Assembly: GCA_017992475.1 (NCBI GenBank)
Contig: JAGOOO010000004.1
Span: forward strand, 1 to 64,000
DNA length: 64,000 nt
DNA from: Caldisericia bacterium
Lineage (GTDB): Bacteria > Caldisericota > Caldisericia > JAAYUI01
Direction: 5' to 3'
Shown: positions 1 through 64,000 of the stretch, piece by piece
How positions within the stretch are numbered: position 1 is the first letter of the stretch
Layout of the letters: each line of letters begins with the position of its first letter
Notes under the pieces: generated by a model
The model's database searches: none
The model's input: the letters and a program-made list of their open reading frames with translations, nothing else
Told to the model about the DNA's origin: nothing
Translations under genes and position numbers: made by a program

Positions 1-163
1 GGTCGCCCAACAAGATTGAAAGTCAAGCTATACTCCAAGCACGAACGGAAATTTTAGTACATATATATTGTTTGTCAAGTGGTTTCAATTTCAGGATTTA
101 ATCATTTTCTGAATGGATTTAAACTCCCACAGAAAATTATTGATATTGCAAATTATACCTAGT
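1..163. other. Left edge, no provable gene
   Basis: No complete gene fits here. One frame is open from the first base to a TAG at 55-57 and would end in the residues KLYSKHERKF, so it could be the tail of a gene entering from the left. A second frame is open to a TAA at 99-101. Neither can be proved from so short a piece. The remainder is AT-rich and runs into the promoter of the kinase gene. Confidence 0.3.
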
Positions 164-192
164 TTGACGTTAAGGATGTGAAAATATATCTT
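164..192 (+). promoter_or_regulatory. Promoter of histidine kinase gene
   Basis: TTGACG at 164-169 and TATCTT at 187-192 are separated by exactly 17 bases, a sigma70-type arrangement. Transcription would start near 199 and leave a leader of about 32 bases. No Shine-Dalgarno sequence precedes the ATG at 231. A second weak -10-like element (CATAAA, 219-224) lies 6 bases from the ATG and could give a leaderless transcript. Confidence 0.5.
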
Positions 193-230
193 ATTGCCGA
201 TTTACACAAATCAGTTAGCATAAAACAACT

Positions 231-2558
231 ATGGACACGAGAAAAAAACTGGCATTATTTTCGATTTTGGTGGTAGGAATAATCGTGCCATATTTTCCTT
301 TCGTGTGGCAGGTCGGCAATTATGAGCATGCCATCTCCATATACAATGTGATATTTTGTGCAATAGGCATAATCACATACTTTTTCGTAACACTGACCCT
401 CAACTACAAGGTGAGGAAGGCTTATCTTGTAGGATTGGTTATTTTCCTGATGACTGCCTACCTGTCACTTGCTTATCTGGGTGGCTTTGGACAGGATTTT
501 CTTCTGTCCTCAAGAACTGTCCTTTCATCAGTTTTCCTGATCACGCTTTATTCGTTATATCTGGCCTATCTTGTTCTGATCAGGCCATATTTCCCCTTAT
601 ACGGCAAAAAACCAGGGTGGTTTGTTTCAATTTATCTGCTTATCTTTGTAATATTTTCAATGATCCATCTTTTCCAGCTGGCCCTTCTTAACTGGCAATT
701 TCCAAATGTAGTCATAAATTTGATCAGCTACATCATCCAAGTCGCCATCGTATACGAAACACTCAGAATCATCGCAAGTAAACCCGCAGATTTCGTAAAA
801 AAAATGGTGGCATCAGTAATTTTTGGGATGGTGATCTCAATCTTGTTGGCGGAGGTTTTTTCAGTATTGATAGAATTAGGGAATCCGGCATTCACAATGG
901 CAAACTACGATCAGTCAATAGTTTTCCTTTCGCTTTCATTGTTGCTCTTCGGCATATCGTTCATGCTTCTCATGCTTAGCGAGCAGTTTCAGTTAAAACT
1001 AGAAATATACTCCATGCTCCCAGGAACATCGCAGGAGCACATCTTGCAGATGCTGGAATTCGAAAAAGAAGGAATAGTAAGCGTTGACCCAAAAACATAT
1101 AAGATAACCAGTGCGAATAAGGCCGCTGAAGAAATGGTGGGGCTTTCTCCACTTGATGGTATCGGTCCAAAGCTAAGCAATACACTGGATCTCTCTGAAT
1201 TTTTTCGCGAAACAATCAATTCTGGATACTCTGAAAAACAAATCATATCAACAAACAAGATAGTCCAGATAAAATCAGCCTATATACAAACACGTGATGG
1301 CCCAAAATTATTCCTGCATGCAAGGGACATCACGGAAGAAGCAACGAAAACTTTAAAAGACAAACAAAAAGCGAACATATTGAAGAGCCTTGTGCAGACA
1401 TCCGAGCTTATCGACCAGGCGACAACGATTGAAGAAATGTTTAAGGTCTCCTGGAGCGCAATCAATGAAGTTTTGCCAATAGATGCCTTTTCGCTCCTAT
1501 TGTTCAATTCTGATGACTCAATTGAAAAAGGGGCCTTCTTCAAAGGGTTAGACGATAATGAGCGCGAAATTGTAAAAACCGTTTTCAAGAGATATTCAAA
1601 AATACATAAGAAAATTCAATTGCAAGACACTTCTCCAAAAATAATCGACCTGCCATTCAAATCCCAGGTTGTTTTCCAGATGGAAATTTCAGCAAGAGTA
1701 AAAGGATACATGTTTGTTGCATCAAAAGTTGGTAGCACATTCAATACAGATATTGCAGACATGATGAAAAGTCTTTCAAACCAGCTCGCGCTGGCAATCC
1801 AGAAAAACTTGATTGGTGATGAGTTGAAAGACAAGGTCATGATGCTTGAAGAAATGAACAAGGGCAAAGATGAATTCATCGCCTCAATGACACATGAATT
1901 GAGGACACCTCTTACAACACTCCTTGGTTTTCTTGAACTCCTTGACCAAAGAAAACCAAATATGACAAAGGAGCAAATCGAATTCATAAGTATAGCTTCG
2001 CAGTCTGCAGAATCACTCTCATGGCTGATTGAAGACCTGATTGATCTTGGAAGGCTGAAGAATGGAAAATTCACTTTCCATAACAATAGAAATTTCTTCT
2101 CTGACATATTTTACCAGGAGACAGGAAAACTGGCAAAGAGCGCCTGGCAAAAGGGAATAACTGTGGAGAACATGTTTGTTGGTGAGAACAGGTCCCTCCT
2201 GCTTGACAAAAAAGTTGTTTCCAGAATAATTGGCAATCTTTGCAAAGCATCACTCATATATCTTCATAAAGGTGATAAAATGAGGTTTTATTGCAAGGTA
2301 GTTGACAGAAACCTTGTATTTTCAGTGATTGATGATGGAAAGCAATGGGACAAGGAAGACCTGGATTATATTTCAGACGTTTTCACAAGGATCCCTTCAA
2401 AAACACTCGAGGAACACCCCGGTTCAGTTGGCTTGGCACTCTCCTATGCAAAGGAATTCACCAGAGCAATGGGGGGAACATTTGAAGTAAGGACATTGCC
2501 TTTTGGAAACTACATAAAAATAATCATTCCGGAAAAACCAAACCGGGAGCTTGAATAA
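231..2558 (+). CDS. Membrane sensor histidine kinase (orphan)
   Basis: 775 residues. The first 250 or so form seven to eight hydrophobic segments. They are followed by a PAS-like region (about 270-370, starting EKEGIVSVDP), a GAF-like region (about 385-525), a short coiled linker and a HisKA dimerisation helix with the H-box SMTHELRTPL (phospho-acceptor His555). The ATPase lobe (about 610-770) is recognisable but weak: the G1 box reads DDGKQW, without the second glycine of DxGxG, and the N-box is degenerate. The protein should sense a membrane or cytosolic signal and autophosphorylate, but ATP binding may be reduced. No response regulator gene is adjacent, so its partner is unknown. Confidence 0.88.
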   Translation: MDTRKKLALFSILVVGIIVPYFPFVWQVGNYEHAISIYNVIFCAIGIITYFFVTLTLNYKVRKAYLVGLVIFLMTAYLSLAYLGGFGQDFLLSSRTVLSSVFLITLYSLYLAYLVLIRPYFPLYGKKPGWFVSIYLLIFVIFSMIHLFQLALLNWQFPNVVINLISYIIQVAIVYETLRIIASKPADFVKKMVASVIFGMVISILLAEVFSVLIELGNPAFTMANYDQSIVFLSLSLLLFGISFMLLMLSEQFQLKLEIYSMLPGTSQEHILQMLEFEKEGIVSVDPKTYKITSANKAAEEMVGLSPLDGIGPKLSNTLDLSEFFRETINSGYSEKQIISTNKIVQIKSAYIQTRDGPKLFLHARDITEEATKTLKDKQKANILKSLVQTSELIDQATTIEEMFKVSWSAINEVLPIDAFSLLLFNSDDSIEKGAFFKGLDDNEREIVKTVFKRYSKIHKKIQLQDTSPKIIDLPFKSQVVFQMEISARVKGYMFVASKVGSTFNTDIADMMKSLSNQLALAIQKNLIGDELKDKVMMLEEMNKGKDEFIASMTHELRTPLTTLLGFLELLDQRKPNMTKEQIEFISIASQSAESLSWLIEDLIDLGRLKNGKFTFHNNRNFFSDIFYQETGKLAKSAWQKGITVENMFVGENRSLLLDKKVVSRIIGNLCKASLIYLHKGDKMRFYCKVVDRNLVFSVIDDGKQWDKEDLDYISDVFTRIPSKTLEEHPGSVGLALSYAKEFTRAMGGTFEVRTLPFGNYIKIIIPEKPNRELE

Positions 2559-2577
2559 CTCCTCCTAATTGGATAAT

Positions 2578-3039
2578 ATGGTTCCCATGACTCATGAAGA
2601 ATCGGCAGGAGGAGTTGTGTTCCTGGAAGGGAAAGTCGTCATCCTGCAAAGAAAAAGCAATAAAAATTGGATATTACCGAAGGGTCACCTTGAGGAAGGT
2701 GAAACACACGAGCAAGCTGCAATAAGGGAAGTGTTCGAAGAAACCCATTTGCAAGCCGATCCAATAACACCCATTGGCGACACCCACTATCAATTCAAGA
2801 TTGATGAAAGCAATGTAATTGACAAATCAGTCAAGTATTTTCTGATGCTTGCAAAATCAAGAAAAGTAAAAACAGAGGCATTCTTCTCATATTATTTGGT
2901 TGTTCCGCCAGCAAAAGCAATAAGGCTCTTGACGTTCCCGCAGGACAAAAAAATTCTTCGCTCGGCCTGGTTCGAATACAGGCGCTTAGCAAAAGAAGGT
3001 GCCATACCTGATGCAACAAAGGTTCAAAATCGCTTCTGA
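2578..3039 (+). CDS. Nudix hydrolase
   Basis: About 153 residues. The Nudix box is clear: GHLEEGETHEQAAIREVFEE has the G-x5-E-x7-REU-x-EE spacing that binds the metal for pyrophosphate cleavage. It continues THL where the consensus has a glycine (xGU), a mild departure. The substrate, a nucleoside diphosphate linked to another group, cannot be read from the sequence. The C-terminal part (LLTFPQDKKILRSAWFEY) resembles bacterial Nudix proteins of the diadenosine-polyphosphate type. Start: ATG at 2578; TTG at 2569 and ATG at 2587 are also in frame, and none has a good ribosome-binding site. The gene begins about 20 bases after the kinase stop and overlaps the next gene, so translation is probably coupled. 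Confidence 0.85.
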   Translation: MVPMTHEESAGGVVFLEGKVVILQRKSNKNWILPKGHLEEGETHEQAAIREVFEETHLQADPITPIGDTHYQFKIDESNVIDKSVKYFLMLAKSRKVKTEAFFSYYLVVPPAKAIRLLTFPQDKKILRSAWFEYRRLAKEGAIPDATKVQNRF

Positions 3040-3793
3040 ACTAGCACTTGACGTAGGCACACTACTCCTGGACATGAGATTCTGTGATCTGAAAACACGC
3101 ACCAAATCCTCCACATGCGACCTTGTAACAGAGGCCGACTACAGATCACAAACTCTCATAACAAATACCATAGAGTCAAACTTTCCTGAGGACTCCATCC
3201 TGTCAGAAGAGGCATTCAGCAAACAGGGGACATCGGAATGGCAATGGATAATTGACCCACTGGATGGAACAACAAATTACGCACATGGAATGCCTGTTTA
3301 CTGTGTTTCAATTGCGGCATACAAGGATGGCGAACCCATGATCGGGGTCATATACGACCCCAACAGGAGAGAGCTGTTTGAAGCGAAAAGGGGCGAAGGC
3401 GCATGTCTCAATGACAAAAGCATCTACGTTTCAAAAAGAAGCAATCTCCAGGTTTCCATGCTTGCAACAGGATTCCCATATGACAAGGCAAGAGACCTAA
3501 AAGACAACAATGTAAACCATTTCATTGCATTTTTGCTCAATACGCATGCCGTCAGAAGGCTCGGTTCAGCGGCACTTGATCTATGTTATGTCGCCGCTGG
3601 AAGGCTGGACGGCTACTGGGAACTGAAACTGAAACCATGGGACATGGCGGCAGGGGTCCTCATGGTCATGGAAGCTGGTGGAATGGTCACAGGTTTTAAT
3701 AATGAGCCGTTCGATCTCTATAACAGCCACATCGTGGCCTCAAATGGATTGATTCAACAGGAAATGCTTTCGACGATAGAGGCGTCGCTTTGA
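3011..3793 (+). CDS. Inositol-1-monophosphatase family protein
   Basis: 260 residues from ATG 3011, preceded by AGAAGGTG; a GTG at 2999 is an alternative. It has the metal-dependent phosphatase signatures of the IMPase/SuhB family in order: VTEAD near residue 40, the EE pair in ILSEEAF, the metal-binding motif DPLDGTTNYAHG, and WDMAAGVLMVMEAGG near the C-terminus. It should hydrolyse a sugar or inositol monophosphate using Mg2+; the exact substrate (inositol-1-P, fructose-1,6-bisphosphate or other) is not decided by these motifs. The gene overlaps the Nudix gene upstream and its stop overlaps the TTG start of the methyltransferase downstream, so it sits in the middle of a translationally coupled cluster. 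Confidence 0.9.
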   Translation: MQQRFKIASELALDVGTLLLDMRFCDLKTRTKSSTCDLVTEADYRSQTLITNTIESNFPEDSILSEEAFSKQGTSEWQWIIDPLDGTTNYAHGMPVYCVSIAAYKDGEPMIGVIYDPNRRELFEAKRGEGACLNDKSIYVSKRSNLQVSMLATGFPYDKARDLKDNNVNHFIAFLLNTHAVRRLGSAALDLCYVAAGRLDGYWELKLKPWDMAAGVLMVMEAGGMVTGFNNEPFDLYNSHIVASNGLIQQEMLSTIEASL

Positions 3794-4530
3794 CAATATT
3801 CAACAACATCGGTGAGAGATATGATCTTTTTGTTGACTGGGACAGAAGGCTCTCAACCGAGGTCCCGTTCCTTCACAAAGTATTGAGATCACACAACGCA
3901 AAAAAAGTGCTCGACGTGGGTTGCGCCACCGGAAAACATGCAATAGAGTTGGCAAAACTTGGATATGACATGCATGGAATAGATATTTCCGACAACCTGA
4001 TACAAAAAGCAAAGAAAAACGCCCAGGAAGAAAGAACTTACGTTGATTTTGAACCAATGTCGATGCTTGATATCACAAAACATAAAGCAAAACCCTTTGA
4101 TGCGGTGCTCATGCTCGGCAATGTTGTTTCACTACTAGACGATGAAAAACAGGTCTTATCATTCTTCGCCGATGCAAAATCAGTGCTGAAAATTGGTGGG
4201 ATCCTTGTAATCCAGACGTTGAATTATCGAAAAATGATCAAAAATGGCGAGAGGTACGAATTAATAGAAACACCTGAACCAAACCTGATTTTTCTTAAAA
4301 TATTCGACCTGGTTGGTGAAAACACCAGGCTCTCAATAGTGATGCTGGAGAAAAACGGCTCCTGGAAAATGTCTGAAATGTCACAACACCTTATGGTCAT
4401 GACAAAGGAAGACCTGGTTCGTCACGCTTCAAGAACAAAATTCAGCTCAATCAGTCTATATGGCAAATTCGACGGCTCCCCATTCAAAGGTGAAGAGTCA
4501 GATCAAATCCTGGCGGTGTTTGAAAAATGA
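3790..4530 (+). CDS. Class I SAM-dependent methyltransferase
   Basis: 246 residues. Motif I for S-adenosylmethionine binding is VLDVGCATGKHAIELA near residue 38, followed by an acidic loop (GIDISDNLI) and the post-II strand FDAVLMLGNVVSLL. These define a Rossmann-fold methyltransferase of the Methyltransf_25/11 type, probably acting on a small molecule. The start is a TTG at 3790 whose bases overlap the TGA of the phosphatase gene. The end overlaps the next start (ATGA at 4527-4530). No substrate can be inferred; the neighbours (phosphatase, SDR) would suit modification of a sugar or lipid, but that is inference only. Confidence 0.85.
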   Translation: MTIFNNIGERYDLFVDWDRRLSTEVPFLHKVLRSHNAKKVLDVGCATGKHAIELAKLGYDMHGIDISDNLIQKAKKNAQEERTYVDFEPMSMLDITKHKAKPFDAVLMLGNVVSLLDDEKQVLSFFADAKSVLKIGGILVIQTLNYRKMIKNGERYELIETPEPNLIFLKIFDLVGENTRLSIVMLEKNGSWKMSEMSQHLMVMTKEDLVRHASRTKFSSISLYGKFDGSPFKGEESDQILAVFEK

Positions 4531-5474
4531 AAGTACTTGTAACTGGTGCAACCGGGTTCCTTGGTTCACACCTTGCAAAGCGTCTGGTAAAAGAGGGGCA
4601 TGAGGTTTTTTGCCCTGTTAGAAGAGAGAAAAAAATAGAGGGATGCAAAACCTTTCTTGAAGACTACAAAAGCATTCCCTTTGAAAATTTCAACGAAAGC
4701 ATCGATGTTTTCTTCAATTGCATTGGCCATATCTCTGATCACCTTTCCACAAAAGACCTCTGGGAAACAAATGTTACACTCCAGGGAAAACTCATTGAAG
4801 CTGCAAAAAAACTTGGAGCAAAGAGGTTTGTTCATATCAGTTCTGTCTCGGCAGTGGGGCTGAACGGCAAGGATTCGCCAATAAAAGAAGATGACGATCT
4901 TGGAACTGGCCTTGGATATGGAGACACAAAAAGGGCTGGTGAAGAAGTGGTGCTTGGGCTTGGGAAAAAGCTTGGCATCGAAGTTGTCGTGCTGAGACCA
5001 ACACTCATCTATGGTGAAATGAAAGACGGCGCCATGGATAAGATCTACAAGGTACTCAAAACACCTTTGAGGATGATAGGAACAGGAAACCAGATCTGGC
5101 ACATGGTGCATGTTGAAGATGTTGTTGACGCATGCTTATTAGCAGCATCTAAAAAAGATGTCGAATTCCAGGTGTTCAATATCGTCGGCCCAGACCCGAT
5201 AACTGCAAATAAAGTGGTAGAAATAGCTTGCAAAACACTAAGCTTAAAAAATAAAGGCCTAAGAGTGCCAACGAGCCTGGCCTTTGCCATTGCTTCTGCT
5301 TGTCAAACATTTTGGGGAAAGAAAAAACCTCCATTCTCAAAATTTACATGCAAATTGCTGTGCCTGTCTCATGAATATGACCAGACAAAAGCAAGAGAAC
5401 AACTGGGTTTCAACCCTAAGAGGAGCTTTGCCCAGGAGGTTTCTTCGCTGTTTTCGACACCCAGGGGACACTAA
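4527..5474 (+). CDS. NAD-dependent epimerase/dehydratase (extended SDR)
   Basis: 315 residues. The N-terminus MKVLVTGATGFLGSHLAKRL carries the TGxxGxxG dinucleotide-binding motif, and the active-site YxxxK is found in GYGDTKRAGEEV near residue 132, with an upstream Ser (VHISSVSAVG). The middle section IWHMVHVEDVVDACLLA is typical of extended SDRs such as NDP-sugar epimerases and dihydroflavonol-reductase-like enzymes. It is the last gene of the five-gene run and starts in an ATGA overlap. Its 3' end overlaps the 3' end of the convergent YihY gene by about 59 bases, so both C-termini are read from the same DNA. Confidence 0.87.
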   Translation: MKVLVTGATGFLGSHLAKRLVKEGHEVFCPVRREKKIEGCKTFLEDYKSIPFENFNESIDVFFNCIGHISDHLSTKDLWETNVTLQGKLIEAAKKLGAKRFVHISSVSAVGLNGKDSPIKEDDDLGTGLGYGDTKRAGEEVVLGLGKKLGIEVVVLRPTLIYGEMKDGAMDKIYKVLKTPLRMIGTGNQIWHMVHVEDVVDACLLAASKKDVEFQVFNIVGPDPITANKVVEIACKTLSLKNKGLRVPTSLAFAIASACQTFWGKKKPPFSKFTCKLLCLSHEYDQTKAREQLGFNPKRSFAQEVSSLFSTPRGH

Positions 5475-6390
5475 GGCCAATCCTTCTGGTGGCCTTGCTG
5501 AAAAGCTGCGCAAAACTTGGCGCAGGGACGCCTTTGGAACGCAAACTCAATATCATGCAGACTTCCGCACCATAAATTATTATTGATGTAGACAAATACA
5601 TCCAGAAAATCGCTCCCAGAACATAGGCAAAAGTGCCAAGCAAAGGCTGTGAGCCAGTAAAAATGCTCTGGTAAAGATCAAAAACTACCTTCAATAAATT
5701 CCATAAGAGGCCGGCCGTTACAGCGCCCCAGAAGACATCTCTGAACCGCTGCCTTGTGTTTGGTAGAATCAAGTAAATAAGAAAACATATGAGGGCAAAA
5801 ATAAAAGCATTGGACATCCAGTTAAACAGCGTAAGCATCCATGGTATTTTCATTAGAAATTGGTGCAAAGTTGAGCCCTTGGCTGTGCTCAAAATATTGA
5901 GAAGCGGAGAGGCGACAACGGCCAGTATAAGCAATATGTTGAGTATTAGCGAGAAAGAGATGCCGATTAAATATGACCTTATATAACCTCTCGGCCTCAC
6001 ACCAAATGTGTGGTTCATTACATATTCAAGGCTCCTAAACATTCCAACAGAAACGAAAAGTAAGGAAATAACACCAGTAATCGTTGTTGTGCCGCTACTT
6101 TTTATGATTGTATCAACAAAATTTTTCAACCATTCCAGTGCCTCTGTTCTGGCAATAAAAAGCGAAAGACCTTTGTAAACCGCTTCAAGAAGCGCAGGGT
6201 CATGCTTCAAGATGTTACCTGCAAAGGAGATGGCAAAAAGTACAAACGGTATTATTGAAAGGATAAAGTAGAAAGATACAGAGGAGGCATGGATAAAAGA
6301 GTTGTCATCATTAAATGAAAGGGCGGCCTCTACGAGGACACGAACAGGCCTGGATATGAGACGTTTAAGGTTGTCTTTCAGGCTGGGCAT
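5416..6390 (-). CDS. YihY/BrkB-family membrane protein
   Basis: 324 residues with six hydrophobic segments. The N-terminal stretch SFIHASSVSFYFILSIIPF is the hallmark of the YihY/virulence-factor-BrkB (UPF0761) family, as are RSLEYVMNHTFGV and WNLLKVVFDLYQ further on. Members are inner-membrane proteins of unsettled function; the old 'ribonuclease BN' label is wrong for the family. The gene is transcribed towards the SDR gene and overlaps its end. The polar C-terminal tail (residues about 295-324) is encoded mostly in the overlap. Confidence 0.88.
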   Translation of the reverse strand: MPSLKDNLKRLISRPVRVLVEAALSFNDDNSFIHASSVSFYFILSIIPFVLFAISFAGNILKHDPALLEAVYKGLSLFIARTEALEWLKNFVDTIIKSSGTTTITGVISLLFVSVGMFRSLEYVMNHTFGVRPRGYIRSYLIGISFSLILNILLILAVVASPLLNILSTAKGSTLHQFLMKIPWMLTLFNWMSNAFIFALICFLIYLILPNTRQRFRDVFWGAVTAGLLWNLLKVVFDLYQSIFTGSQPLLGTFAYVLGAIFWMYLSTSIIIYGAEVCMILSLRSKGVPAPSFAQLFSKATRRIGLSVPWVSKTAKKPPGQSSS

Positions 6391-6401
6391 CTATTTTGAA
6401 A

Positions 6402-6476
6402 TGGTGGGTGATAGTGGAATTGAACCACTGACCTCTTCCGTGTCAGGGAAGCGTTCTACCTCTGAACTAACCACCC
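6402..6476 (-). tRNA. tRNA-Val (anticodon GAC)
   Basis: Reading the minus strand from 6476 gives a full cloverleaf. The acceptor stem GGGTGGT pairs with ATCACCC (one G-U pair), the D arm is GTTC/GAAC with GGTA in the loop, and the anticodon stem CTTCC/GGAAG encloses CTGACAC, so the anticodon is GAC. The T arm is AGTGG-TTCAATT-CCACT. The discriminator is A and CCA is encoded in the DNA. Total 75 bases. It lies just upstream of, and on the same strand as, the YihY gene. Confidence 0.95.
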
Positions 6477-6569
6477 ACTGGCAGCATTATTATGGTTGTA
6501 AATATCTATGTGTCAAGAATATGAACCGAAAATACTTAACAAATGTAATATTACCAAAGAGGTGATTAA

Positions 6570-9551
6570 ATGCGCAGGGTATATACACTGTTACTAATTA
6601 TCACCATGATTGCATTTCCTGTTTACGGGCGCTCCCAGGAGGAGAAGACGCCTGACTGGACGCACATGCATGGTGATGCTTTTCATACAGCCTATTCGTC
6701 GGTCGAGCTTCCACCGCCATTGAAACTCTTGTGGAGAAAACCCTTTGACTCTGCGCCGCACAGCAATGTTGTTGCATGCTGGGATAGCGACACACCACTG
6801 CTTTTCACAGGCGATGGCTCCGGAAATTTCTTCTGCATGAAGCCAGACACTGGTGAAGTTGTTTGGAAATACAGTGTTGATGGCAGCGCTTTTCTTGGCT
6901 CTCCAGTAATTTTCACCTCTTATGATGGCACAAAAAAAGTAATGGCAGTTTCCTCTGATGGTATAAAAGACAGTGGCACTGGATCAATAATCGCCCATTG
7001 CTTCGATTTAAAGGGCAAAATCATCTGGAAAACATCACTGGACGGAACATTCTGCGAATCATCACCAACCTTTCAGAACGGCTTTCTATATGTAGCTACA
7101 GGAACTATGAGCCACGGCAGCAGCTCTGGCGGGTATCTTTACAAAATAAGACAGGACACTGGTGATTCTGTCTGGAAAGCCAGCCTGCCAGATGCGCCAG
7201 CAACAGCATCGCCATCTCTCATTGGCGGGAAAGTCTATATTGCATGCTCCAAACTCCATGTTGGCAGTTTTGATGGAAGATGGCTGGGTGCCTATATCAG
7301 GGGCGCTGTATTCGTGGCAGTTGACGATTCAAATGGCACTGCTGTCGACAAGCTAGACTACGGCAATATGAGGATGGACATCCTCACCGTTTATGATGGT
7401 GAGGAGATAATTCTTTCAGGCCAATCAGTTGCAGTTTACAGAAGAAAATACGTTGACCCAAGAGATCCAAGAAGATTTTATTATGTAGAGGTCGAAGAAC
7501 CAAAAAGCCTCGTTGCAAGAGTCAAGCCAGACAACCTCTCAACGGAATGGCGCAGTTACCCAACAATATATGGAGATGGTCACATTTACGCACACACACC
7601 GATCGTCTCGAACGGCTGGATAATAATCGGTGCAGATGAAGGGGTTGTCTACGCCTACAACAAAAAGGACGCAACACAGCAATGGGCATACAAAATGTCA
7701 AACGGAATCAGGCTTTGCATGGCCGCTTCCGACAACTACATCTATCTGAATGAAGGCGATACACCGCCAAATTGCGGGTCTTGCAAAGCCAAATTCAAGA
7801 TAGTGGAGATAAACAGTGGGAGAATACTCTGGAGTTACCAGCTTGATGAAGCTGGTCTTGGTGGAGTCACTGTTTTCGACAAATATGTTTACACTTTTGA
7901 CAGAGGGAACGTCTACTGTTTTACAAGATCAGGCCCGCCAAAATTAATGGTTGATCCAATAAAAATCGACCTTGGTGAGATACCAAAGGGCAGGACCGAA
8001 AAAACAAGTTTCAATGTCTGGAATGGCGGTGAAGGAACGCTTATCGGGACTGTAAAATTCAATGTTCCATATATGAAACTTTCCTCTGACCAATTCATGC
8101 TGACAACCGAGACAAAACAGTTTATCTGCACGATAGACACCAAAAATCTCACAGTGGGGCAGGTTTACAATATACCAATACTGGTTGAGGCTACAAACGG
8201 CGATAAGCAGACGGTCATAATCACCTTCACAGTGACAGGCCTGCCAATAATCAAGGTCACACCGCCAACAATTGACTTTGGAACAGTCGAGAAGGGTACT
8301 TACAGCGAAGCCGAAATATTCATAGACAATATTGGTGAAGGTACTCTTAGAGGCAATATTAAAACTGACATGGCTTGGTTGTCACTGGAATACCAATCAT
8401 GGGAAGGAAACCACAAAAAACTCATCGCAACAGCCGACACACTGATGCTCGATTATGATAGGAGCTACAAAGCAAACGTGTTCTTTGAAAGCAACGGTGG
8501 TACTGCGAAAGTTGAGGTCACGATAAAAATAAAACAGAAAGGGCCAAGGCTTGTTGTTTATCCAACAGAATTGATTTTTACAGATGTAAACTGGGGTGAC
8601 CAGCTGACAGGTACCTTTGCAATCTCAAATGGCGGCATCCAGACACTTGAAGGGACCCTTGAGCCAAACAGCGACTGGATAATCCTTTCATCAAAGGATT
8701 TTTCACTCACCACCGACCCAAAAAATTTCAAGGTGGAAATAGACACCAAACAACTTAAGGATGGGGCAACAACCAAGGGCCAAATATTGATAACAAGCAA
8801 TGGCGGTACAAAGGTAGTAGATATAACCATCACAATAAAGCCCAGGCCACCACAGCTCAAGGTTGATCCACCAACACTATTCTTCAACCAATGTGAGCCA
8901 GACCAGATATACGAATCAAAAATAACAATTTCCAATTTGGGTTCGGGTGTCCTCTCTGGTACAATAAAACCAGGCCCAGGAGCCGACTGGCTCAAAATAA
9001 AACAAGGTGTTTTTGACATAAGCAAGGCACCGATTGATATACCCATTATTGTCGACACAAAAGGGATGGCGAAGAACACCTCCTACACAGGCAAGATAAT
9101 TATCGAGTCAAATGGTGGAACCGATGAAGTCGGTGTTGTTGTCGTAATGAGCGAGAGAAAACGTTTTACAGTCGAGCTCTGGATTGGTTCCTATGAAGCA
9201 AGAATAAACGGCAAACCATCAAAACTTGATTGGCCTCCATACATCAACAAAGGTGCAACGATGGTCCCAGCAAGATTTATCTCAGAGGCTTTCGGGTGCA
9301 TAGTTGATTTTTACCCAAAACATAAGGCCATAGAAGAAATTTACATCTCGAGAGGAGAGGTGCAGGTAACGCTTTATGTAGGGAAAAATTATTGCCTCGT
9401 CGGGAATCAGAAAGTGCAGCTTGACGTTCCACCAGAAATAAAAAACAAGAGGACCTTTGTTCCAATAAGATTCATATCTGAAGTATTTGGCGCAGACATT
9501 GTCTGGGACAAAGACACGCAGAAGGTCACAATAGGTTACTGGCAGGACTAA
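6570..9551 (+). CDS. Secreted beta-propeller protein with Ig-like repeats and C-terminal stalk domain
   Basis: 993 residues. A signal peptide (MRRVYTLLLIITMIAFPVYG) is followed by a PQQ-type beta-propeller (about 30-450) with repeated blade signatures such as GEVVWKYS, GKIIWKTS and GRILWSYQ. Next come four tandem domains of about 105 residues (about 455-865), each opening with a phrase like LMVDPIKIDLGEIPKG and containing SNGG or WNGGEGTL; these resemble ASPM-SPD-2-Hydin or BACON-type Ig folds. The C-terminus (about 870-993) is a copper-amine-oxidase N-terminal-like 'stalk' domain with two VPARFISEAFG/VPIRFISEVFG motifs. It is probably exported and structural or ligand binding; no catalytic site is seen. 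An RBS (AGAGGTG) precedes the ATG. Confidence 0.85.
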   Translation: MRRVYTLLLIITMIAFPVYGRSQEEKTPDWTHMHGDAFHTAYSSVELPPPLKLLWRKPFDSAPHSNVVACWDSDTPLLFTGDGSGNFFCMKPDTGEVVWKYSVDGSAFLGSPVIFTSYDGTKKVMAVSSDGIKDSGTGSIIAHCFDLKGKIIWKTSLDGTFCESSPTFQNGFLYVATGTMSHGSSSGGYLYKIRQDTGDSVWKASLPDAPATASPSLIGGKVYIACSKLHVGSFDGRWLGAYIRGAVFVAVDDSNGTAVDKLDYGNMRMDILTVYDGEEIILSGQSVAVYRRKYVDPRDPRRFYYVEVEEPKSLVARVKPDNLSTEWRSYPTIYGDGHIYAHTPIVSNGWIIIGADEGVVYAYNKKDATQQWAYKMSNGIRLCMAASDNYIYLNEGDTPPNCGSCKAKFKIVEINSGRILWSYQLDEAGLGGVTVFDKYVYTFDRGNVYCFTRSGPPKLMVDPIKIDLGEIPKGRTEKTSFNVWNGGEGTLIGTVKFNVPYMKLSSDQFMLTTETKQFICTIDTKNLTVGQVYNIPILVEATNGDKQTVIITFTVTGLPIIKVTPPTIDFGTVEKGTYSEAEIFIDNIGEGTLRGNIKTDMAWLSLEYQSWEGNHKKLIATADTLMLDYDRSYKANVFFESNGGTAKVEVTIKIKQKGPRLVVYPTELIFTDVNWGDQLTGTFAISNGGIQTLEGTLEPNSDWIILSSKDFSLTTDPKNFKVEIDTKQLKDGATTKGQILITSNGGTKVVDITITIKPRPPQLKVDPPTLFFNQCEPDQIYESKITISNLGSGVLSGTIKPGPGADWLKIKQGVFDISKAPIDIPIIVDTKGMAKNTSYTGKIIIESNGGTDEVGVVVVMSERKRFTVELWIGSYEARINGKPSKLDWPPYINKGATMVPARFISEAFGCIVDFYPKHKAIEEIYISRGEVQVTLYVGKNYCLVGNQKVQLDVPPEIKNKRTFVPIRFISEVFGADIVWDKDTQKVTIGYWQD

Positions 9552-9743
9552 GATTGCAATGTATAACCATGACTAATAAATTGTGGATAAAAAATATAAA
9601 TTAATTGTGCTCATATTGTTAAATATAAAGTATTATTAGTTAAATCCAGTGCTTTTCTGTGATAAATTAATTTTCACTTATAAAACAAACAAATTGTGCA
9701 ATCATGATGACTTTTAAATATGCTTCAAAAAATCTTCTTTGCA
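9552..9743. other. AT-rich intergenic stretch
   Basis: Very AT-rich sequence after the stop of the beta-propeller gene, with no open frame of note and no RNA gene that I can recognise. The whole gap to the next gene is about 420 bases; its right part holds the two inverted repeats listed separately. Confidence 0.5.
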
Positions 9744-9779
9744 CATTGCAAAAATATTTAGATTTTTGCAATGTTTTTT
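9744..9779 (+). terminator. Intrinsic terminator after beta-propeller gene
   Basis: The arms cattgcaaaaat (9744-9755) and atttttgcaatg (9762-9773) pair perfectly over 12 bp around a 6-base loop, followed by TTTTTTC. It is AT-rich but has the layout of a rho-independent terminator reading rightwards, about 190 bases after the stop codon at 9551. Confidence 0.55.
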
Positions 9780-9853
9780 CACCATCTTGAATTTGGTGCA
9801 GTAAAATTACACTTATAATCAAAATCAAATGGGTCCGGCTTGATAGGGGGACA

Positions 9854-9885
9854 AGATAAACCTTTTACTTTCTGAGGGTTTATCT
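9854..9885. promoter_or_regulatory. Inverted repeat upstream of M1 peptidase gene
   Basis: agataaacc (9854-9862) and ggtttatct (9877-9885) are a perfect 9-bp inverted repeat with a 14-base spacer, about 95 bases before the M1-type gene. It is followed by atttt, so it could be a weak terminator, or an operator. Nothing in the sequence decides between them. Confidence 0.35.
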
Positions 9886-9978
9886 ATTTTGCCAAAAAAC
9901 AAAGAACCAATTTTGTATACATTTTGTAAACAACCTGAGCACCAGAAAACCATTACTATTCTATAGAGGAGGTTGATG

Positions 9979-12900
9979 ATGCGCAGAAGACTGATTTCGA
10001 TTGTATTAGTCCTTTATCTTCTTGTTCCACAATTTATTACAACAGCTGTACAATCCAAGGATAATGAAGGTCTATGGATTGAGGGAACCCAGCAAAACCC
10101 AAGACCAACAAATGGCGTAGCAACAATAAAAGGTTTCACCGGAAAAGTCACTGTCACCGAATCATCCTATGAATTTGACCTCATCTGCGAACTGGTGTGT
10201 GAAACACCTGTTGACAAAATGCAATGGTACGTTGCGACATCGGAACTGGCAATAAAGAGGGCAACACTTGACGACAGAGAAATAAAATCCCGAAGTGATA
10301 AAGGCAATTTCTTCCTTGAATTCCCTCAAAAAATGCAAACCGGCGCGCACAAGCTAAGATTCATCTACGATGGAACAATGAATTACGCGAGTCCAGAGGG
10401 TATAAGAACACAGATATTTACAAATGGCTACCATTTTCACTGCTATAATGCATGGTATCCAATGTCAGACAGCATTTCCACAGATAAACAGGTGACATTC
10501 GATCTTGACGTCAAAATACCCTCCCACTGGTTTCTGCTGGGGAGTTTTGTGCCAAAAGAATACCGCGATAAACCAAAAAGCGATGGGAAGTACAAGGTTG
10601 AGATAAAAACCGAGAACATATATGCCGCAAAGCTGGTTGGCGGAGACTACATAGTTTTCAAGGAAGAGGGGGAGAAGTATGCTGTAAGAGTCTACGGTTT
10701 CAGGGGTGGCAATACTTCTTTCAAAACCATATTGAAAACTGCAAAATCAACTGCTGACTTTTTCGGGCAATACTACAACAAGCCCTGTGAAAACGACTAT
10801 TTCGTAGCTGCACAAACAGGCAGAAGGGGCAATGGTCAGGGGCTGGATGGCGGATGGGTCATAGACTCCCCATACCTCAACGAAGAGTCATTTGCTCCGG
10901 ATTTTCTGGCCCATGAGTGTGCCCATTTGTCGTGGTTTGGTGGCAACGGCATCATACCCAATCCAAAGGTACACCCAGATCAAAGAGTGCTTTCGGAAGC
11001 CTTTGCTGAATTCTCAGCAATTCTCTATTGCGATTCATTGTCTCCAGAGCAAGGGCAGGCAAAACTGAAAAGTGTAAGGGATATTTACTTCAAAAATAAA
11101 AAAGATTATGAGCCGCCACTTTCAAGCACTGCATGCGAATGGGTCGACTATATCGTCTACCAGAAGGGTGCACTTGTTGTTTGGGCACTTAAGGGAAAAC
11201 TGGGCGATGATGTGTTCAAAAGTGCAATGCAGGAGTTTATGAAAAAATATGATTCTTCAAAACAAGCCCCAGGCGAAGGCCCTACTTTGAAAGACTTGAA
11301 AGCTACGCTCGAAGAGGTGTCAGGAGTTGATATGACTGATTTCTGGTCAGTATTTTTCAATTCACCAAAATTGGTGTCCACATCATTCGGCCTCCTGAGG
11401 GAAAACAAGGATGGAAAAATCATTGATACTCTTAGCCTTAAAAACAACGATTCAACAGAGTGTCCAACACGCTTCATGGTATACTATGTCGATGGAGAAA
11501 GCCAGAGCTTTGTTCTGTCAGGCAAAACAAAACTGTATCAGCTACCCAAAATGGCAACAGGGATCGTTTTTACGGATTACAACGGGATCATACCAATGGA
11601 TGACGATCGCGTACACAGCATGTCTACTGCGAACATCATATCCTTGCTTAAGTGGCAAAAACCTCTTGTATGCTATGAGCCTGGTGATGGCGAAGATGTA
11701 ATGAAAAGGGCCGAAGCATGGGTGCAAAAATATGGTGGGGAAAGCGTTACATCCAATTTCGCAGGAAGCACTAAAAAACCCGTTATCCTAGTCGGGCCAA
11801 CACCACAGCTGAAAGTGCTTGGAAGCGCAAAGCTCGGCAACAGAATGGTGAAAATACAGAACGATTCGATTGTCTGGCGAGGAAAACAGATCATGGGAGA
11901 GTTTGATGGCATACAGGTTTTCTACGACGAGGCAGAACCCGCAAAAACCTATATACTGGACAATGGACTAGGGGATTTGCCAGAAAACCTTGCCTACGCT
12001 GGTATCTTCACAAGAAGAGACAAGGGGTGTATGCTGTCGTTCAATCTCGAAAAACCTGGCATACCAATGGCCACACTTGGAGAAAACATACTTGATCCAC
12101 CCTGGATGCAAAAAACAGTCGAATTGGATAGCTTCAAACAAACTTTCACCATCAACTCGAAGAGGGAATACAAGGCCGCGTGGAAAGGATTTGATAGAGA
12201 CAGCTTCACATTCAAGGAGATGACCCAAACCATAAAACCCGGCCAGAACAATATCAACATAGAGCTGGATACAAGGGGTGGGAAGTGCGCATTCGAGATC
12301 GAACATTCATCAGCATTCTGTTACGAGAAATGGTGCTTCGGCCTCCAGACTGCATCAAACGAGTGTCCATTGCCAGAACTGCAGGCACCAAAGAGCTCCC
12401 AAAATTCTGACTGGAAAGTATCTTTCAACCAGAATATCAATTATTCATACAGCCTCGACGGTGCAAAGGGCTCGGACTGGATACAGGGAAGGGAACTCAT
12501 CCTCTCTGGCCTGCAAAAAAGCAAGCATGAACTCAAAATAATCTTTGCCTGCAAAGGTGGGGCACTTTCTGAAATACAGACAGCAAATTTTGCAACCGGA
12601 GTGACGCCACCAAAGGTAACCATAAACTCTGGGGTCATTGTCCAGAAGAAGGGTGAGATTATTTTAAGCGGAAAGGCCGATCCAGGCGCCAAACTGTCCT
12701 TCAAAACACCGCAAGGAAAGGAGCTTGTTGCGGATATTTCTCAGAAAGATGACGGCGCATTCACCGCAACAATAAAAGAAACAGAGACCCTGACAGAAAT
12801 AATTGTCACTTCAACGGATGAAAACGGGCTTTCTGCAACTGCCAGAGTGACGGTCACAAAATATGTTATGGTGACAATGCAGATCGGCTCAAAAACTGCC

Positions 12901-13245
12901 ACCTCCGATGATGGAACAACGTACACACTTGATGTTCCACCAATGATCCTCGCCGGCTCGACATTTGTCCCCATGAGGTTCATCGGCGAAAGACTTTCTG
13001 CCGAGATCACATGGGTCGCATCCGAGAAGAAGGTCATCTACAAACTTGGCAAAACCATCGTCGAGATATGGATCGGGAAGAAAGAGGCGAAAATCAACGG
13101 CGCTGAATACAAACTCGCTTCCCCGCCGGTCATCGTATCAGGCAAAACGCTGGTTCCACTAAGATTTGTCGCCGAGGCGCTTGGCGCAAAGGTCACATGG
13201 CAGGGGGAAACAAAAACAATCATCATCGAATACCCAAACTTATAA
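9979..13245 (+). CDS. Secreted M1-type metallopeptidase with C-terminal stalk domains
   Basis: 1088 residues from ATG 9979, which lies 6 bases after GAGGAGG; ATG 9976 is too close to it. A signal peptide comes first. The gluzincin zinc motif HECAH (about residue 312) follows LAHE, and SEAFAEF about 23 residues later supplies the third ligand, in place of the usual 18-residue spacing to NEGFA. This is an M1 aminopeptidase-like catalytic core that looks intact. An Ig-like domain (about 870-955) leads into two copper-amine-oxidase-like stalk motifs (VPMRFIGERLSAEITW and VPLRFVAEALGAKVTW) at the C-terminus. It is probably cell-surface bound and degrades peptides outside the cell. A diverged homologue without the zinc site is at 20768-23500. 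Confidence 0.83.
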   Translation: MRRRLISIVLVLYLLVPQFITTAVQSKDNEGLWIEGTQQNPRPTNGVATIKGFTGKVTVTESSYEFDLICELVCETPVDKMQWYVATSELAIKRATLDDREIKSRSDKGNFFLEFPQKMQTGAHKLRFIYDGTMNYASPEGIRTQIFTNGYHFHCYNAWYPMSDSISTDKQVTFDLDVKIPSHWFLLGSFVPKEYRDKPKSDGKYKVEIKTENIYAAKLVGGDYIVFKEEGEKYAVRVYGFRGGNTSFKTILKTAKSTADFFGQYYNKPCENDYFVAAQTGRRGNGQGLDGGWVIDSPYLNEESFAPDFLAHECAHLSWFGGNGIIPNPKVHPDQRVLSEAFAEFSAILYCDSLSPEQGQAKLKSVRDIYFKNKKDYEPPLSSTACEWVDYIVYQKGALVVWALKGKLGDDVFKSAMQEFMKKYDSSKQAPGEGPTLKDLKATLEEVSGVDMTDFWSVFFNSPKLVSTSFGLLRENKDGKIIDTLSLKNNDSTECPTRFMVYYVDGESQSFVLSGKTKLYQLPKMATGIVFTDYNGIIPMDDDRVHSMSTANIISLLKWQKPLVCYEPGDGEDVMKRAEAWVQKYGGESVTSNFAGSTKKPVILVGPTPQLKVLGSAKLGNRMVKIQNDSIVWRGKQIMGEFDGIQVFYDEAEPAKTYILDNGLGDLPENLAYAGIFTRRDKGCMLSFNLEKPGIPMATLGENILDPPWMQKTVELDSFKQTFTINSKREYKAAWKGFDRDSFTFKEMTQTIKPGQNNINIELDTRGGKCAFEIEHSSAFCYEKWCFGLQTASNECPLPELQAPKSSQNSDWKVSFNQNINYSYSLDGAKGSDWIQGRELILSGLQKSKHELKIIFACKGGALSEIQTANFATGVTPPKVTINSGVIVQKKGEIILSGKADPGAKLSFKTPQGKELVADISQKDDGAFTATIKETETLTEIIVTSTDENGLSATARVTVTKYVMVTMQIGSKTATSDDGTTYTLDVPPMILAGSTFVPMRFIGERLSAEITWVASEKKVIYKLGKTIVEIWIGKKEAKINGAEYKLASPPVIVSGKTLVPLRFVAEALGAKVTWQGETKTIIIEYPNL

Positions 13246-13266
13246 CCAACAGCAAACAAATGCAGG

Positions 13267-13272
13267 TATAAT
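13267..13272 (+). promoter_or_regulatory. -10 box of a leaderless gene
   Basis: A perfect TATAAT at 13267-13272 ends 7 bases before the ATG at 13280. With the usual -10 to start-site distance, transcription begins at or within a base of the ATG. No Shine-Dalgarno sequence is present and the -35 region is weak. Confidence 0.55.
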
Positions 13273-13279
13273 TGCAGAC

Positions 13280-13939
13280 ATGGCACTATTCGACAGCTTT
13301 GCTTTAGATTATGATTCATTTTTTGCAACAAAACTTGGGAAAGCAATACTTTTGGCCGAGGCATCAGCAATAATGAAGGCCATCAGGCCACAAAAAGACC
13401 TTGAGTGCCTCGATGCAGGTTGCGGGACTGGCATTTTCACAAGTTTGTTGGCAAAATCAGGAATGAAGGTCACAGGCATCGATGAATCAACAAAGATGCT
13501 TGATGCGGCCTCAAAAAAACCCGAGCTAGCAAGCACAAGGTTGGTAAATGGCAAACTGACCGAACTCCCTTTTGAAAACATGGCCTTTGACAGGGTCCTC
13601 TGCTCGTTTGCGCTCGAGTTTGTGGATGACCAGGATCAAGCGGCAAAAGAAACCTGGAGGATCCTGAGACCGAATGGCATTGCCGCAATCGTGGTTCTTA
13701 ACCCGGACAGCCCATGGGCAAAAACCAGGGAAGGGGTCGAGGTCTACAAAACCGCAAAATACCTGACATTCTCAAAGCTACAAGACTTTTTGCCAGGATT
13801 GGCCAGCATTTCTACCTGCGTCCACTTCCTCCCAACAGATAATTGCTGTTTTGGGGCAAAAGAGGCCTGGGGGAACATCAAGGGGAGCAAGAAGGGGGCA
13901 GCGATTGTGGCCAGCTTCAGAAAAACGGTGCAAAAATGA
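13280..13939 (+). CDS. Class I SAM-dependent methyltransferase
   Basis: 219 residues from ATG 13280 (MALFDSFALDYDSFF). The SAM-binding motif I is CLDAGCGTGIFTSLLAKSG, the acidic loop VTGIDESTKML follows, and LPFENMAFDRVLCSFALEFV matches motif II and post-II of the UbiE/Methyltransf_11 group. A small-molecule substrate is likely but not identifiable. The frame is open further upstream, but that part overlaps the M1 gene and carries no start with a ribosome-binding site; the TATAAT 7 bases ahead of this ATG decides the start. The stop overlaps the start of the YkoF-like gene (ATGA), so the two are translated together. Confidence 0.85.
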   Translation: MALFDSFALDYDSFFATKLGKAILLAEASAIMKAIRPQKDLECLDAGCGTGIFTSLLAKSGMKVTGIDESTKMLDAASKKPELASTRLVNGKLTELPFENMAFDRVLCSFALEFVDDQDQAAKETWRILRPNGIAAIVVLNPDSPWAKTREGVEVYKTAKYLTFSKLQDFLPGLASISTCVHFLPTDNCCFGAKEAWGNIKGSKKGAAIVASFRKTVQK

Positions 13940-14175
13940 AAGTCATGATACAGGTTTCAGTTTACCCGCTGGGGACAGAAAAAATCGGCGAGAGGGTCAT
14001 GGAGGCAATCCAGGCAATCTCCGGCATGGGGCTCGAGACATTCACAAACCCGATGTCAACAACGATCTCTTGCGAGCTGGAGGATGGCCTTGAGGCGCTG
14101 GAAAAGATGTACAGAGCCATCGGGCAGGACGGCAAGGCAATAATGAACGTCACCGTTTCAAACGCCTGCGGGTAA
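13936..14175 (+). CDS. YkoF-like/thiamine-binding small protein
   Basis: 79 residues. The opening MIQVSVYPLGTEKIGERV, the central METFTNPMST-like segment (ETFTNPMSTTISCELEDG) and the length match the single-domain YkoF/MTH1187-type fold that binds thiamine or hydroxymethylpyrimidine in the better known members. This is a family assignment by pattern, so ligand binding is inference. It starts in an ATGA overlap with the methyltransferase gene, which suggests a joint role, although nothing links that enzyme to thiamine directly. Confidence 0.65.
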   Translation: MKVMIQVSVYPLGTEKIGERVMEAIQAISGMGLETFTNPMSTTISCELEDGLEALEKMYRAIGQDGKAIMNVTVSNACG

Positions 14176-14392
14176 GATATTATTATCGTTGCTTGAAATA
14201 ATTATTTTTTAATTGTTAACTTTTTAAAACTGGAATCTTCATCAAAGCTTCTTCTTTGCATGCTTTATTAATCATAAACATATATCAGCACCCATAACCA
14301 CTGTATCAGTGAGCAGTTCTCCTTTATCAAGCATGGACTCTCCAACAAGCAAATGTAAACAAATCAAGTATAGCAATATATTTTTTATAGCA

Positions 14393-14398
14393 TATAAT
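14393..14398 (+). promoter_or_regulatory. Candidate -10 box of fasciclin gene
   Basis: TATAAT at 14393-14398 in an AT-rich gap (14176-14448) would start a transcript near 14405 with a leader of about 44 bases, ending in the ribosome-binding site GAGAGAGG. The -35 region is poor (TAGCAA at a 16-base spacing). Nothing else is visible in the gap. Confidence 0.4.
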
Positions 14399-14448
14399 AA
14401 TTAATATTAAAAAAGATATCAGTAAAGAGGTATCGGAGAGAGGTTTAG

Positions 14449-14850
14449 ATGTCTAACATAATAGAAACAGCAACAAAAGCAGGGAATTTCAAAACACTCG
14501 TTGAGGCAGTGAAAACGGCAGGTTTAGACAATACGCTTGCAGGCCCGGGGCCATTCACAGTTTTTGCCCCAACTGACGAGGCATTTGCAAAATTGCCGAA
14601 AGGAACAGTTGAGAGCCTTCTGAAAGATCCAACGCAACTTAAGAAAATATTGACCTATCATGTTGTTTCTGGAAAACATGATTCACACGAAATTGCGAAG
14701 GTTGAAACGCTCAAAACTGTTGAAGGACAAAACATCCACATCCACACAAAAGATGGGGTAAAGGTCAATGACGCGCATGTTGTCAAGGCAGATATTGCCA
14801 GCGACAACGGTTTGATCCACGCCATTGACACGGTGATCATGCCCAAATAG
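14449..14850 (+). CDS. Fasciclin (FAS1) domain protein
   Basis: 133 residues, a single FAS1 domain. The conserved H1 box is [15 protein letters not shown] (about residues 42-56) and the YH motif appears in ILTYHVVSG. The C-terminal [15 protein letters not shown] is the H2 box. FAS1 domains mediate adhesion or ligand binding outside cells, and most bacterial members have a signal peptide. This one starts directly with [17 protein letters not shown], the domain's first helix, and has no signal peptide, so it should stay in the cytosol. The start is supported by the GAGAGAGG ribosome-binding site. A good terminator follows, so the gene is a single transcription unit. Confidence 0.92.
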
Positions 14851-14899
14851 TTTTAGTTTTTGCTTTAGTTTGTGCATGTGCATCTGTGCATCTTTTTGA

Positions 14900-14933
14900 A
14901 AAGGCCGTCGTTTTTTGACGGCCTTTATTTTTG
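14900..14933 (+). terminator. Intrinsic terminator of fasciclin gene
   Basis: aaaggccgtc (14900-14909) and gacggccttt (14917-14926) form a 10-bp perfect stem with a 7-base loop, followed by ATTTTT. It stands about 50 bases after the stop codon. Confidence 0.85.
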
Positions 14934-15014
14934 GCAATTCCAAACAAACGCCTGCGGGTAATATTCACTGCAATAGGAATTTTTCCTCTTCTTCCCAATA
15001 CCATCAAAATACAT

Positions 15015-15020
15015 TACAAT
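15015..15020 (+). promoter_or_regulatory. -10 box of a leaderless (frameshifted) gene
   Basis: TACAAT at 15015-15020 followed by AAAAAT and ATG at 15027. The same TATAAT-six-bases-start arrangement is found before the other members of this protein family. Confidence 0.5.
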
Positions 15021-15026
15021 AAAAAT

Positions 15027-15463
15027 ATGGGGCGCATAGGAGATTTGATTTTAGGCACTTATGGGGTTTTGATGGTTATGGTGACAACACCTTTCCTCAA
15101 TATGGTTGCTCTCGATTCATCAGGTTCAATGCATAGTGAAAACTATCTTTTCTTGTCAATCTCTCTTATCGTGATGTATTTTTCACATTTTTATCTGTAC
15201 AAGGTATTTTTCGGGGTGAAAAAGGGGCTGATCGTATTCCATTCTATCGCAAAAGATGGTTTGCAAAAACAATCGCTGGTTTCATTTCCATATTTGTCTA
15301 CTCATTTGTGATTTCCCCATTGTATCATCGAGAATACCACATATATTCGTATTTTGATGTTGAATATTCATTAACAACATTTGTGGTATTCATGTTTTTT
15401 TTCATGCTATTTTATGTAGTTTTCGGAGAATTGCTTTATGAATGTGTTGGAGACAAAAACTAA
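15027..15463 (+). pseudogene. Small membrane protein family, copy 1, frameshifted
   Basis: The frame from ATG 15027 encodes MGRIGDLILGTYGVLMVMV and continues with two hydrophobic segments to about 15220. There it leaves the family pattern and would stop at 15311. A single-base shift inside the run AAAAAGGGG (15218-15225) restores the family sequence in another frame (PFYRKRWFAKTIAGFISIF, then two more hydrophobic segments, ending FGELLYECVGDKN) to a TAA at 15461-15463. The conserved PFYxxRWF block is shared with the copies at 56420 and 56932. It is either a pseudogene or a homopolymer error in the sequence. Unfolded length would be about 145 residues. Function unknown. Confidence 0.7.
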
Positions 15464-15536
15464 AATGATATTTTCAATTTGACCTGACTTAGAAGGATTA
15501 CCCCATCAAATGTTTATCCAGTTTGATAATATGTGC

Positions 15537-15542
15537 TATAAT
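15537..15542 (+). promoter_or_regulatory. Extended -10 box of a leaderless gene
   Basis: TGC-TATAAT (TATAAT at 15537-15542) is followed by AAAAAT and a GTG at 15549. The TGn extension may make up for the lack of a clear -35 box. It implies transcription starting at the GTG. Confidence 0.55.
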
Positions 15543-15548
15543 AAAAAT

Positions 15549-16037
15549 GTGGGATTCATAAAAAGGAACGTCCTAGGTTTTTTTGGAATTATAGCCGTGA
15601 TGCTAGCCTTGCCTTATTTTAATGAAATTTTCCTCGAAACAAGTTGCACCCTAAAACCATTTATCCCAAGAAACCTCATTTTCTCGGCATTGCTGGTGAT
15701 TTTATATTTCTCGCACTATTACCTTTTCAGGATGATCTTCCGATTCAAGAACGAGAAAGCTCGTCCACATTTTTATCATATAATATGGAAAACAATCGCC
15801 GGTTTGACTGCAATATCTTTCTACTCATTTGTGGTTCTTCAGATGAACTACAGTTTGGGAACAATATACAGCATGAATGGAAGTCCAGACAATCTATTCC
15901 ATCCTTATAGCCTAGGTTTCTTTGATTTGGGATTGGCTCTTTATGGATTGTTTATGCTTGCATATTTCTTTCTAGTATTTTTTGTGTTTTTTCCAGAATT
16001 ATTTTACAGATGTATGCAGACCAATCCCCAGCAGTAG
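15549..16037 (+). CDS. Small membrane protein family, copy 2
   Basis: 162 residues from GTG 15549, with four hydrophobic segments. It aligns by eye with copies 1, 3, 4 and 5: an N-terminal helix, a helix ending in YLFRMIFRFK, a charged turn with HFYHIIWKTIAGLTAISFYSF (the counterpart of PFYSRRWFIKLVCGF), and a last helix with ELFYRCM. It belongs to no family I recognise. The frame is open upstream to 15510, but the TATAAT six bases ahead of the GTG and the alignment to the other copies set the start. The last 39 bases overlap the end of the convergent esterase gene. Confidence 0.7.
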   Translation: MGFIKRNVLGFFGIIAVMLALPYFNEIFLETSCTLKPFIPRNLIFSALLVILYFSHYYLFRMIFRFKNEKARPHFYHIIWKTIAGLTAISFYSFVVLQMNYSLGTIYSMNGSPDNLFHPYSLGFFDLGLALYGLFMLAYFFLVFFVFFPELFYRCMQTNPQQ

Positions 16038-17237
16038 CATCATATCCTTCAAATCAATCAGCCCATCTGAATTCAAATCGGCCATCGGGTTCCACCACTC
16101 CGGCCCGGGCGAGCCGTCCATTCCGGCACCCACAGAGCTGCTCTGTTTGCACATCAGGACAAAGTCCCTCAGGTTGACCCTTCCATCGACGTCCAGGTCG
16201 CCTTTTAGCGCTGGCTCCAAATAACGAAAGAACTGCGCGGCAATCACCCAGCGTATCCTCGCCAGCGGAGGACTGATTTTCAGGTAACCAGGGTACGGCG
16301 TGAACTGGTGCTCTGCGTTCTTGACCTTTATCAGCGCGCATGTGGCGCCGACCTGTTTCAATTTTCTCGCGAACAGCTCACCCTGAAGATACAGGATTGC
16401 CGAGTCATTTTCGCCGTGGATTATCAGCTCTGGTGGGTCATCTTTATCGGCATAGGTGACAGGCGACGCATTGATGGCCCTTTCCGGGCAGGCCTTGGGC
16501 TTGCATCCAAGCAGTTCCTCAGTTATACCCCTCCAGCCATTTTCGCCTACTGGCTGGGTAAGGTCGGTTGGGCCATACAGTTCTACAACACACTGGGGTT
16601 TGCTTGAGATTCCCGGGAGGCCCGGGCCCTCAAGCCCGTCTTTTTCGTCGGCCGTTCCAAGGAAAGCAACCAGGTGGCCGCCTGCAGAATGGCCCCAGAC
16701 ACCAATCCGGTTCGGATCAATGCCGAATTTCTTCGCGTTTTTGCGAAGATAACGGATCGCAAGCTTGCAGTCATTGATCTGTGCAGGGTGCTTCGCCTGC
16801 TGGGAGAGCCTGTAATCGACGCTTGCTATTGCAAAACCCATCTGGTACAGGAGTTTGCGTTCGACCCTGATTGTGTTGTAGATTCCATACCTGTTGCCGC
16901 TCCGCCAGCCACCGCCGTGGAAGTAAACTGCAATCGGGACTGTCTGGCCCCTGCATGCTTTTGGCTTTATGACATCAAGCTGGAGCGAAAGGCCGGCCTC
17001 TTTGCCAAACACCTCTCCGCGCCAAATGTCCAGCGCCGGCTCCGGTGCGCCAAGCGAGGGAGGGATGGGGCCAGGAACAATCCTATCGCCGAGTTTCCAG
17101 ATTTTATTCTGTGTTTCTTTTGGGGCTGGTTTGGCAATATCTTTTTTTGAAACCGGAGGAGCAATACAAATGCCGGAGTTTGCCGGCACAGCCAATACCA
17201 TCAATCCACAAATCAAAAAAGCAAGAATCCTTTTCAC
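15999..17237 (-). CDS. Secreted alpha/beta-hydrolase (esterase) with C-terminal dockerin
   Basis: 412 residues from GTG 17237, which gives a clean signal peptide (VKRILAFLICGLMVLAVPANSG). The frame is open 27 codons further, but that stretch overlaps the promoter. The catalytic region has the oxyanion-hole motif YFHGGGWRSGN and the nucleophile elbow GVWGHSAGGHLVAF; later DDPPELIIHGENDSA and EHQFTPY supply the Asp and His of a hormone-sensitive-lipase/BD-FAE type carboxylesterase. The C-terminal 65 residues contain two Ca-binding loops (GDLDVDGRVNLRD and ADLNSDGLIDLKD), a type I dockerin. It should be exported and dock to a cohesin, but no cohesin gene is in the window. Transcription is probably leaderless. 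Confidence 0.88.
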   Translation of the reverse strand: MKRILAFLICGLMVLAVPANSGICIAPPVSKKDIAKPAPKETQNKIWKLGDRIVPGPIPPSLGAPEPALDIWRGEVFGKEAGLSLQLDVIKPKACRGQTVPIAVYFHGGGWRSGNRYGIYNTIRVERKLLYQMGFAIASVDYRLSQQAKHPAQINDCKLAIRYLRKNAKKFGIDPNRIGVWGHSAGGHLVAFLGTADEKDGLEGPGLPGISSKPQCVVELYGPTDLTQPVGENGWRGITEELLGCKPKACPERAINASPVTYADKDDPPELIIHGENDSAILYLQGELFARKLKQVGATCALIKVKNAEHQFTPYPGYLKISPPLARIRWVIAAQFFRYLEPALKGDLDVDGRVNLRDFVLMCKQSSSVGAGMDGSPGPEWWNPMADLNSDGLIDLKDMMLLLGIGLHTSVK

Positions 17238-17244
17238 GAGGGTG

Positions 17245-17250
17245 ATTATA
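17245..17250 (-). promoter_or_regulatory. -10 box of leaderless esterase gene
   Basis: On the minus strand TATAAT (17250-17245) is followed by CACCCTC and then GTG at 17237. The 7-base spacing puts the transcription start at the start codon. There is no Shine-Dalgarno sequence. Confidence 0.5.
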
Positions 17251-17353
17251 AGAAAAAATGTTAAAAAATCATCGAAAACCTGGTTATGCCAAATTAGGAA
17301 TATTACATCTCTAATCAAATGAAAAGTAGATAATAATACCTTATTGGTTATAA

Positions 17354-17383
17354 ATATTTGCTATTCACTCTAATAGCAAATAT
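17354..17383. repeat. 12-bp inverted repeat in intergenic region
   Basis: atatttgctatt (17354-17365) and aatagcaaatat (17372-17383) pair perfectly around a 6-base loop, upstream of the esterase promoter. No T-run follows on either side, so an operator or a processed hairpin is more likely than a terminator. Confidence 0.4.
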
Positions 17384-17461
17384 AAATTCTATGATAACAT
17401 TATTAGTTACATAAGATATCTATAAGTAATTATTAGATGAAATATCTTGTCTAAAATAATT

Positions 17462-17504
17462 TATATCTCCTTATATGATATAAATCAGCATATAAGGAGA
17501 TATA
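17462..17504 (-). terminator. Hairpin downstream of gatD, probable terminator
   Basis: tatatctccttatatg (17462-17477) and catataaggagatata (17489-17504) are perfect 16-bp arms around an 11-base loop, just beyond the gatD stop at 17520. On the minus strand AAATTATTTT follows; on the plus strand TTTTGCTTTTTT follows, so it could act in both directions. The surrounding 200 bases are extremely AT-rich and hold no gene. Confidence 0.5.
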
Positions 17505-17519
17505 TTTTGCTTTTTTGCG

Positions 17520-18899
17520 CTATCTGATGTATTTGCCCAAGAAGTCTTCAATTTCCGGCAGTCCACCCTGGAAAATGAGATAACCATCATGCGGTTCACG
17601 CTCCGTGATTTCGCCATTGACTGGGGTGAGCATCATTTTCATGACCTCGTCTCTCTCCCTGGTGTGGCCAAGTGTCCAGCCGAGTTTTATGTATGCAACT
17701 TCTGGAAGCATGTTGGCGGCCGGAATTACACCAAGCTCCATGAGGTCCCTGCCGGTATCATAAACGTACATCTGCGCGAAACCCCAAAGTGTCTGGACGG
17801 TCATGAAGACATGCACACCGGCCTGAACGGCCCTTCTGAGCGGTTCATAGAGTGGTTTGTTGACATGGCCAAGACCTGTTCCAGCGATCACAATGCCATG
17901 GTAACCATTTTCGACAAGAGAATCGATAATATCGGGCTTCATTGCCGGATAATAATAAACTATTGCCACCTTGTCATCAAAAACTGCGTCCACCTTGACG
18001 TTGCGGTCTGACCTTCTTCTCCTGTATTCCTTTTTGAGCGGGGTCACACTGTCTGGCGTGCACATTGCAAGCGGAATATCGGACACTGTTCTGAAAGTCG
18101 AGCGGTAGGAACTGTGCATCTTGCGCACCCTTGTGCCCCTGTGGAGAAGGTTGTATGAGTCGGAGGTCGGGCCAAACATACAGACCATTACCTCTGCAAT
18201 CGGACCACGGGACGCTGTATGGCTTGCACACCTGAGGTTAAATGCCGCATCAGATGAAGGCCTGTCAGATGATCTCTGTGAACCGACCATTACAATCGGG
18301 ACCGGTGAGTCCTGGACCATGAATGAAAGGCAGGCCGCTGTATGGTGCATTGTATCTGTTCCGTGGCCAATGACTATTCCATCAGCCCCGTTTGATATTT
18401 CCCTGCCGATCGCCTCAGCAAGTGTTATGTACTGCTCCGGGCCCATGTTCTCGGAGAACACGCCAAAGAGCTTTACCGTCTTCATGTTACATATGTCGGC
18501 AAGCTCGGGAACTGCACCATAAAGCTCGCCAGGTGTGAAAGCAGGTATAACAGCACCAGTTCTGTAATCAAGCCTGGATGCAATTGTTCCGCCTGTCCCA
18601 AGCAATGTCACATTTGGCTTTTTTGGATCAAACGGGAACTCCTGTTCCGGAATTTTGTATTTGGCTTCCTTGTAGCCAATCTCCTTGACTGCTTTTATGC
18701 CATCAACCGCTAGGCCGATATTATAGCCGGTCTGAAGCTTGACAACAACGTGCAGGTCGTCGGCCTGTTCCGACCTTGGCAGGATGATGCCTCTAAAGTT
18801 GCCTTTATCGGTCTCAATCTCAACGTCTGCCCAAACTCTTGCGTTAAAAGAGGTGAGGACAGACAACGCTTTACCTTTATAACCCGAAAGAGTACTCAT
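17520..18899 (-). CDS. gatD: Archaeal-type glutamyl-tRNA(Gln) amidotransferase subunit D / asparaginase-like
   Basis: 459 residues from ATG 18899 (a TTG at 18917 is in frame). A small N-terminal beta-barrel domain (about 1-95) precedes an L-asparaginase fold with LLGTGGTIASRLDYRTGA, the second catalytic segment VIGHGTDTMHHTAACLSFM, and IAGTGLGHV in the C-terminal lobe. The N-terminal domain and the tyrosine-rich TIASRxDYRTGAV phrase are the marks of GatD, which with GatE makes Gln-tRNA(Gln) in archaea, rather than of plain asparaginase I/II. No gatE-like gene is in the window. It could instead act alone as an asparaginase. The promoter ends 8 bases from the ATG. Confidence 0.78.
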   Translation of the reverse strand: MSTLSGYKGKALSVLTSFNARVWADVEIETDKGNFRGIILPRSEQADDLHVVVKLQTGYNIGLAVDGIKAVKEIGYKEAKYKIPEQEFPFDPKKPNVTLLGTGGTIASRLDYRTGAVIPAFTPGELYGAVPELADICNMKTVKLFGVFSENMGPEQYITLAEAIGREISNGADGIVIGHGTDTMHHTAACLSFMVQDSPVPIVMVGSQRSSDRPSSDAAFNLRCASHTASRGPIAEVMVCMFGPTSDSYNLLHRGTRVRKMHSSYRSTFRTVSDIPLAMCTPDSVTPLKKEYRRRRSDRNVKVDAVFDDKVAIVYYYPAMKPDIIDSLVENGYHGIVIAGTGLGHVNKPLYEPLRRAVQAGVHVFMTVQTLWGFAQMYVYDTGRDLMELGVIPAANMLPEVAYIKLGWTLGHTRERDEVMKMMLTPVNGEITEREPHDGYLIFQGGLPEIEDFLGKYIR

Positions 18900-18907
18900 A
18901 GTTTTGC

Positions 18908-18936
18908 ATTTTGCCAAATATGAGCCAAAAACTCAA
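18908..18936 (-). promoter_or_regulatory. Promoter of gatD, near-leaderless
   Basis: Reading the minus strand, TTGAGT (18936-18931) and CAAAAT (18913-18908) are 17 bases apart, followed by GCAAAACT and the ATG at 18899. The transcript would carry at most two or three bases before the start codon, and no ribosome-binding site exists. Confidence 0.5.
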
Positions 18937-19052
18937 GGCAGAGTGTCGAAAAACAATCTTAAACCAAGCCTATTAGCAGAAAAATGTCCAAAATCAAAAG
19001 TAAAAAACTTTACATAAATCTTTAGCTTTCCCTTGAATTTACGCTGGTCAAG

Positions 19053-19080
19053 TTGACGTGAGAATTTTCATCCTTAAAAT
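19053..19080 (+). promoter_or_regulatory. Promoter of beta-propeller gene
   Basis: TTGACG at 19053-19058 and TAAAAT at 19075-19080 with a 16-base spacer. The start site would be near 19087, leaving a short leader that contains the GGAGG ribosome-binding site. Confidence 0.55.
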
Positions 19081-19110
19081 CGTTAAAAGTCCAAATTGGA
19101 GGCATTGTAA

Positions 19111-20310
19111 ATGAAAAAGACCGCTTCCCTTCTAATTGCGATCATTGCGCTCACAGCGCTAACTATCGTTCCAACAGGCAACTTCACTGATGCTGGTGGC
19201 TTCTGGCAGTCAACAAACCCTGCCATTTCCGGAGACATCGTTGTTGGTGTAAAGGGCGAAACAGGAATAATGGCATTCAAGCTTAGCGACAAAAGCCCGG
19301 TATGGCCGCAACCCTACCAGACGGTTGACAGGGTTTACACCTCACCAACCATACACGGAGACAAAATCTACCAGGTTTTAACACTGGCAGAGGCTCCATA
19401 CAGATTCCTGGTTTGCCTGGAGCTCGCAACCGGCAAGGAAGTCTGGAAAGCCAAGGTCGAGAAGGCTCATTACAGCAGACCTATGGTTTTCGACGACGGA
19501 ATAATTTTGGGTACTACCGGCTTCAACTCTGGTAAGGGCACAATCATGTCTTTTGATATGAATGGAAAACTTGTCTGGGAATGGAAAGATGGCGAGGGAT
19601 GGATTTATGGCACACCAGCAAGACTCAAAATTGAAAAATCTGACTCAAAGCTTGACGTCATTCTCGCAGGATCAATCAGAGGAAAAGTTTATCCTGTGAA
19701 TTACGCAACTGGCAAAAACGCCAAAATATGGAAAAATGCCTTTTTTGAGACCGATGGAAAAGGGCCGAATCCAACAAATCCATACAATGATGGTGGACCA
19801 ATTGAATGCGACACAAACCTTGTCAAGGAAGGCGACAACTACTATCTATATTTTGGCTCCCTCGATGGTTGTGTATATAAAGTTGACGCTCTCTCAGGCA
19901 CAAAGGTATGGAGCTTCTACGACAACAATGTCAGATGGTGCAAATCAACACCACTGGTTATCAATGGAAGAGTCTTTATTGGTGCGCAGGCTGTAAGTGA
20001 CAAAGGTAACGGAATGTATTGTCTGGATGCCGCAACAGGCGCCAAACTCGAATACTTCAAAACTGATGATTACGTAAACAGCTCGCCATCTGCTGTCCAG
20101 GGCTCGAACATTGTCTTTGGAACCGATAATGGCATCATTTACTGTCTTGACCAGAATCTCAAAGAAGTCTGGAAAACAAGCGTTGGCGGCATAACGTCCT
20201 GCAGGCCAGCCACCACCAACGACTACGTTGTGGTGACATCAAGAAGCACTGCCACTGTAGGACAGGAGACAATCTGTCTCAAAGCCTCCACTGGTGCAAA
20301 AGTCTGGTAG
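19111..20310 (+). CDS. Secreted PQQ-type beta-propeller protein
   Basis: 399 residues. An N-terminal hydrophobic segment (SLLIAIIALTALTIVP) acts as a signal peptide or anchor. The rest is one beta-propeller built of repeated blades, each with a tryptophan phrase: GKEVWKAK, GKLVWEWK, GTKVWSFYD, KEVWKTSVGG and a final GAKVW. Such repeats in bacteria serve as binding scaffolds (BamB-like) or as enzyme cores when PQQ ligands are present; no PQQ dehydrogenase site is evident here. A GGAGG ribosome-binding site precedes the ATG, and promoter and terminator flank the gene, so it is transcribed alone. Confidence 0.88.
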   Translation: MKKTASLLIAIIALTALTIVPTGNFTDAGGFWQSTNPAISGDIVVGVKGETGIMAFKLSDKSPVWPQPYQTVDRVYTSPTIHGDKIYQVLTLAEAPYRFLVCLELATGKEVWKAKVEKAHYSRPMVFDDGIILGTTGFNSGKGTIMSFDMNGKLVWEWKDGEGWIYGTPARLKIEKSDSKLDVILAGSIRGKVYPVNYATGKNAKIWKNAFFETDGKGPNPTNPYNDGGPIECDTNLVKEGDNYYLYFGSLDGCVYKVDALSGTKVWSFYDNNVRWCKSTPLVINGRVFIGAQAVSDKGNGMYCLDAATGAKLEYFKTDDYVNSSPSAVQGSNIVFGTDNGIIYCLDQNLKEVWKTSVGGITSCRPATTNDYVVVTSRSTATVGQETICLKASTGAKVW

Positions 20311-20336
20311 TCAAAAATCCTTCAAAATAATCAAGC

Positions 20337-20363
20337 AAAAGACGCCCCAAAGGGGCGTCTTTT
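20337..20363 (+). terminator. Intrinsic terminator of beta-propeller gene
   Basis: aaaagacgcccc (20337-20348), a 3-base loop and ggggcgtctttt (20352-20363) followed by more T's. A perfect GC-rich stem 27 bases after the stop codon. Confidence 0.92.
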
Positions 20364-20573
20364 TTATTGCACATGCGGCGCTGGGTTGTGGGGGGATTCG
20401 GTTTTGCTTCAAACAAAAAAACAAGATTTACTGAGGGGTAAATGATCTATTGGTTTTATCAAAACAAGTCTATTGCATTCCAAATAGCTTCTTAGGGGGG
20501 ATTTAAATGCTTCCCTAAAGATCAGAATTCCTTCATAACAATGATAAGAAATAGGGTTGGGAGATAATATCAC
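20364..20573. other. Intergenic region between convergent units
   Basis: No coding frame, RNA gene or repeat is recognisable between the two terminators. Together with them the non-coding stretch runs from 20311 to 20640. Confidence 0.5.
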
Positions 20574-20622
20574 CCAATTAAAAAAGCCCGGAAACTAGTT
20601 AATTCCGGGCTTTTTTAATTGG
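20574..20622 (-). terminator. Bidirectional terminator after the small membrane protein gene
   Basis: ccaattaaaaaagcccgga (20574-20592) and tccgggcttttttaattgg (20604-20622) are perfect 19-bp arms with an 11-base loop. A- and T-rich outer ends make it work in both directions. It closes the leftward transcript carrying the dead M1-like gene and its 41-residue partner. Confidence 0.85.
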
Positions 20623-20640
20623 CCTTCTTATGTCTTTTTG

Positions 20641-20766
20641 CTATTTTCTTTGCTTACCCTTGTTGGTGCCTTTGATTCTTTCAACAACTAGCAACACGAC
20701 AAGAAAAACGACTGCAATGCCTAGTGCTCCTATGATTACAAATCTTGCCCAGTCATCAAATCCCAT
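20641..20766 (-). CDS. 41-residue single-pass membrane protein
   Basis: ATG at 20766 begins one base after the TAA of the large upstream gene (20768-20770) and a TAG at 20643-20641 ends it. The product begins MGFDDWARFVIIGALGIAVV, continues with one uninterrupted hydrophobic helix (about residues 9-28) and ends in a basic tail (RIKGTNKGKQRK). The placement at a coupled stop-start junction and immediately before a strong terminator supports it as a real gene. The topology should be N-out/C-in by the positive-inside rule. It may anchor or assist the exported protein encoded upstream; this is inference. No family recognised. Confidence 0.6.
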   Translation of the reverse strand: MGFDDWARFVIIGALGIAVVFLVVLLVVERIKGTNKGKQRK

Positions 20767-20767
20767 T

Positions 20768-23500
20768 TTATTTGACTACCTCAAATGAAACTGGCGGAAC
20801 TGATGCATTGATATTGCCCCTGGCATCGATTCCATAAAGCTTGAATGTGTGCTTGCCTACCTTAATTCCTTTGAGTGTCGCCCTTTTGCCTTTTGCAAAC
20901 TGGGTTGGTGAACTACGATCAATAGACCATGCAAATTGAATGTCAGACTCGAAGGTTTCATTGTCAGTTGCTTCCCAGTCTATCACAACATCCTGGCCCA
21001 GTTTAAACCTTCTGACAACCTGCGGGAGCTTGATTTTCGGAGGTTCAATCTCTCCCCTGAAATCCAGTTTCAGCACTCTGGTATACGTCGCAAACTGGGT
21101 CTTTGAGTCAATTATAAGGCTATCATTTATAAACTCTTTACCCCTCAGAAAATCTATCTTCTTTTCAAAAGGTCCTGCCGGTATAAATTCTCTGTTTGGT
21201 GGAGTGCCAAATACCCTGGGGTTTCCCTGATTATAAGTGATGTAGAAGTCAGTTGTTGCATTACCCTTGAGCGTAAATGTGTTTTCAAACATCTCAATCT
21301 GGTTATTTTTTGGAGAATCCAGTTTTACTCCAGGTGTAACAGGGGCTTCCCAGAGGTTCTTGTCAAACTTGTGGAAATAACCCTTTGTAGAGTCTCCTGT
21401 TTTAAGGTTCCTCAGGTAATAGTCAACATTCAGATTGTGCGTATCAAAATTGTCGGTAGAATAGAAAAATTCATCTGCAAGTACGATACTCCACGGGTTT
21501 GAAGGATTGGGAACGATATAAACGCCTTCGCGCTCTGGGTTTGGAATCATTGTGTCATGAACATGCATGCCTTCCTGGTTCAGTTTGACAGGTATTTTGT
21601 CCGAGAAATAGTATAGGATGCTGTTGCAACCAGTGCATCCAATCAGGATCAGATTATATTTTTTAAGATCTTCTGCATTGAGGTCTTTGTCCAAAACTAT
21701 TGGCACATCAAGATTGTAATACTTTTTTAGCATCTTTTTGTAGAACTGCGCCCTGGCATCGGCAGCCTTCACCATGAGCTCATTTCCCTGCCATGTTCCT
21801 TCTGCAATGATGAAATTGCCAAGGTAGAAGAAGTTTGAAATTGGGCCTTTAGTTAGAGTGTTGACTATTGATTCGTCTGTAAGAATATAACCTTCCGGGT
21901 TGTGGATCCTTGCTCCAACAGGTTCTTTCTTGGATGAAAGGATTTTTTCCATATCAGGATCATTGAGGTCCCAGTCAAAGCTCTCAACTGTTCGATCGGT
22001 CATTATCACATCAATCTTGAAAGGCATCTTGAAAGGAGTTTTTGATTCCAGCGTTATTTTGTATTTGTAAGGATTTTTACCAGGGGTGAGAACAAAATCA
22101 ATATTATAAGTCAACCTTCCAGCTTGATTTACCCACTGCTCAAAGAACCAATCCAGCTTCATTCCAGAAGCCTTTGACAACTCCTGCGAGATGTCAGATA
22201 TGGTGGCAAACTTTCCAGCAAACTTGCCTGCGTAATTTTTGAGTCCTTTGAAGAATGATGCTTCTCCGATTACCTGGCGCAGCATGTGGAACACCAGTGG
22301 GCCTTTTTTCCTGAAATAGATATCCAGTTTGTCTTCCTGGGTGATTGAGGAAAGCGGTTTTTCATCCTTTGGCTGCACTTTTTCAAAATACTCGACTCTT
22401 GCCTTCCTCAGCATCTCGATCATCTTTGATTCGCCAAGTTTCTGGCCTATATAGAGGATCCCAGAATACGTTGAAAGCGATGTGTTAAGAAATTCGGCTT
22501 CCGGCCCAACACCGAATACAGTGCCACCCCACCAGGAGGAGGCAACTCTTTCTGCCAGATATTCAGGATCGGCCAGATCAAGGATTTTTTTGTCTTTTTT
22601 GTCCTTCTCTTCAACCTTGGCAAAAGCTGCTGTTGGAATGAAGAGAGACGCCCTTTCAGCAATAACTGTTTTAAACTTATCAGGCATCTGGATGACCATA
22701 TAATTTTTTGGCGCAGGGGTGCCAAAAACAGACTCGTAGTATGCCAGAAGATCGAAAATCGCAGATGATATTTCTTTTCCACGATCAAGCTTGTCCTTCG
22801 CGCCAAAGAATGTAGTCTTGGAAATAACTTTCTTTGGATCTTCTATCTTCAGTATTTCGTATGGACCTGCGATGAAATGGTAGAAGAAGGATGGATCTCT
22901 GGACTGGATTTTTATCTCATTGAAAGCTTTGTCTTTGCTTATCTGTTCTGAAATGATATCCGAAGAAGCAGCCTTCCATCCAATTGGCAGATTGGCAGTT
23001 ATATTCATTGAAATAACATCGGAATAACCAGCAGCTATGGTAAAGAGTGTTACAGGATACCACCACTGGAAAAAGTAAATCCCATCCTGCCCAACATAAT
23101 TCCATGCCCTGCCCGGATATTCTGTTCCAGCCAATCTGGCAACATAATTGATTGAAATTGTAAACGTTTTGTCTTTTTTGCCCTGGACTGGTATTATCAG
23201 CAGATCTTTTTCCTGGATGAAATCTGACAATCCTTTTACAGATTTCACTTTGAATATCGGGTCCATGTAAAGGTAAACATTTTTGATGTCCTGGAAGGCC
23301 TTGAATTCAATCTCGCAAACAATGTCGGTGGTGTTATCCTTCAAGTTTTGCGACATCGCAATGGTGTAGGCAGTAATTTGATAACTTGGTTTGATAGCCG
23401 CCTGAACTGTGCCAGGAGAGATTACAGAAAAACTAGGTGCCAATATCGATGCACACACCATTAAAACCGTCATGATCCTGATGACAGACCTGGATGTCAT
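20768..23500 (-). CDS. Secreted M1-peptidase-like protein lacking the zinc site
   Basis: 910 residues with a signal peptide (about 1-34). The overall plan follows M1 gluzincins: an N-terminal beta domain with RAWNYVGQDGIYFFQWWYPV, a catalytic-like domain and a helical part (FFKGLKNYAGKF, KLDWFFEQWVNQAG). Where active enzymes have HExxH-QWWG this protein reads ERVASSWWGG (about 317-326), and the NEGxA motif is replaced by NTSLSTY, so all three zinc ligands are lost. It should be a non-catalytic binding or scaffold protein. The C-terminal third holds Ig-like domains (about 745-910). A strong AAGGAAGG site precedes the ATG. It is followed at once by the 41-residue membrane protein gene. Confidence 0.8.
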   Translation of the reverse strand: MTSRSVIRIMTVLMVCASILAPSFSVISPGTVQAAIKPSYQITAYTIAMSQNLKDNTTDIVCEIEFKAFQDIKNVYLYMDPIFKVKSVKGLSDFIQEKDLLIIPVQGKKDKTFTISINYVARLAGTEYPGRAWNYVGQDGIYFFQWWYPVTLFTIAAGYSDVISMNITANLPIGWKAASSDIISEQISKDKAFNEIKIQSRDPSFFYHFIAGPYEILKIEDPKKVISKTTFFGAKDKLDRGKEISSAIFDLLAYYESVFGTPAPKNYMVIQMPDKFKTVIAERASLFIPTAAFAKVEEKDKKDKKILDLADPEYLAERVASSWWGGTVFGVGPEAEFLNTSLSTYSGILYIGQKLGESKMIEMLRKARVEYFEKVQPKDEKPLSSITQEDKLDIYFRKKGPLVFHMLRQVIGEASFFKGLKNYAGKFAGKFATISDISQELSKASGMKLDWFFEQWVNQAGRLTYNIDFVLTPGKNPYKYKITLESKTPFKMPFKIDVIMTDRTVESFDWDLNDPDMEKILSSKKEPVGARIHNPEGYILTDESIVNTLTKGPISNFFYLGNFIIAEGTWQGNELMVKAADARAQFYKKMLKKYYNLDVPIVLDKDLNAEDLKKYNLILIGCTGCNSILYYFSDKIPVKLNQEGMHVHDTMIPNPEREGVYIVPNPSNPWSIVLADEFFYSTDNFDTHNLNVDYYLRNLKTGDSTKGYFHKFDKNLWEAPVTPGVKLDSPKNNQIEMFENTFTLKGNATTDFYITYNQGNPRVFGTPPNREFIPAGPFEKKIDFLRGKEFINDSLIIDSKTQFATYTRVLKLDFRGEIEPPKIKLPQVVRRFKLGQDVVIDWEATDNETFESDIQFAWSIDRSSPTQFAKGKRATLKGIKVGKHTFKLYGIDARGNINASVPPVSFEVVK

Positions 23501-23636
23501 AAAACACCTTCCTTGGTTACATTGTTGTGAATGAGTATATTACTGCCAGAATACCAGTCAACAAGCCTTCAAAATCGTCAAATCAAGCTTGAATTGGTTT
23601 CTGGTTAAATTCTATATAACAACAAGCAATGCATCT

Positions 23637-24428
23637 TCAGATCGTCTTGTTCCGTACCCTTAATATAACAACAAATATTGAATCGATGAGCATCAATGAT
23701 GCACATATTATAGAAATTATGCTAATGGTTGAAGAAAAATCGTTCCTGGTTGCAATTGCAAAAAGCGCCCAGACCAACACAAGCGGGTATAGATAATCCT
23801 TCTTAACAAATGCTGTCGCCGAGCCAATGAGCGTGGCCACAACCAGGACCAGGATCGACCAGATTTCGGCAGAAGCAATGGAAAGAAAGAACTGGTGGAG
23901 TGATGGGACTGTGACAATAAAAACCGAAACATTAACAACGGTTGCCACTGTTATCCAGCCAAGGTATATGGAAAATGGCGCTTTGTAGGCCAGCCTGTCC
24001 ACAAGCGAAACTCCAGCTTTCCCTGTTTCGAGTTTCTGATAAAGCATTATGAGTGAAAGCAGCAAAAACAGCATTGGAATGATGGAATACACATGGTCGA
24101 GCAGATGCCAGAAAAAAATCCACATTATATTAAACAGGCACGTTACAGAATACCACCAGCCAATCTTCCTGGAGATTTCATTTCCCTTCTGGGACGGAAG
24201 CGCCTGGTAGATGACAAAAAAAGCAAGCAGGAGATAAATTAGCCCCCATATCGCGAATGCATAGGGTGAAGGGATGATGGACACTCTGACCGGATCGTTG
24301 TAATAAAGACCGGCAAGTTCACCAGTATTTTTTCCACCAATCGGGAGTGCATTGGCAAGATAATTAACAAAAATCATCGCCGCTGTGGCAACGACATTGA
24401 TAATCTGTCTTAAATTGTCCTTGTCCAT
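23637..24428 (-). CDS. TspO/MBR-related tryptophan-rich membrane protein (long form)
   Basis: 263 residues, about eight hydrophobic segments. The phrase SPYAFAIWGLIYLLLAFFVIYQAL and, further on, CLFNIMWIFFWH match the TspO/tryptophan-rich sensory protein fold in its longer version, in which two or three extra helices follow the five-helix core. Function in bacteria ranges over tetrapyrrole and stress regulation; none can be assigned here. The ATG at 24428 follows GGAGGAGAG. The gene lies downstream of the APH-type kinase gene on the same strand, separated by 59 bases, so the two may be cotranscribed. Confidence 0.72.
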   Translation of the reverse strand: MDKDNLRQIINVVATAAMIFVNYLANALPIGGKNTGELAGLYYNDPVRVSIIPSPYAFAIWGLIYLLLAFFVIYQALPSQKGNEISRKIGWWYSVTCLFNIMWIFFWHLLDHVYSIIPMLFLLLSLIMLYQKLETGKAGVSLVDRLAYKAPFSIYLGWITVATVVNVSVFIVTVPSLHQFFLSIASAEIWSILVLVVATLIGSATAFVKKDYLYPLVLVWALFAIATRNDFSSTISIISIICASLMLIDSIFVVILRVRNKTI

Positions 24429-24487
24429 TTTCTCTCCTCCAATTTTTGGTGGAAAGATTTTACCAGTTTTTTTATGTTTTGGAAACC

Positions 24488-25468
24488 TTATGCAAATTGT
24501 CTGAAATCAATGTCAAGGAAAGGCCTGCCAGAAAGTATTGCGCTTCTCCGTTCCATCAATTTGACTTTTTTATCGGGGCTCATGTTTTGCAAATCGACAA
24601 ACCTTCCAATCAAACCAAAAAGAAGGGTCTCCCTGAGAGCAAAGAAATCACCCATGAGACCAAGCTGGTCTGTACTTAAAATGTTTTCCTTCTTGTACCC
24701 CTCAATCAGACTGGCAAAGAATTCTGTTGCAACCTGGACCCTGTTTTCACTTACTCCGGACATGTGGTAAAAAAGCGGCATTGCAAGATCATCGGCAAAA
24801 TAAAAATACGCCGAATCGTCAAAATCAAAAACCGTTATTTCACCACCTTCAACAAAAAAATTCCCCTGATGAAAATCAGTGTGCACCAGCCCAAAATTGT
24901 CGGTTGATGCTTCGATCAGCCTGCATCTGTCCATATTCTTCCTGAAGGCCTGAAGCATCTCTGTGTCGCCCTCAAGGAAATATTTTTCTGGATTCAGGTA
25001 GTATTCGTCTTCAAAAAGATGCGGTCTCTTTTCAATCCCTGAGGACGGAACATAAGATTTAGCCAGCCTGTGGGTCATCCCTATGACCTGCCCAAGCCTT
25101 GATATTATTTCCTTCGTTGTGTTTTCCCTGGAAGGAGGCACACCTTTGGCTTTTTCAAAAGCTGAAACAGCAAAATAGGAGTTTCCTGCATCAATCCTGT
25201 ATCCCAATCTGCCATCTGTTCCACAAACAGGTCTCGAACAAGGCACTCCATTGCAAGAAAGATAAGAGACAAAATCAAGCTCGGAAAGCACCTGCTCAAG
25301 CGTCCTGTGGCCCGAGTGGGTGAACCTCACAATTGTTTCATCATTGTAATCATAAACAAAATTTTCGCAGGCCTCGCAAGGTCTGGCCGATCCTGGATCC
25401 AGACCAAATTGTGCGAGGCCCTTTTGCAGAACCGCACTATCTAGGAGGTCACGTGCATTTTTGTCCAT
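24488..25468 (-). CDS. Phosphotransferase of the APH / SrkA-type kinase fold
   Basis: 326 residues. The catalytic loop is VHTDFHQGNFFVEGG (Brenner motif HxDxxxxN) and the metal-binding DFD follows in ITVFDFDDSAYFYFADDLA. This is the aminoglycoside-phosphotransferase/choline-kinase fold; the layout with DDLA and a helical C-terminal lobe recalls SrkA/YihE stress kinases and homoserine-kinase-II-like proteins more than resistance enzymes. The substrate is unknown. The N-terminal lobe has a CEACENFVYDYNDE segment with two cysteines. No clear ribosome-binding site precedes the ATG at 25468; TACTAT lies three bases before it. Confidence 0.78.
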   Translation of the reverse strand: MDKNARDLLDSAVLQKGLAQFGLDPGSARPCEACENFVYDYNDETIVRFTHSGHRTLEQVLSELDFVSYLSCNGVPCSRPVCGTDGRLGYRIDAGNSYFAVSAFEKAKGVPPSRENTTKEIISRLGQVIGMTHRLAKSYVPSSGIEKRPHLFEDEYYLNPEKYFLEGDTEMLQAFRKNMDRCRLIEASTDNFGLVHTDFHQGNFFVEGGEITVFDFDDSAYFYFADDLAMPLFYHMSGVSENRVQVATEFFASLIEGYKKENILSTDQLGLMGDFFALRETLLFGLIGRFVDLQNMSPDKKVKLMERRSAILSGRPFLDIDFRQFA

Positions 25469-25536
25469 GCAATAGTATTTGACAGTTTGAAGAGAAAAAA
25501 GTTTTTAACTTGCCAAACTTAGCCCAAATCAACAGT

Positions 25537-25564
25537 TTGACATCTACACAAACAGTTCTATAAA
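25537..25564 (+). promoter_or_regulatory. Promoter of TM2 gene
   Basis: TTGACA at 25537-25542 and TATAAA at 25559-25564, spacer 16 bases: a near-consensus sigma70 promoter in the divergent gap between the APH-type gene and the TM2 gene. The transcript would include the GGAGGGG ribosome-binding site before the ATG at 25608. Confidence 0.7.
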
Positions 25565-25607
25565 ATATCGGTATCTTTTCCCAGAAAATAAAAAACGGAG
25601 GGGTGGA

Positions 25608-26069
25608 ATGGAAGAAATGGACAAAGATATCATCAGAGACTATTCTGGAGCATTAGATGAAGAAAAACAATTGAGATTTAAAATAGAGTTTTATGGTAAT
25701 ATGAAAAATTGCTGGATCAACCTGGCAATTTGCTTGTCAGTCGGTTTTTTTGGCATCCACAAGTTCTACCTTGGCCAAAAGAATGCCGGATTTTTATACT
25801 TCGGAATGGGCCTAGCATCGATAATTCTTTTAATGATTGGCAAAATCGTAGCATTATGCTGCAGTCCAATAATCCCGATGCTAAGAACAGGTATGATGGG
25901 AAAGTTCTTTTTTGAGTGCGGGCTCCTTCCCGTGATTCTCTTTGTAATACTGGGCTCACTAATCGCTTTAGTTCTTCTCATTCTGATTGTAATTGATATT
26001 TTTACTTTCAAAAAACAGACAAGAGAGGCTAATACAGAGATAGCCAAAACAATTTCATCAGGCCTTTAA
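25608..26069 (+). CDS. TM2 domain membrane protein, copy 1
   Basis: 153 residues. After a charged N-terminus (about 35 residues) comes a TM2 domain: two helices joined by the short turn GFFGIHKFYLGQKNAGFLYFG. A third, longer hydrophobic segment (FVILGSLIALVLLILIVIDIF) follows, ending in the basic tail FTFKKQTREANTEIAKTI. TM2 proteins are small membrane proteins of mostly unknown role in bacteria. The neighbouring gene at 26205 is a paralogue with the same plan and the same FKKQT tail, so this is a local duplication. Confidence 0.88.
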   Translation: MEEMDKDIIRDYSGALDEEKQLRFKIEFYGNMKNCWINLAICLSVGFFGIHKFYLGQKNAGFLYFGMGLASIILLMIGKIVALCCSPIIPMLRTGMMGKFFFECGLLPVILFVILGSLIALVLLILIVIDIFTFKKQTREANTEIAKTISSGL

Positions 26070-26080
26070 TAAAAAAATAG

Positions 26081-26121
26081 TACCTTTACTAATCTCGCTC
26101 CAAGCGAGATTAGTAAAGGTA
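26081..26121 (-). terminator. Perfect 19-bp hairpin, T-run only on the minus strand
   Basis: tacctttactaatctcgct (26081-26099), loop cca, agcgagattagtaaaggta (26103-26121). Only in minus-strand reading is it followed by a T-run (CTATTTTTTTATTA); on the plus strand AAAAATG follows. So it has the form of a leftward intrinsic terminator although both flanking genes run rightwards. It may instead stabilise the 3' end of the first TM2 transcript. Confidence 0.55.
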
Positions 26122-26204
26122 AAAATGATCGCACTTTGTAAAAAGTAAATCCAATAAAATTGGAACTTTAATTTATTGATAAAAACGGGAGATCCTAAAG
26201 AAAC

Positions 26205-26645
26205 ATGGAAGATATTACCGATGCAGCTGATAGCGAACTTATAAATGAAGCTATCAGAAATATCCCCCTCGATAGACACGACGAATACAAAATTAAATAT
26301 CTCCAACAAAAACAAAACCATTGGATAACTTTGTTAATGTGTATATTTATGGGTCCAATAGGGGCCCATAAATTCTATCTTCAAGATCCATGGGCAGGTT
26401 ATGGTTATATGGGTCTTTTTGCGGCAAGAATGGTCTTATTCTATTATATCAACATGACCAGATTCGAGTATTACATACATCCAAAACCAACACTCGAAAT
26501 TATAATGAATATCATTACTTATACCCTTTGTTTATTAATTTTGTATGACCTCTTAACATTTAAAAAACAAACAAAGGAAATCAACAAGCAAATCGCCAGA
26601 AAAATCGTTGAAGAAATGAATTTCAGCCAAAACGGTAAAAAATAA
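26205..26645 (+). CDS. TM2 domain membrane protein, copy 2
   Basis: 146 residues, same architecture as the preceding TM2 gene: an acidic cytosolic N-terminus, the TM2 turn FMGPIGAHKFYLQDPWAGYGY, a further hydrophobic segment (IIMNIITYTLCLLILYDLL) and the tail LTFKKQTKEINKQIARKI. The sequences have diverged outside the motif and tail, so the duplication is not recent. A GGGAG site lies 11 bases before the ATG. Role unknown. Confidence 0.86.
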   Translation: MEDITDAADSELINEAIRNIPLDRHDEYKIKYLQQKQNHWITLLMCIFMGPIGAHKFYLQDPWAGYGYMGLFAARMVLFYYINMTRFEYYIHPKPTLEIIMNIITYTLCLLILYDLLTFKKQTKEINKQIARKIVEEMNFSQNGKK

Positions 26646-26714
26646 GGATATTGTATAAAAATTATTGCAAGTACAATCTGTAGGTGATAAGAACATAGAA
26701 TGCGGAGGATTGAT

Positions 26715-29681
26715 ATGGGTGCAGGAAAAAGTTTTATTACCAAAATAATTTTGATCATTTTCACTTTTCAATTGTGTGGAATTCAAACCATCAGCCAAAT
26801 CTCGGCAAGTGATCTCGGAGCAATAAAAGATTGGGAGACAAATAAGGATGAATACACAAGACTTATTCCTACTGCTGTGTCTGAAGATGGCCTTGTCTAT
26901 GGGGTTAACGATGATGCTTTGAGCAAAACTGAATATGCAATGATGTGCATTGGGAATGGGAAAGTCAAATGGATCAGCAATGAAAAATTGGATTCATTCG
27001 GAGGCAATTGGCAATCAATCATTATAAAAAATTATATTGTAACTATGAGTGTAATTAATATTTACGTTTCCTCCGATGTGACATTTATCTGCCACACATT
27101 GGATGGCAAAAAAATGTGGCAAAAAGACTTTAAACCACAAAAAACAATCCCATCATTTGAAAAAATGGGGGATAAATTACTCTTGTATTTTGATGAAAAA
27201 ATTATCTTTATTAATGTAGAATCTGGCGATGAAATTAAAACAATCGATTTCAACTCTATTTCAATAAGCCAGGCTCAATACAAAACAAACCAAACTCTCG
27301 AATATGAGCCTGAATATAATATTATCAAATTATTGGGCAACAAACTTATCATCGGAAGGAAAAACTATCTTCGTTGTTTTGATATTGACGAAAATGGCAG
27401 CTTGAAAGAAGCTTGGTCAAGAATTTTCCATCTAGAGGGCTACTTTGCATACTTAAATCTGTACTTGTGGAAGCAATCGATTGAATCATGGATTTTATCA
27501 GTAGAAGATGATAAATCACTAGATTGTGTCTCGATTAAGGATGGACTCAAAAAATGGGCTATCGAGGTTGGATCTTTGGAGTATGCCCGAATTGATTACA
27601 ATAACAATTATATTATATACAACCTTCATAGCTCTCTAACCGTTTTCTCATTTAAGGATCAAACGAAATTGTGGGAAACAAAGAGATTCGATGGGCGCTT
27701 TTCTGGTTTTGATGACAAATTTTTATATACCTCCCAAAAAGGTTTGTCTATTTATGGCATAGAAAATGGCGAAAAATTAGCCTCAGTGATCGAGCAAGAT
27801 GCAGATATGGTGTTAATTATAAATAACGGTATTTACATGGCGAAAAAACATTCTTTTGCAAAATACTCTCTTTGCAATCCATGTAAATGCAAGATCGAAA
27901 CATTTTGGGAAAAAACCAAAAACGACACAATCAATCTTGAGGTGTGCCCCCTTGAAGAAAAACAGGCAAATTTCATTCTAAAAAATGATAATCCATCGGC
28001 AATTGTTGAGTGTTCATTAAAATCCTCCTCCGATCATATCATATTGAGCGAAACAGCAGTAACGCTGAATCCTGAAAATGAAAAAACAATAATGGTCAGA
28101 TATTGTGCAAAAAAAGACGAACCGGACATATCCACAGAGGAAATAACAGTGACCACAAATTGTAATCAAGAAATCAAACTGGTCATCCAAACAACAAGAA
28201 AAATCGACTGCAAAGAAAAATTAAAGAAAATATGGGAAACGGAGGGTTTTAATTTTTATTTGTTTGGGAGCAATCTCGTGAATATCAAATCTGACCTTAA
28301 AGCTCTAGATAAAACCATTGGGTCTGTGAACTTCAAAACTGGCAAACAAGCGTGGTCCTTGAAACTAAGCCAAATAGCCCCAGAAAACATGCCAATAGAG
28401 GATGTAATAATGCATGGAGTCAATCTGGTTCTCCGCTTGAAAGCCGAAGGCAAGGATGATTTATGGGTATCTATTGATACAAAAAATGGCAAACTCAAAT
28501 GGAAAAGGAACGGCGGGGAGCCATGGGCAGAAGATGAATATCTGTCCAATGAAAATCGCGTTGTAACCTATTTCAGTCTGGATACAGGAAAAACATTGTG
28601 TTCTTCAATAAAAATCCCCGATTATGCTTATGTAACTCCTGTATTTATAAAGAATGACAAATACTTTTTAAAATTTGATTGCAGTGAAGACGAATTGAAA
28701 GAAACAGTTTGTTACGACGCCAAGGGGAAGATTCTCTGGAAAACAAAAAGATTTTATCTCGACTATCTAGGACAAGGGAAATGCAAAAATTTATATTTAA
28801 CCGATATAAACATCAGCGATGATTTTCAAAAAGAAGAAGCGAAACAGCATAAGCTTGTAAGAATTGATCCAGCCACAGGAAAAGTTTTGTGGTCATTCGA
28901 AATTATCGGCATACCTGAGGCAATAAGCGAAAGCGACACCATGCTGTATTTTTTTGATACATATGGTATTTATTGCCTAAACAACAAGGATGGATCGATT
29001 ATCTGGCAAGAGAAATCCCATAAAATAATATTGAGTGCAGATATTCTAAATGGTTTCATAGTATACCGGAATAGCAATGGTGACGATAAAGCCGGCGGAA
29101 TTGATCTTTATGTTTTAGATCCGAAAAATGGGAAAGCTCTCTTTAAAAAAGAATTCAATTGGTACGTGAGATGGAGTACTGAAAACAATAATCTTTTTAT
29201 CAATGATCTGCAATATGATGACCAAGGTCAATTCGTCGATGTGTTTTGCATTGACATGAAAAAATGGGAACTTATCTGGAAAGCAACAGGCAGAGGCGAA
29301 GCAAGAGTAATCGGGCAGAAAACAATTTTTATAAGTGAAAACGATCTTTCATGGTTTTTTGATGGCAACCCCCTTGGCAATGCTGAACTTGAGGAATGCA
29401 CATCTGGAGAAGATAGATTTGAAAATGATGTTCCAAAATGGTTTGGCAACAACATTTTTGTAAAAAATGGCAGTTACCTACAATCAATAGATGCATCAAC
29501 TGGCAAAACAAAATGGAAATTGCGCAAAACAGGCTGGCCCAATATGCAAAAAATTATAGAAACAAGGAAAAGAGGGGCTTTTAACATTCTCATTGGGGAG
29601 CTCAAAACACCATGTGTCATTGATGGAATTATCTTCAATTCTGAGGGTAAAAATCTGGTCTGTTACAAAGAGACAGATTGA
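26715..29681 (+). CDS. Large secreted protein with two beta-propeller regions
   Basis: 988 residues from ATG 26715, which is 6 bases after GGAGG; the ATG at 26700 lies upstream of that site and is unlikely. A signal peptide (ITKIILIIFTFQLCGIQTISQISAS) is followed by blade-like PQQ repeats (about 25-385: GKKMWQKDF, QTKLWETKRF), a middle section (about 390-500) that resembles an Ig-like domain (SSSDHIILSETAVTLNPENE), and a second set of blades (about 505-980: GKQAWSLKLS, GKLKWKRNG, GKVLWSFEI, GSIIWQEKS, GKTKWKLRK). It differs from the propeller proteins at 6570 and 19111 in being far richer in Lys/Asn/Ile and in lacking the stalk domain. Probably a surface scaffold; no catalytic motif seen. Confidence 0.8.
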   Translation: MGAGKSFITKIILIIFTFQLCGIQTISQISASDLGAIKDWETNKDEYTRLIPTAVSEDGLVYGVNDDALSKTEYAMMCIGNGKVKWISNEKLDSFGGNWQSIIIKNYIVTMSVINIYVSSDVTFICHTLDGKKMWQKDFKPQKTIPSFEKMGDKLLLYFDEKIIFINVESGDEIKTIDFNSISISQAQYKTNQTLEYEPEYNIIKLLGNKLIIGRKNYLRCFDIDENGSLKEAWSRIFHLEGYFAYLNLYLWKQSIESWILSVEDDKSLDCVSIKDGLKKWAIEVGSLEYARIDYNNNYIIYNLHSSLTVFSFKDQTKLWETKRFDGRFSGFDDKFLYTSQKGLSIYGIENGEKLASVIEQDADMVLIINNGIYMAKKHSFAKYSLCNPCKCKIETFWEKTKNDTINLEVCPLEEKQANFILKNDNPSAIVECSLKSSSDHIILSETAVTLNPENEKTIMVRYCAKKDEPDISTEEITVTTNCNQEIKLVIQTTRKIDCKEKLKKIWETEGFNFYLFGSNLVNIKSDLKALDKTIGSVNFKTGKQAWSLKLSQIAPENMPIEDVIMHGVNLVLRLKAEGKDDLWVSIDTKNGKLKWKRNGGEPWAEDEYLSNENRVVTYFSLDTGKTLCSSIKIPDYAYVTPVFIKNDKYFLKFDCSEDELKETVCYDAKGKILWKTKRFYLDYLGQGKCKNLYLTDINISDDFQKEEAKQHKLVRIDPATGKVLWSFEIIGIPEAISESDTMLYFFDTYGIYCLNNKDGSIIWQEKSHKIILSADILNGFIVYRNSNGDDKAGGIDLYVLDPKNGKALFKKEFNWYVRWSTENNNLFINDLQYDDQGQFVDVFCIDMKKWELIWKATGRGEARVIGQKTIFISENDLSWFFDGNPLGNAELEECTSGEDRFENDVPKWFGNNIFVKNGSYLQSIDASTGKTKWKLRKTGWPNMQKIIETRKRGAFNILIGELKTPCVIDGIIFNSEGKNLVCYKETD

Positions 29682-29774
29682 TCCACTGATTAAAAAGCTA
29701 TTATTTAGCATTAGAAGGTTTTGTTATATATGACTGTGAGGATATTTTTGATATTGCAATAGCAAGGTTTTGCT

Positions 29775-29780
29775 TATAAT
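29775..29780 (+). promoter_or_regulatory. -10 box before the four-paralogue cluster
   Basis: TATAAT at 29775-29780; the start site would be near 29787 with a leader of about 32 bases that contains the AGGAGGG ribosome-binding site. The -35 region is not clear (TTGCAA lies at a 15-base spacing). Confidence 0.5.
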
Positions 29781-29818
29781 AAACATGTCTAAAAAAACTG
29801 GGAACTACAGGAGGGATG

Positions 29819-30934
29819 ATGAGGAAAATCGTAAATATTCTGGTTGCTATTGTAATTTCAATGTTTTTTGTGCTCAATCCAATGGGTGCCGGCAAAATTG
29901 CCAGTTTGAGTGAAAAATATTTCGATACTCGCGACAGGTATTTTGATATTGTGGCATACGGATATGATGGGCCACAAAAAATCGAGTACAAGGAGCCATC
30001 ACCACTTTTCAGGTATTATGAAGGAGCCATCACTTTTTTTGAATTCGAGATAAAAGATCAAGATGGGACAAATATTGTAGCCCCAAAATTCGATGAAAAT
30101 GGCAACCCTATCAAAATCAAACAAAATGATCCCAAGATTATTGAGAAAATCCTACTCTGTTTGTCTCCCATGATAAATGCAAAGATTGGCAACAATAGCA
30201 AAAACTTTAAGGAAGTGGCACTTGGGATTTACCTGGGCGACAGGGGCTGGGAATATCTTGCATATTCGCTGGATTTTCCAGAGCATCATCACTTCAACAG
30301 AGCAAGCTCCATGAGCGATAAAATATATCCCTACGGCACTTTTTCAATCGTAGACAATGATTTCAATTTTGAGGTTTATGAGTACTACGGGGTAATGCAC
30401 CAAAGAACAAGAGCTGAGGCGTTTAATCCCGATTTGTGCAACATTCATGAATATCCTGGTCTGGATGAAATGGCTGAAATATCTTATAGCAGATATGATT
30501 TTGGCCAAGGCTATCTTCAAACAGGATATGGGCCTGGCAAATATTGTCTCGCTGGGCAACAACGCGAATGGGCTGAAAACGCGTTAACATCAAGAAGGGA
30601 GATGGGCGGTGAAATCCTGATCGATATTCGCTTTCTCTCGGAAGTGCTTTTTTCTCCAATGATTTATAATGACAGCAAATCCTGCACCATAAAAAGATTG
30701 TGCCAGCTGAAAAGTTCCGAAATCGAGCTTGTTGAATTGAAATTCACTGCAGATAGAAAAAAAGTGCTGGTAAATGGTGTCGAGAAGGATTTATCAGAGG
30801 CCCCTACAATAATAAACGATAGGCTATATGTTCCCGTTGCTGATGCATGCAAATTCCTTAAGGCCAATTGTCATATTCGTGGTACTGACGGGGCAGTCCT
30901 TATCGCCAGATTTTTTGCCCCAATGCGTGACTGA
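29819..30934 (+). CDS. Secreted protein of a four-member tandem family, copy 1
   Basis: 371 residues from the second ATG of the ATGATG pair, the one better spaced from AGGAGGG. Signal peptide, then a domain with FDIVAYGYDGPQKIEYKEPSP (matching copies 2 and 4), a conserved core DKIYPYGTFSIVDNDFNFEV followed by YEYYGVMHQRTR, and a C-terminal half-size stalk-like domain (VELKFTADRKKVLVNGVEKD, then RLYVPVADACKFLKANC) related to copper-amine-oxidase N-terminal domains. All copies but the third end in ARFFAPM plus two to three residues. Function unknown; extracellular or envelope location is likely. Confidence 0.75.
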   Translation: MRKIVNILVAIVISMFFVLNPMGAGKIASLSEKYFDTRDRYFDIVAYGYDGPQKIEYKEPSPLFRYYEGAITFFEFEIKDQDGTNIVAPKFDENGNPIKIKQNDPKIIEKILLCLSPMINAKIGNNSKNFKEVALGIYLGDRGWEYLAYSLDFPEHHHFNRASSMSDKIYPYGTFSIVDNDFNFEVYEYYGVMHQRTRAEAFNPDLCNIHEYPGLDEMAEISYSRYDFGQGYLQTGYGPGKYCLAGQQREWAENALTSRREMGGEILIDIRFLSEVLFSPMIYNDSKSCTIKRLCQLKSSEIELVELKFTADRKKVLVNGVEKDLSEAPTIINDRLYVPVADACKFLKANCHIRGTDGAVLIARFFAPMRD

Positions 30935-31042
30935 GGACCATAATGTAATACAGATAAGTGTTTCAACAAAAATTTCTTCGAACCGTTTTGCCTCTTGGTC
31001 CGTTTCTTGTATTGGAAACCAATTGAGTCGATGGAGGGCAAA

Positions 31043-32149
31043 ATGAATGTAATTCTCAATCTAAGGAAGTTTGTTCTGGTTCTAGTTGTCTTTGCAATAA
31101 TTGTCACCCCATATTCCAGCCCCAGTTTTGGCATTCAGAAAATGATCTGGCCACAGGACCCTTTTACGATAATCGCATATGAGTATAGGTCATTTTCTGG
31201 TGGTTCATTCTGGTCTTTCAAAAAACCCACGCCAATGCTTTCGTATGAAAAAGGCAAACTCACATTTTATGAATTTGAAATTGTAGAAGACGAGACTGGG
31301 AAACACTATTCACCCGTTCTGGATGAATATGGATCACCGGTCAAGGTTGATCCGGCAGACAAGGACATTGTGAAAAAAGCTGAAAAGATAATTACCAGTA
31401 GGCGGCTTTTTGGCAAGCTTGATGGCCCACAGGGCCGGATTGCTTTGGGAATGTTCTTCCAAGAGGATGACAACTATTATAAATGGAAATACTGCATTTT
31501 TGGAAAGGACATCAATAGAAGTCAATATATCTCGGGAACAGACAAGATATATCCAGTCGGTTCAATAAGCTACCTTGATGGGGATTACAACTTTGAGGTG
31601 CAGGCATATCATGGGTATGCATACCAGGTAGAACGAAGGGAAGCACTCAATCCTGAATACTATGACCGTTACGAAATTCCAGGCCTTGTGGATTTTGGTG
31701 AGGCATCATATATAAATCGTCAAAGTGGTGCCGGATATCTCTGGCTCAGTGCAAAAGATCCAAAAGTAGTAATTAATACTGTTGAGCATTCCTACACTAA
31801 TTTTGCACTTGTGTTGTCTGAAAACCAAATACCGTTCGTTGCTTTAAGCTTTCTTTCCGATGTGCTCTTTGCGCCAATGACGGGTGATGGTGAAACATAT
31901 ACAATCCAAAGGCTATGTAATATCAAAACCACGGAGGTTGAGCTGGTAAAGCTGACATTGACCAAGGACAGTAAAAAAGCACTTATTGATGGCAAAGAGG
32001 TTGAGTTATCCGAACCTCCATTCATGACAGACACTGGGCTTTTTGTCCCACTTCTTGATGTTTGCAAGCTCCTCAAGGCCAACTGCCACTACAGAAAAAC
32101 TGACTATTCGGCCATTGTCGCCAGATTTTTCGCTCCAATGAATGAATGA
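31043..32149 (+). CDS. Secreted protein of a four-member tandem family, copy 2
   Basis: 368 residues from ATG 31043, preceded by GGAGGG. Signal peptide VILNLRKFVLVLVVFAIIV, then FTIIAYEYRSFSGG, the family core DKIYPVGSISYLDGDYNFEV, AYQVERREALNPEYYDRYE, and the C-terminal stalk-like segment LTKDSKKALIDGKEVELSEP / GLFVPLLDVCKLLKANCHY, ending IVARFFAPMNE. It starts 108 bases after copy 1. Differences from copy 1 are spread evenly, which fits an old duplication. Function unknown. Confidence 0.75.
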   Translation: MNVILNLRKFVLVLVVFAIIVTPYSSPSFGIQKMIWPQDPFTIIAYEYRSFSGGSFWSFKKPTPMLSYEKGKLTFYEFEIVEDETGKHYSPVLDEYGSPVKVDPADKDIVKKAEKIITSRRLFGKLDGPQGRIALGMFFQEDDNYYKWKYCIFGKDINRSQYISGTDKIYPVGSISYLDGDYNFEVQAYHGYAYQVERREALNPEYYDRYEIPGLVDFGEASYINRQSGAGYLWLSAKDPKVVINTVEHSYTNFALVLSENQIPFVALSFLSDVLFAPMTGDGETYTIQRLCNIKTTEVELVKLTLTKDSKKALIDGKEVELSEPPFMTDTGLFVPLLDVCKLLKANCHYRKTDYSAIVARFFAPMNE

Positions 32150-32213
32150 CAACAAGCAGATGAAAAACAAGGAAATGAGTCTTTTTTAAATACACGAAAA
32201 GAGAGGATGAACC

Positions 32214-33344
32214 ATGAAGAAAACAATAATATTTTTGCTTGCATCAATAATCCTGGTGTCCCCATTGGGGCATGCAAAGTCCCTGAACAAAGAGGCTGCC
32301 CCTTCGCAGTTCCCGGACTTCAAAATAGTAGTAGACAAAGACTACTCATTTGAAGATCTGGATAAAAAATATACCATAATGGAGCACACAAAAGAGGAAG
32401 GCCTGGTCTTCTACAGGTTGGAGAAAAAGCAAACTGCAAAATCATTTGCCTACTTGCCAGTTCTGGACAAAAACAACAACCCTGTCAAGCTGAGTCCAAA
32501 AGACCCTGATTATTGTTATGAAGTTGCTAAAGCTCTCAATGTTTCAATTGCAGCAGTTCAGCTGGAGACTGAGTCTGACATACTAGCGGTATCTATTGTT
32601 TTTTACAATTATGGTGATTATGAATTTTACACAGCATTGACACAAAGTTCATTTTCTAAACATGGTACCGGTTCATCGGGGTTTGTCAGCTTTGAAAATA
32701 TGCACAAGTACAAAATGTTGTCAAAAGGTAGCGCCTACATAATAGACACCAACCTCAACATCGAGTATCTGAGACTGGAAGACAAAGAATACAAGATAAC
32801 CCATGAAACACTCAACCCGGATCTTGAAGAGAACAACATTATCTATGCCATAGATAATGTTGTTACTCACACTTATTCCAGTTATGACAATGTAGGAGGA
32901 TACATCCATCTCCAACTGGACAACCCGATATATACCATAGCTGGCAAACCCATCAAATATTACCCGCCACCCACACTTAAAGACGGTCAGTTGATGGTTG
33001 GGCTGGAAATTGTCAATAAAATGGGTGCATTTTACGAGAGAATAAAAGATACAAATGGATACAGGATTGTCAAGGCTGATAAAGCAATCCATGGGCCAAT
33101 AACGGTAACCGACATCACCATTACAATCGGTGAGAAAAAGGCCATTGTTGATGGCCAGGAGTATGAACTCAGTGCCATACCGTACTATTATACTGTAAAA
33201 CCTTACAATGATAATCCAATGATACCCCTGCGTGATTTTTGCTATCTCCTTAACAATGAGCTTCACTGGAGACCAATTGACAATTCTGCCCTTATTGATA
33301 GATTCCAACCGATAGATCCGAGGGAGCCATTGCCAAAGAAATGA
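32214..33344 (+). CDS. Secreted protein of a four-member tandem family, copy 3 (most diverged)
   Basis: 376 residues. Signal peptide (TIIFLLASIILVSPLGHA), then the family plan with much weaker conservation: KMLSKGSAYIIDTNLNIEYLR stands where the others have the DKIYPYG core, and the stalk-like C-terminus is ITIGEKKAIVDGQEYELSA / MIPLRDFCYLLNNELHWR. The usual ARFFAPM ending is replaced by LIDRFQPIDPREPLPKK. GAGAGGATG precedes the start. It may bind a different ligand from its neighbours, or be less constrained. Confidence 0.7.
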   Translation: MKKTIIFLLASIILVSPLGHAKSLNKEAAPSQFPDFKIVVDKDYSFEDLDKKYTIMEHTKEEGLVFYRLEKKQTAKSFAYLPVLDKNNNPVKLSPKDPDYCYEVAKALNVSIAAVQLETESDILAVSIVFYNYGDYEFYTALTQSSFSKHGTGSSGFVSFENMHKYKMLSKGSAYIIDTNLNIEYLRLEDKEYKITHETLNPDLEENNIIYAIDNVVTHTYSSYDNVGGYIHLQLDNPIYTIAGKPIKYYPPPTLKDGQLMVGLEIVNKMGAFYERIKDTNGYRIVKADKAIHGPITVTDITITIGEKKAIVDGQEYELSAIPYYYTVKPYNDNPMIPLRDFCYLLNNELHWRPIDNSALIDRFQPIDPREPLPKK

Positions 33345-33356
33345 TGATATAAAATC

Positions 33357-33566
33357 ATGCTTGCCAGCTCCACCACCACAGCTGGCCTCTTCTCTGGTGA
33401 CATAACTTTTTCTACTTCTGGAACTGGTAAAACTTACGATAGGTCGGATACTGGATATGCATCAATGTATCGAGATAATCTTCACTTGATAGCTTTTGAT
33501 AATAACAATGATGGTATTGTAGATTACTATGAGTGGGATCTATCAGGGCTTCAAAATTGGCCATAA
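33357..33566 (+). pseudogene. Short open frame, possible gene remnant
   Basis: 69 codons between copies 3 and 4 of the tandem family, with no ribosome-binding site. It reads like the end of a secreted protein: Ser/Thr/Gly-rich (MLASSTTTAGLFSGDITFST), then a calcium-loop-like phrase FDNNNDGIVDYYEWDLSGL. It does not resemble the flanking family. It ends inside the stretch leading to copy 4's ribosome-binding site. I read it as the leftover 3' end of a deleted gene, though a small functional protein cannot be excluded. Confidence 0.35.
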
Positions 33567-33582
33567 ATATAAGGAGGAAAAT

Positions 33583-34686
33583 ATGAAAAGTAAATATATT
33601 GTACCAATAATTCTTGCATTCACATTACTATTTGGCAATGTAGCCAGCTACAGCAGACAAAATGATAATGAAACAATGTTTTCAACTAATGGCAGGTCAT
33701 TTGAGATAGTTGCATACAAATATATGGGTGGAAATAAACCCTATGAGTATGGCAAACCGTCCCCATTGCTGGTTTGTGAAGACGGGGAGCTGACATTTTA
33801 CGAATTTGAATGCAAAGATATTGAAGGGTGCCGCCAGGTTGTCCCAAAACTGGACAAAGACGGTTATCCGATAAAAATTCAAAAAAATGATAAAGATATA
33901 CTTGAGAAATTGTTTGTTACACTAAATCCAAGAATAGTTGCCAAAATTGAAAATACAAAACTGAGAATCAATGCCATTGCCCTTGGTATATTTGTTGGAA
34001 CACAATGGAATTTCAACATATACACCAAGGATTTGGTGGAAGAATTTAAGTTAAGGATGGATGCTTCAGGTACAGATAAGATCTATCCTTATGGTTCAAT
34101 ATCGATAATGGATGATAATTACAATTTTGAGGTTTATGAATACTATGGTGTTATGCATCAAAGAACAAGGGTTGAGTCACTTAACCCTGATTGTTGCGAA
34201 TACCTTTCTGATTATCCTGGATTATACAAGCTAGGTGAGGCATTATATAGTACAGGTGGTTTTGGTCAAGGATACCTATGGGGTAAGGTTGATTCTAATC
34301 AGTTTAAAATTGCCGGAAGAGATTATGAATGGATTATGCCAGCATTTGTTTGGGGTGAAGGAGGTTTGTTTGTAAATCTTTTATTCCTTACAGATGTTTT
34401 GTTTGCACCATATACTTCTGATGGGAAGACATACACCATAAAACGATTGTTTCGTAAACAATCTCGCAATGAAACCATCCTTATCGAGCTACAACTAACA
34501 AAAAACAGCAAAAAAGCTTATCTAAATGGCCAGGAAGTGGAACTTTCGCTTGAGCCGTTTGATACGAAAGACGCTTTTTATGTTCCACTCCTGGATGTCT
34601 GCAGGCTTCTCAGGGCAAACTGCCACACCAGTAGGTATGATGGGTCAATCCTCATCGCCAGATTCTTCGCCCCAATGAACGACTAG
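33583..34686 (+). CDS. Secreted protein of a four-member tandem family, copy 4
   Basis: 367 residues from ATG 33583, seven bases after AAGGAGG; the frame is open 18 codons further but that part lies ahead of the ribosome-binding site. Signal peptide YIVPIILAFTLLFGNVASYS, then FEIVAYKYMGGNKPYEYGKPSP, the core DKIYPYGSISIMDDNYNFEV with YEYYGVMHQRTR identical to copy 1, and the C-terminal stalk-like LTKNSKKAYLNGQEVELS / FYVPLLDVCRLLRANCH, ending ILIARFFAPMND. It is closest to copy 1, so copies 1 and 4 bracket two more diverged members. Function unknown. Confidence 0.75.
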   Translation: MKSKYIVPIILAFTLLFGNVASYSRQNDNETMFSTNGRSFEIVAYKYMGGNKPYEYGKPSPLLVCEDGELTFYEFECKDIEGCRQVVPKLDKDGYPIKIQKNDKDILEKLFVTLNPRIVAKIENTKLRINAIALGIFVGTQWNFNIYTKDLVEEFKLRMDASGTDKIYPYGSISIMDDNYNFEVYEYYGVMHQRTRVESLNPDCCEYLSDYPGLYKLGEALYSTGGFGQGYLWGKVDSNQFKIAGRDYEWIMPAFVWGEGGLFVNLLFLTDVLFAPYTSDGKTYTIKRLFRKQSRNETILIELQLTKNSKKAYLNGQEVELSLEPFDTKDAFYVPLLDVCRLLRANCHTSRYDGSILIARFFAPMND

Positions 34687-34761
34687 AGTCCCTCAGCTCC
34701 ACAAAAAATTAATCCATAAAAAAATATAGACAATTTTTTGCTCTTTGTTAGCAACAAATTC

Positions 34762-34790
34762 TTGACTTGGCTGGTCCTTGCTGGCAAAAT
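34762..34790 (+). promoter_or_regulatory. Promoter of valS operon
   Basis: TTGACT (34762-34767) and CAAAAT (34785-34790), spacer 17 bases. The leader is about 30 bases, too short for a T-box. It ends in AGGAGG five bases before the ATG at 34826. Confidence 0.6.
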
Positions 34791-34825
34791 CCATTGGTCA
34801 TGACGCACACTAACAGGAGGTCCCC

Positions 34826-37441
34826 ATGATGGACGCAGCCTACAACCCGGGGCAGGTTGAAGAAAAGATATATAAATTCTGGATGGATGGCGGATTTTTT
34901 GAGTCGCACCCGGACAAGACAAAAAAACCCTTTGTCATCATGATGCCTCTTCCAAACGTTACCGGCGTCCTGCACACCGGCCACGCCCTGAACAACGGCC
35001 TGCAGGACCTCTGCACAAGATACCACAGAATGAAGGGTGAAAACGCCCTTTATCTGCCCGGTGTTGACCACGCCGGCATTGCGACCCAGATCGTCGTCGA
35101 GAAGGAACTCTACAAAACCGAGGGAAAGTCAAGGTTTGACATCGGCAGGGAAGAGTTTGTGAAAAGGGTCTGGCAGTGGAAGGAAAGGTGCGGCAACACC
35201 ATTGTCAACCAGCAAAAGCGCCTTGGCATTTCATGCGACTGGTCGCACTTCCGCTTCACCATGGACGAGCCCTACCAGAAAGCAGTGCGCGAGGTTTTCT
35301 GCCACTATTATGAAAAAGGCCTCATTTACAGGGGCAAAAAAGTAATCAACTGGTGCCCGAGGTGCCAGACTGTCATATCAGACATCGAGGTGGAGCACGA
35401 GGACGCACAGGGCAACCTCTGGCACATAAAATACCCGTTTGCCGACAATCCTGAAGACGGAATCATTGTCGCCACAACAAGGCCGGAAACCATGCTTGGA
35501 GACACTGCTGTTGCTGTAAATCCCAGCGACGAGAGATACAGGGACCTCGTCGGGAAAAAAGTCATCCTCCCGATTGCTGGAAGGGACATCCCGATCATTG
35601 CCGATGAATATGTAGACAGGGAGTTTGGCAGTGGCGCCGTGAAGATCACACCAGCCCACGACCCGAATGACTTTGAGGTTGGCAGGAGGCACGACCTCCC
35701 GATGCCAGTCGTAATGGGGCCTGATGGCAGGATGATCGATGTCCCGGAAAGATTTGTTGGCCTCACAATGCTTGAGGCAAGGAAGAAAATCGTTGCCGAA
35801 CTCGAGGAAAAAGGTTATCTCATAAAAATTGAACCCCATTCACACGCTGTTGGCCACCACGACAAGTGCAAGACAGTAATTGAACCACTCCTCTCTCCGC
35901 AGCTTTTCTTGAAAATGAAGGAACTTGCACAGCCAGCCATCGACATCGTCAGGGAAAAGGGTGTCAGGTTCACACCGGAGAGATACACGAAGGTCTATTT
36001 TGACTGGATGGAAAACATCCTCGACTGGCCCATCTCAAGGCAGTGCTGGTGGGGCCACAGGATTCCAATTTTCACCTGCGAAAAATGCAACCATGAATTT
36101 GCCTCAAGGGTCGACGTGGAAAGGTGCCCAAAGTGTGGTGGAAAGGTGCACCAGGACGAAGATGCCCTTGATACATGGTTCTCGTCTGCCCTCTGGCCTT
36201 TTGCCACGCTTGGCTGGCCGGACAAAACCGAGGATTTTGAATACTATTACCCTGGCTCACTCCTTCTGACTGCATACGACATCATATTCCTGTGGGTCGC
36301 CAGAATGATCTTCTCCGGGCTGGAGCTTGTCGGGAAGAAACCATTTGATGATGTGTACCTGACAGGACTCATAAGAGACGAACACGGAAGAAAGATGAGC
36401 AAGTCTCTTGCAAATGCAATCGACCCGATTGAAGTCATTGACAAATACGGCGCAGATGCGCTCAGGTTTACCCTCACATACCTCTCGACACTCGGCGGGC
36501 AAGACATAAGCCTCGGCGACAAAGCGCTGACTGAAGGCAGAAACTTCATAAACAAGGTCTGGAATGCCTCGAGGTTCACCATAATGAACCTTGAAGGATA
36601 CACGCCCGGGCCAATCGAAAACCCGACATTTGCCGACAGGTGGATCATTTCAAAACTGTCAGAAACTGTCAGGGAAGTGACAGCCTCGTTTGACTGCTTC
36701 GATTTCGCCAAAGCTGCGAGAACGATCTATGATTTCTTCTGGACAGATTTTTGCGACTGGTATGTGGAAATGTCCAAACTCCCGCTTCAATCTGGCGGGA
36801 AGGACAAGGAGAGGACACAGAGGGTCTTGAAACTCGTACTGGACAACACTCTCAGAATACTCCATCCAATAGCCCCATTCGTGACCGAAGAGATATGGCA
36901 AAAACTGCCACATGAAGGCAAGGCCCTAATTGTGGCGGCCTGGCCAAAACCTGAAGATCTCACCTTCGACAAACAGGCAATGGAGGAGATGGAGGTGCTT
37001 CAGGGGGCCGTAAAATCAATCAGGAACCTCAAGGCAAGCCTCAGGGTGCACCAGGCAATTGTTCCATGCTCATTCATGGCAAAAGGCAACGATGCAATAG
37101 TTCTTGAAAGAGAAAAAGACTTTGTGATAAAACTCGCCAGGATTGAGGGGTTCAACCTTGTGCAGTCACAGCCGGAAGGCACTGTTGTTGCAGTGTTCAA
37201 GGACATGAAATTCTTCCTTGATCTCTCGGGAAGAATAGACGTAGTCGAGGAGAAAAAGAGGGTTGCAGGCTCAATCGAAAAGACGAGAGCAGAAATGGAC
37301 AAAATCCAGGCTCTTCTTTCAAATCCCGACTTCGCAAAGAGAGCCAAACCAGAGGTTGTTGAAAAGAACAGGGCAAGGCAGGAAGAGCTTTCTGCCGAAC
37401 TATCTGCCCTCAATGAACTGGCACTTTCGCTTGGAGCCTGA
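34826..37441 (+). CDS. valS: Valyl-tRNA synthetase
   Basis: 871 residues, the normal length. The class I HIGH motif appears as PLPNVTGVLHTGHALN near residue 45, the KMSKS loop as KMSKSLANAIDPIEVID near 520, and the editing (CP1) domain has TTRPETMLGDTAVAV and GSGAVKITPAHDPNDF. A zinc-knuckle-like CEKCNHEF/CPKCGGKVH lies near 420. The C-terminal coiled-coil tRNA-binding arm (about 805-871) is present. It charges tRNA-Val with valine and hydrolyses Thr-tRNA-Val. It is the first gene of a run with folC and three membrane/other genes; no T-box precedes it. Confidence 0.97.
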   Translation: MMDAAYNPGQVEEKIYKFWMDGGFFESHPDKTKKPFVIMMPLPNVTGVLHTGHALNNGLQDLCTRYHRMKGENALYLPGVDHAGIATQIVVEKELYKTEGKSRFDIGREEFVKRVWQWKERCGNTIVNQQKRLGISCDWSHFRFTMDEPYQKAVREVFCHYYEKGLIYRGKKVINWCPRCQTVISDIEVEHEDAQGNLWHIKYPFADNPEDGIIVATTRPETMLGDTAVAVNPSDERYRDLVGKKVILPIAGRDIPIIADEYVDREFGSGAVKITPAHDPNDFEVGRRHDLPMPVVMGPDGRMIDVPERFVGLTMLEARKKIVAELEEKGYLIKIEPHSHAVGHHDKCKTVIEPLLSPQLFLKMKELAQPAIDIVREKGVRFTPERYTKVYFDWMENILDWPISRQCWWGHRIPIFTCEKCNHEFASRVDVERCPKCGGKVHQDEDALDTWFSSALWPFATLGWPDKTEDFEYYYPGSLLLTAYDIIFLWVARMIFSGLELVGKKPFDDVYLTGLIRDEHGRKMSKSLANAIDPIEVIDKYGADALRFTLTYLSTLGGQDISLGDKALTEGRNFINKVWNASRFTIMNLEGYTPGPIENPTFADRWIISKLSETVREVTASFDCFDFAKAARTIYDFFWTDFCDWYVEMSKLPLQSGGKDKERTQRVLKLVLDNTLRILHPIAPFVTEEIWQKLPHEGKALIVAAWPKPEDLTFDKQAMEEMEVLQGAVKSIRNLKASLRVHQAIVPCSFMAKGNDAIVLEREKDFVIKLARIEGFNLVQSQPEGTVVAVFKDMKFFLDLSGRIDVVEEKKRVAGSIEKTRAEMDKIQALLSNPDFAKRAKPEVVEKNRARQEELSAELSALNELALSLGA

Positions 37442-37442
37442 A

Positions 37443-38753
37443 ATGAACTACTGTGAAGCGCTTGACAAACTCGGAAGCCTTCACTACCTCGGTTCCAGGC
37501 TGGGGCTTGGAAGGATGATTCCACTGCTTGAATCGGTCGGAAGTCCCCAGTATTGCTATCCATACATTCATGTGACAGGCACAAAAGGGAAGGGTTCAAC
37601 TTCCCTTATGATTTCAAACATAATGCAGGCCTCCGGATACAAGGTTGGTCTTTACACCAGCCCACATCTCCAATCACTGCGAGAACGGATAAGAGTTAAT
37701 GGAGAATTGATAACAACAGGGGAGTTCTCCGATCTCGTGGACACAGTCTCACAAGTGGCAGAAGGGCTTGATAGCGAACTTGGGCCAGCAACTTTCTTCG
37801 AAGTAATGACCGCCATGGCAATGCTCCATTTCAAAAATGCCGGCACACATGTTGGGATCTTTGAGGTTGGCCTTGGTGGGAGGCTGGATGCAACAAATGT
37901 CGTCGAAAAACCTGCATGTTCAGTTATAACTGCAATTTCGTATGACCATATGGGAATACTTGGCGACACCCTCGAGCGCATCGCCAAGGAAAAAGCTGGT
38001 ATTATAAAGAAAAACTGCCCACTTATTTGCGCAAAACAACCGGCAAAAGCCCTCGAGACACTCCTTGGAATAGCAAAAGACCGTAACGCAACCGTTTCAA
38101 TTCAGGGGAAAGATTTTGACTATATCGACAGAGGGGCCGCCAATGGCATTGGGCAAACAATGGACTATCACTCGGATTTTGGCACCATAAAAGATATTTT
38201 TGTTCCACTTCTTGGTGAACATCAGCTCCAAAATGCCTCCATTGCAATAAGGGCCGCTGAAGTGACTTCCAGGAACGTGGGGCTAAAAATATCAGAAGAT
38301 GCAATAAAAGAAGGCATAAAAAACTCTTTCTGGCCATGCAGACTGGAAGTGTTCCCAGGAGAGCCAACGATCATCCTGGATGGCGCCCACAATGGTGCAT
38401 CTGCCGATGCACTTGCTCATGCCCTTAGGCGTCACTTCAAATACAACTCGCTGACAATGGTGGTCGGACTCCTCAGGGACAAGGACACCACAAGGTTCAT
38501 AAGGGCCCTGGCCCCAATGGCCAACAAAATCATTGCGACCACACCAAGTTACTACAGGAAACTCTCCTCTGACAAGCTATGTATGCGTTTCAGGCGAAGA
38601 TTGTTCGAGTGCGATTCAATAGACAACCCTGCCGATGCGGTAGTAAAGGCCATCGAATCGACCCCGAAGGGTGGCGCAGTGCTAGTGACAGGCTCACTAT
38701 ACCTTGTTGGTGAAATGAGAACACTTTTAGGCCAGTTTGCACTTGCAAAATAA
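37443..38753 (+). CDS. folC: Folylpolyglutamate synthase / dihydrofolate synthase
   Basis: 436 residues from ATG 37443, one base after the valS stop. The Mur-ligase-type P-loop is HVTGTKGKGSTSLM near residue 43; FFEVMTAMAMLHFKN, IFEVGLGGRLDATNVV and the later ILDGAHNGASADAL are diagnostic of FolC. It adds glutamate to folates with ATP and may also make dihydrofolate from dihydropteroate. The valS-folC order is widespread in bacteria. The proximity of the stop and start suggests coupled translation. Confidence 0.96.
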   Translation: MNYCEALDKLGSLHYLGSRLGLGRMIPLLESVGSPQYCYPYIHVTGTKGKGSTSLMISNIMQASGYKVGLYTSPHLQSLRERIRVNGELITTGEFSDLVDTVSQVAEGLDSELGPATFFEVMTAMAMLHFKNAGTHVGIFEVGLGGRLDATNVVEKPACSVITAISYDHMGILGDTLERIAKEKAGIIKKNCPLICAKQPAKALETLLGIAKDRNATVSIQGKDFDYIDRGAANGIGQTMDYHSDFGTIKDIFVPLLGEHQLQNASIAIRAAEVTSRNVGLKISEDAIKEGIKNSFWPCRLEVFPGEPTIILDGAHNGASADALAHALRRHFKYNSLTMVVGLLRDKDTTRFIRALAPMANKIIATTPSYYRKLSSDKLCMRFRRRLFECDSIDNPADAVVKAIESTPKGGAVLVTGSLYLVGEMRTLLGQFALAK

Positions 38754-38787
38754 CAGAATAATCAATAATCTTTGCTTGGAGGACATT

Positions 38788-39390
38788 GTGAAAAAAATTA
38801 TCGTTCTGGCGTTCGTGGCCATGATGGTCTTCGGACCCGTCGTAAATGTTCTTGCAGTGGATGGTGATCCTTCTGCTGTCGATACAATACAGCTTGGTGA
38901 TCCAAAGGTATCTGAAACCGTAAATGAACCAGACTTTTTCTCATCGATTGCCAAATTCTTTGACACACTCATCCCGATGGTTCCATGGGCACTCCTTGCC
39001 TCGGTGATTTTTATTGCCATGTGGGTATATTTTGATGCGTCCAGACGCACGAATTACGGCTGGTTATGGGGCATCGCATCCCTGCTTGTCGTACCATGGC
39101 TCATTTATCTTGCCTGCAGGCCGCCTTATACCATTGAAGAAATGAAACTTATCGAGGCAGATGCAAACCTAAGAAGAATAGAAAAAGAGTATTACCAGTA
39201 CGTTCTCACAAAAGAGAAATACATCTGTGGCGTTTGCGGAACACCGGTACAACCCGATTATCAGGTCTGCCCAAGCTGCTACAAGGAACTCAAGAAAGTC
39301 TGTCCATCCTGCGGTAAACTCCTTGATCCGGAATGGCATATTTGCCCCTATTGCGCTTCGAGAATAACGGACAGGCCAAAGGGAGCCTGA
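38788..39390 (+). CDS. Membrane protein with double zinc-ribbon
   Basis: 200 residues from GTG 38788, 5 bases after GGAGG. A signal-like helix (IIVLAFVAMMVFGPVVNVLA) is followed by two membrane helices (MVPWALLASVIFIAMWVYF and WLWGIASLLVVPWLIYLAC) and a cytosolic C-terminus with two zinc ribbons: CGVCGTPVQPDYQVCPSC and CPSCGKLLDPEWHICPYC. Such double zinc-ribbon tails are usually protein- or nucleic-acid-binding adaptors. The gene is three bases from the next start and forms a unit with folC and the DUF2341-like gene. The substrate or partner is unknown. Confidence 0.78.
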   Translation: MKKIIVLAFVAMMVFGPVVNVLAVDGDPSAVDTIQLGDPKVSETVNEPDFFSSIAKFFDTLIPMVPWALLASVIFIAMWVYFDASRRTNYGWLWGIASLLVVPWLIYLACRPPYTIEEMKLIEADANLRRIEKEYYQYVLTKEKYICGVCGTPVQPDYQVCPSCYKELKKVCPSCGKLLDPEWHICPYCASRITDRPKGA

Positions 39391-39392
39391 AA

Positions 39393-41987
39393 ATGAAAAA
39401 AAGGGCGCTTGGTCTCTTAATTGCTCTTCTTCTTGTCACCGTTGGGGCCGCCACACCAACACCGGATGCGGCCACCAAAACTGGCGTCTGGCAGTACAGG
39501 CGGACGCTCACAGTGTACGAGAAGGGTGGTGTTTCCAGAAAATCTTACGCCATCGACCTTGCGCTTTCAAAATCGGAGCTTGCCGATACAGCCTCTGACC
39601 TAAGATTGACCGACAACAAGGGCACTCTCCTTCCATACCAGATTGTCTCAATAGAGAATGGAAAAGTAACCGTAAGGATACCTGTAGATCTAGAGCCAAA
39701 CGGTAGAAAAGCTTTTTACATCTACTACGGAAACCCGCAAGCCCAGCCACCGCAAAGGGTCTTTGTCGGCTCCGAGAACATGATAGGCAATGATTTTGTT
39801 TCACTGGCAATAGGCGAAGTCAAAATCTGTTCCTACTCAAAAGACAACAAAATAACCGTCACTGATGTCGCTGGTAATTATATAAAAGATATTTTTGGAA
39901 GAACGATAAGCCCCGAAACCTACCCTGCTGGAGGGATACGGAGCTTCAAACCCGAAAACCCGACAGTGATCAGGATACAAAGCACTGGCCTGTGCTCTGT
40001 GGCAATGGGAAACTTCGCAAAAGAAGAAACCGATTGCACAGCATTCATCTCCGGCGAGGCTCTCGTTTTTGTGCCATCATTTTTGGCCATCACAAGCCTC
40101 AGAGACGGAAACAACGTGTCAGTATTCAACAGGGGCGAGTTGGCAAAAAAAGCTATCCTGAACTCAAACCAAACGCTTGTCTTTGATAACCTGCCGGCAG
40201 GAATGCGCAAAATACAATCAGACTATGATTGCGCCATCCAGTATGGCACCGCAAGCTCTTACTCATTCTTCTCGGTCCCGCAAAAAGGCCTTGTTTACTC
40301 CTACCTCCCACTTGGTCCAACCGCAATTGTTGCCCACCAGAACAACACCGAGCTGTTTGTGACATGGTCCGACCCAACAATTCCGCCGCAAAAATTCGAG
40401 CTCTCATCTGCAGGGCAGATGCAAAGGCTTGAAACAAAATCGCCTTTAATCAAAAAAAGTGAAATTTACAACGCCACAACAATAACTTCGAACAAGCCGA
40501 TAACCGTTTTGGCAATGGGGACTCAGGGTGGCCATGGTGCCACTTTCCTCCCAGGTGTTGATGGCAAACTGCTTTCAAAACGCTGGAACACGGTATCCGG
40601 GCCAATTGACCCAAAAAATCCCTCAAACAGGAATATTGCTCTTATAGCCCCCTATTCAAAAACAACACTGTCATCGCCAACTGAAAGAAGGGTTTTCCCA
40701 CCACTTCCATCGAGCCCGATGTCAACATCACTGGTGAGTGTCACAACAGAATTCTCTCCTGTATTGGCTCAAACCAACCAGTACGCTGTCATTCTGGACG
40801 CAAATCCTGACGACACGGCTTTGCTGTATCAGGTTCCCCCAATAAAAGACAAGAGCGTCATATTCACTCTTTCGGACCCGGAAGCTGCACCGGAAGGGTC
40901 GACCTGGATGCCGGAATCGCCAGTCTCCCCAGGGGGAGAGCCGGGCAAGCAGGAACAGCCAAATGAAAATTTCTTTACCAGCCTCTGGAAAACATTGACA
41001 AATCCGACTGAAAACCCGATGCAATTCTCGCTTGTTCTTCTTTTTGCGGCACTTATTCTAATAACTATCGCAGTCCTTCTCTGGAGGAGATCAAAGCATA
41101 GCCCAGAAGATGACGCTGATGATGAAGACGAGGAAAAAACAGAGGCAAAAGAAGATAACACCACACAACCCTTATATCAAGATGACGGTATAAGTCAGGC
41201 AAGAGTAGATTTTGAAGCGCTTGAAGAGCTTGACAAAGAGCCCCCCGTAAAACCTGAGGAAAAGGCCGAAGAAAAAGATTTTTCAGAAAATTGGCCAAAA
41301 CAAGAGGCAACAAAGCAGACACAAGCCCAGCAAACAACCACAAAACAGCCCGGGGAAAACATGAGAACCCCAAAACTGAGGCTCCCTAATCTCTCAAAAT
41401 TCCTTTCACAAGAAGCGACCAATTCTATAAATTCCAGCAACGAAACTACGGCAAAGGAAGAGCCTCCTTGCAGTCACGAGACACCTCCACCCCCAGCAGA
41501 GGAAAGGCATGAAGAGGCACCGATGGTTATGCCATCACCAATGGTCCAAGAGACAAAAGAACCTGAAGAGCCAGAGATAGATGTCACAGAATCAGAAATA
41601 GCCCAGCCGTCAGTTATATCTGAAGCAGTAGCACAGCTCGCAGACCAGATGAACAAGATGGGTGTCGTCGCTGATCCTGGTGCAATAATGAGATTACACA
41701 AAGAAGGTCTATTGCCACTTCTTTCAAAAATATCCATCGCCCACACTGCTTATTCATTACTTCCAGGTGAATTGTCGATAGACCCAAGATTCGAGAGAAT
41801 TCCAATAATGGGGAAAGAAGCCGAGAGAGCAAACAAAATCTCATCAGAACTAGGGGTATTTGAAGAAGTCGGAAGGGCGCTTGTCGTGGCAGAAAAAACG
41901 AGATCAGAGTTCTATATAACAACCGCACGCCTCCCGGAGAGAATGGGGAAACTCAAAGTTGTACACGTAGAGAGGTTTATAGGATAA
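39393..41987 (+). CDS. Membrane-anchored surface protein, DUF2341/IgGFc-binding-like ectodomain with cytosolic tail
   Basis: 864 residues from ATG 39393. Signal peptide (RALGLLIALLLVTVGAA), then a DUF2341-like domain starting WQYRRTLTV, with DLRLTDNKGTLLPYQI and AFYIYYGNPQAQPP. The middle (about 230-430: GPTAIVAHQNNTELFVTW, NKPITVLAMGTQGGHGATFL) resembles the N-terminal domain of IgGFc-binding proteins. A membrane helix (about 542-565) separates this from a long acidic, low-complexity cytosolic linker and a folded C-terminal domain of about 130 residues (SEAVAQLADQMNKMGVV to VHVERFIG) that I do not recognise. A protein linking the outside to a cytosolic domain suggests a sensing role; this is inference. 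Confidence 0.65.
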   Translation: MKKRALGLLIALLLVTVGAATPTPDAATKTGVWQYRRTLTVYEKGGVSRKSYAIDLALSKSELADTASDLRLTDNKGTLLPYQIVSIENGKVTVRIPVDLEPNGRKAFYIYYGNPQAQPPQRVFVGSENMIGNDFVSLAIGEVKICSYSKDNKITVTDVAGNYIKDIFGRTISPETYPAGGIRSFKPENPTVIRIQSTGLCSVAMGNFAKEETDCTAFISGEALVFVPSFLAITSLRDGNNVSVFNRGELAKKAILNSNQTLVFDNLPAGMRKIQSDYDCAIQYGTASSYSFFSVPQKGLVYSYLPLGPTAIVAHQNNTELFVTWSDPTIPPQKFELSSAGQMQRLETKSPLIKKSEIYNATTITSNKPITVLAMGTQGGHGATFLPGVDGKLLSKRWNTVSGPIDPKNPSNRNIALIAPYSKTTLSSPTERRVFPPLPSSPMSTSLVSVTTEFSPVLAQTNQYAVILDANPDDTALLYQVPPIKDKSVIFTLSDPEAAPEGSTWMPESPVSPGGEPGKQEQPNENFFTSLWKTLTNPTENPMQFSLVLLFAALILITIAVLLWRRSKHSPEDDADDEDEEKTEAKEDNTTQPLYQDDGISQARVDFEALEELDKEPPVKPEEKAEEKDFSENWPKQEATKQTQAQQTTTKQPGENMRTPKLRLPNLSKFLSQEATNSINSSNETTAKEEPPCSHETPPPPAEERHEEAPMVMPSPMVQETKEPEEPEIDVTESEIAQPSVISEAVAQLADQMNKMGVVADPGAIMRLHKEGLLPLLSKISIAHTAYSLLPGELSIDPRFERIPIMGKEAERANKISSELGVFEEVGRALVVAEKTRSEFYITTARLPERMGKLKVVHVERFIG

Positions 41988-42496
41988 TGCCGGACGAGTT
42001 TGTCGAGCTGGCCAGAAAAGCAATAAAAGCATGGGTCCTTGAAAAGAGGACCATAGAAACACCGGCACCTGTTCCCGAAAACATGAAGGGGAAGGCCGGT
42101 GTTTTCGTTTCAATACATGAAGATGGCGACCTGAGGGGGTGCATAGGAACCTTCCTGCCAACAACAGCCAATATTGCCCACGAGATAATCGAGATGGCTA
42201 TTGAGGCATGTTCCCAGGATCCAAGATTCATGCCTATCAGGCCAAACGAGCTGGACAAACTTGAAATAAATGTCGATGTGCTTAGCTCACCTGAGCCAAT
42301 AGACAACATTATACAGCTTGATCCAAAAACCTATGGGGTGATAGTTTCCAGGGGACCAAGAAGGGGCCTTCTCCTGCCTGACCTTGAGGGCATTGACACA
42401 GCAGAGCAGCAGGTGGCGATAGCCAGGAGAAAAGCTGGAATATATGATGATGGCCCGGTCCAGTTGCAGCGCTTCAAGGTAACAAGGCACACCTAA
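41987..42496 (+). CDS. amrA: AMMECR1-domain protein (AmmeMemoRadiSam system protein A type)
   Basis: 169 residues. The AMMECR1 signature is clear: GVFVSIHEDGDLRGCIGTFLP near residue 38 (the conserved LRGCIG), followed by AIEACSQDPRFMPI and ISVDVLSSPEPI-like text (INVDVLSSPEPID), ending GLLLPDLEGIDTAEQQVAIARRKAGI. In many prokaryotes it occurs with a MEMO-like dioxygenase and a radical SAM enzyme; neither is adjacent here, so only the A component is seen. Its ATG overlaps the TAA of the upstream gene (TAATG), so translation is coupled. The biochemical role of the family is unsettled. Confidence 0.9.
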   Translation: MPDEFVELARKAIKAWVLEKRTIETPAPVPENMKGKAGVFVSIHEDGDLRGCIGTFLPTTANIAHEIIEMAIEACSQDPRFMPIRPNELDKLEINVDVLSSPEPIDNIIQLDPKTYGVIVSRGPRRGLLLPDLEGIDTAEQQVAIARRKAGIYDDGPVQLQRFKVTRHT

Positions 42497-42576
42497 AAAA
42501 AGTCAATTCACCTGTAATTATTTAAGGAAGAAACAGTCTAAAGAACCAAGTCACAATGGTGGCCCAGTTTTTTATA

Positions 42577-42604
42577 TTTACCTTAATGGCTTTTAAGATA
42601 TAAT
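42577..42604 (+). promoter_or_regulatory. Candidate promoter of greA-lysS unit
   Basis: TTTACC (42577-42582) and TATAAT (42599-42604) with a 16-base spacer in the 131-base gap. The start near 42611 leaves a short leader with AAGGAGG before the GTG at 42628. Confidence 0.5.
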
Positions 42605-42627
42605 ATCAGTTTGTTCAAGGAGGCCTT

Positions 42628-43527
42628 GTGAAAAAGATTGTTTCTGTCAGTTTAGGTTCGTCATCACGCGACCATGCCTACACGACTGAACTTCTTGGAG
42701 AAAAATTTGAAATCTCAAGGGTTGGAACCGATGGCGATGTCGACAAGATGGTGGAGCTATTCAAAAAGCTTGATCTTGAAGTCAACGCTTTTGGCATGGG
42801 TGGTGGAGACATATACCTTCGCCCTGGCAACAAAACATACGTCCTCCGTGAACCTTACAAATGGTCTAAAGCTGCACCGACAAAACCCGTTTGCGATGGC
42901 GCATACTTCAAAGCCGTCATGGAACCTCTGGTCATTCACAACCTGTTCCAGCAGGGGTTCTTAAAAAAAGACATGAAGGTACTTGTAATGACGGCAGTAG
43001 ACAGGTATTTTCTTGCAAAGGCTTTTGCAGATGAAGGATGCAGGTGTGTTTTTGGCGATATGCCATTTTCACTGGGAATACCACTTGGAGTCACCAGTTT
43101 GGGGACAATAAGGTTTCTTGGAACAACACTCCTGCCAATCATAACTAAGCTCCCATACCACTGGCTCTACCCTCTCGGCTCAAGCCAGGAAAAAATGAAA
43201 AACAAACCAAACAGGTTCTTTGCATGGGCAGATGTTGTGGCTGGAGATCTTCATTACATAAGGAAAAACATGCCACTCGACATGAAAGGCAAAATAATCT
43301 GCACAAACACAACAACGAAGAAAAACCTTGACGAATTCAAAGAGAGGGGTGTAAAGGCTGTTGTAACATTTACTCCTGACATGAATGGAAGAACATTTGG
43401 GGCAAATGTTTTGGAAGCAGTTTTTGCTTCGATACTTGGCAAACACCCCCAAGAAACAACTGAAAAAGAATACCAGGACCTTATTGGCAAACTGGGCATT
43501 CAAAAACCAAATATAGTTATGCTCTAA
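42628..43527 (+). CDS. Conserved protein of the type often labelled quinate 5-dehydrogenase
   Basis: 299 residues from GTG 42628, with AAGGAGG. The N-terminus (KKIVSVSLGSSSRDHAYTTEL) and the following MGGGDIYLRPGNKTYVLREP are characteristic of a conserved family found in anaerobic bacteria and some archaea. A Rossmann-like segment (DMKVLVMTAVDRYFLAKAFADEGCRCVFGDMPF) suggests nucleotide or NAD binding; the family label in databases is quinate/shikimate-type dehydrogenase, but I see no shikimate-dehydrogenase signature and regard the true activity as open. It heads a run with greA and lysS, a housekeeping context. Confidence 0.55.
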   Translation: MKKIVSVSLGSSSRDHAYTTELLGEKFEISRVGTDGDVDKMVELFKKLDLEVNAFGMGGGDIYLRPGNKTYVLREPYKWSKAAPTKPVCDGAYFKAVMEPLVIHNLFQQGFLKKDMKVLVMTAVDRYFLAKAFADEGCRCVFGDMPFSLGIPLGVTSLGTIRFLGTTLLPIITKLPYHWLYPLGSSQEKMKNKPNRFFAWADVVAGDLHYIRKNMPLDMKGKIICTNTTTKKNLDEFKERGVKAVVTFTPDMNGRTFGANVLEAVFASILGKHPQETTEKEYQDLIGKLGIQKPNIVML

Positions 43528-43539
43528 GGAGAGGACATC

Positions 43540-44058
43540 ATGAGCACAAAGCAGAATGAAGAAGCAAAACCGCAGATAAAACATGGCAGCGAGCACCTTC
43601 TGACAAGAGAAGGCTACAAAAAACTGTATGCTGAGCTAGAAGACCTGAAAAACAACAAAAGGCAGGAGATTGCCGAAAGAATCAGGCAGGCAAAAACCTT
43701 TGGAGATATATCGGAAAATGCCGAATATGATGAGGCCAAAAAAGACCAGGCATTCATCGAGGGCAGAATACAACAGCTTGAAAATATCCTTTCAGACTGT
43801 GAAATAATTGAATCCGAAGACGTAGATTTGCACGAAGTCAATATTGGCTGCACCGTAACAGTCGTCAATCTTAGCACCCATGAAAATATGACAGTGACAA
43901 TCGTTGGCACATACGAGGCAAAACCGCAAGAGGACAAGATTTCAAACGTGTCTCCACTTGGCAGGGAACTGCTCGGCCATGAGACTGGTGATGTTGTCCG
44001 CGTTGTTACCCCAAAGGGTGACGTAAAATACAGAATACTGAAGATATCCAGAGGATAA
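43540..44058 (+). CDS. greA: Transcription elongation factor GreA
   Basis: 172 residues. The N-terminal coiled coil carries the conserved tip GDISENAEYDEAKKDQAFIEG with the acidic residues (D and E) that reach the RNA polymerase active site to promote cleavage of backtracked RNA; the C-terminal globular domain reads GCTVTVVNL and SPLGRELLGHETGDVVRV. An extra 15 residues at the N-terminus (MSTKQNEEAKPQIKHG) precede the usual LLTREGYKKL start. Good AGGAGAGG site. It is four bases from lysS, an order seen in many bacteria. Confidence 0.96.
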   Translation: MSTKQNEEAKPQIKHGSEHLLTREGYKKLYAELEDLKNNKRQEIAERIRQAKTFGDISENAEYDEAKKDQAFIEGRIQQLENILSDCEIIESEDVDLHEVNIGCTVTVVNLSTHENMTVTIVGTYEAKPQEDKISNVSPLGRELLGHETGDVVRVVTPKGDVKYRILKISRG

Positions 44059-44062
44059 GACA

Positions 44063-45526
44063 ATGTTCAATGAATCAATGATGGCGAAGCTGGCCAAGCT
44101 GCGCGAGGCCGGAAAAGATGTATACCCGCCAAGGGTCCCGAAACCAACTTCCGAGGCAGAGACAGTAAAGGCCAATTTTGAAAAATTTGAAAACCAGACT
44201 GTAACAATAGCTGGCAGGATAACTGCCCAACGCGGCCACGGCAAGGCGATGTTTCTTGAGGTCGCAGATGAAACTGGACCAATACAGCTTTACGTCAGGG
44301 TCGATGATGTAGGCGAAGAAATCTATGGCCTGATAAGAGATGCACTCGATGTTGGTGACCTCGTTGTAGTGACTGGCTCGGTGTTCAAAACCAGGACTGG
44401 CGAAGTAACCATCCACACAAAAGAGTTTATGTGGGCAACCAAGGCGCTGGAAGGACTGCCAGAAAAATGGCATGGTCTGAAAGACTCCGAAATAAGATAC
44501 AGGAAACGCCATCTGGACATGATTGCAAATTCAGAGGTCAGGGAGCGTTTCAGCAAAAGAACCAGAATAATCAGAGCAATAAGAGAGTTTTTGTGGAATG
44601 AGGGTTTTGAGGAAGTCGAAACCCCGACACTCCAGCCGCTCTATGGTGGTGCACTGGCAAAACCATTCATGACCCACCATAATGCGCTTGATATGGACCT
44701 TTACCTCAGGATTGCCCCGGAGCTCTACCTAAAAAGGCTCATTGTCGGTGGAATGCCAAAAGTATTCGAGATCGGCAAGGCCTTCAGAAATGAAGGCATA
44801 TCACTTGTCCACAACCCGGAGTTCACAATCATGGAACTTTACCAGGCCTGGGCAGACTACCACGACATGATGGACATCACCGAGAGGATGGTTTCTTCTG
44901 TCGCAAAAACAATCACTGGGTCTTTTGTCATCAATTTCCAGGGTGAGGAAATCGATCTGACACCGCCATGGAAAAGATTGACAATGGCAGAGGCATTCAA
45001 GGAATATGCCGGCGTTGAGATCGAAAAACTCAGGGACGCAAAGTTTGCATTTGCTTTCCTTCAGGAAAATGGCGTCAAGATGGAAAAGAAGCCTGGTTTT
45101 GGCGGTTTCTGCGACGAAACGCTGAAAAAGCTTGTTGAGCCAAAAATCAAGAATCCAACCTTTATCTACAATTACCCGATAGAGCTTTCGCCACTAGCAA
45201 AGCTCATTCCAGGCGAGACCATGTGGGTTGAAAGGTTCCAGCCAGTCATCGCAGGTTATGAAGTAGGAAATGCTTTCTCTGAACTCAACGATCCACAAGA
45301 CCAGTTGAACAGATTTGAAGGTCAGGAAAAAGCCAGAAGCAGTGGAGATGAAGAAGCACATCAGACCGATACAGACTTTGTTGAAACACTAGCAGTTGGC
45401 ATGCCGCCAACTGGAGGACTTGGGATAGGCATTGACAGGATTGTTATGCTTTTAACAGATCAGGTTTCAATAAGGGAAGTTCTCGCATTCCCTCAACTCA
45501 GGAGGCAAAGTGGGGATATTTCTTGA
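44063..45526 (+). CDS. lysS: Lysyl-tRNA synthetase (class II)
   Basis: 487 residues, the usual size. An N-terminal OB-fold anticodon-binding domain ([20 protein letters not shown]) is followed by the class II core: motif 1 ([16 protein letters not shown]), motif 2 ([22 protein letters not shown]) and motif 3 ([18 protein letters not shown]). LysS-specific phrases such as [15 protein letters not shown] and [17 protein letters not shown] are present. It charges tRNA-Lys with lysine. The last 17 bases overlap the start of the SPFH gene. Confidence 0.97.
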
Positions 45527-46511
45527 AATAATTGAATGGTTGGACAACTCCGGCGTTGAACTGCTCCACAGGGAACCGCCGCAGGGTTCTGCAGACATCA
45601 AAATGGGTGCCCAACTTATTGTTCGAGAGGGCCAGCTTGCCATCTTCATGTCAAACGGCAAAGTGGCCGACATGTTCGGCCCAGGCAAATACACACTTTC
45701 TACCGAGAACATCCCCATACTGACACAATTGCTTTCAATTCCTTACGGCTTCAAGTCTCCCTTTAGGGCAGAGGTACTTTTCATTTCAACAGTACAGATG
45801 CCCGGTTTCAAATTCGGAACACCTGATTCAATACCATTCCGCGATAAAGAACTCGGCGTTGTAAGGGTAAAAGCATTCGGCAACTATACCCTGAGAGTGG
45901 ACGACCCAAGAAAATTTATTACTGAAATAGTGGGCACAAAGGGTTTTATGACCCGAGGCAAAATCGAAGATTTCATGCGCGGTATTGTGGCCTCAAAATT
46001 TACCGACATGCTCGGCGAGTCCCTGACCACCGTCTTTGACCTTCCAAAAATTTACCAGGAAATCGGTGACCAGCTTTCAAAATCCATAAACGGTGAAGTG
46101 TCCAAATTCGGACTTTCCTGCCTCGCTGCATTTATCGAATCAATAGGCCTTCCGCCAGAAGTCGAAACTGCAATAGACGAGAGGGCCGGGATGGGTGTCA
46201 TAAAAGACATGAATGCCTATCTGGCATACAAGGCCGCAAAGGGCATGGAAAAGGGTGGCGAAGGAATGATGGGTGCAGCTACTCAAATAGGTGCAGGGTT
46301 TGTAATGGGTGGCAAAATAGTCGAGAACCTCTCAAAGGGGACCGACGCAAAGGTTTCAAATGAGATCTGCCCTGAGTGCGGCAAACCCATACAGCAAAAC
46401 ACCAAATTCTGCCCCAATTGTGGGAAAAATCTTCAGTTAAATTGCAAAAAGTGCGGCCAGTCTGTACCGGAAGGCGCAAAGTTCTGCCCGAACTGTGGCG
46501 AAAAAATCTAG
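45510..46511 (+). CDS. SPFH/band-7 protein with C-terminal zinc ribbons
   Basis: 333 residues from GTG 45510, 7 bases after AGGAGG (this site lies within the end of lysS). The body is an SPFH domain of the YdjI/'virion core protein' type: [62 protein letters not shown]. Two zinc ribbons end the protein ([19 protein letters not shown] and [19 protein letters not shown]). Such proteins assemble on membranes as scaffolds and in Bacillus relate to envelope stress. It overlaps the lysS end on one side and the K+ channel start on the other, so the three may share a transcript. Confidence 0.88.
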
Positions 46512-47529
46512 CCTTCTCAAAAAAGCCACAAAAAGGGTTTTTGTATGGCTCGGGATTGTTGTTATCCCAATTTTTATTCTTGCCTCAGCGATCTATGTTG
46601 CCGAAGGGGGATTGCCAGGCTCCTCAATAAAAAATTTCCTTGACGCAGTGTGGTGGACTGTTGTCACAATGTCCACTGTAGGGTATGGAGATGTTGTACC
46701 CATAACATCAATTGGCAGGGTGATAGCCATTCTTGCCATGTTCTCCGGAATAATCATGATAGCTGGCCTTACTGCCACGCTGGCCAGCACCCTGATTGAA
46801 AGGGTGGTCAAAAGAATGAATCAAAATAAGGTCGAAAGATTTAGGGATCATGTGTTGATTTTGGGGTGGAATGAGAATGGCCTGAGAATCATCGGAGACC
46901 TTTACAGGGAATGCCAGGAAAAACAGATAGGAATCGTTGTAATGGCAGACATTGAACCACCATCCTCAATCCAGCAAGATACATACTTCATTAAAGGTGA
47001 CCCAACGAGACTTGAAAACCTCGACAGGGCATCTGCAGAACACGCAAAAGCAGCCGTTGTGCTGGCCGATTTTGAAATCAACGCCAGAAACACCGACTCA
47101 AAAGTCATACTTACGGCACTTGCAGTAAAGAGGGTTTCCAAAAACAGGTGCAGGGTCATCTGCGAAGTTTTACTTGAAGAAGACGCAGAATACCTGCGTC
47201 ATGCAGGAGTGGACGAGATTATTGTCAGGTCAGGGGTTGCAGGAGACCTTTTGTCGCGTTCTGTGTCTAATCCTGGTGTGGCAGAATTAATGCAAATATT
47301 GCTAAAAACCGAATCACCCGGTTCGCTTGGAAGAATATCTATCCCTGCGCCTTTTCATGGGAAAAGGTATGAGGAACTCGTCATGGCACTTTATAGTCAA
47401 TCAGAAATGATTGTGGTTGCACTAATAAGGAGTGGCAATATGATGGTAAATCCATCACAAAATGAAATAATCCAGCCAGGTGACGAAGCCTTCATTGTTT
47501 CCGCTTCCGGCGGCGAATGCAGAATCTAA
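46495..47529 (+). CDS. Two-TM potassium channel with RCK (TrkA-N/TrkA-C) domains
   Basis: 344 residues. Two membrane helices flank the pore loop with the K+ selectivity filter [10 protein letters not shown] (about residues 58-67). The RCK N-domain begins [16 protein letters not shown], a Rossmann variant that binds a regulatory ligand, and the C-domain (about 260-344) ends [12 protein letters not shown], as in TrkA-C. This is the MthK/Kch type of ligand-gated channel. The start is a GTG at 46495 inside the SPFH gene with no good ribosome-binding site; a TTG at 46541 would cut into the first helix. The overlap with an SPFH-zinc-ribbon gene suggests joint expression. Confidence 0.88.
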
Positions 47530-47547
47530 AACAGGAGGACTAGACAC

Positions 47548-48705
47548 ATGGCCAAGATGACTGCCAAAACTCTAACAAGATATATTGTTGTTGCCGGTTT
47601 GATGTCTTTTGTAATCATCTTCATCATCATGCAATTTTCCACGGGCTTTGACTTCTCAAAAATGGGTGAAGCAGTCTCAAAAGCAAACTGGTGGTGGATA
47701 CTCGCTGCAGCACTATGCAATGTTGCATCGTTTCTCTGCGAGGCTTTCCAGCTCTGGTTTCTCTCCAGGGCATTGGGCAAAAAACCGGGTTTCTGGCGGA
47801 TGATGCAGATATATTTTGTAGGAAACTTCTTTTCAAATGCCACACCTTCGACATCGGGTGGTGAGCCTTTCCAGGTTTATTTCATGATGGACGACGGCTT
47901 CTCTGTGGCAGAGGGAATGGTAATGGTAGCAGTCAGGGGCCTCATATCTGTAATGGTGAGGATTCTCTATGTGCTCGTAACAGTGGCCCTGATAGCATTG
48001 GGAATTTTCAGGTTAAACCTTAGTTTCACATTTGATTTGATTTTCTACATTACTCTAGCGGCATTTGCGCTTCTTGTGGTGGCTGGATTCATAATTATCA
48101 TGAACCCACATATTTTTTCGTTTTTGGTCAAATTCTTTTCAAGGTTCCGCTGGATCCGCAAGCTGGCAAAAATACAAGATCCCAAGCAATTTATTCAAAA
48201 AGGCGAGCTTTTCCTTGGCGAAATAAGATCATCAGCAAAACTGCTCATTCAAGGGAAAAAGATATGGATGATTGGTGCGATTTTCAATTCCATCCTGACA
48301 TGGGTACTCCTGAAAACCATGCCATTTTTTATCATGCTTGCCCTAAACGAGCACCCAAATATATTTGTTATTTTTGCAATAGGTGTGATCTCACAACTCG
48401 CCACCGCATGGGTGCCAACACCCGGTGCAGTCGGAGGAATAGAAACTGGAATGCTTGCGTTTGCATCAACCATGCAGACTCCTGGAAACATAGGACTGTT
48501 TGTATTTATTTATAGGCTGATGGACTACCACATGGATGTTCTTGTTGGCGCACCCATAGCTTTGAGGCTCTTGTCTAAAAAGCTCGGAAAAGATACCAGC
48601 AATGCCGATTTATCAGCACTAACCAGCCAGATAAGCCAGAAAATGGAAGAAGAAAAAGAAAAGATGGCCCAAGAAGAGCTTGCCTCAGAGCACAAGATAA
48701 ATTGA
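47548..48705 (+). CDS. LPG-synthase-type flippase-like membrane protein, copy 1
   Basis: 385 residues with about eight membrane helices. The conserved motifs NATPSTSGGEPFQVYFM (about residue 105) and WVPTPGAVGGIETG (about 290) are those of the UPF0104/lysylphosphatidylglycerol synthase transmembrane domain family. No catalytic aminoacyl-transferase domain follows, so it corresponds to the flippase half only. It probably moves or senses a lipid; the substrate is unknown. CAGGAGG precedes the ATG. A terminator follows directly. Confidence 0.83.
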   Translation: MAKMTAKTLTRYIVVAGLMSFVIIFIIMQFSTGFDFSKMGEAVSKANWWWILAAALCNVASFLCEAFQLWFLSRALGKKPGFWRMMQIYFVGNFFSNATPSTSGGEPFQVYFMMDDGFSVAEGMVMVAVRGLISVMVRILYVLVTVALIALGIFRLNLSFTFDLIFYITLAAFALLVVAGFIIIMNPHIFSFLVKFFSRFRWIRKLAKIQDPKQFIQKGELFLGEIRSSAKLLIQGKKIWMIGAIFNSILTWVLLKTMPFFIMLALNEHPNIFVIFAIGVISQLATAWVPTPGAVGGIETGMLAFASTMQTPGNIGLFVFIYRLMDYHMDVLVGAPIALRLLSKKLGKDTSNADLSALTSQISQKMEEEKEKMAQEELASEHKIN

Positions 48706-48722
48706 GGCAGGGAAATCAAAGG

Positions 48723-48753
48723 AAAAAAGCCCCAATGATTTTGGGGCTTTTTT
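48723..48753 (+). terminator. Intrinsic terminator between the two flippase-like genes
   Basis: aaaaaagccccaa (48723-48735) and ttggggctttttt (48741-48753) pair perfectly around a 5-base loop, with further T's after. Confidence 0.93.
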
Positions 48754-48756
48754 TGT

Positions 48757-48762
48757 TATAAT
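48757..48762 (+). promoter_or_regulatory. -10 box for the second flippase-like gene
   Basis: TATAAT at 48757-48762, three bases after the terminator's T-run. Transcription would start near 48769, leaving a leader of only about 9 bases before the ATG at 48778 and no Shine-Dalgarno site. Confidence 0.5.
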
Positions 48763-48777
48763 GTTCTAGTTGAAAAA

Positions 48778-49902
48778 ATGGTAAAAATCACAAAGGCACA
48801 AATCATTCGCTACATGCTCTATGCAGGAGCACTTTCAATCATTGCTGTTCTCTTTGTAATGCAGTTTGCAACCGGGCTTGATTTTGGATCGGCTTTAAAA
48901 TCCCTTGGCAAAACAAACCTGTGGTTCATACTTGCCGCCATTGCAATTAACGTCTCTGCGTACTTTACAGAGGCCCTACAACTTTACCTGCTTGCCAAAA
49001 CGCTTGGGAAAAAACCGAGCTTTTGGGGAATGATGTTGATATTTTTTATCGGCAACTTCTTTTCGAATGTCACGCCTGCAACATCTGGCGGAAAACCTTT
49101 CCAGATATACTTCTTGCTCGATCAGGGCTTTTCTATTGCAGAGGGAACCGTAATGATAATTGCCAGAGGAATAATATCTGTATCAACAAGAATATTTCTT
49201 GTCCTTGCAGTAGCTGTGGCAGTTTTGTTCGGGTTTGACAGTAACCTGTCAAGTTTTATCGGATGGACATTCGTTTTAACCCTGATAATGATGATAGCGC
49301 TGATCGCAATGGGCATTGCCGCACTCCTCAACCCAAAGTTTTTTTCCTTCTTAATTAATATCGCCTCGCGAATTAGGCTAGTGAGAAAACTCGTCAAAGC
49401 GCCCACGGTTGATGAATGTATGGCAAAAGGCTACAGGTTCCTCGACTCGGTGAAAAATTCCTCAAAGATGATTTTCGGGGGGAACAAAGTTTATCTTACC
49501 CTGACAATTTTTACGAGCCTTGTCTCATGGTTCCTTCTGAAAACTGTTCCATATTTTGTTTTGCTTTCTTTTGGAGAGAGCGTTCCGCTGATGATTGTTG
49601 TCGCAACATCAATAATATCGCAGCTGCTTACAATCTGGGTGCCAACACCAGGTGCCTCTGGCGGCGTAGAAATAGGCCTTGGAACTCTTTTCAGGGGGCT
49701 TGTTGCAAACCCAGGAAATCTTTCACCGTTCGTGCTCGTTTACAGACTAATAGACTACCATCTAAACATGCTTGTCGGCTTGCCGATCGCCTTCTGGGCA
49801 CTTGGCAAAAAAGTGAAACCAGTTATTTGTACACCTCAAAATGAGAATGAAGTCGAAACATCTGCCGGAGTTCCGGAATGTGAGGGAGGGACCCTGAAAT
49901 GA
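48778..49902 (+). CDS. LPG-synthase-type flippase-like membrane protein, copy 2
   Basis: 374 residues, about eight membrane helices, paralogous to the preceding gene through its length: NVTPATSGGKPFQIYFLLDQGF against NATPSTSGGEPFQVYFM in copy 1, and WVPTPGASGGVEIG against WVPTPGAVGGIETG. Despite being adjacent, the two are separated by a terminator and a new promoter, so they are regulated apart. The C-terminal tail (about 340-374) is charged and unrelated to copy 1. The stop overlaps the murI start (ATGA). Confidence 0.83.
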   Translation: MVKITKAQIIRYMLYAGALSIIAVLFVMQFATGLDFGSALKSLGKTNLWFILAAIAINVSAYFTEALQLYLLAKTLGKKPSFWGMMLIFFIGNFFSNVTPATSGGKPFQIYFLLDQGFSIAEGTVMIIARGIISVSTRIFLVLAVAVAVLFGFDSNLSSFIGWTFVLTLIMMIALIAMGIAALLNPKFFSFLINIASRIRLVRKLVKAPTVDECMAKGYRFLDSVKNSSKMIFGGNKVYLTLTIFTSLVSWFLLKTVPYFVLLSFGESVPLMIVVATSIISQLLTIWVPTPGASGGVEIGLGTLFRGLVANPGNLSPFVLVYRLIDYHLNMLVGLPIAFWALGKKVKPVICTPQNENEVETSAGVPECEGGTLK

Positions 49903-50669
49903 TAGGTTTCTTTGATTCAGGGGTTGGTGGACTCTCCATCCTCAAAAATGCGTTAGAAATACTCCCAAATCACGATTATGCCTATTTTGGTGATGAGGCA
50001 TACTGCCCATGGGGCGAGAAACCAAAAGAGTTCATAATCGAGAGAAGCAGGCTGATTACAATAAAACTCATATCGCTTGGCACAAAAGCAATTGTGGTTG
50101 CCTGCAACACGGCAACCGTGAACGCAATTTCTACACTGAGGGCAGAATTTCCCAGTATACCGTTCATTGGTGTCGAGCCAGGAGTAAAACCGGCAACAAC
50201 ACTGACTGAAAGCGGCAAGATAGCTGTTCTGGCAACAAAGGCGACATCTCTTGGGGAGCGTTTTCTCCAGCTTGTAAACCTCTTTGCCCAAGACAAGGAT
50301 ATAATAATGATACCCTCAAGTGGTCTCGTGGAGCTTGTGGAGCAGGGAAAATGCGAGGGCGAAGAGGTTGAGGAACGCCTCTCGGAAATACTGTTACCGT
50401 ATATGAAAACAGGTTTTGACCAGCTGGTGCTTGGGTGCACACACTACCCGTTCCTTGCCGGTGCGCTCAGAAAAATACTCCCCTCGAAAGTCAATATTAT
50501 CGATACTGGCCCGCCAGTTGCCAAACAGCTTGCAAGGGTAATAATGCAAAACAACATACTGGAAGGCAATGGCAGGGTCAGTCTGTGGACCTCCGGCGAT
50601 CCAGGGAAATTTTGTGAACTCGCAAGTAAGTTGCTGGGTATCGAAATAAATAAGATAGAAAGGTTTTGA
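49899..50669 (+). CDS. murI: Glutamate racemase
   Basis: 256 residues. The N-terminus IGFFDSGVGGLSILKNA, the first catalytic cysteine in VACNTATVNAI (about residue 69) and the second in LGCTHYPFLAGAL (about 178) are diagnostic. It interconverts L- and D-glutamate for peptidoglycan. The gene begins in an ATGA overlap with the flippase-like gene, which suggests that that membrane protein has an envelope-related role. Residues are otherwise canonical, and the length is normal. Confidence 0.95.
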   Translation: MIGFFDSGVGGLSILKNALEILPNHDYAYFGDEAYCPWGEKPKEFIIERSRLITIKLISLGTKAIVVACNTATVNAISTLRAEFPSIPFIGVEPGVKPATTLTESGKIAVLATKATSLGERFLQLVNLFAQDKDIIMIPSSGLVELVEQGKCEGEEVEERLSEILLPYMKTGFDQLVLGCTHYPFLAGALRKILPSKVNIIDTGPPVAKQLARVIMQNNILEGNGRVSLWTSGDPGKFCELASKLLGIEINKIERF

Positions 50670-50670
50670 C

Positions 50671-50730
50671 ATGGCACTTAAAGTGCCTAAGATGGTGATA
50701 GAAGTGCATGGGAAGGAGTGTGGCCTTTAA
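50671..50730 (+). CDS. Possible 19-residue ORF between murI and the stalk-domain gene
   Basis: An ATG one base after the murI stop opens a frame of 19 codons (MALKVPKMVIEVHGKECGL) whose TAA ends exactly where the next ATG starts (TAAATG). AAAGG lies 8 bases upstream. It contains the AAGGAG that serves the next gene. The exact fit suggests a coupling or leader peptide, but a chance frame of this length is also plausible. Confidence 0.25.
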   Translation: MALKVPKMVIEVHGKECGL

Positions 50731-52380
50731 ATGAAGAAACTGACAGCTTTTTTGTTGTGTGCTCTGGTAATAATGCCGTGTTTTCAAACTGCCCTCTCTC
50801 AGGATGACAAACTGATCGAGCTTTCTCCAAAAGAAATTAACATTGTCGCAAAGCAGGGTGAAACGGCAACAGCCACAATGGGCATCTTCAACAGGGGTTC
50901 CAGCTCCCTCCTGTTTTCGCTCTCAAAGTCCTACAGCAAGGCAAAAACACAGCCTCTGGCATCACCAGATGGAAATATGCTGGTGTATCCAAGTTTCCTG
51001 GATTTCGGCACTGTACCCTCCAAAGGCGAGGTTTCGCAAACTGTTACATGTACAGCACCAACGGAACAATATCTCCAGGTCACGGCCTCAAGCGATGTGG
51101 AATGGATAAAATGTCTCATACGCAATATAGACAAAACGGTTGTTTCTGTAACAGTAACTGTCAAGCTTGATGGAATGGTCACGGGACAACTTTACAGGGG
51201 AAACGTCATTCTGGCTTCAAATGCCGGCCTTGTTCAGGTGCCAGTCATTCTTCAGGTGGCGACCACAACAGTCAAGGACTGGCTTTCATACAACCCCACA
51301 AACGGCATCGTCTCCCCTGGCAACAACACTGGGATACAGATAAAAGCATCAGCAAAAGGCCTCCCGTCAGGCGACCAGTTCGCAACAATCATCGTTACAT
51401 CCAATGATGAAAAACAGCCGGTCATTGAAGTTCCAGTCAAACTGACTGTAATCGCCGGTTCTCCTGCGCCATCCACGCCAGAAATATTCGTCGGCTATCC
51501 AGGAGATGGCAGGGCCCACCTTTTCTGGAAGCCAATCGCATCGCCAAACGTTGTTGGTTACTACATATTCAGGTCAAACAACCCGGGGATTTATACGGAT
51601 GTTGCAATAACCGATTTCTATGTCACCGGCACACAATACACTGACCCAAATGTCACCAACGGGCTGATTTATTATTACACAATCAAGTCGGTCGACCAGA
51701 ATGGCAATCTCTCTGACGCCTCAAACGAGATAATGGTCATGCCAAATCCGATAAAGCCTGTTGTCAACCTCAAGGACGGGCTGGTCACAAGAACGCAGGT
51801 ACTGGATGTGACCGGTGTCGCTGAACCAAACTCCCAGATCATCGTAAACGGGGAACTGGCAATAATTGACCCGGATGGCAAGTTCCAGGCCAAAACAGTG
51901 CTAAGGGTTGGTTCCAACACAATCACCGTCATAGTATTTGATCCGGGTGGCAATCAGACAAAATTCACATACAAGGTCAGTTTTTCTGCCTACACTACCG
52001 TGATCTTGATGGTTGGCTCCAAAAATGCCTGGGTAAACGGTGAAGAGAAAAAGAATGCCATGCCTCAGGCGCCAGTCATCATAAGCGGCAAGACATTCGT
52101 TCCTTTCCGCTTCCTTGGCGAAAGCCTGGGGGCAGACATCGGCTGGGACGACCAGACCAAAAAAGTCACATACACGCTTGAGGGCAAGAAAGTCGAGATG
52201 TGGATTGGCAAGACAACCGCATCAGTCGACGGAAAACCGGTTTCAGTCAACCCTCCACCACAAGTCATTGGTGGTTCGACATTCGTCCCGACAAGGTTCA
52301 TAACAGAGGCGCTTGGCGCATCCATTGAATGGAAAGCGGCAACCAAAACAGTAGTGATAACATATCCGGCAAAACCATGA
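50731..52380 (+). CDS. Secreted Ig/Fn3-like protein with C-terminal stalk domain
   Basis: 549 residues. Signal peptide (KLTAFLLCALVIMPCFQTALS), then two Ig-like modules of the BACON/Hydin kind (about 20-245: LIELSPKEINIVAKQGETAT, LVYPSFLDFGTVPSKGEVSQ), an Fn3-like module (about 250-335: GRAHLFWKPIASPNVVGYYI), a short Ig-like segment (about 340-425) and a copper-amine-oxidase-type stalk domain with VPFRFLGESLGADIGW and VPTRFITEALGASIEW, the same ending as the M1-type protein at 9979. Likely a surface or matrix protein without enzymatic activity. Its stop overlaps the dCMP deaminase start. Confidence 0.83.
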   Translation: MKKLTAFLLCALVIMPCFQTALSQDDKLIELSPKEINIVAKQGETATATMGIFNRGSSSLLFSLSKSYSKAKTQPLASPDGNMLVYPSFLDFGTVPSKGEVSQTVTCTAPTEQYLQVTASSDVEWIKCLIRNIDKTVVSVTVTVKLDGMVTGQLYRGNVILASNAGLVQVPVILQVATTTVKDWLSYNPTNGIVSPGNNTGIQIKASAKGLPSGDQFATIIVTSNDEKQPVIEVPVKLTVIAGSPAPSTPEIFVGYPGDGRAHLFWKPIASPNVVGYYIFRSNNPGIYTDVAITDFYVTGTQYTDPNVTNGLIYYYTIKSVDQNGNLSDASNEIMVMPNPIKPVVNLKDGLVTRTQVLDVTGVAEPNSQIIVNGELAIIDPDGKFQAKTVLRVGSNTITVIVFDPGGNQTKFTYKVSFSAYTTVILMVGSKNAWVNGEEKKNAMPQAPVIISGKTFVPFRFLGESLGADIGWDDQTKKVTYTLEGKKVEMWIGKTTASVDGKPVSVNPPPQVIGGSTFVPTRFITEALGASIEWKAATKTVVITYPAKP

Positions 52381-52835
52381 GACCAGACAAACCAACATAT
52401 TTTATGATGATAACTGACATCGTTGCCAAAAGGTCAACATGTCTCAGGCGCCAGGTTGGCTGTGTGCTGGTGGATTCAGACGGCAACATAAAAGCAACTG
52501 GCTACAACGGCGTTGTGGCAGGAATGACCCACTGCGACACCTGCCAGAGGGAGCTCCTGGCTTCCGGATCAGACCTCTGGCAATGCCCCGTCATTCACGC
52601 CGAAATCAACGCAATCTCGAGGTATGAGGGGCCAAGAAAAGACATTACCCAGATTTTCTGCACTACACTGCCGTGTTTCCACTGTGCAAAGGTCATTGCA
52701 AACACCTTTCCAAACCTTGAAGAGCTCCATTACCATGACGACTACCCGCACAGCGAGCTGATCAAGGAGGTCTTCATCAACAAAGGCATCAAGCTAATGC
52801 TCCACAAGGACGGCGAGGTGGAGGAGGCGAGATAA
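52377..52835 (+). CDS. dCMP deaminase family protein
   Basis: 152 residues from ATG 52377 (ATGA overlap with the gene before). The zinc-dependent cytidine/deoxycytidylate deaminase motif is PVIHAEINAI followed by LPCFHCAKVI (HAE...PCxxC). An extra HCDTC segment is present (GMTHCDTCQREL), as in ComE/dCMP deaminases that carry a second zinc site. It deaminates dCMP to dUMP on the route to dTMP. It is translationally coupled to a secreted structural protein gene, which makes little functional sense and may only reflect packing. Confidence 0.9.
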   Translation: MRPDKPTYFMMITDIVAKRSTCLRRQVGCVLVDSDGNIKATGYNGVVAGMTHCDTCQRELLASGSDLWQCPVIHAEINAISRYEGPRKDITQIFCTTLPCFHCAKVIANTFPNLEELHYHDDYPHSELIKEVFINKGIKLMLHKDGEVEEAR

Positions 52836-52851
52836 AAACACCAAATAAAAA

Positions 52852-54186
52852 TCAGATCGAATATCTCATGCTCATATCCGCATAGAATTTAAGATATCCT
52901 GCGATTTGCTCCGGTTTCTTAAAACAAGCAGGTTCGCCTAGGTCTCCCCTTTCAGAAAAGCTCTGGGCCACACATCCCCCAGCACAACTGGGGACAAGCG
53001 GACATTCAAGATCCAGGCAACGCTTGACCTTTGAGATCCTAGCATCAATCCACATTTTTTCTTTCATGCAGTCAATAGGAGCACTGAAATTTACATTTCC
53101 TATCTCAAAGCCTTCTCTCCCAATAAATTCCCAACAAGTCCCGATTGCGCCATCGGGCGATACTGTATAAAAACCCTTCGTGCCAACACCACAAAGATTT
53201 GACAACACAAGATTTTTTATGTATTTTCTTATGTGCTTGGCTCCCCCGCAAAAACCATAAGCATTGATCAGCTCAATGATTCCGGTTATCTTTTCAAAGT
53301 AGCTATCAATAGATAGGCATTTGCTTTTGTATCCAAGAGACTCCGGCGTCATATGGACAACAGGATATGCATAAACACGCAAATTCTCATGATTCGAAAA
53401 ACCCCTTTTGTCCAAATCCATTAAAAGGCCTTTCAGTGAAAAGGCGTTCTCCAGATCAATATTTACCCTGATCTCAATATTTGGGATCTTTCTATTGATT
53501 GCTTCCCCTATTCCATTCACAACATCTTCGTAGGATGGTTTTCCACCTACATAGAACCTTTTTGAATCATGATTCTTTTTATCCCCGTGGATTGTCACCT
53601 GTATCCTTTCCAATGGCACAGACTTCATGAATCCACCAAGCTTTTTCCTCAGCAACGACCCATTGGTGGTCATTCTCGGAGATATCTTTACTGAAGGATT
53701 TGTTTTTGAAATTTCCTCATAAATATATCGAAAATGATCAGGAAACAAAAGAGGTTCCCCGCCATAGCAGGCCATGATAAAATGACCGATGTTAAACTTT
53801 TTCAGATGGCCCTGAATGAATCTGACCAGATTTTTTAATGTCCCTTCATCCATGATGCGATCATCTCTGGCCTCATAACAGTACGGGCAAGCAAAATTGC
53901 ATGCAAAAGATGGAGCTATCGTTATATCAAGGGTATCATTTTTCCATGTTTCTCTGGAAAATTTTTCAATCAGAAAGGATTTCTCATCAAAATTTTCGTC
54001 AACCAAAAAGAACGCATTTGACAATTCCTTGCAAGTTTTCTCTTCTTCCGGTAAGTTGCCACTGTTTATGAGACTGATCAGCCTCTTATCAATTATAATT
54101 ATGGAACCGGATATTGTAGACATCAAAACGTATTTATTTTCATCCAATTCTTTGGCAATAATAAATTTTGAAAACCTAAGACCCAT
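52852..54186 (-). CDS. Radical SAM/SPASM peptide maturase
   Basis: 444 residues from ATG 54186, five bases after the GGAGGA site; the frame is open upstream but that part overlaps the hairpin and precursor gene. The N-terminal ~85 residues (MGLRFSKFIIAKELDENKYV) have the look of a small recognition domain. The radical SAM cluster motif is CNFACPYC (Cys96, 100, 103), with ACYGGEPLL and MTTNGSLL following. A C-terminal SPASM region has CGVGTKGFYTVSPDGAIGTC and CLDLECPLVPSCAGGC for auxiliary clusters. Enzymes of this build form thioether or C-C links in ribosomal peptides. The 62-residue Cys-containing peptide encoded just upstream is the obvious substrate. No transporter or protease lies beside it. 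Confidence 0.88.
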   Translation of the reverse strand: MGLRFSKFIIAKELDENKYVLMSTISGSIIIIDKRLISLINSGNLPEEEKTCKELSNAFFLVDENFDEKSFLIEKFSRETWKNDTLDITIAPSFACNFACPYCYEARDDRIMDEGTLKNLVRFIQGHLKKFNIGHFIMACYGGEPLLFPDHFRYIYEEISKTNPSVKISPRMTTNGSLLRKKLGGFMKSVPLERIQVTIHGDKKNHDSKRFYVGGKPSYEDVVNGIGEAINRKIPNIEIRVNIDLENAFSLKGLLMDLDKRGFSNHENLRVYAYPVVHMTPESLGYKSKCLSIDSYFEKITGIIELINAYGFCGGAKHIRKYIKNLVLSNLCGVGTKGFYTVSPDGAIGTCWEFIGREGFEIGNVNFSAPIDCMKEKMWIDARISKVKRCLDLECPLVPSCAGGCVAQSFSERGDLGEPACFKKPEQIAGYLKFYADMSMRYSI

Positions 54187-54204
54187 AATCTCCTCCATAG
54201 ACTC

Positions 54205-54252
54205 AAAAAATATTGGGGGAGACGATTGACTATTTCTCCCCCAATATTTTTT
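54205..54252 (-). terminator. Attenuator hairpin between precursor peptide and maturase
   Basis: aaaaaatattgggggaga (54205-54222) and tctcccccaatatttttt (54235-54252) are perfect 18-bp arms with a 12-base loop, reading leftwards into a T-run. It lies between the precursor stop and the maturase ribosome-binding site, so most transcripts would end after the precursor. This gives high peptide and low enzyme levels, as in many RiPP operons. Confidence 0.85.
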
Positions 54253-54265
54253 TAAACACCAACCA

Positions 54266-54454
54266 TCAGACCATTGCATTATTGGTCCAGCACCTATAAT
54301 TTGGGCACGAGCAGACTTCCATGGTAGCAGGATTGTAGTTTTGTTGGTCAATCCAGACAACTGACAAACCAGAAATGGGTTCCATGATTTCTGTATTAAC
54401 AAGGCCACTTTCAACCGATACCTTTATCGAGTTTATATTGTGCTGATATGGCAT
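54266..54454 (-). CDS. Candidate RiPP precursor peptide with three C-terminal cysteines
   Basis: 62 residues. ATG 54454 follows a very strong AAAGGAGGTGG site. The first ~45 residues (MPYQHNINSIKVSVESGLV, then MEPISGLSVVWIDQQNYNP) would be the leader; the last part, EVCSCPNYRCWTNNAMV, holds Cys48, Cys50 and Cys55 with Tyr53 and Trp56 between and beside them, the likely modified core. No cysteine occurs in the leader. The maturase gene follows 79 bases downstream across an attenuator hairpin. It does not match a precursor family I can name (not the six-Cys SCIFF pattern). The modification type is unknown. Confidence 0.78.
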   Translation of the reverse strand: MPYQHNINSIKVSVESGLVNTEIMEPISGLSVVWIDQQNYNPATMEVCSCPNYRCWTNNAMV

Positions 54455-54737
54455 CCCTCCACCTCCTTTCTGCTCAATTGAGTAGCATCGTATTATTTGA
54501 CATCAAGAATTGATCGTTAAATCAAATTATCCATTATGATAATTATTTGAATGGTTATTTTTAACCTTTTTAATATTCCAATTTTTTTATAATCAGTTTT
54601 TTTGAAAATACCCAAAAAAGTTGATCAGGAAACTATTGCATCAGTATCATACCGAATACCTGACTTTTTACTATAAATCGTAGTATTAGAAATCATGGCG
54701 ATTTTATCAATAAAAAGTCAGGAGGAATTTTTGTAGA
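54455..54737. other. Divergent intergenic region
   Basis: An AT-rich 283-base gap between the leftward precursor gene and the rightward polyferredoxin gene. It must hold both promoters; no near-consensus pair stands out. On the minus side AATAAT about 45 bases before the precursor ATG, with TTTAAC 18 bases further, is a weak candidate. Confidence 0.4.
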
Positions 54738-55520
54738 ATGAAACAAAAAAGGTATGCACTCATCCGTCATCTCTCCCAAATTGGCTTTGTACTTCTGATT
54801 CTGTATTACACTCTGGGGCGATTTATTTTTCCTGGGGTCAGGGGAATCGAACTACACGGAATCTGTCCCTTTGGTGGGGTAGAGACATTGCCAACATTTC
54901 TTGCTTCTGGGGGTCTAAAGTTTGTCCATGAAACAGGCCTGTCAAACTTTGCCATGCTGGCGGCACTTCTGCTTGCCGTGCTGGCGTTTGGCGGGGCGTT
55001 CTGTGGCTGGGTCTGCCCTGTGGGTTCGATCACAGAATGGCTGTTCATGTTGAGGAGGGTATTCTGGAAAAAGAGAATAACTGTTCCAGAAAAATTGCAC
55101 AACATTCTGGTCTGGTTCAGATATGTCGTCCTTGCCGCCATCCTTTACATGACCTTTGCAACAGGCTTTCTGGTGTTTGGCACAGTCGACCCGTTCCTGA
55201 GTCTTTTCTCGTTTGGCAGGGTGTTTGCCGTTGGCCTTGTCGTCCTGGTGCTCATCCTGATCGGCTCGATGTTTATCGAGAGGTTCTTCTGCAGATACCT
55301 TTGCCCGCTTGGCGCAGTCATTCTCCCGTTTGCAAAGCTCTCGGCAACAGGCGTTGTGCACTCAAATGAAGATTGCACGTCATGCAAGGGGTGCGAAGAA
55401 GTCTGCCCAAAACAGATACCAATCAGTAGGTATAAAAAAGTAGACAGGGGCCAGTGCATCAGCTGCATGAAATGCGTTGAAGAATGCCCGACGGCCCTCA
55501 GCTTCAAGATTGGATGGTGA
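54738..55520 (+). CDS. NapH/CcoG-like membrane polyferredoxin
   Basis: 260 residues, five or so membrane helices. Two membrane-embedded cysteine motifs, FCGWVCPVGSITEW and FCRYLCPLGAVI, are followed by a C-terminal pair of [4Fe-4S] sites, CTSCKGCEEVCP and CISCMKCVEECP. This is the 4Fe-4S membrane electron-carrier family related to NapH, CcoG and RdxA. It would pass electrons across or along the membrane to an unknown acceptor. GGAGGA lies 10 bases before the ATG. The next gene starts five bases downstream and the pair ends in a terminator, so they form a two-gene operon. It is divergent from the radical SAM locus and could supply electrons to it, which is speculative. Confidence 0.85.
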   Translation: MKQKRYALIRHLSQIGFVLLILYYTLGRFIFPGVRGIELHGICPFGGVETLPTFLASGGLKFVHETGLSNFAMLAALLLAVLAFGGAFCGWVCPVGSITEWLFMLRRVFWKKRITVPEKLHNILVWFRYVVLAAILYMTFATGFLVFGTVDPFLSLFSFGRVFAVGLVVLVLILIGSMFIERFFCRYLCPLGAVILPFAKLSATGVVHSNEDCTSCKGCEEVCPKQIPISRYKKVDRGQCISCMKCVEECPTALSFKIGW

Positions 55521-55525
55521 AAAAA

Positions 55526-55801
55526 ATGAAAATAAAGCCTTATATCGCAGGAATCCTTTTTGTTGTTCTTTTCATCGGATTGATCCAGCTGGCGCAAGTT
55601 GTTGGTTTCTGGAGCTCCAGGGAACATGGCGAAGGAAGAGGAAGGCCGCCAGAAGGTTTCCAGAATGGCCAGGAATTCCAGATGCCGCCTGGTGAAGAAG
55701 GTGAAGAGAACGAGGAAGGCGAAGGCAATCAGTATAGATACAGGATCCGCAACGAGGAGGGGGAAACAGAGGAAGGCGAGGGGCTCGAAGGACAGCCGTG
55801 A
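55526..55801 (+). CDS. Small membrane-anchored acidic protein
   Basis: 91 residues from ATG 55526. One N-terminal helix (IAGILFVVLFIGLIQLAQVV) anchors a hydrophilic tail very rich in Glu and Gly (GEGRGRPPEGFQNGQ, then EEGEENEEGEG). The frame is open upstream within the polyferredoxin gene but the alignment to that gene's stop and the AUG context favour this start. The acidic tail could bind cations or a basic partner. It is presumably an accessory subunit of the polyferredoxin; no family recognised. Confidence 0.65.
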   Translation: MKIKPYIAGILFVVLFIGLIQLAQVVGFWSSREHGEGRGRPPEGFQNGQEFQMPPGEEGEENEEGEGNQYRYRIRNEEGETEEGEGLEGQP

Positions 55802-55846
55802 CGATGTAGGAAGTGCTCAAACCAACCAAAAGGGGCAATTTGCGGA

Positions 55847-55890
55847 CTCACGGTCCAACCATGTTTTTGTGTTGGACCGTGAGGTTTTTA
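55847..55890 (+). terminator. Intrinsic terminator of polyferredoxin operon
   Basis: ctcacggtccaac (55847-55859) and gttggaccgtgag (55871-55883) are perfect 13-bp arms with an 11-base loop, followed by GTTTTTAC. It also lies close to the end of the leftward small membrane gene. Confidence 0.88.
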
Positions 55891-55896
55891 CAAAGA

Positions 55897-56340
55897 TCAG
55901 CCGTTTTTCTCTATGGCCTCTAGTGTCATCAAAAGATTATCTATGAGTTCAATAATTATGGTGTACATGGCAAATAGCCCGCATGATAACACAAAAATGG
56001 TCCATGCTATCTCTGTAAAAATGGGATATCGATGATTGCGTAAGAGATAGATCAGAATTATGTCAGTCGATATGACAACAAGTCCGCAAACAAGTTTTAT
56101 AAACCAGCTCCTGGAATAAAATGATGCCGGATTTTTTTCAATCTTTTTTTTGAAAATTCGTTTGTATAGATGGATAGTGGGACAACCAAACAAAACGGCG
56201 AACAGGATAAAGACACCAAATTCATTTGTTCTTATACAAGCATATATCTCATCATTGGACAAAACATGGCCATATAAATTCATAAATGCTACAAGAACAA
56301 TCACCAATAAAATGCTTAGAACAAGGATTTTTTTCCACAT
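55897..56340 (-). CDS. Small membrane protein family, copy 3
   Basis: 147 residues, four hydrophobic segments: WKKILVLSILLVIVLVAFM, then FGVFILFAVLFGC, a charged turn (RIFKKKIEKNPASFYSRSWF), KLVCGLVVISTDIILIYLL, and a last helix ending IIIELIDNLL. The block FYSRSWFIKLVCGL is shared with copies 4 and 5 and, less strictly, 1 and 2. Family and role are unknown to me. The start codon is fixed by TATAAT seven bases upstream (56353-56348); there is no ribosome-binding site. It is the last of three leftward copies here, each with its own promoter. Confidence 0.72.
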   Translation of the reverse strand: MWKKILVLSILLVIVLVAFMNLYGHVLSNDEIYACIRTNEFGVFILFAVLFGCPTIHLYKRIFKKKIEKNPASFYSRSWFIKLVCGLVVISTDIILIYLLRNHRYPIFTEIAWTIFVLSCGLFAMYTIIIELIDNLLMTLEAIEKNG

Positions 56341-56347
56341 GTTATTT

Positions 56348-56353
56348 ATTATA
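56348..56353 (-). promoter_or_regulatory. -10 box, leaderless, copy 3
   Basis: Minus strand TATAAT (56353-56348), then AAATAAC, then ATG at 56340. A segment upstream (AAAAGAGAATATT) is shared with the region before copy 4. Confidence 0.6.
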
Positions 56354-56419
56354 CAAAATATTCTCTTTTAAGGAATAGATATAATACCTGCAATAAAAAG
56401 AGGGGATTCAAAAAGACAT

Positions 56420-56833
56420 TTAATTATTCTTTTTCATCTCCAAATAAATCAACTCAAGAACTCCAACAAAGAAAATAAACGATCCGTATGATGCCGCAAA
56501 AGCAATCAAGGTTGTATCTATACTTGTTTGCTCAAAGCCATCAAATAACGGATAGATCTGGAACAGATCAAACGCAATGGTAATAAATCCACAAACGAGT
56601 CTAATAAACCATCTTCTGGAATAAAGCGGCACGTGGCCTTGTTCGATTTTTACATTAAAAATTAACCTATACAAATAGTAGATGGTAAGATACACCGTAA
56701 TCAAAAGGACGACAGAAAGGATATCCTTAAGGCTTATGTGGGATGCCGGTTTGAAGATAAAAAAATAAGCAATTACAAGTGCTAGTGTCAAAAATATCGA
56801 GAAAACATATTGAAAGATTTTTTTCTTCCCCAT
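56420..56833 (-). CDS. Small membrane protein family, copy 4
   Basis: 137 residues, four hydrophobic segments. MGKKKIFQYVFSIFLTLALV opens the protein; then TVYLTIYYLYRLIFNVKIEQ, the signature HVPLYSRRWFIRLVCGFITI, and a last helix with YGSFIFFVGVLELIYLEM. It is most similar to copy 5, which shares VPxYSRRWFIxLVCGFITIAF nearly unchanged. The gene is a stand-alone unit with TATAAT six bases before the ATG. Function unknown; multiple copies kept side by side suggest dosage or variant use. Confidence 0.74.
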   Translation of the reverse strand: MGKKKIFQYVFSIFLTLALVIAYFFIFKPASHISLKDILSVVLLITVYLTIYYLYRLIFNVKIEQGHVPLYSRRWFIRLVCGFITIAFDLFQIYPLFDGFEQTSIDTTLIAFAASYGSFIFFVGVLELIYLEMKKNN

Positions 56834-56839
56834 GTTTTT

Positions 56840-56845
56840 ATTATA
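56840..56845 (-). promoter_or_regulatory. -10 box, leaderless, copy 4
   Basis: Minus strand TATAAT (56845-56840), AAAAAC, ATG at 56833: exactly the same twelve-base junction as copy 5. Confidence 0.62.
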
Positions 56846-56931
56846 TAGAATATTCTTCTTTTATAAAGTAGGTGTAAGATTCAGATTTGTAATAAAAAAT
56901 AAGGGGATCAAAAATATTTTAGTTATTTTTC

Positions 56932-57342
56932 TTATTTCTCCCAATAAACCAACTCAAAAGCTCCAACATATAGAATAAACAAAATATAAATTGTGACAAA
57001 AACAATCAAAGTCCTTTCGATATACAAGTGCTTAAAACCATTAAATAGTGGATGGATAAAAAATAAATCAAACGCAATAGTAATAAACCCGCAAACGAGC
57101 TTGATAAACCATCTTCTGGAATAAAATGGCACGTGGCCTTGTTCATCTTTTATCTTGAAAACTACTCTGTATAAACAGTAAATTGGGAAATAAATCATCA
57201 TGGCAATAGTAATAAAAAAGACATTTTTTACGCAAACTTGGAGAAACATGAGGCAAAGTGCGAAAAGGAAATACCTAATAAGATAAAGTATTAATATCGA
57301 GATTACAATAAAAGCACTTATAACAAGGATTTTCTTCCACAT
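56932..57342 (-). CDS. Small membrane protein family, copy 5
   Basis: 136 residues from ATG 57342. The frame is open another 15 codons but these cover the promoter. Segments: WKKILVISAFIVISILILYL, VCVKNVFFITIAMMIYFPIY, the turn RVVFKIKDEQGHVPFYSRRW, then FIKLVCGFITIAFDLFFIHP and a final VTIYILFILYVGAFELVYW. It is near-identical to copy 4 across the central block. Unknown function. Confidence 0.74.
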   Translation of the reverse strand: MWKKILVISAFIVISILILYLIRYFLFALCLMFLQVCVKNVFFITIAMMIYFPIYCLYRVVFKIKDEQGHVPFYSRRWFIKLVCGFITIAFDLFFIHPLFNGFKHLYIERTLIVFVTIYILFILYVGAFELVYWEK

Positions 57343-57348
57343 GTTTTT

Positions 57349-57354
57349 ATTATA
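57349..57354 (-). promoter_or_regulatory. -10 box, leaderless, copy 5
   Basis: Minus strand TATAAT (57354-57349), AAAAAC, ATG at 57342. If the box occupies -12 to -7, +1 falls on the A of ATG. Confidence 0.62.
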
Positions 57355-57479
57355 AACAAATATACATTTTTTAAAAGCGCGTATCACATCACTGATATCA
57401 ATAATTCTCTTGAATTTTCATGCTGTTTACCCAAGAAATTGGTAATCTTTGATTGTATGAAATCTACAAATATTTTTTC

Positions 57480-58091
57480 CTAAGCCTTCTCCACTGGCTG
57501 TCTGATGACAGTCCTCAGCTTCGCAGGGTCGGCCTTCCTGGGGTCGCCGAGGTATATCTCGTGGTGCTTGCCGCGTGGCTTCATTCCGCTTTTATCGATG
57601 AATTCGTGGAGCGCAGCTATTGTTGGCCCCTCGGCAGAATACGGCCCGATGTGCATTATCTGGGCAGATGGGCCCTCCCTGAATACTTCAAACCTTGCCT
57701 TTCCAAGTGACGGGTTGGGCTTTTTCTTTTTCACCTCGGAGAGCGTTGCCTCATAATGCTCCCTCGTGATGAAATCCGGTTGCATGATCATGGCCGTCCA
57801 GAGCCAGTTTGATTTGTTCCCCTCCAGAAAGTCGTCCATGTTTTCAGCCCACCACAGGCCCTCCAGCACCATGACCGTGTAGTCCTTTTCCAGCACTTTT
57901 TTGGCCATGAACTTGAGGGTGTAGGAGAGCGAATAGAGCACCTGCATGGCGTTCTGGTATTCCTCGGACGTGTTCGGGTCGCCCTTTCCGTCCACCATGA
58001 TGAAGTTGAATTGCGGAACTTCCACCATCACCGGCGTTTTTGGCGGGTTGTAGAGGCCCGCAAGCTGTTTTTTGAGGTCGATTTTTTCCAC
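57480..58091 (-). CDS. GyrI-like small-molecule-binding protein
   Basis: 203 residues from GTG 58091, which lies 10 bases after AAGGAG; the frame extends upstream only through the promoter palindrome. The opening KKQLAGLYNPPKTPVMVEVP leads into FNFIMVDGKGDPNTSEEYQNAMQVLYSLSYTLKF, typical of the longer GyrI-like (SHS2/AraC-ligand-binding) family, and GPSAQIMHIGPYSAEGPTIAALHEFI further on is the conserved binding segment. Members bind or hydrolyse small hydrophobic compounds. There is no DNA-binding domain, so it is not itself the regulator of the operator in front of it. It follows the mgtA gene but has its own promoter. Confidence 0.83.
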   Translation of the reverse strand: MEKIDLKKQLAGLYNPPKTPVMVEVPQFNFIMVDGKGDPNTSEEYQNAMQVLYSLSYTLKFMAKKVLEKDYTVMVLEGLWWAENMDDFLEGNKSNWLWTAMIMQPDFITREHYEATLSEVKKKKPNPSLGKARFEVFREGPSAQIMHIGPYSAEGPTIAALHEFIDKSGMKPRGKHHEIYLGDPRKADPAKLRTVIRQPVEKA

Positions 58092-58125
58092 TGGTTGTTT
58101 GCTCCTTCCCAAGCCAACAGCAACT

Positions 58126-58166
58126 GTTGTCTTCAGGATTATATAATCCTGAAGACAACCTGGCAA
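58126..58166 (-). promoter_or_regulatory. Palindromic operator-promoter of the GyrI-like gene
   Basis: A perfect 34-bp palindrome spans 58126-58159 (arms gttgtcttcaggattat and ataatcctgaagacaac, no spacer). On the minus strand a -35 TTGCCA (58166-58161) and a -10 TATAAT (58143-58138) are 17 bases apart, so the -10 box lies at the palindrome's centre. A dimeric repressor or activator bound there would control the promoter directly. No T-run follows, so it is not an ordinary terminator for mgtA. Confidence 0.7.
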
Positions 58167-58181
58167 TAATCGCCTAAAATT

Positions 58182-60806
58182 CTACTTCTCCGGATACTTC
58201 TTTATGAACCAGGTTTTTACTACCTGAGTGAGCACGACATAGCACACCAGCATTGCGAAAACGATTGGCCAGTAGAGCGGCGGCAGGCCAACAAGGCCAA
58301 GGGTCCCTGCAAGAGCTGAATATGGGAGGTATATGCCCGTCAGGGCGATGACAATCGAGGTGATCGTGAGGGGAAGGCTGGCCCTGCTTTGCAAGAATGG
58401 CACCTTGTTGGTCCTGATGACGTGTATGATAAGTGTCTGGGTCAAAAGCGACTCTACAAACCAACCCGTTCTGAAGAGCTCCGGCTTCCCGAGTCCGCCA
58501 AAAATAAATATCATCACAAAAAATGTCAGATAATCAAATATCGAGCTGATCGGCCCGATGAAAATAATGAATTGCCTGATGCTGCCTATGGTCCATTTCC
58601 TTGGCTTCTGGATCCATTCCTCGTCCACCTTGTCTGTTGGTATGGCTGTCTGTGAAAAATCATAAAGAAGGTTGTTTGTGAGGATTTGGATGGGCAACAG
58701 TGGGAGGAAGGGAATGAAGAAGCTGGCACCCAAGATGCTGAACATGTTTCCAAAATTGGACGAAGCGGCCATTTTTATGTATTTGATTATGTTTCCGAAG
58801 ACCCTCCTGCCCTCTATTAGTCCATCCTGAAGAACAGTGAGGCTCTCACCAAGCAGGATGATGTCCGAGGATTCCTTTGCAATATCAACAGCAGTGTCCA
58901 CCGATATTCCCACGTCTGCGGCCTTGAGGGCTGGTGCGTCGTTGATGCCATCACCCATGAAACCGACGACATGGCCTTTTTTCTTCAGGATTGTTATGAT
59001 GCGCTCTTTGTGCGATGGGGCAAGTTTTGCAAACACATTTGTTTTTTCCACAATCTCGACGAGCTGGGATTCGTCCATCTCTTCGAGCTGGCTGCCAAGA
59101 ACGATTGAGCCAGTTTCCAGCCCGACCTGGGAGCATATTTTCTTGCTTACAAGATCGTTGTCACCCGTGAGGATTTTTACGCTGACCCCGAGGTCCCTGA
59201 GGTCTTTTATGGCCTGCTTTGCCGTTACCTTTGGCGGGTCGAGGAAGGTGAGAAAACCAAGGAGGGTCATTTCCTGCTCGTCAGAGACACAATAAGCCTC
59301 CTGGCGTTTTGGCATTTCCCTGTATGCCAACCCAAGCGCCCTGAAACCGTTTGAATTTGACCACTCGACAAGTTCTTTTGCCTTTTGCATGTGTTCCTGG
59401 CCAAGTTTTTCAACCACACCCTGGGTCTGGATCTGTGTGCACACAGAAAATATTTCTTCTACGGCACCCTTGCATATTATGATTTGCTTGCCGGAGGCGT
59501 CTTCAACGACAACTGACATTCGCCTTCTCACAAAATCAAAAGGTATCTCATCAACCTTTTTGAAATTTTCCTTTACATGGAGCCTTTCCTCGATTTCGGT
59601 GTGTTCAAGCACGGCCTGGTCAAGCATGCTCTTGAGGCCAGTCTGATGGTAGCTGTTCAAAAAACCATATTCGAGCACCTCGTCAGACTCTTCCCCATCA
59701 ACATCAAGATGTTGTTCCAGCACGACCCTTCCCTGGGTTATTGTCCCAGTTTTGTCGGTACAAAGCACATCCATTGCGCCAAGGTTCTGGATTGAGCCAA
59801 GCTTTTTTACTATCACGTGTTTCCTGGACATCGAGATAGCACCATTTGAAAGATTGACAGTAACAATCATCGGAAGCATTTCCGGGGTCAGACCAACGGC
59901 AACCGATACCGAGAAAAGGAAAGCCTCCAGCCAGTTTCCCTTGCCAAAAAAATTGACCAGAAACACCAGAGGTACAAGAAATGCCATAAAACCTATCATC
60001 AGCCATGTGATCTGTGATATTCCTTTGTCAAAATTGGTCTTCTGCTCTGACTGGGAAACACTCTTTGCAAGATTGCCAAAAAAGGTGTCAAAACCTGTTG
60101 TTGCAACCACAGCCAAAGCGGTACCGCTTTCGATGTTTGTTCCCATGAAACAAATATTGCTGAATTCAAGAGGATTTTTTGTTGAACCCTTCTCGCTGGC
60201 AGGAAATTTTTCAACTGGCAATGCCTCTCCTGTCAATGTGGCCTGGTTTAAAAAGAGGTCTTTTGCCTGCAAAATTCTGACATCAGCCGGGACAATGTCT
60301 CCGGCAGATAATTTGATGATGTCACCAGGAACGAGATTGCTGAGCTTTACCTCTTCAGATTTGCCTTCACGAATGACAGTTGAAGTAGTTTGGACCATCG
60401 CTTTAAGTGCTTCCACGGCCCTGTCTGCCTTGAGTTCCTGGAAAAATTTGAGGCTCACGCCAAGGATGACCATGATTATCATCATGTAGGCTGATTTCAT
60501 GTCCTTAATGAACAGGGAGACAACTGAAAGGCCAAGAAGCAAAACTACAAGAGGATTGTAGAATGCTTTGAAAAGCTTTTTTACCCAGCTTTGTTTGCGT
60601 TCGACAACAGCTTCGTTGGGCCCATATTCCTTTAATCTGTCTCTGGCCTCATAGTTATGAAGACCAATCTCAATGTTTGAATCAAGGAGATCAAGAAGAT
60701 CCAATGATTCAAGCGTTGCCGCCTGTGTTAGCCTTTCCAAAGCTTTTGGCGGCATCTGATAATTGTTTGCTGTTTTCTTGCCGATTGGAAGAACGAAGTT
60801 CGCCAT
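58182..60806 (-). CDS. mgtA: Magnesium-translocating P-type ATPase (P3B)
   Basis: 874 residues. The phosphorylation motif is CTDKTGTITQGRVVLEQHLD, with TGE in ATLTGEALPVEKF (actuator), KGAVEE in the nucleotide-binding domain and GDGINDAPALKAADVGISV in the P-domain hinge. The membrane segment SNFGNMFSILGASFFIPFLP and the following ILTNNLLYDFSQTAIPTDKV are specific to MgtA/MgtB Mg2+ importers. It imports Mg2+ under starvation. GAGGT precedes the ATG. A hairpin (60833-60860) and, further up, a leader peptide gene suggest control at the RNA level. It is preceded by a pseudo-receiver gene on the same transcript. Confidence 0.94.
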   Translation of the reverse strand: MANFVLPIGKKTANNYQMPPKALERLTQAATLESLDLLDLLDSNIEIGLHNYEARDRLKEYGPNEAVVERKQSWVKKLFKAFYNPLVVLLLGLSVVSLFIKDMKSAYMMIIMVILGVSLKFFQELKADRAVEALKAMVQTTSTVIREGKSEEVKLSNLVPGDIIKLSAGDIVPADVRILQAKDLFLNQATLTGEALPVEKFPASEKGSTKNPLEFSNICFMGTNIESGTALAVVATTGFDTFFGNLAKSVSQSEQKTNFDKGISQITWLMIGFMAFLVPLVFLVNFFGKGNWLEAFLFSVSVAVGLTPEMLPMIVTVNLSNGAISMSRKHVIVKKLGSIQNLGAMDVLCTDKTGTITQGRVVLEQHLDVDGEESDEVLEYGFLNSYHQTGLKSMLDQAVLEHTEIEERLHVKENFKKVDEIPFDFVRRRMSVVVEDASGKQIIICKGAVEEIFSVCTQIQTQGVVEKLGQEHMQKAKELVEWSNSNGFRALGLAYREMPKRQEAYCVSDEQEMTLLGFLTFLDPPKVTAKQAIKDLRDLGVSVKILTGDNDLVSKKICSQVGLETGSIVLGSQLEEMDESQLVEIVEKTNVFAKLAPSHKERIITILKKKGHVVGFMGDGINDAPALKAADVGISVDTAVDIAKESSDIILLGESLTVLQDGLIEGRRVFGNIIKYIKMAASSNFGNMFSILGASFFIPFLPLLPIQILTNNLLYDFSQTAIPTDKVDEEWIQKPRKWTIGSIRQFIIFIGPISSIFDYLTFFVMIFIFGGLGKPELFRTGWFVESLLTQTLIIHVIRTNKVPFLQSRASLPLTITSIVIALTGIYLPYSALAGTLGLVGLPPLYWPIVFAMLVCYVVLTQVVKTWFIKKYPEK

Positions 60807-60832
60807 CTTGACCTCACAGGTATGACAAAATA

Positions 60833-60860
60833 TTTGGCCCTGGTTTGCACCAAGGCCAAA
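60833..60860 (-). terminator. Hairpin directly upstream of mgtA, possible attenuator
   Basis: tttggccctggt (60833-60844), loop ttgc, accaaggccaaa (60849-60860): 12-bp arms with one G-U pair in the minus-strand RNA, followed by TATTTTG. It sits in the 82-base gap between the pseudo-receiver stop and the mgtA start, the place for an attenuator or an RNA-stability element. Confidence 0.55.
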
Positions 60861-60888
60861 ACCGTTGGATCAGATTGTGTTTGGAGTT

Positions 60889-61326
60889 TTATTGGTTCAG
60901 ATTTTGTCTCTGAAACCTGGAAATGGTCTCCAAAATTCCTTCGCTTGTCGAATGAGCATCAGCAAAATGGCTCTTTGCTTCATTGTTGCAGTTCATCGCA
61001 ACAATTGGCATTTGCCTGGTTGCCTTGATTGAGCGGAGTGCTCCTGCGAGCTCGTTGAATGAGCGCTCGTTGTCCCTAGAGTCAATTACCACAACGTCCG
61101 GCTGTGTGCTCTTGATGTTGCTGTAGGCCCTGAAGCTATCTTTAGTTTCCAGTCTGACATTCCAGCCGTTCATGGAAAGTTCCCCCTGGAGTCTTTTTGC
61201 TTCCTTTTCGTCCCAAAGCACAAGAAAAGCATTGCCTTTAGTTTTGTTGTGGAACGCGGTTCTTCCAAAAATAACCGAAAGGATCGGGTTTGTTACCCTG
61301 CGGTTTGTGGTGATGATTTCTTTCAT
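60889..61326 (-). CDS. Degenerate response-regulator receiver-like protein
   Basis: 145 residues. After an N-terminal extension of about 30 residues comes a receiver-like fold: AFLVLWDEKEAKRLQGEL (acidic pair), PDVVVIDSRDNERSFNELAGAL (phospho-acceptor Asp present), then MPIVAMNCNNEAK where the conserved Thr/Ser and the following Lys-Pro are missing. It should not switch like a normal receiver. Strong AAAGGAGG site. It lies between the leader peptide ORF and mgtA on one transcript, so it may tune Mg2+ uptake or bind a partner protein; this is inference from position. Confidence 0.6.
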   Translation of the reverse strand: MKEIITTNRRVTNPILSVIFGRTAFHNKTKGNAFLVLWDEKEAKRLQGELSMNGWNVRLETKDSFRAYSNIKSTQPDVVVIDSRDNERSFNELAGALRSIKATRQMPIVAMNCNNEAKSHFADAHSTSEGILETISRFQRQNLNQ

Positions 61327-61372
61327 GCTGCGCCTCCTTTGCCCATAGGCACCAAGGGGCGCGCAAAAACAC

Positions 61373-61444
61373 CTACTTGGAGCTTACGGGCGGTTGTTTG
61401 CCACTAGGCAACGGGTTTGGGTTATTACTGTTGCTACCGTCCAT
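61373..61444 (-). CDS. Candidate mgtL-like proline-rich leader peptide
   Basis: 23 codons, ATG at 61444, TAG at 61375-61373, with AAGGAG 11 bases before the start. The peptide begins MDGSNSNNPNPLPSG and continues with KQPP; five of 23 residues are proline and five asparagine. The RNA around it can fold in two exclusive ways: GCAAC pairs with GTTGC (within the ORF), or TTGCC pairs with GGCAA. A third hairpin, TGCGC/GCGCA, encloses the ribosome-binding site of the next gene. It lies at the head of the mgtA transcript. In enterobacteria a proline-rich leader (mgtL) controls mgtA; that this one is its analogue is inference. Confidence 0.5.
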   Translation of the reverse strand: MDGSNSNNPNPLPSGKQPPVSSK

Positions 61445-61485
61445 AATTTTGAATTCTCCTTCTGCTCCTTCTTGGAGCAATACCA

Positions 61486-61512
61486 ATTTAACATCTAGGA
61501 TGACTTTGTCAA
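61486..61512 (-). promoter_or_regulatory. Promoter of the mgtA operon
   Basis: Minus strand TTGACA (61512-61507), a perfect -35, and TTAAAT (61491-61486) at a 15-base spacing (TAAATT at 16). The transcript would carry a leader of about 150 bases including the proline-rich ORF. A second block of A/T-rich sequence lies upstream. Confidence 0.5.
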
Positions 61513-61600
61513 CCAATGCTTTCGAGACAATTTAACCAAAAAGTTTTTACAAAAAACTACGCACTTTAGAGAGTTTCTTGAATATGATTGCCAGGATAGA

Positions 61601-62164
61601 TTACCTCTTGGCCATGGTTATGCAGGAACAAACATCGGCGCACAAACCACACCCATAGCAATTGTCGCTTGCTATTTCAAGCTTTCCATCTTCCATTTTT
61701 CTGGCTTTAAAATAGCAAACATCAACACATGCGCCACAATCTGTGCACGTGTCCCTGTCTGTCTTTTCTATTGATTGTCCCTTGTCGCAAGCCTCGCCTG
61801 GCTCGGTAAAGTATGCACAACAACAGTCGCAACAGAAACAGATTCCGTCAGTCTCATCAATGACAGATTTTGTTTCCGAGTTCCATTTCCTAAATGGCCT
61901 TGTAACAAGATGTTTTTCTTCAGCCAAATTAAAGAGTTTTTCAATCTCTTCTTCGTTTAGCTCTCTGACATTCTCTTCAGTCGAGCCATAAGGACCTGCC
62001 CAGCAAAGGCATACGTCAACCGGTGACCTCTTGCATCCGCTCTCGTTGCCTTTCCTGCATCCACAATCGGAAACCCAGTAATGTTTCTTGCCCTTGGCAA
62101 TTTCTCTGGCCTCGCCACGAGTTGTTACATAATGCATTGGCATATCATTATTTTCAGCAGACAT
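61601..62164 (-). CDS. Cysteine-rich 4Fe-4S ferredoxin-like protein
   Basis: 187 residues, 24 cysteines. The C-terminal domain is a standard 2x[4Fe-4S] ferredoxin: CTDCGACVDVC near residue 137 and CYGCGLCADVCSC near 167. The N-terminal part adds a CGCRKGNESGC/CLC group (about 33-54) and a CFCCDCCC cluster (about 107-114) that could bind another metal centre. This combination occurs in anaerobes with unknown partners. GGAGG precedes the ATG. The start overlaps the end of the VOC gene before it by 11 bases, so it belongs to the three-gene unit from 63025 leftwards. Confidence 0.86.
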   Translation of the reverse strand: MSAENNDMPMHYVTTRGEAREIAKGKKHYWVSDCGCRKGNESGCKRSPVDVCLCWAGPYGSTEENVRELNEEEIEKLFNLAEEKHLVTRPFRKWNSETKSVIDETDGICFCCDCCCAYFTEPGEACDKGQSIEKTDRDTCTDCGACVDVCYFKARKMEDGKLEIASDNCYGCGLCADVCSCITMAKR

Positions 62165-62663
62165 CTTTATCCTCCAAGAAACCCCAAAGGGTGCATTCTA
62201 TCATGTTCGGTGTTGCAAAGGATGCCTTTACAAGCGGCGAATCTTCAGCAACATTTTGGGGGTCATCTATAAATTCGACGCCTCTATCTTTGAGCTTCCT
62301 AACAGTCTGGTCAATCTCTTCAATCATAAAAGCGATTTTTATGGCTCCAGGCGCTGTTGCCCTGTCAGATTCCGCCTTATAGAAGGCAATAAAAAAATCT
62401 CTTGCAGGACTGGTAAACATTGCATAATCCTGACCCAAGGCGTTGCATACAAAACCAAGAACATCTGTAAAAAACCCAACCTCGGCCTCAAAATCGGACA
62501 CAAAATACTCGCAGCATTGCTTCCAGCATGATCCCCATTTAAATGGGAAACCAAACTCAGGCTCACGCCAAAATTTTTCCCAGTCGGCCGGTGATTTTGC
62601 GATCTTTGATATTTCTACTCTGCTGGCGCCGTAAATCCTGCATTTCTCAATAAAATTAAGCAT
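62154..62663 (-). CDS. VOC-superfamily (glyoxalase-like) protein
   Basis: 169 residues. After an N-terminal extension with four cysteines (about 1-50: CRIYGASR, then GSCWKQCCEYF), the VOC fold runs FVSDFEAEVGFFTDVLGF, AIKIAFMIEEIDQTVRKLKD and GVEFIDDPQNVAEDS. These are the paired beta-alpha-beta modules of glyoxalase/bleomycin-resistance-like proteins; metal ligands and substrate are not clear. GAGGTT lies before the ATG, overlapping the stop of the preceding VOC gene. The two VOC genes are adjacent but differ greatly, so their functions are likely distinct. Confidence 0.8.
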   Translation of the reverse strand: MLNFIEKCRIYGASRVEISKIAKSPADWEKFWREPEFGFPFKWGSCWKQCCEYFVSDFEAEVGFFTDVLGFVCNALGQDYAMFTSPARDFFIAFYKAESDRATAPGAIKIAFMIEEIDQTVRKLKDRGVEFIDDPQNVAEDSPLVKASFATPNMIECTLWGFLEDKDVC

Positions 62664-62674
62664 GGTAACCTCAT

Positions 62675-63025
62675 TTATTCGTCTGTAAAGCTGTTGAAAT
62701 AGATGATGTTTCCATCAGGATCGACAAGTTTTGCACCCATACTGCCGTCTTTTTCCTGTGTGGCATCAGAAAACATCTCAATTTTCTTTGATTTGAGGTC
62801 CTGTGCAATAGATTTGACATTGCCGCCCAAGAAAGACATGAGGTTTGTTTCAAGATGACCCTGGTAGAGGCCAAGTCTTAGATCACCGCAGCGGAGAACA
62901 GCCCATCCTTTTGCAGGTTCTCCATCTACCCTCTCAAAACCAAGTTTGTGGTAGAAATCCATTGACCTCACAAGGTCGTTCACTTTTAAAGAAAGCTCGA
63001 ATTCACCAAGAAAGTTTTCTTCCAT
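62675..63025 (-). CDS. VOC-superfamily (glyoxalase-like) protein, short
   Basis: 116 residues, a single VOC domain of the usual size. FELSLKVNDLVRSMDFYHKLGFERV opens the first module, GDLRLGLYQGH closes it, and KLVDPDGNIIYFNSF ends the second with the family's typical DPDGN phrase. No N-terminal extension. The ligand is unknown. The ATG at 63025 has no strong ribosome-binding site (GGTG only). It is first in a unit with the second VOC gene and the cysteine-rich ferredoxin. Confidence 0.85.
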   Translation of the reverse strand: MEENFLGEFELSLKVNDLVRSMDFYHKLGFERVDGEPAKGWAVLRCGDLRLGLYQGHLETNLMSFLGGNVKSIAQDLKSKKIEMFSDATQEKDGSMGAKLVDPDGNIIYFNSFTDE

Positions 63026-63148
63026 GTTTCACCAGTAGAATGATACTTGTTTCTGAGAAAATATAAACACCCCGTGTATGCCCACCAGTGTGTGATCCAA
63101 AAATTATTCGCTTTGCAACCACTCTATCCATGAAATGCTGACCCAGTT

Positions 63149-63700
63149 TTACTCACCTATGATCTTTTTCATGTAGATGGCAAACTCGTTGCGTGAATCC
63201 AGGTCATCGTAGTAGTGAAGGTCTAGGCCTTCGACTGAAAATCCACAGTGTTTATAAAAATCGATTGCGTCTGCATTTGTATTTTGTGCCTCGCAAACCA
63301 TGATCCTCAGGTTTGCCTGTCTGGCCTCTTTCTCAAGCTCCATCATCATGCGAGTACCAATCCTTTGTCTTCTATGGCCTTCCTTGACATGGAACTCCCA
63401 AATAAACAGGCTTCTGTTCCAGTCAAGGTTTTCAGCAATAGCCATTCCGACAATCTTGCCATCGACATACGCACCAATGGAATATCCTGTTGGCACTATC
63501 CTTCTGTAATGATCAACCTCATTGGTCAAAAACCATTTCTTTACATAAGCTCTTTCAAGTGGGACCAAATCAAGCCTAAATGTTATCTGGTTTTTTGTCT
63601 CCGTTTTTTCAATCGTGTACTTTCTGGTAGAAGTATAACCTACCAAGACACTGTTTAAATCGTCCCCACTGAACTGCTCCAGTTTTGTTATCTCTGGCAT
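63149..63700 (-). CDS. GNAT-family acetyltransferase
   Basis: 183 residues from ATG 63700, five bases after AGAAGG; the frame is open further upstream but would run deep into the ATPase gene. Acetyl-CoA binding motif A is FHVKEGHRRQRIGTRMMMEL (RRQRIG), followed by LRIMVCEAQNTNADAIDFYK and HCGFSVEGLDLHYYDD (motif B). N-acetyltransferase on an amine, peptide or antibiotic substrate cannot be told apart. It overlaps the 3' end of the ATPase gene by about 92 bases, an unusually long same-strand overlap, so a later start is possible. Confidence 0.87.
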   Translation of the reverse strand: MPEITKLEQFSGDDLNSVLVGYTSTRKYTIEKTETKNQITFRLDLVPLERAYVKKWFLTNEVDHYRRIVPTGYSIGAYVDGKIVGMAIAENLDWNRSLFIWEFHVKEGHRRQRIGTRMMMELEKEARQANLRIMVCEAQNTNADAIDFYKHCGFSVEGLDLHYYDDLDSRNEFAIYMKKIIGE

Positions 63701-64000
63701 CAAGCCTTCTTTTCCTGGTCCGAAGCTTTTTGAACACTTCAAACCAAACAACGCTCAGGAGCCCAGCGCACAGGCAGATCAAAATATCGCTGGCGTGAAG
63801 TGTAGTAAACTTGAAGAGGTTTTGAAGGAACGGAACGTAAAGGACAAGACCCAAGAAGACGATGGCCCCAAAGAATACCCACCAGAAAGCCTGGTTTTTT
63901 GATTTTACTATCTCAAAAGCGGCCTTGTTCCACGATCTGTTGACCAGAATAAGGGCAAGATTGGAGACAACAAGCGTTGTAAAAGTGAGAGTTCTTGCTT
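63609..64000 (-). CDS. C-terminal part of a P-type cation-transporting ATPase (runs off the right edge)
   Basis: The last ~130 codons of a larger gene. The sequence reads ARTLTFTTLVVSNLALILVN, NQAFWWVFFGAIVFLGLVLY and LHASDILICLCAGLLSVVWF, the final membrane helices of the cation ATPase C-terminal domain (SERCA/PMR1 type), ending in a basic tail. It is a different subtype from the Mg2+ ATPase at 58182. The ion cannot be told from this part. The stop is at 63611-63609. Partial: 5' end outside the window. Confidence 0.85.
   Translation of the reverse strand, partial: ARTLTFTTLVVSNLALILVNRSWNKAAFEIVKSKNQAFWWVFFGAIVFLGLVLYVPFLQNLFKFTTLHASDILICLCAGLLSVVWFEVFKKLRTRKRRLDARDNKTGAVQWGRFKQCLGRLYFYQKVHD

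Follow-up and report, generated by a model that had tools for sequence, protein, structure and literature searches.

The locus described here raises a simple question: does a small peptide gene belong with the radical SAM/SPASM enzyme gene that follows it, and if so, what would the enzyme do to the peptide? Both genes lie on the minus strand of a Caldisericia contig, within a window of 64,000 nucleotides (the whole stretch of DNA that was analysed). An earlier note, made from the letters alone, had read them as a two-gene RiPP locus with a three-cysteine precursor of no recognised family.

Organization and conservation of the gene pair

The precursor gene (54266..54454, minus strand) encodes a peptide of 62 residues, MPYQHNINSIKVSVESGLVNTEIMEPISGLSVVWIDQQNYNPATMEVCSCPNYRCWTNNAMV. 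Its start codon is ATG, the sequence upstream reads AGCAGAAAGGAGGTGGAGGG, and an in-frame stop lies upstream of the ORF, which is therefore not a piece of a longer one. The strong ribosome-binding site described in the earlier note (AAAGGAGGTG, 54460..54469, minus strand) is present and conserved in three species, and translation of the ORF bears out that the only cysteines are C48, C50 and C55, all within the final 15 residues. The peptide matched no family of Pfam or NCBIfam, as that note had supposed, and neither Rfam families nor tRNA were found at the locus. A gap of 79 bases separates the precursor from the enzyme gene and holds a terminator-like hairpin (54205..54252, minus strand), with an 18-bp stem and T-rich sequence behind it (-26.9 kcal/mol, z -3.1). 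The shape of this hairpin is kept in all three species despite differences in sequence; in G003 its sequence is different and the structure even longer (-30.7 kcal/mol, z -5.6). The maturase gene (52852..54186, minus strand, 444 residues) likely starts at ATG 54186 (MGLRFSKF...), behind GGAGGAG at 54190-54196. The start of the mechanical ORF, TTG 54414, is unlikely and would extend the enzyme gene back across the hairpin and into the precursor.

The pair is flanked by a dCMP/cytidine deaminase-like gene (52329-52835) convergent to it and by a gene for a membrane 4Fe-4S protein (54738-55520) divergent from it, and thus forms its own transcription unit. In a fourth species of the genus (G001) the deaminase and membrane Fe-S genes are again neighbours, and homology between the window and G001 ends at 52828 and 54659, so that the cassette extends over 52829..54658. 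The same site in G001 is occupied by unrelated genes, namely ORFs of 74 and 341 residues on the strand opposite to that of the pair (L134:6685-7948); neither gave anything above cut-off against Pfam, and the longer one had no match in PADLOC. Precursor, promoter region and enzyme therefore come and go as a unit of ~1.8 kb. The insertion site itself looks like a small accessory-gene hot spot. Beside the locus, three tandem membrane-protein paralogues of ~140 residues and unknown family are encoded (55897-57387, minus strand), and their copy number varies by species, with four in G003 (L027:5280-7246). The earlier note had seen no exporter or protease nearby; none lies near the locus, the cassette likewise holds no immunity-like gene, and no C39 peptidase was found in the genome, which is 74% complete.

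Among the 101 related genomes searched, close matches to the pair, besides the window itself, were found only in G002 and G003, two further species of the same genus that each have both genes. Identity to these orthologues is 97-98% for the peptide and 89-98% for the enzyme. The precursor is under strong purifying selection, with dN/dS of about 0.04 (0.0067/0.183 against G002 and 0.0135/0.383 against G003, the latter corresponding to 11 synonymous and two non-synonymous codon differences), and the value for the maturase against G003 is 0.0503/0.425. All three cysteines are unchanged in the three species, while position 49, a Ser in this genome, is occupied by Ala in G002 and G003; these species are closely related and sample the constraint on the core poorly.

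The association of peptide and maturase is real and not a chance one, given the same genes, order and strong ribosome-binding site in two other species; a conserved precursor adjoins the maturase in three of the three species having an orthologue. The distant enzyme relatives examined go without this peptide, from which one could argue that the small ORF has nothing to do with the enzyme gene beside it. We consider it extremely improbable: the two genes keep one order in three species and are present or absent together in one cassette, and a cysteine peptide beside an RRE enzyme is the expected pairing. The earlier note had proposed to look for maturase homologues lacking a similar peptide, and on this point both true orthologues are accompanied by it, which leaves the proposed pairing standing; the distant relatives (<=31% identity) are uninformative. 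No similar peptide was found near roughly 80 of these, and many adjoin different small peptides that contain cysteine, such as the geopeptide-like MKSLIRKK...AQCCAKISTIVAGCHD. The viral contigs searched gave no match, the plasmids searched only relatives of <=31% identity, and a scan of a contig collection with a generic radical SAM motif only distant relatives among the matches listed.

The leader and a repeat protein of a sister genus

Residues 1-47 of the precursor (54314..54454, minus strand) would constitute the leader, and the cluster C48-x-C50-x4-C55 (54290..54313, minus strand) is the probable core, whose boundary we infer at EVCSC.... The leader resembles part of a protein in G004, which represents a sister genus of the same family. 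This protein of 228 residues (L149:6089-6775, G004:C14) starts with two tandem repeats of ~48 residues (L149:6089-6382) that align to leader residues 1-47 with identities of 32% and 37%; the second has NPATM in common with the leader. The C-terminal half of the protein is repetitive and possibly beta-helical. The repeats score 66 and 72 against the leader, whereas 2000 shuffles of each reached no more than 35 and 41. The initial search gave an E-value of 0.0024 for one genome, which is weak across 386 genomes, and the argument therefore depends on the occurrence of two repeats in tandem, on an alignment that runs from start to start and on how closely the organisms are related. The strong scores that a profile gives on the repeats are not independent evidence because the profile was built from them. 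A search of the 386 genomes with the single precursor protein gave weak matches that fell mostly within long unrelated ORFs, and of these the tandem pair of G004 alone withstood further tests. The resemblance of the leader to a flagellar-export-like segment in G308 was set aside, since chance would give an E-value of 0.0035 in some genome when 386 are searched. The 228-residue protein matched no family and had no homologue in 60 other related genomes, and no close maturase was found in G004.

On these alignments, the leader may be a shared module. It is conceivable, though on balance we lean slightly against it, that a pre-existing module of ~47 residues acquired a three-cysteine tail and a divergent CX4C-SPASM maturase as partner, and that a new RiPP family arose in this way, distinguished by a leader domain of its own. 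Nitrile-hydratase-like leader peptides follow a comparable logic. If the leader is truly shared with a larger protein, it would provide a fresh case of RiPP leader origin.

The repeats also bear on another reading, in which the peptide is a carrier and its cysteine tail is modified so as to supply another protein with a cofactor or metal site, or itself to become one there. The G004 protein that bears the leader-like repeats does not look like a RiPP, and a cassette free of exporter, protease and immunity-like gene would suit such a role. However, no partner protein was found, and a swappable accessory cassette that is absent from G001 fits an essential cofactor poorly, making this reading very unlikely in our judgement.

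Motifs, fold and relatives of the maturase

The enzyme carries the CX3CX2C motif of the SAM-cleaving 4Fe-4S cluster (C96, C100 and C103; 53878..53901, minus strand) and a SPASM domain (52924..53193, minus strand) with seven cysteines (C332, C351, C390, C395, C401, C405 and C421), and none of these 10 cluster cysteines varies in 32 relatives. The enzyme scores 49.5 bits with the Radical_SAM model PF04055 (cut-off 29.5) and 44.6 bits with TIGR04085 (cut-off 27), and the seven-cysteine SPASM motif CX9-15GX4C-gap-CX2CX5CX3C-gap-C is present with one deviation in spacing. The earlier description of a radical SAM/SPASM enzyme with CX3CX2C and two C-terminal cysteine groups thus stands in its motifs, and it is the spacing of the second group that has to be corrected, from the usual CX2CX5CX3C to CX4CX5CX3C. 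The two additional residues lie in CLDLEC (53002..53019, minus strand) and are confined to the clade of three species; relatives with a readable motif have CX2C, except for one with CX3C (L041). In a tree with 78 relatives this clade forms a long branch of its own (1.66 changes per column, support 100/100), and its place among the other groups is unresolved.

None of the NCBIfam maturase-family models reached its curated cut-off. The nearest are mostly maturases of cysteine peptides, and a literature search on the names of these nearest families found no paper. A match to viperin among the PADLOC models covers the radical SAM core only and was rejected as generic.

The full-length maturase is predicted (pLDDT 87) to consist of an RRE, then a radical SAM barrel and finally a SPASM domain, the three-domain build of enzymes that cross-link peptides. 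Its best full-length fold match is CteB (5why/5wgg; E 3e-19 to 4e-18, TM about 0.7), followed by TigE, anSME and ChlB, and identity to characterised thioether enzymes in the fold alignments is only about 18-19%. Residues 1-85 (53932..54186, minus strand), folded alone (as the N-terminal 84 residues, pLDDT 90.6), are predicted to form a small sheet and three helices. The top solved matches of this isolated domain are TbiB1-leader complexes (6.8e-3, prob 0.99), TigE, LynD and TruD, and although the E-values are modest, all of its first 11 matches are RRE-bearing RiPP enzymes or RRE proteins. A leader-binding RRE is accordingly a predicted domain of this enzyme. Such an N-terminal domain is common but not universal among radical SAM/SPASM RiPP maturases. 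Among the top matches, TigE, TruD and TbiB1 carry RREs, that of TbiB1 being a lasso-peptide RRE. LynD also carries an RRE (PMC6231123).

Several further maturase loci came to light. The same genome holds a second RiPP locus separate from the pair (L036, G000:C20:66000-80000; 6928-9831, minus strand), in which three cysteine-rich peptides of ~106-111 residues (with MNWIVKPG.. or MKWIVNPM.. starts) accompany a maturase of RRE/SPASM type. These peptides have the look of a Cys-every-fifth (CefB-type) pattern; the maturase reaches no NCBIfam cut-off (its highest score is with Clo7bot, 292 bits of 600) and occurs also in G001, G002 and G003, with similar peptides in G001. In G002 a maturase of 310 residues without the SPASM half lies beside a 105-residue multi-cysteine peptide near a contig end (L037:9653-11013), and is either decayed or cut by assembly. 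The archaeon Methanosaeta sp. PtaU1.Bin112 has seven consecutive radical SAM/SPASM maturase genes on one strand (L038, 660-10009), between which the small-peptide filter found no obvious cysteine peptide, and in a Zixiibacteriota MAG three consecutive 40-residue peptides with a CCC motif at their ends (LGCCCQQLTGS and the like) follow just after a maturase gene (L077:6390-6900).

Proposed chemistry and comparison with known systems

The reading that we favour, and hold to be probable, is that the pair is a self-contained two-gene RiPP cassette in which the maturase forms thioethers in the cysteine tail CSCPNYRC of the precursor. The precursor would be made in excess of the enzyme, owing to its strong ribosome-binding site and the attenuating hairpin before the enzyme gene, and its 47-residue leader would dock on the RRE-like N-terminal domain, as the predicted fold suggests. 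Reductive cleavage of SAM by the maturase, at the cluster bound by C96, C100 and C103, would yield the 5'-deoxyadenosyl radical, which would abstract a side-chain hydrogen in the CSCPNYRCWTNN tail. By analogy with CteB and PapB, a cysteine sulfur on an auxiliary SPASM cluster would then be joined to that carbon; between one and three thioether rings would result, each marked by a loss of 2 Da. Release and export would call for housekeeping partners encoded elsewhere, unless the peptide works within the cell.

The acceptors of these bonds cannot be read from the sequence, in which residue 49 is the sole variable core position among three close species. PapB links Cys to Asp at CX3D, can use Glu and tolerates other spacings (PMC9413430), and NxxcA uses Asn as acceptor (PMC8326336). 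Since the spacings C48-x3-N52 and C55-x3-N59 equal those of the PapB CX3D rings, the beta carbon of Asn (N52, N59) might serve as a first-guess candidate acceptor. The thioether reading is weakened by the low identity to characterised enzymes and by the lack of an exporter or protease nearby.

It is also weakened by WTN in the core, which fits the i/i+2 rule for three-residue cyclophanes followed by XncB and OscB (PMC11002830). The maturase might thus make a carbon-carbon link, most simply Trp56-Asn58, leaving the cysteines to bind metal or form disulfides, and cyclophane-forming families are indeed detectable relatives (YhhB 58, FxsB 47 and GrrM/OscB 41 bits). Yet their scores fall well short of those of the cysteine-peptide maturases (118-183 bits), CteB leads the fold matches, and W-T-N is a match of only three residues that could be chance; we regard such a link as unlikely. 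Thioethers at alpha carbons, as in sactipeptides, are to our mind quite unlikely as well. Sactisynthases share the enzyme architecture, their products are indistinguishable by sequence from side-chain thioethers, and SkfB is among the fold matches, though a weaker one that ranks 22nd. CteB and PapB, which form side-chain thioethers, are nearer by fold or by model, and RumMC and StsB are absent from the 25 best NCBIfam models. Side-chain thioether formation remains our preferred reading. As a small, complete and easily coexpressed pair from an uncultured lineage, with a three-cysteine substrate and few possible acceptors, the cassette would allow a tractable test of how RRE-SPASM enzymes choose donor and acceptor, and its CX4C spacing is a natural variant for probing the role of the second auxiliary cluster.

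Among known systems, CteB, the SCIFF/thermocellin ranthipeptide maturase of Clostridium thermocellum (PDB 5WGG/5WHY), shows the same order of RRE, radical SAM and SPASM domains, and three 4Fe-4S sites are expected in the window enzyme too. The leader of its substrate CteA docks as a beta-strand against the RRE of CteB, and a cysteine of the same peptide is bound at Aux I (PMC8326336, PMC6231123). The window enzyme differs in being 18-19% identical and in its CX4C, and it falls outside the SCIFF family, with 62.8 bits for TIGR03974 against a cut-off of 425 and a substrate of three cysteines in place of six. The PapB (freyrasin) family, NF047865, matches over the whole model with 118 bits (cut-off 340) and likewise acts on a cysteine substrate; CX3N here resembles CX3D, whereas PapA has six Cys-to-Asp CX3D links and the window peptide no CX3D. 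Of the NCBIfam models, that of CefB, the maturase of Cys-every-fifth peptides (NF038107, cut-off 600), scores highest, with 183 bits in an alignment of almost full length, but the window substrate lacks that pattern, with three cysteines only, at spacings of x1 and x4. The maturases of TIGR04463 (175 bits of 525), geopeptide (TIGR04280; 154 of 400) and Clo7bot (TIGR04334; 142 of 600) share the enzyme build and the adjoining small cysteine peptide, while the precursors near such relatives have no sequence similarity to that of the window. The pair is a new precursor family with a divergent maturase of a known kind, a genus-level addition to a large known class.
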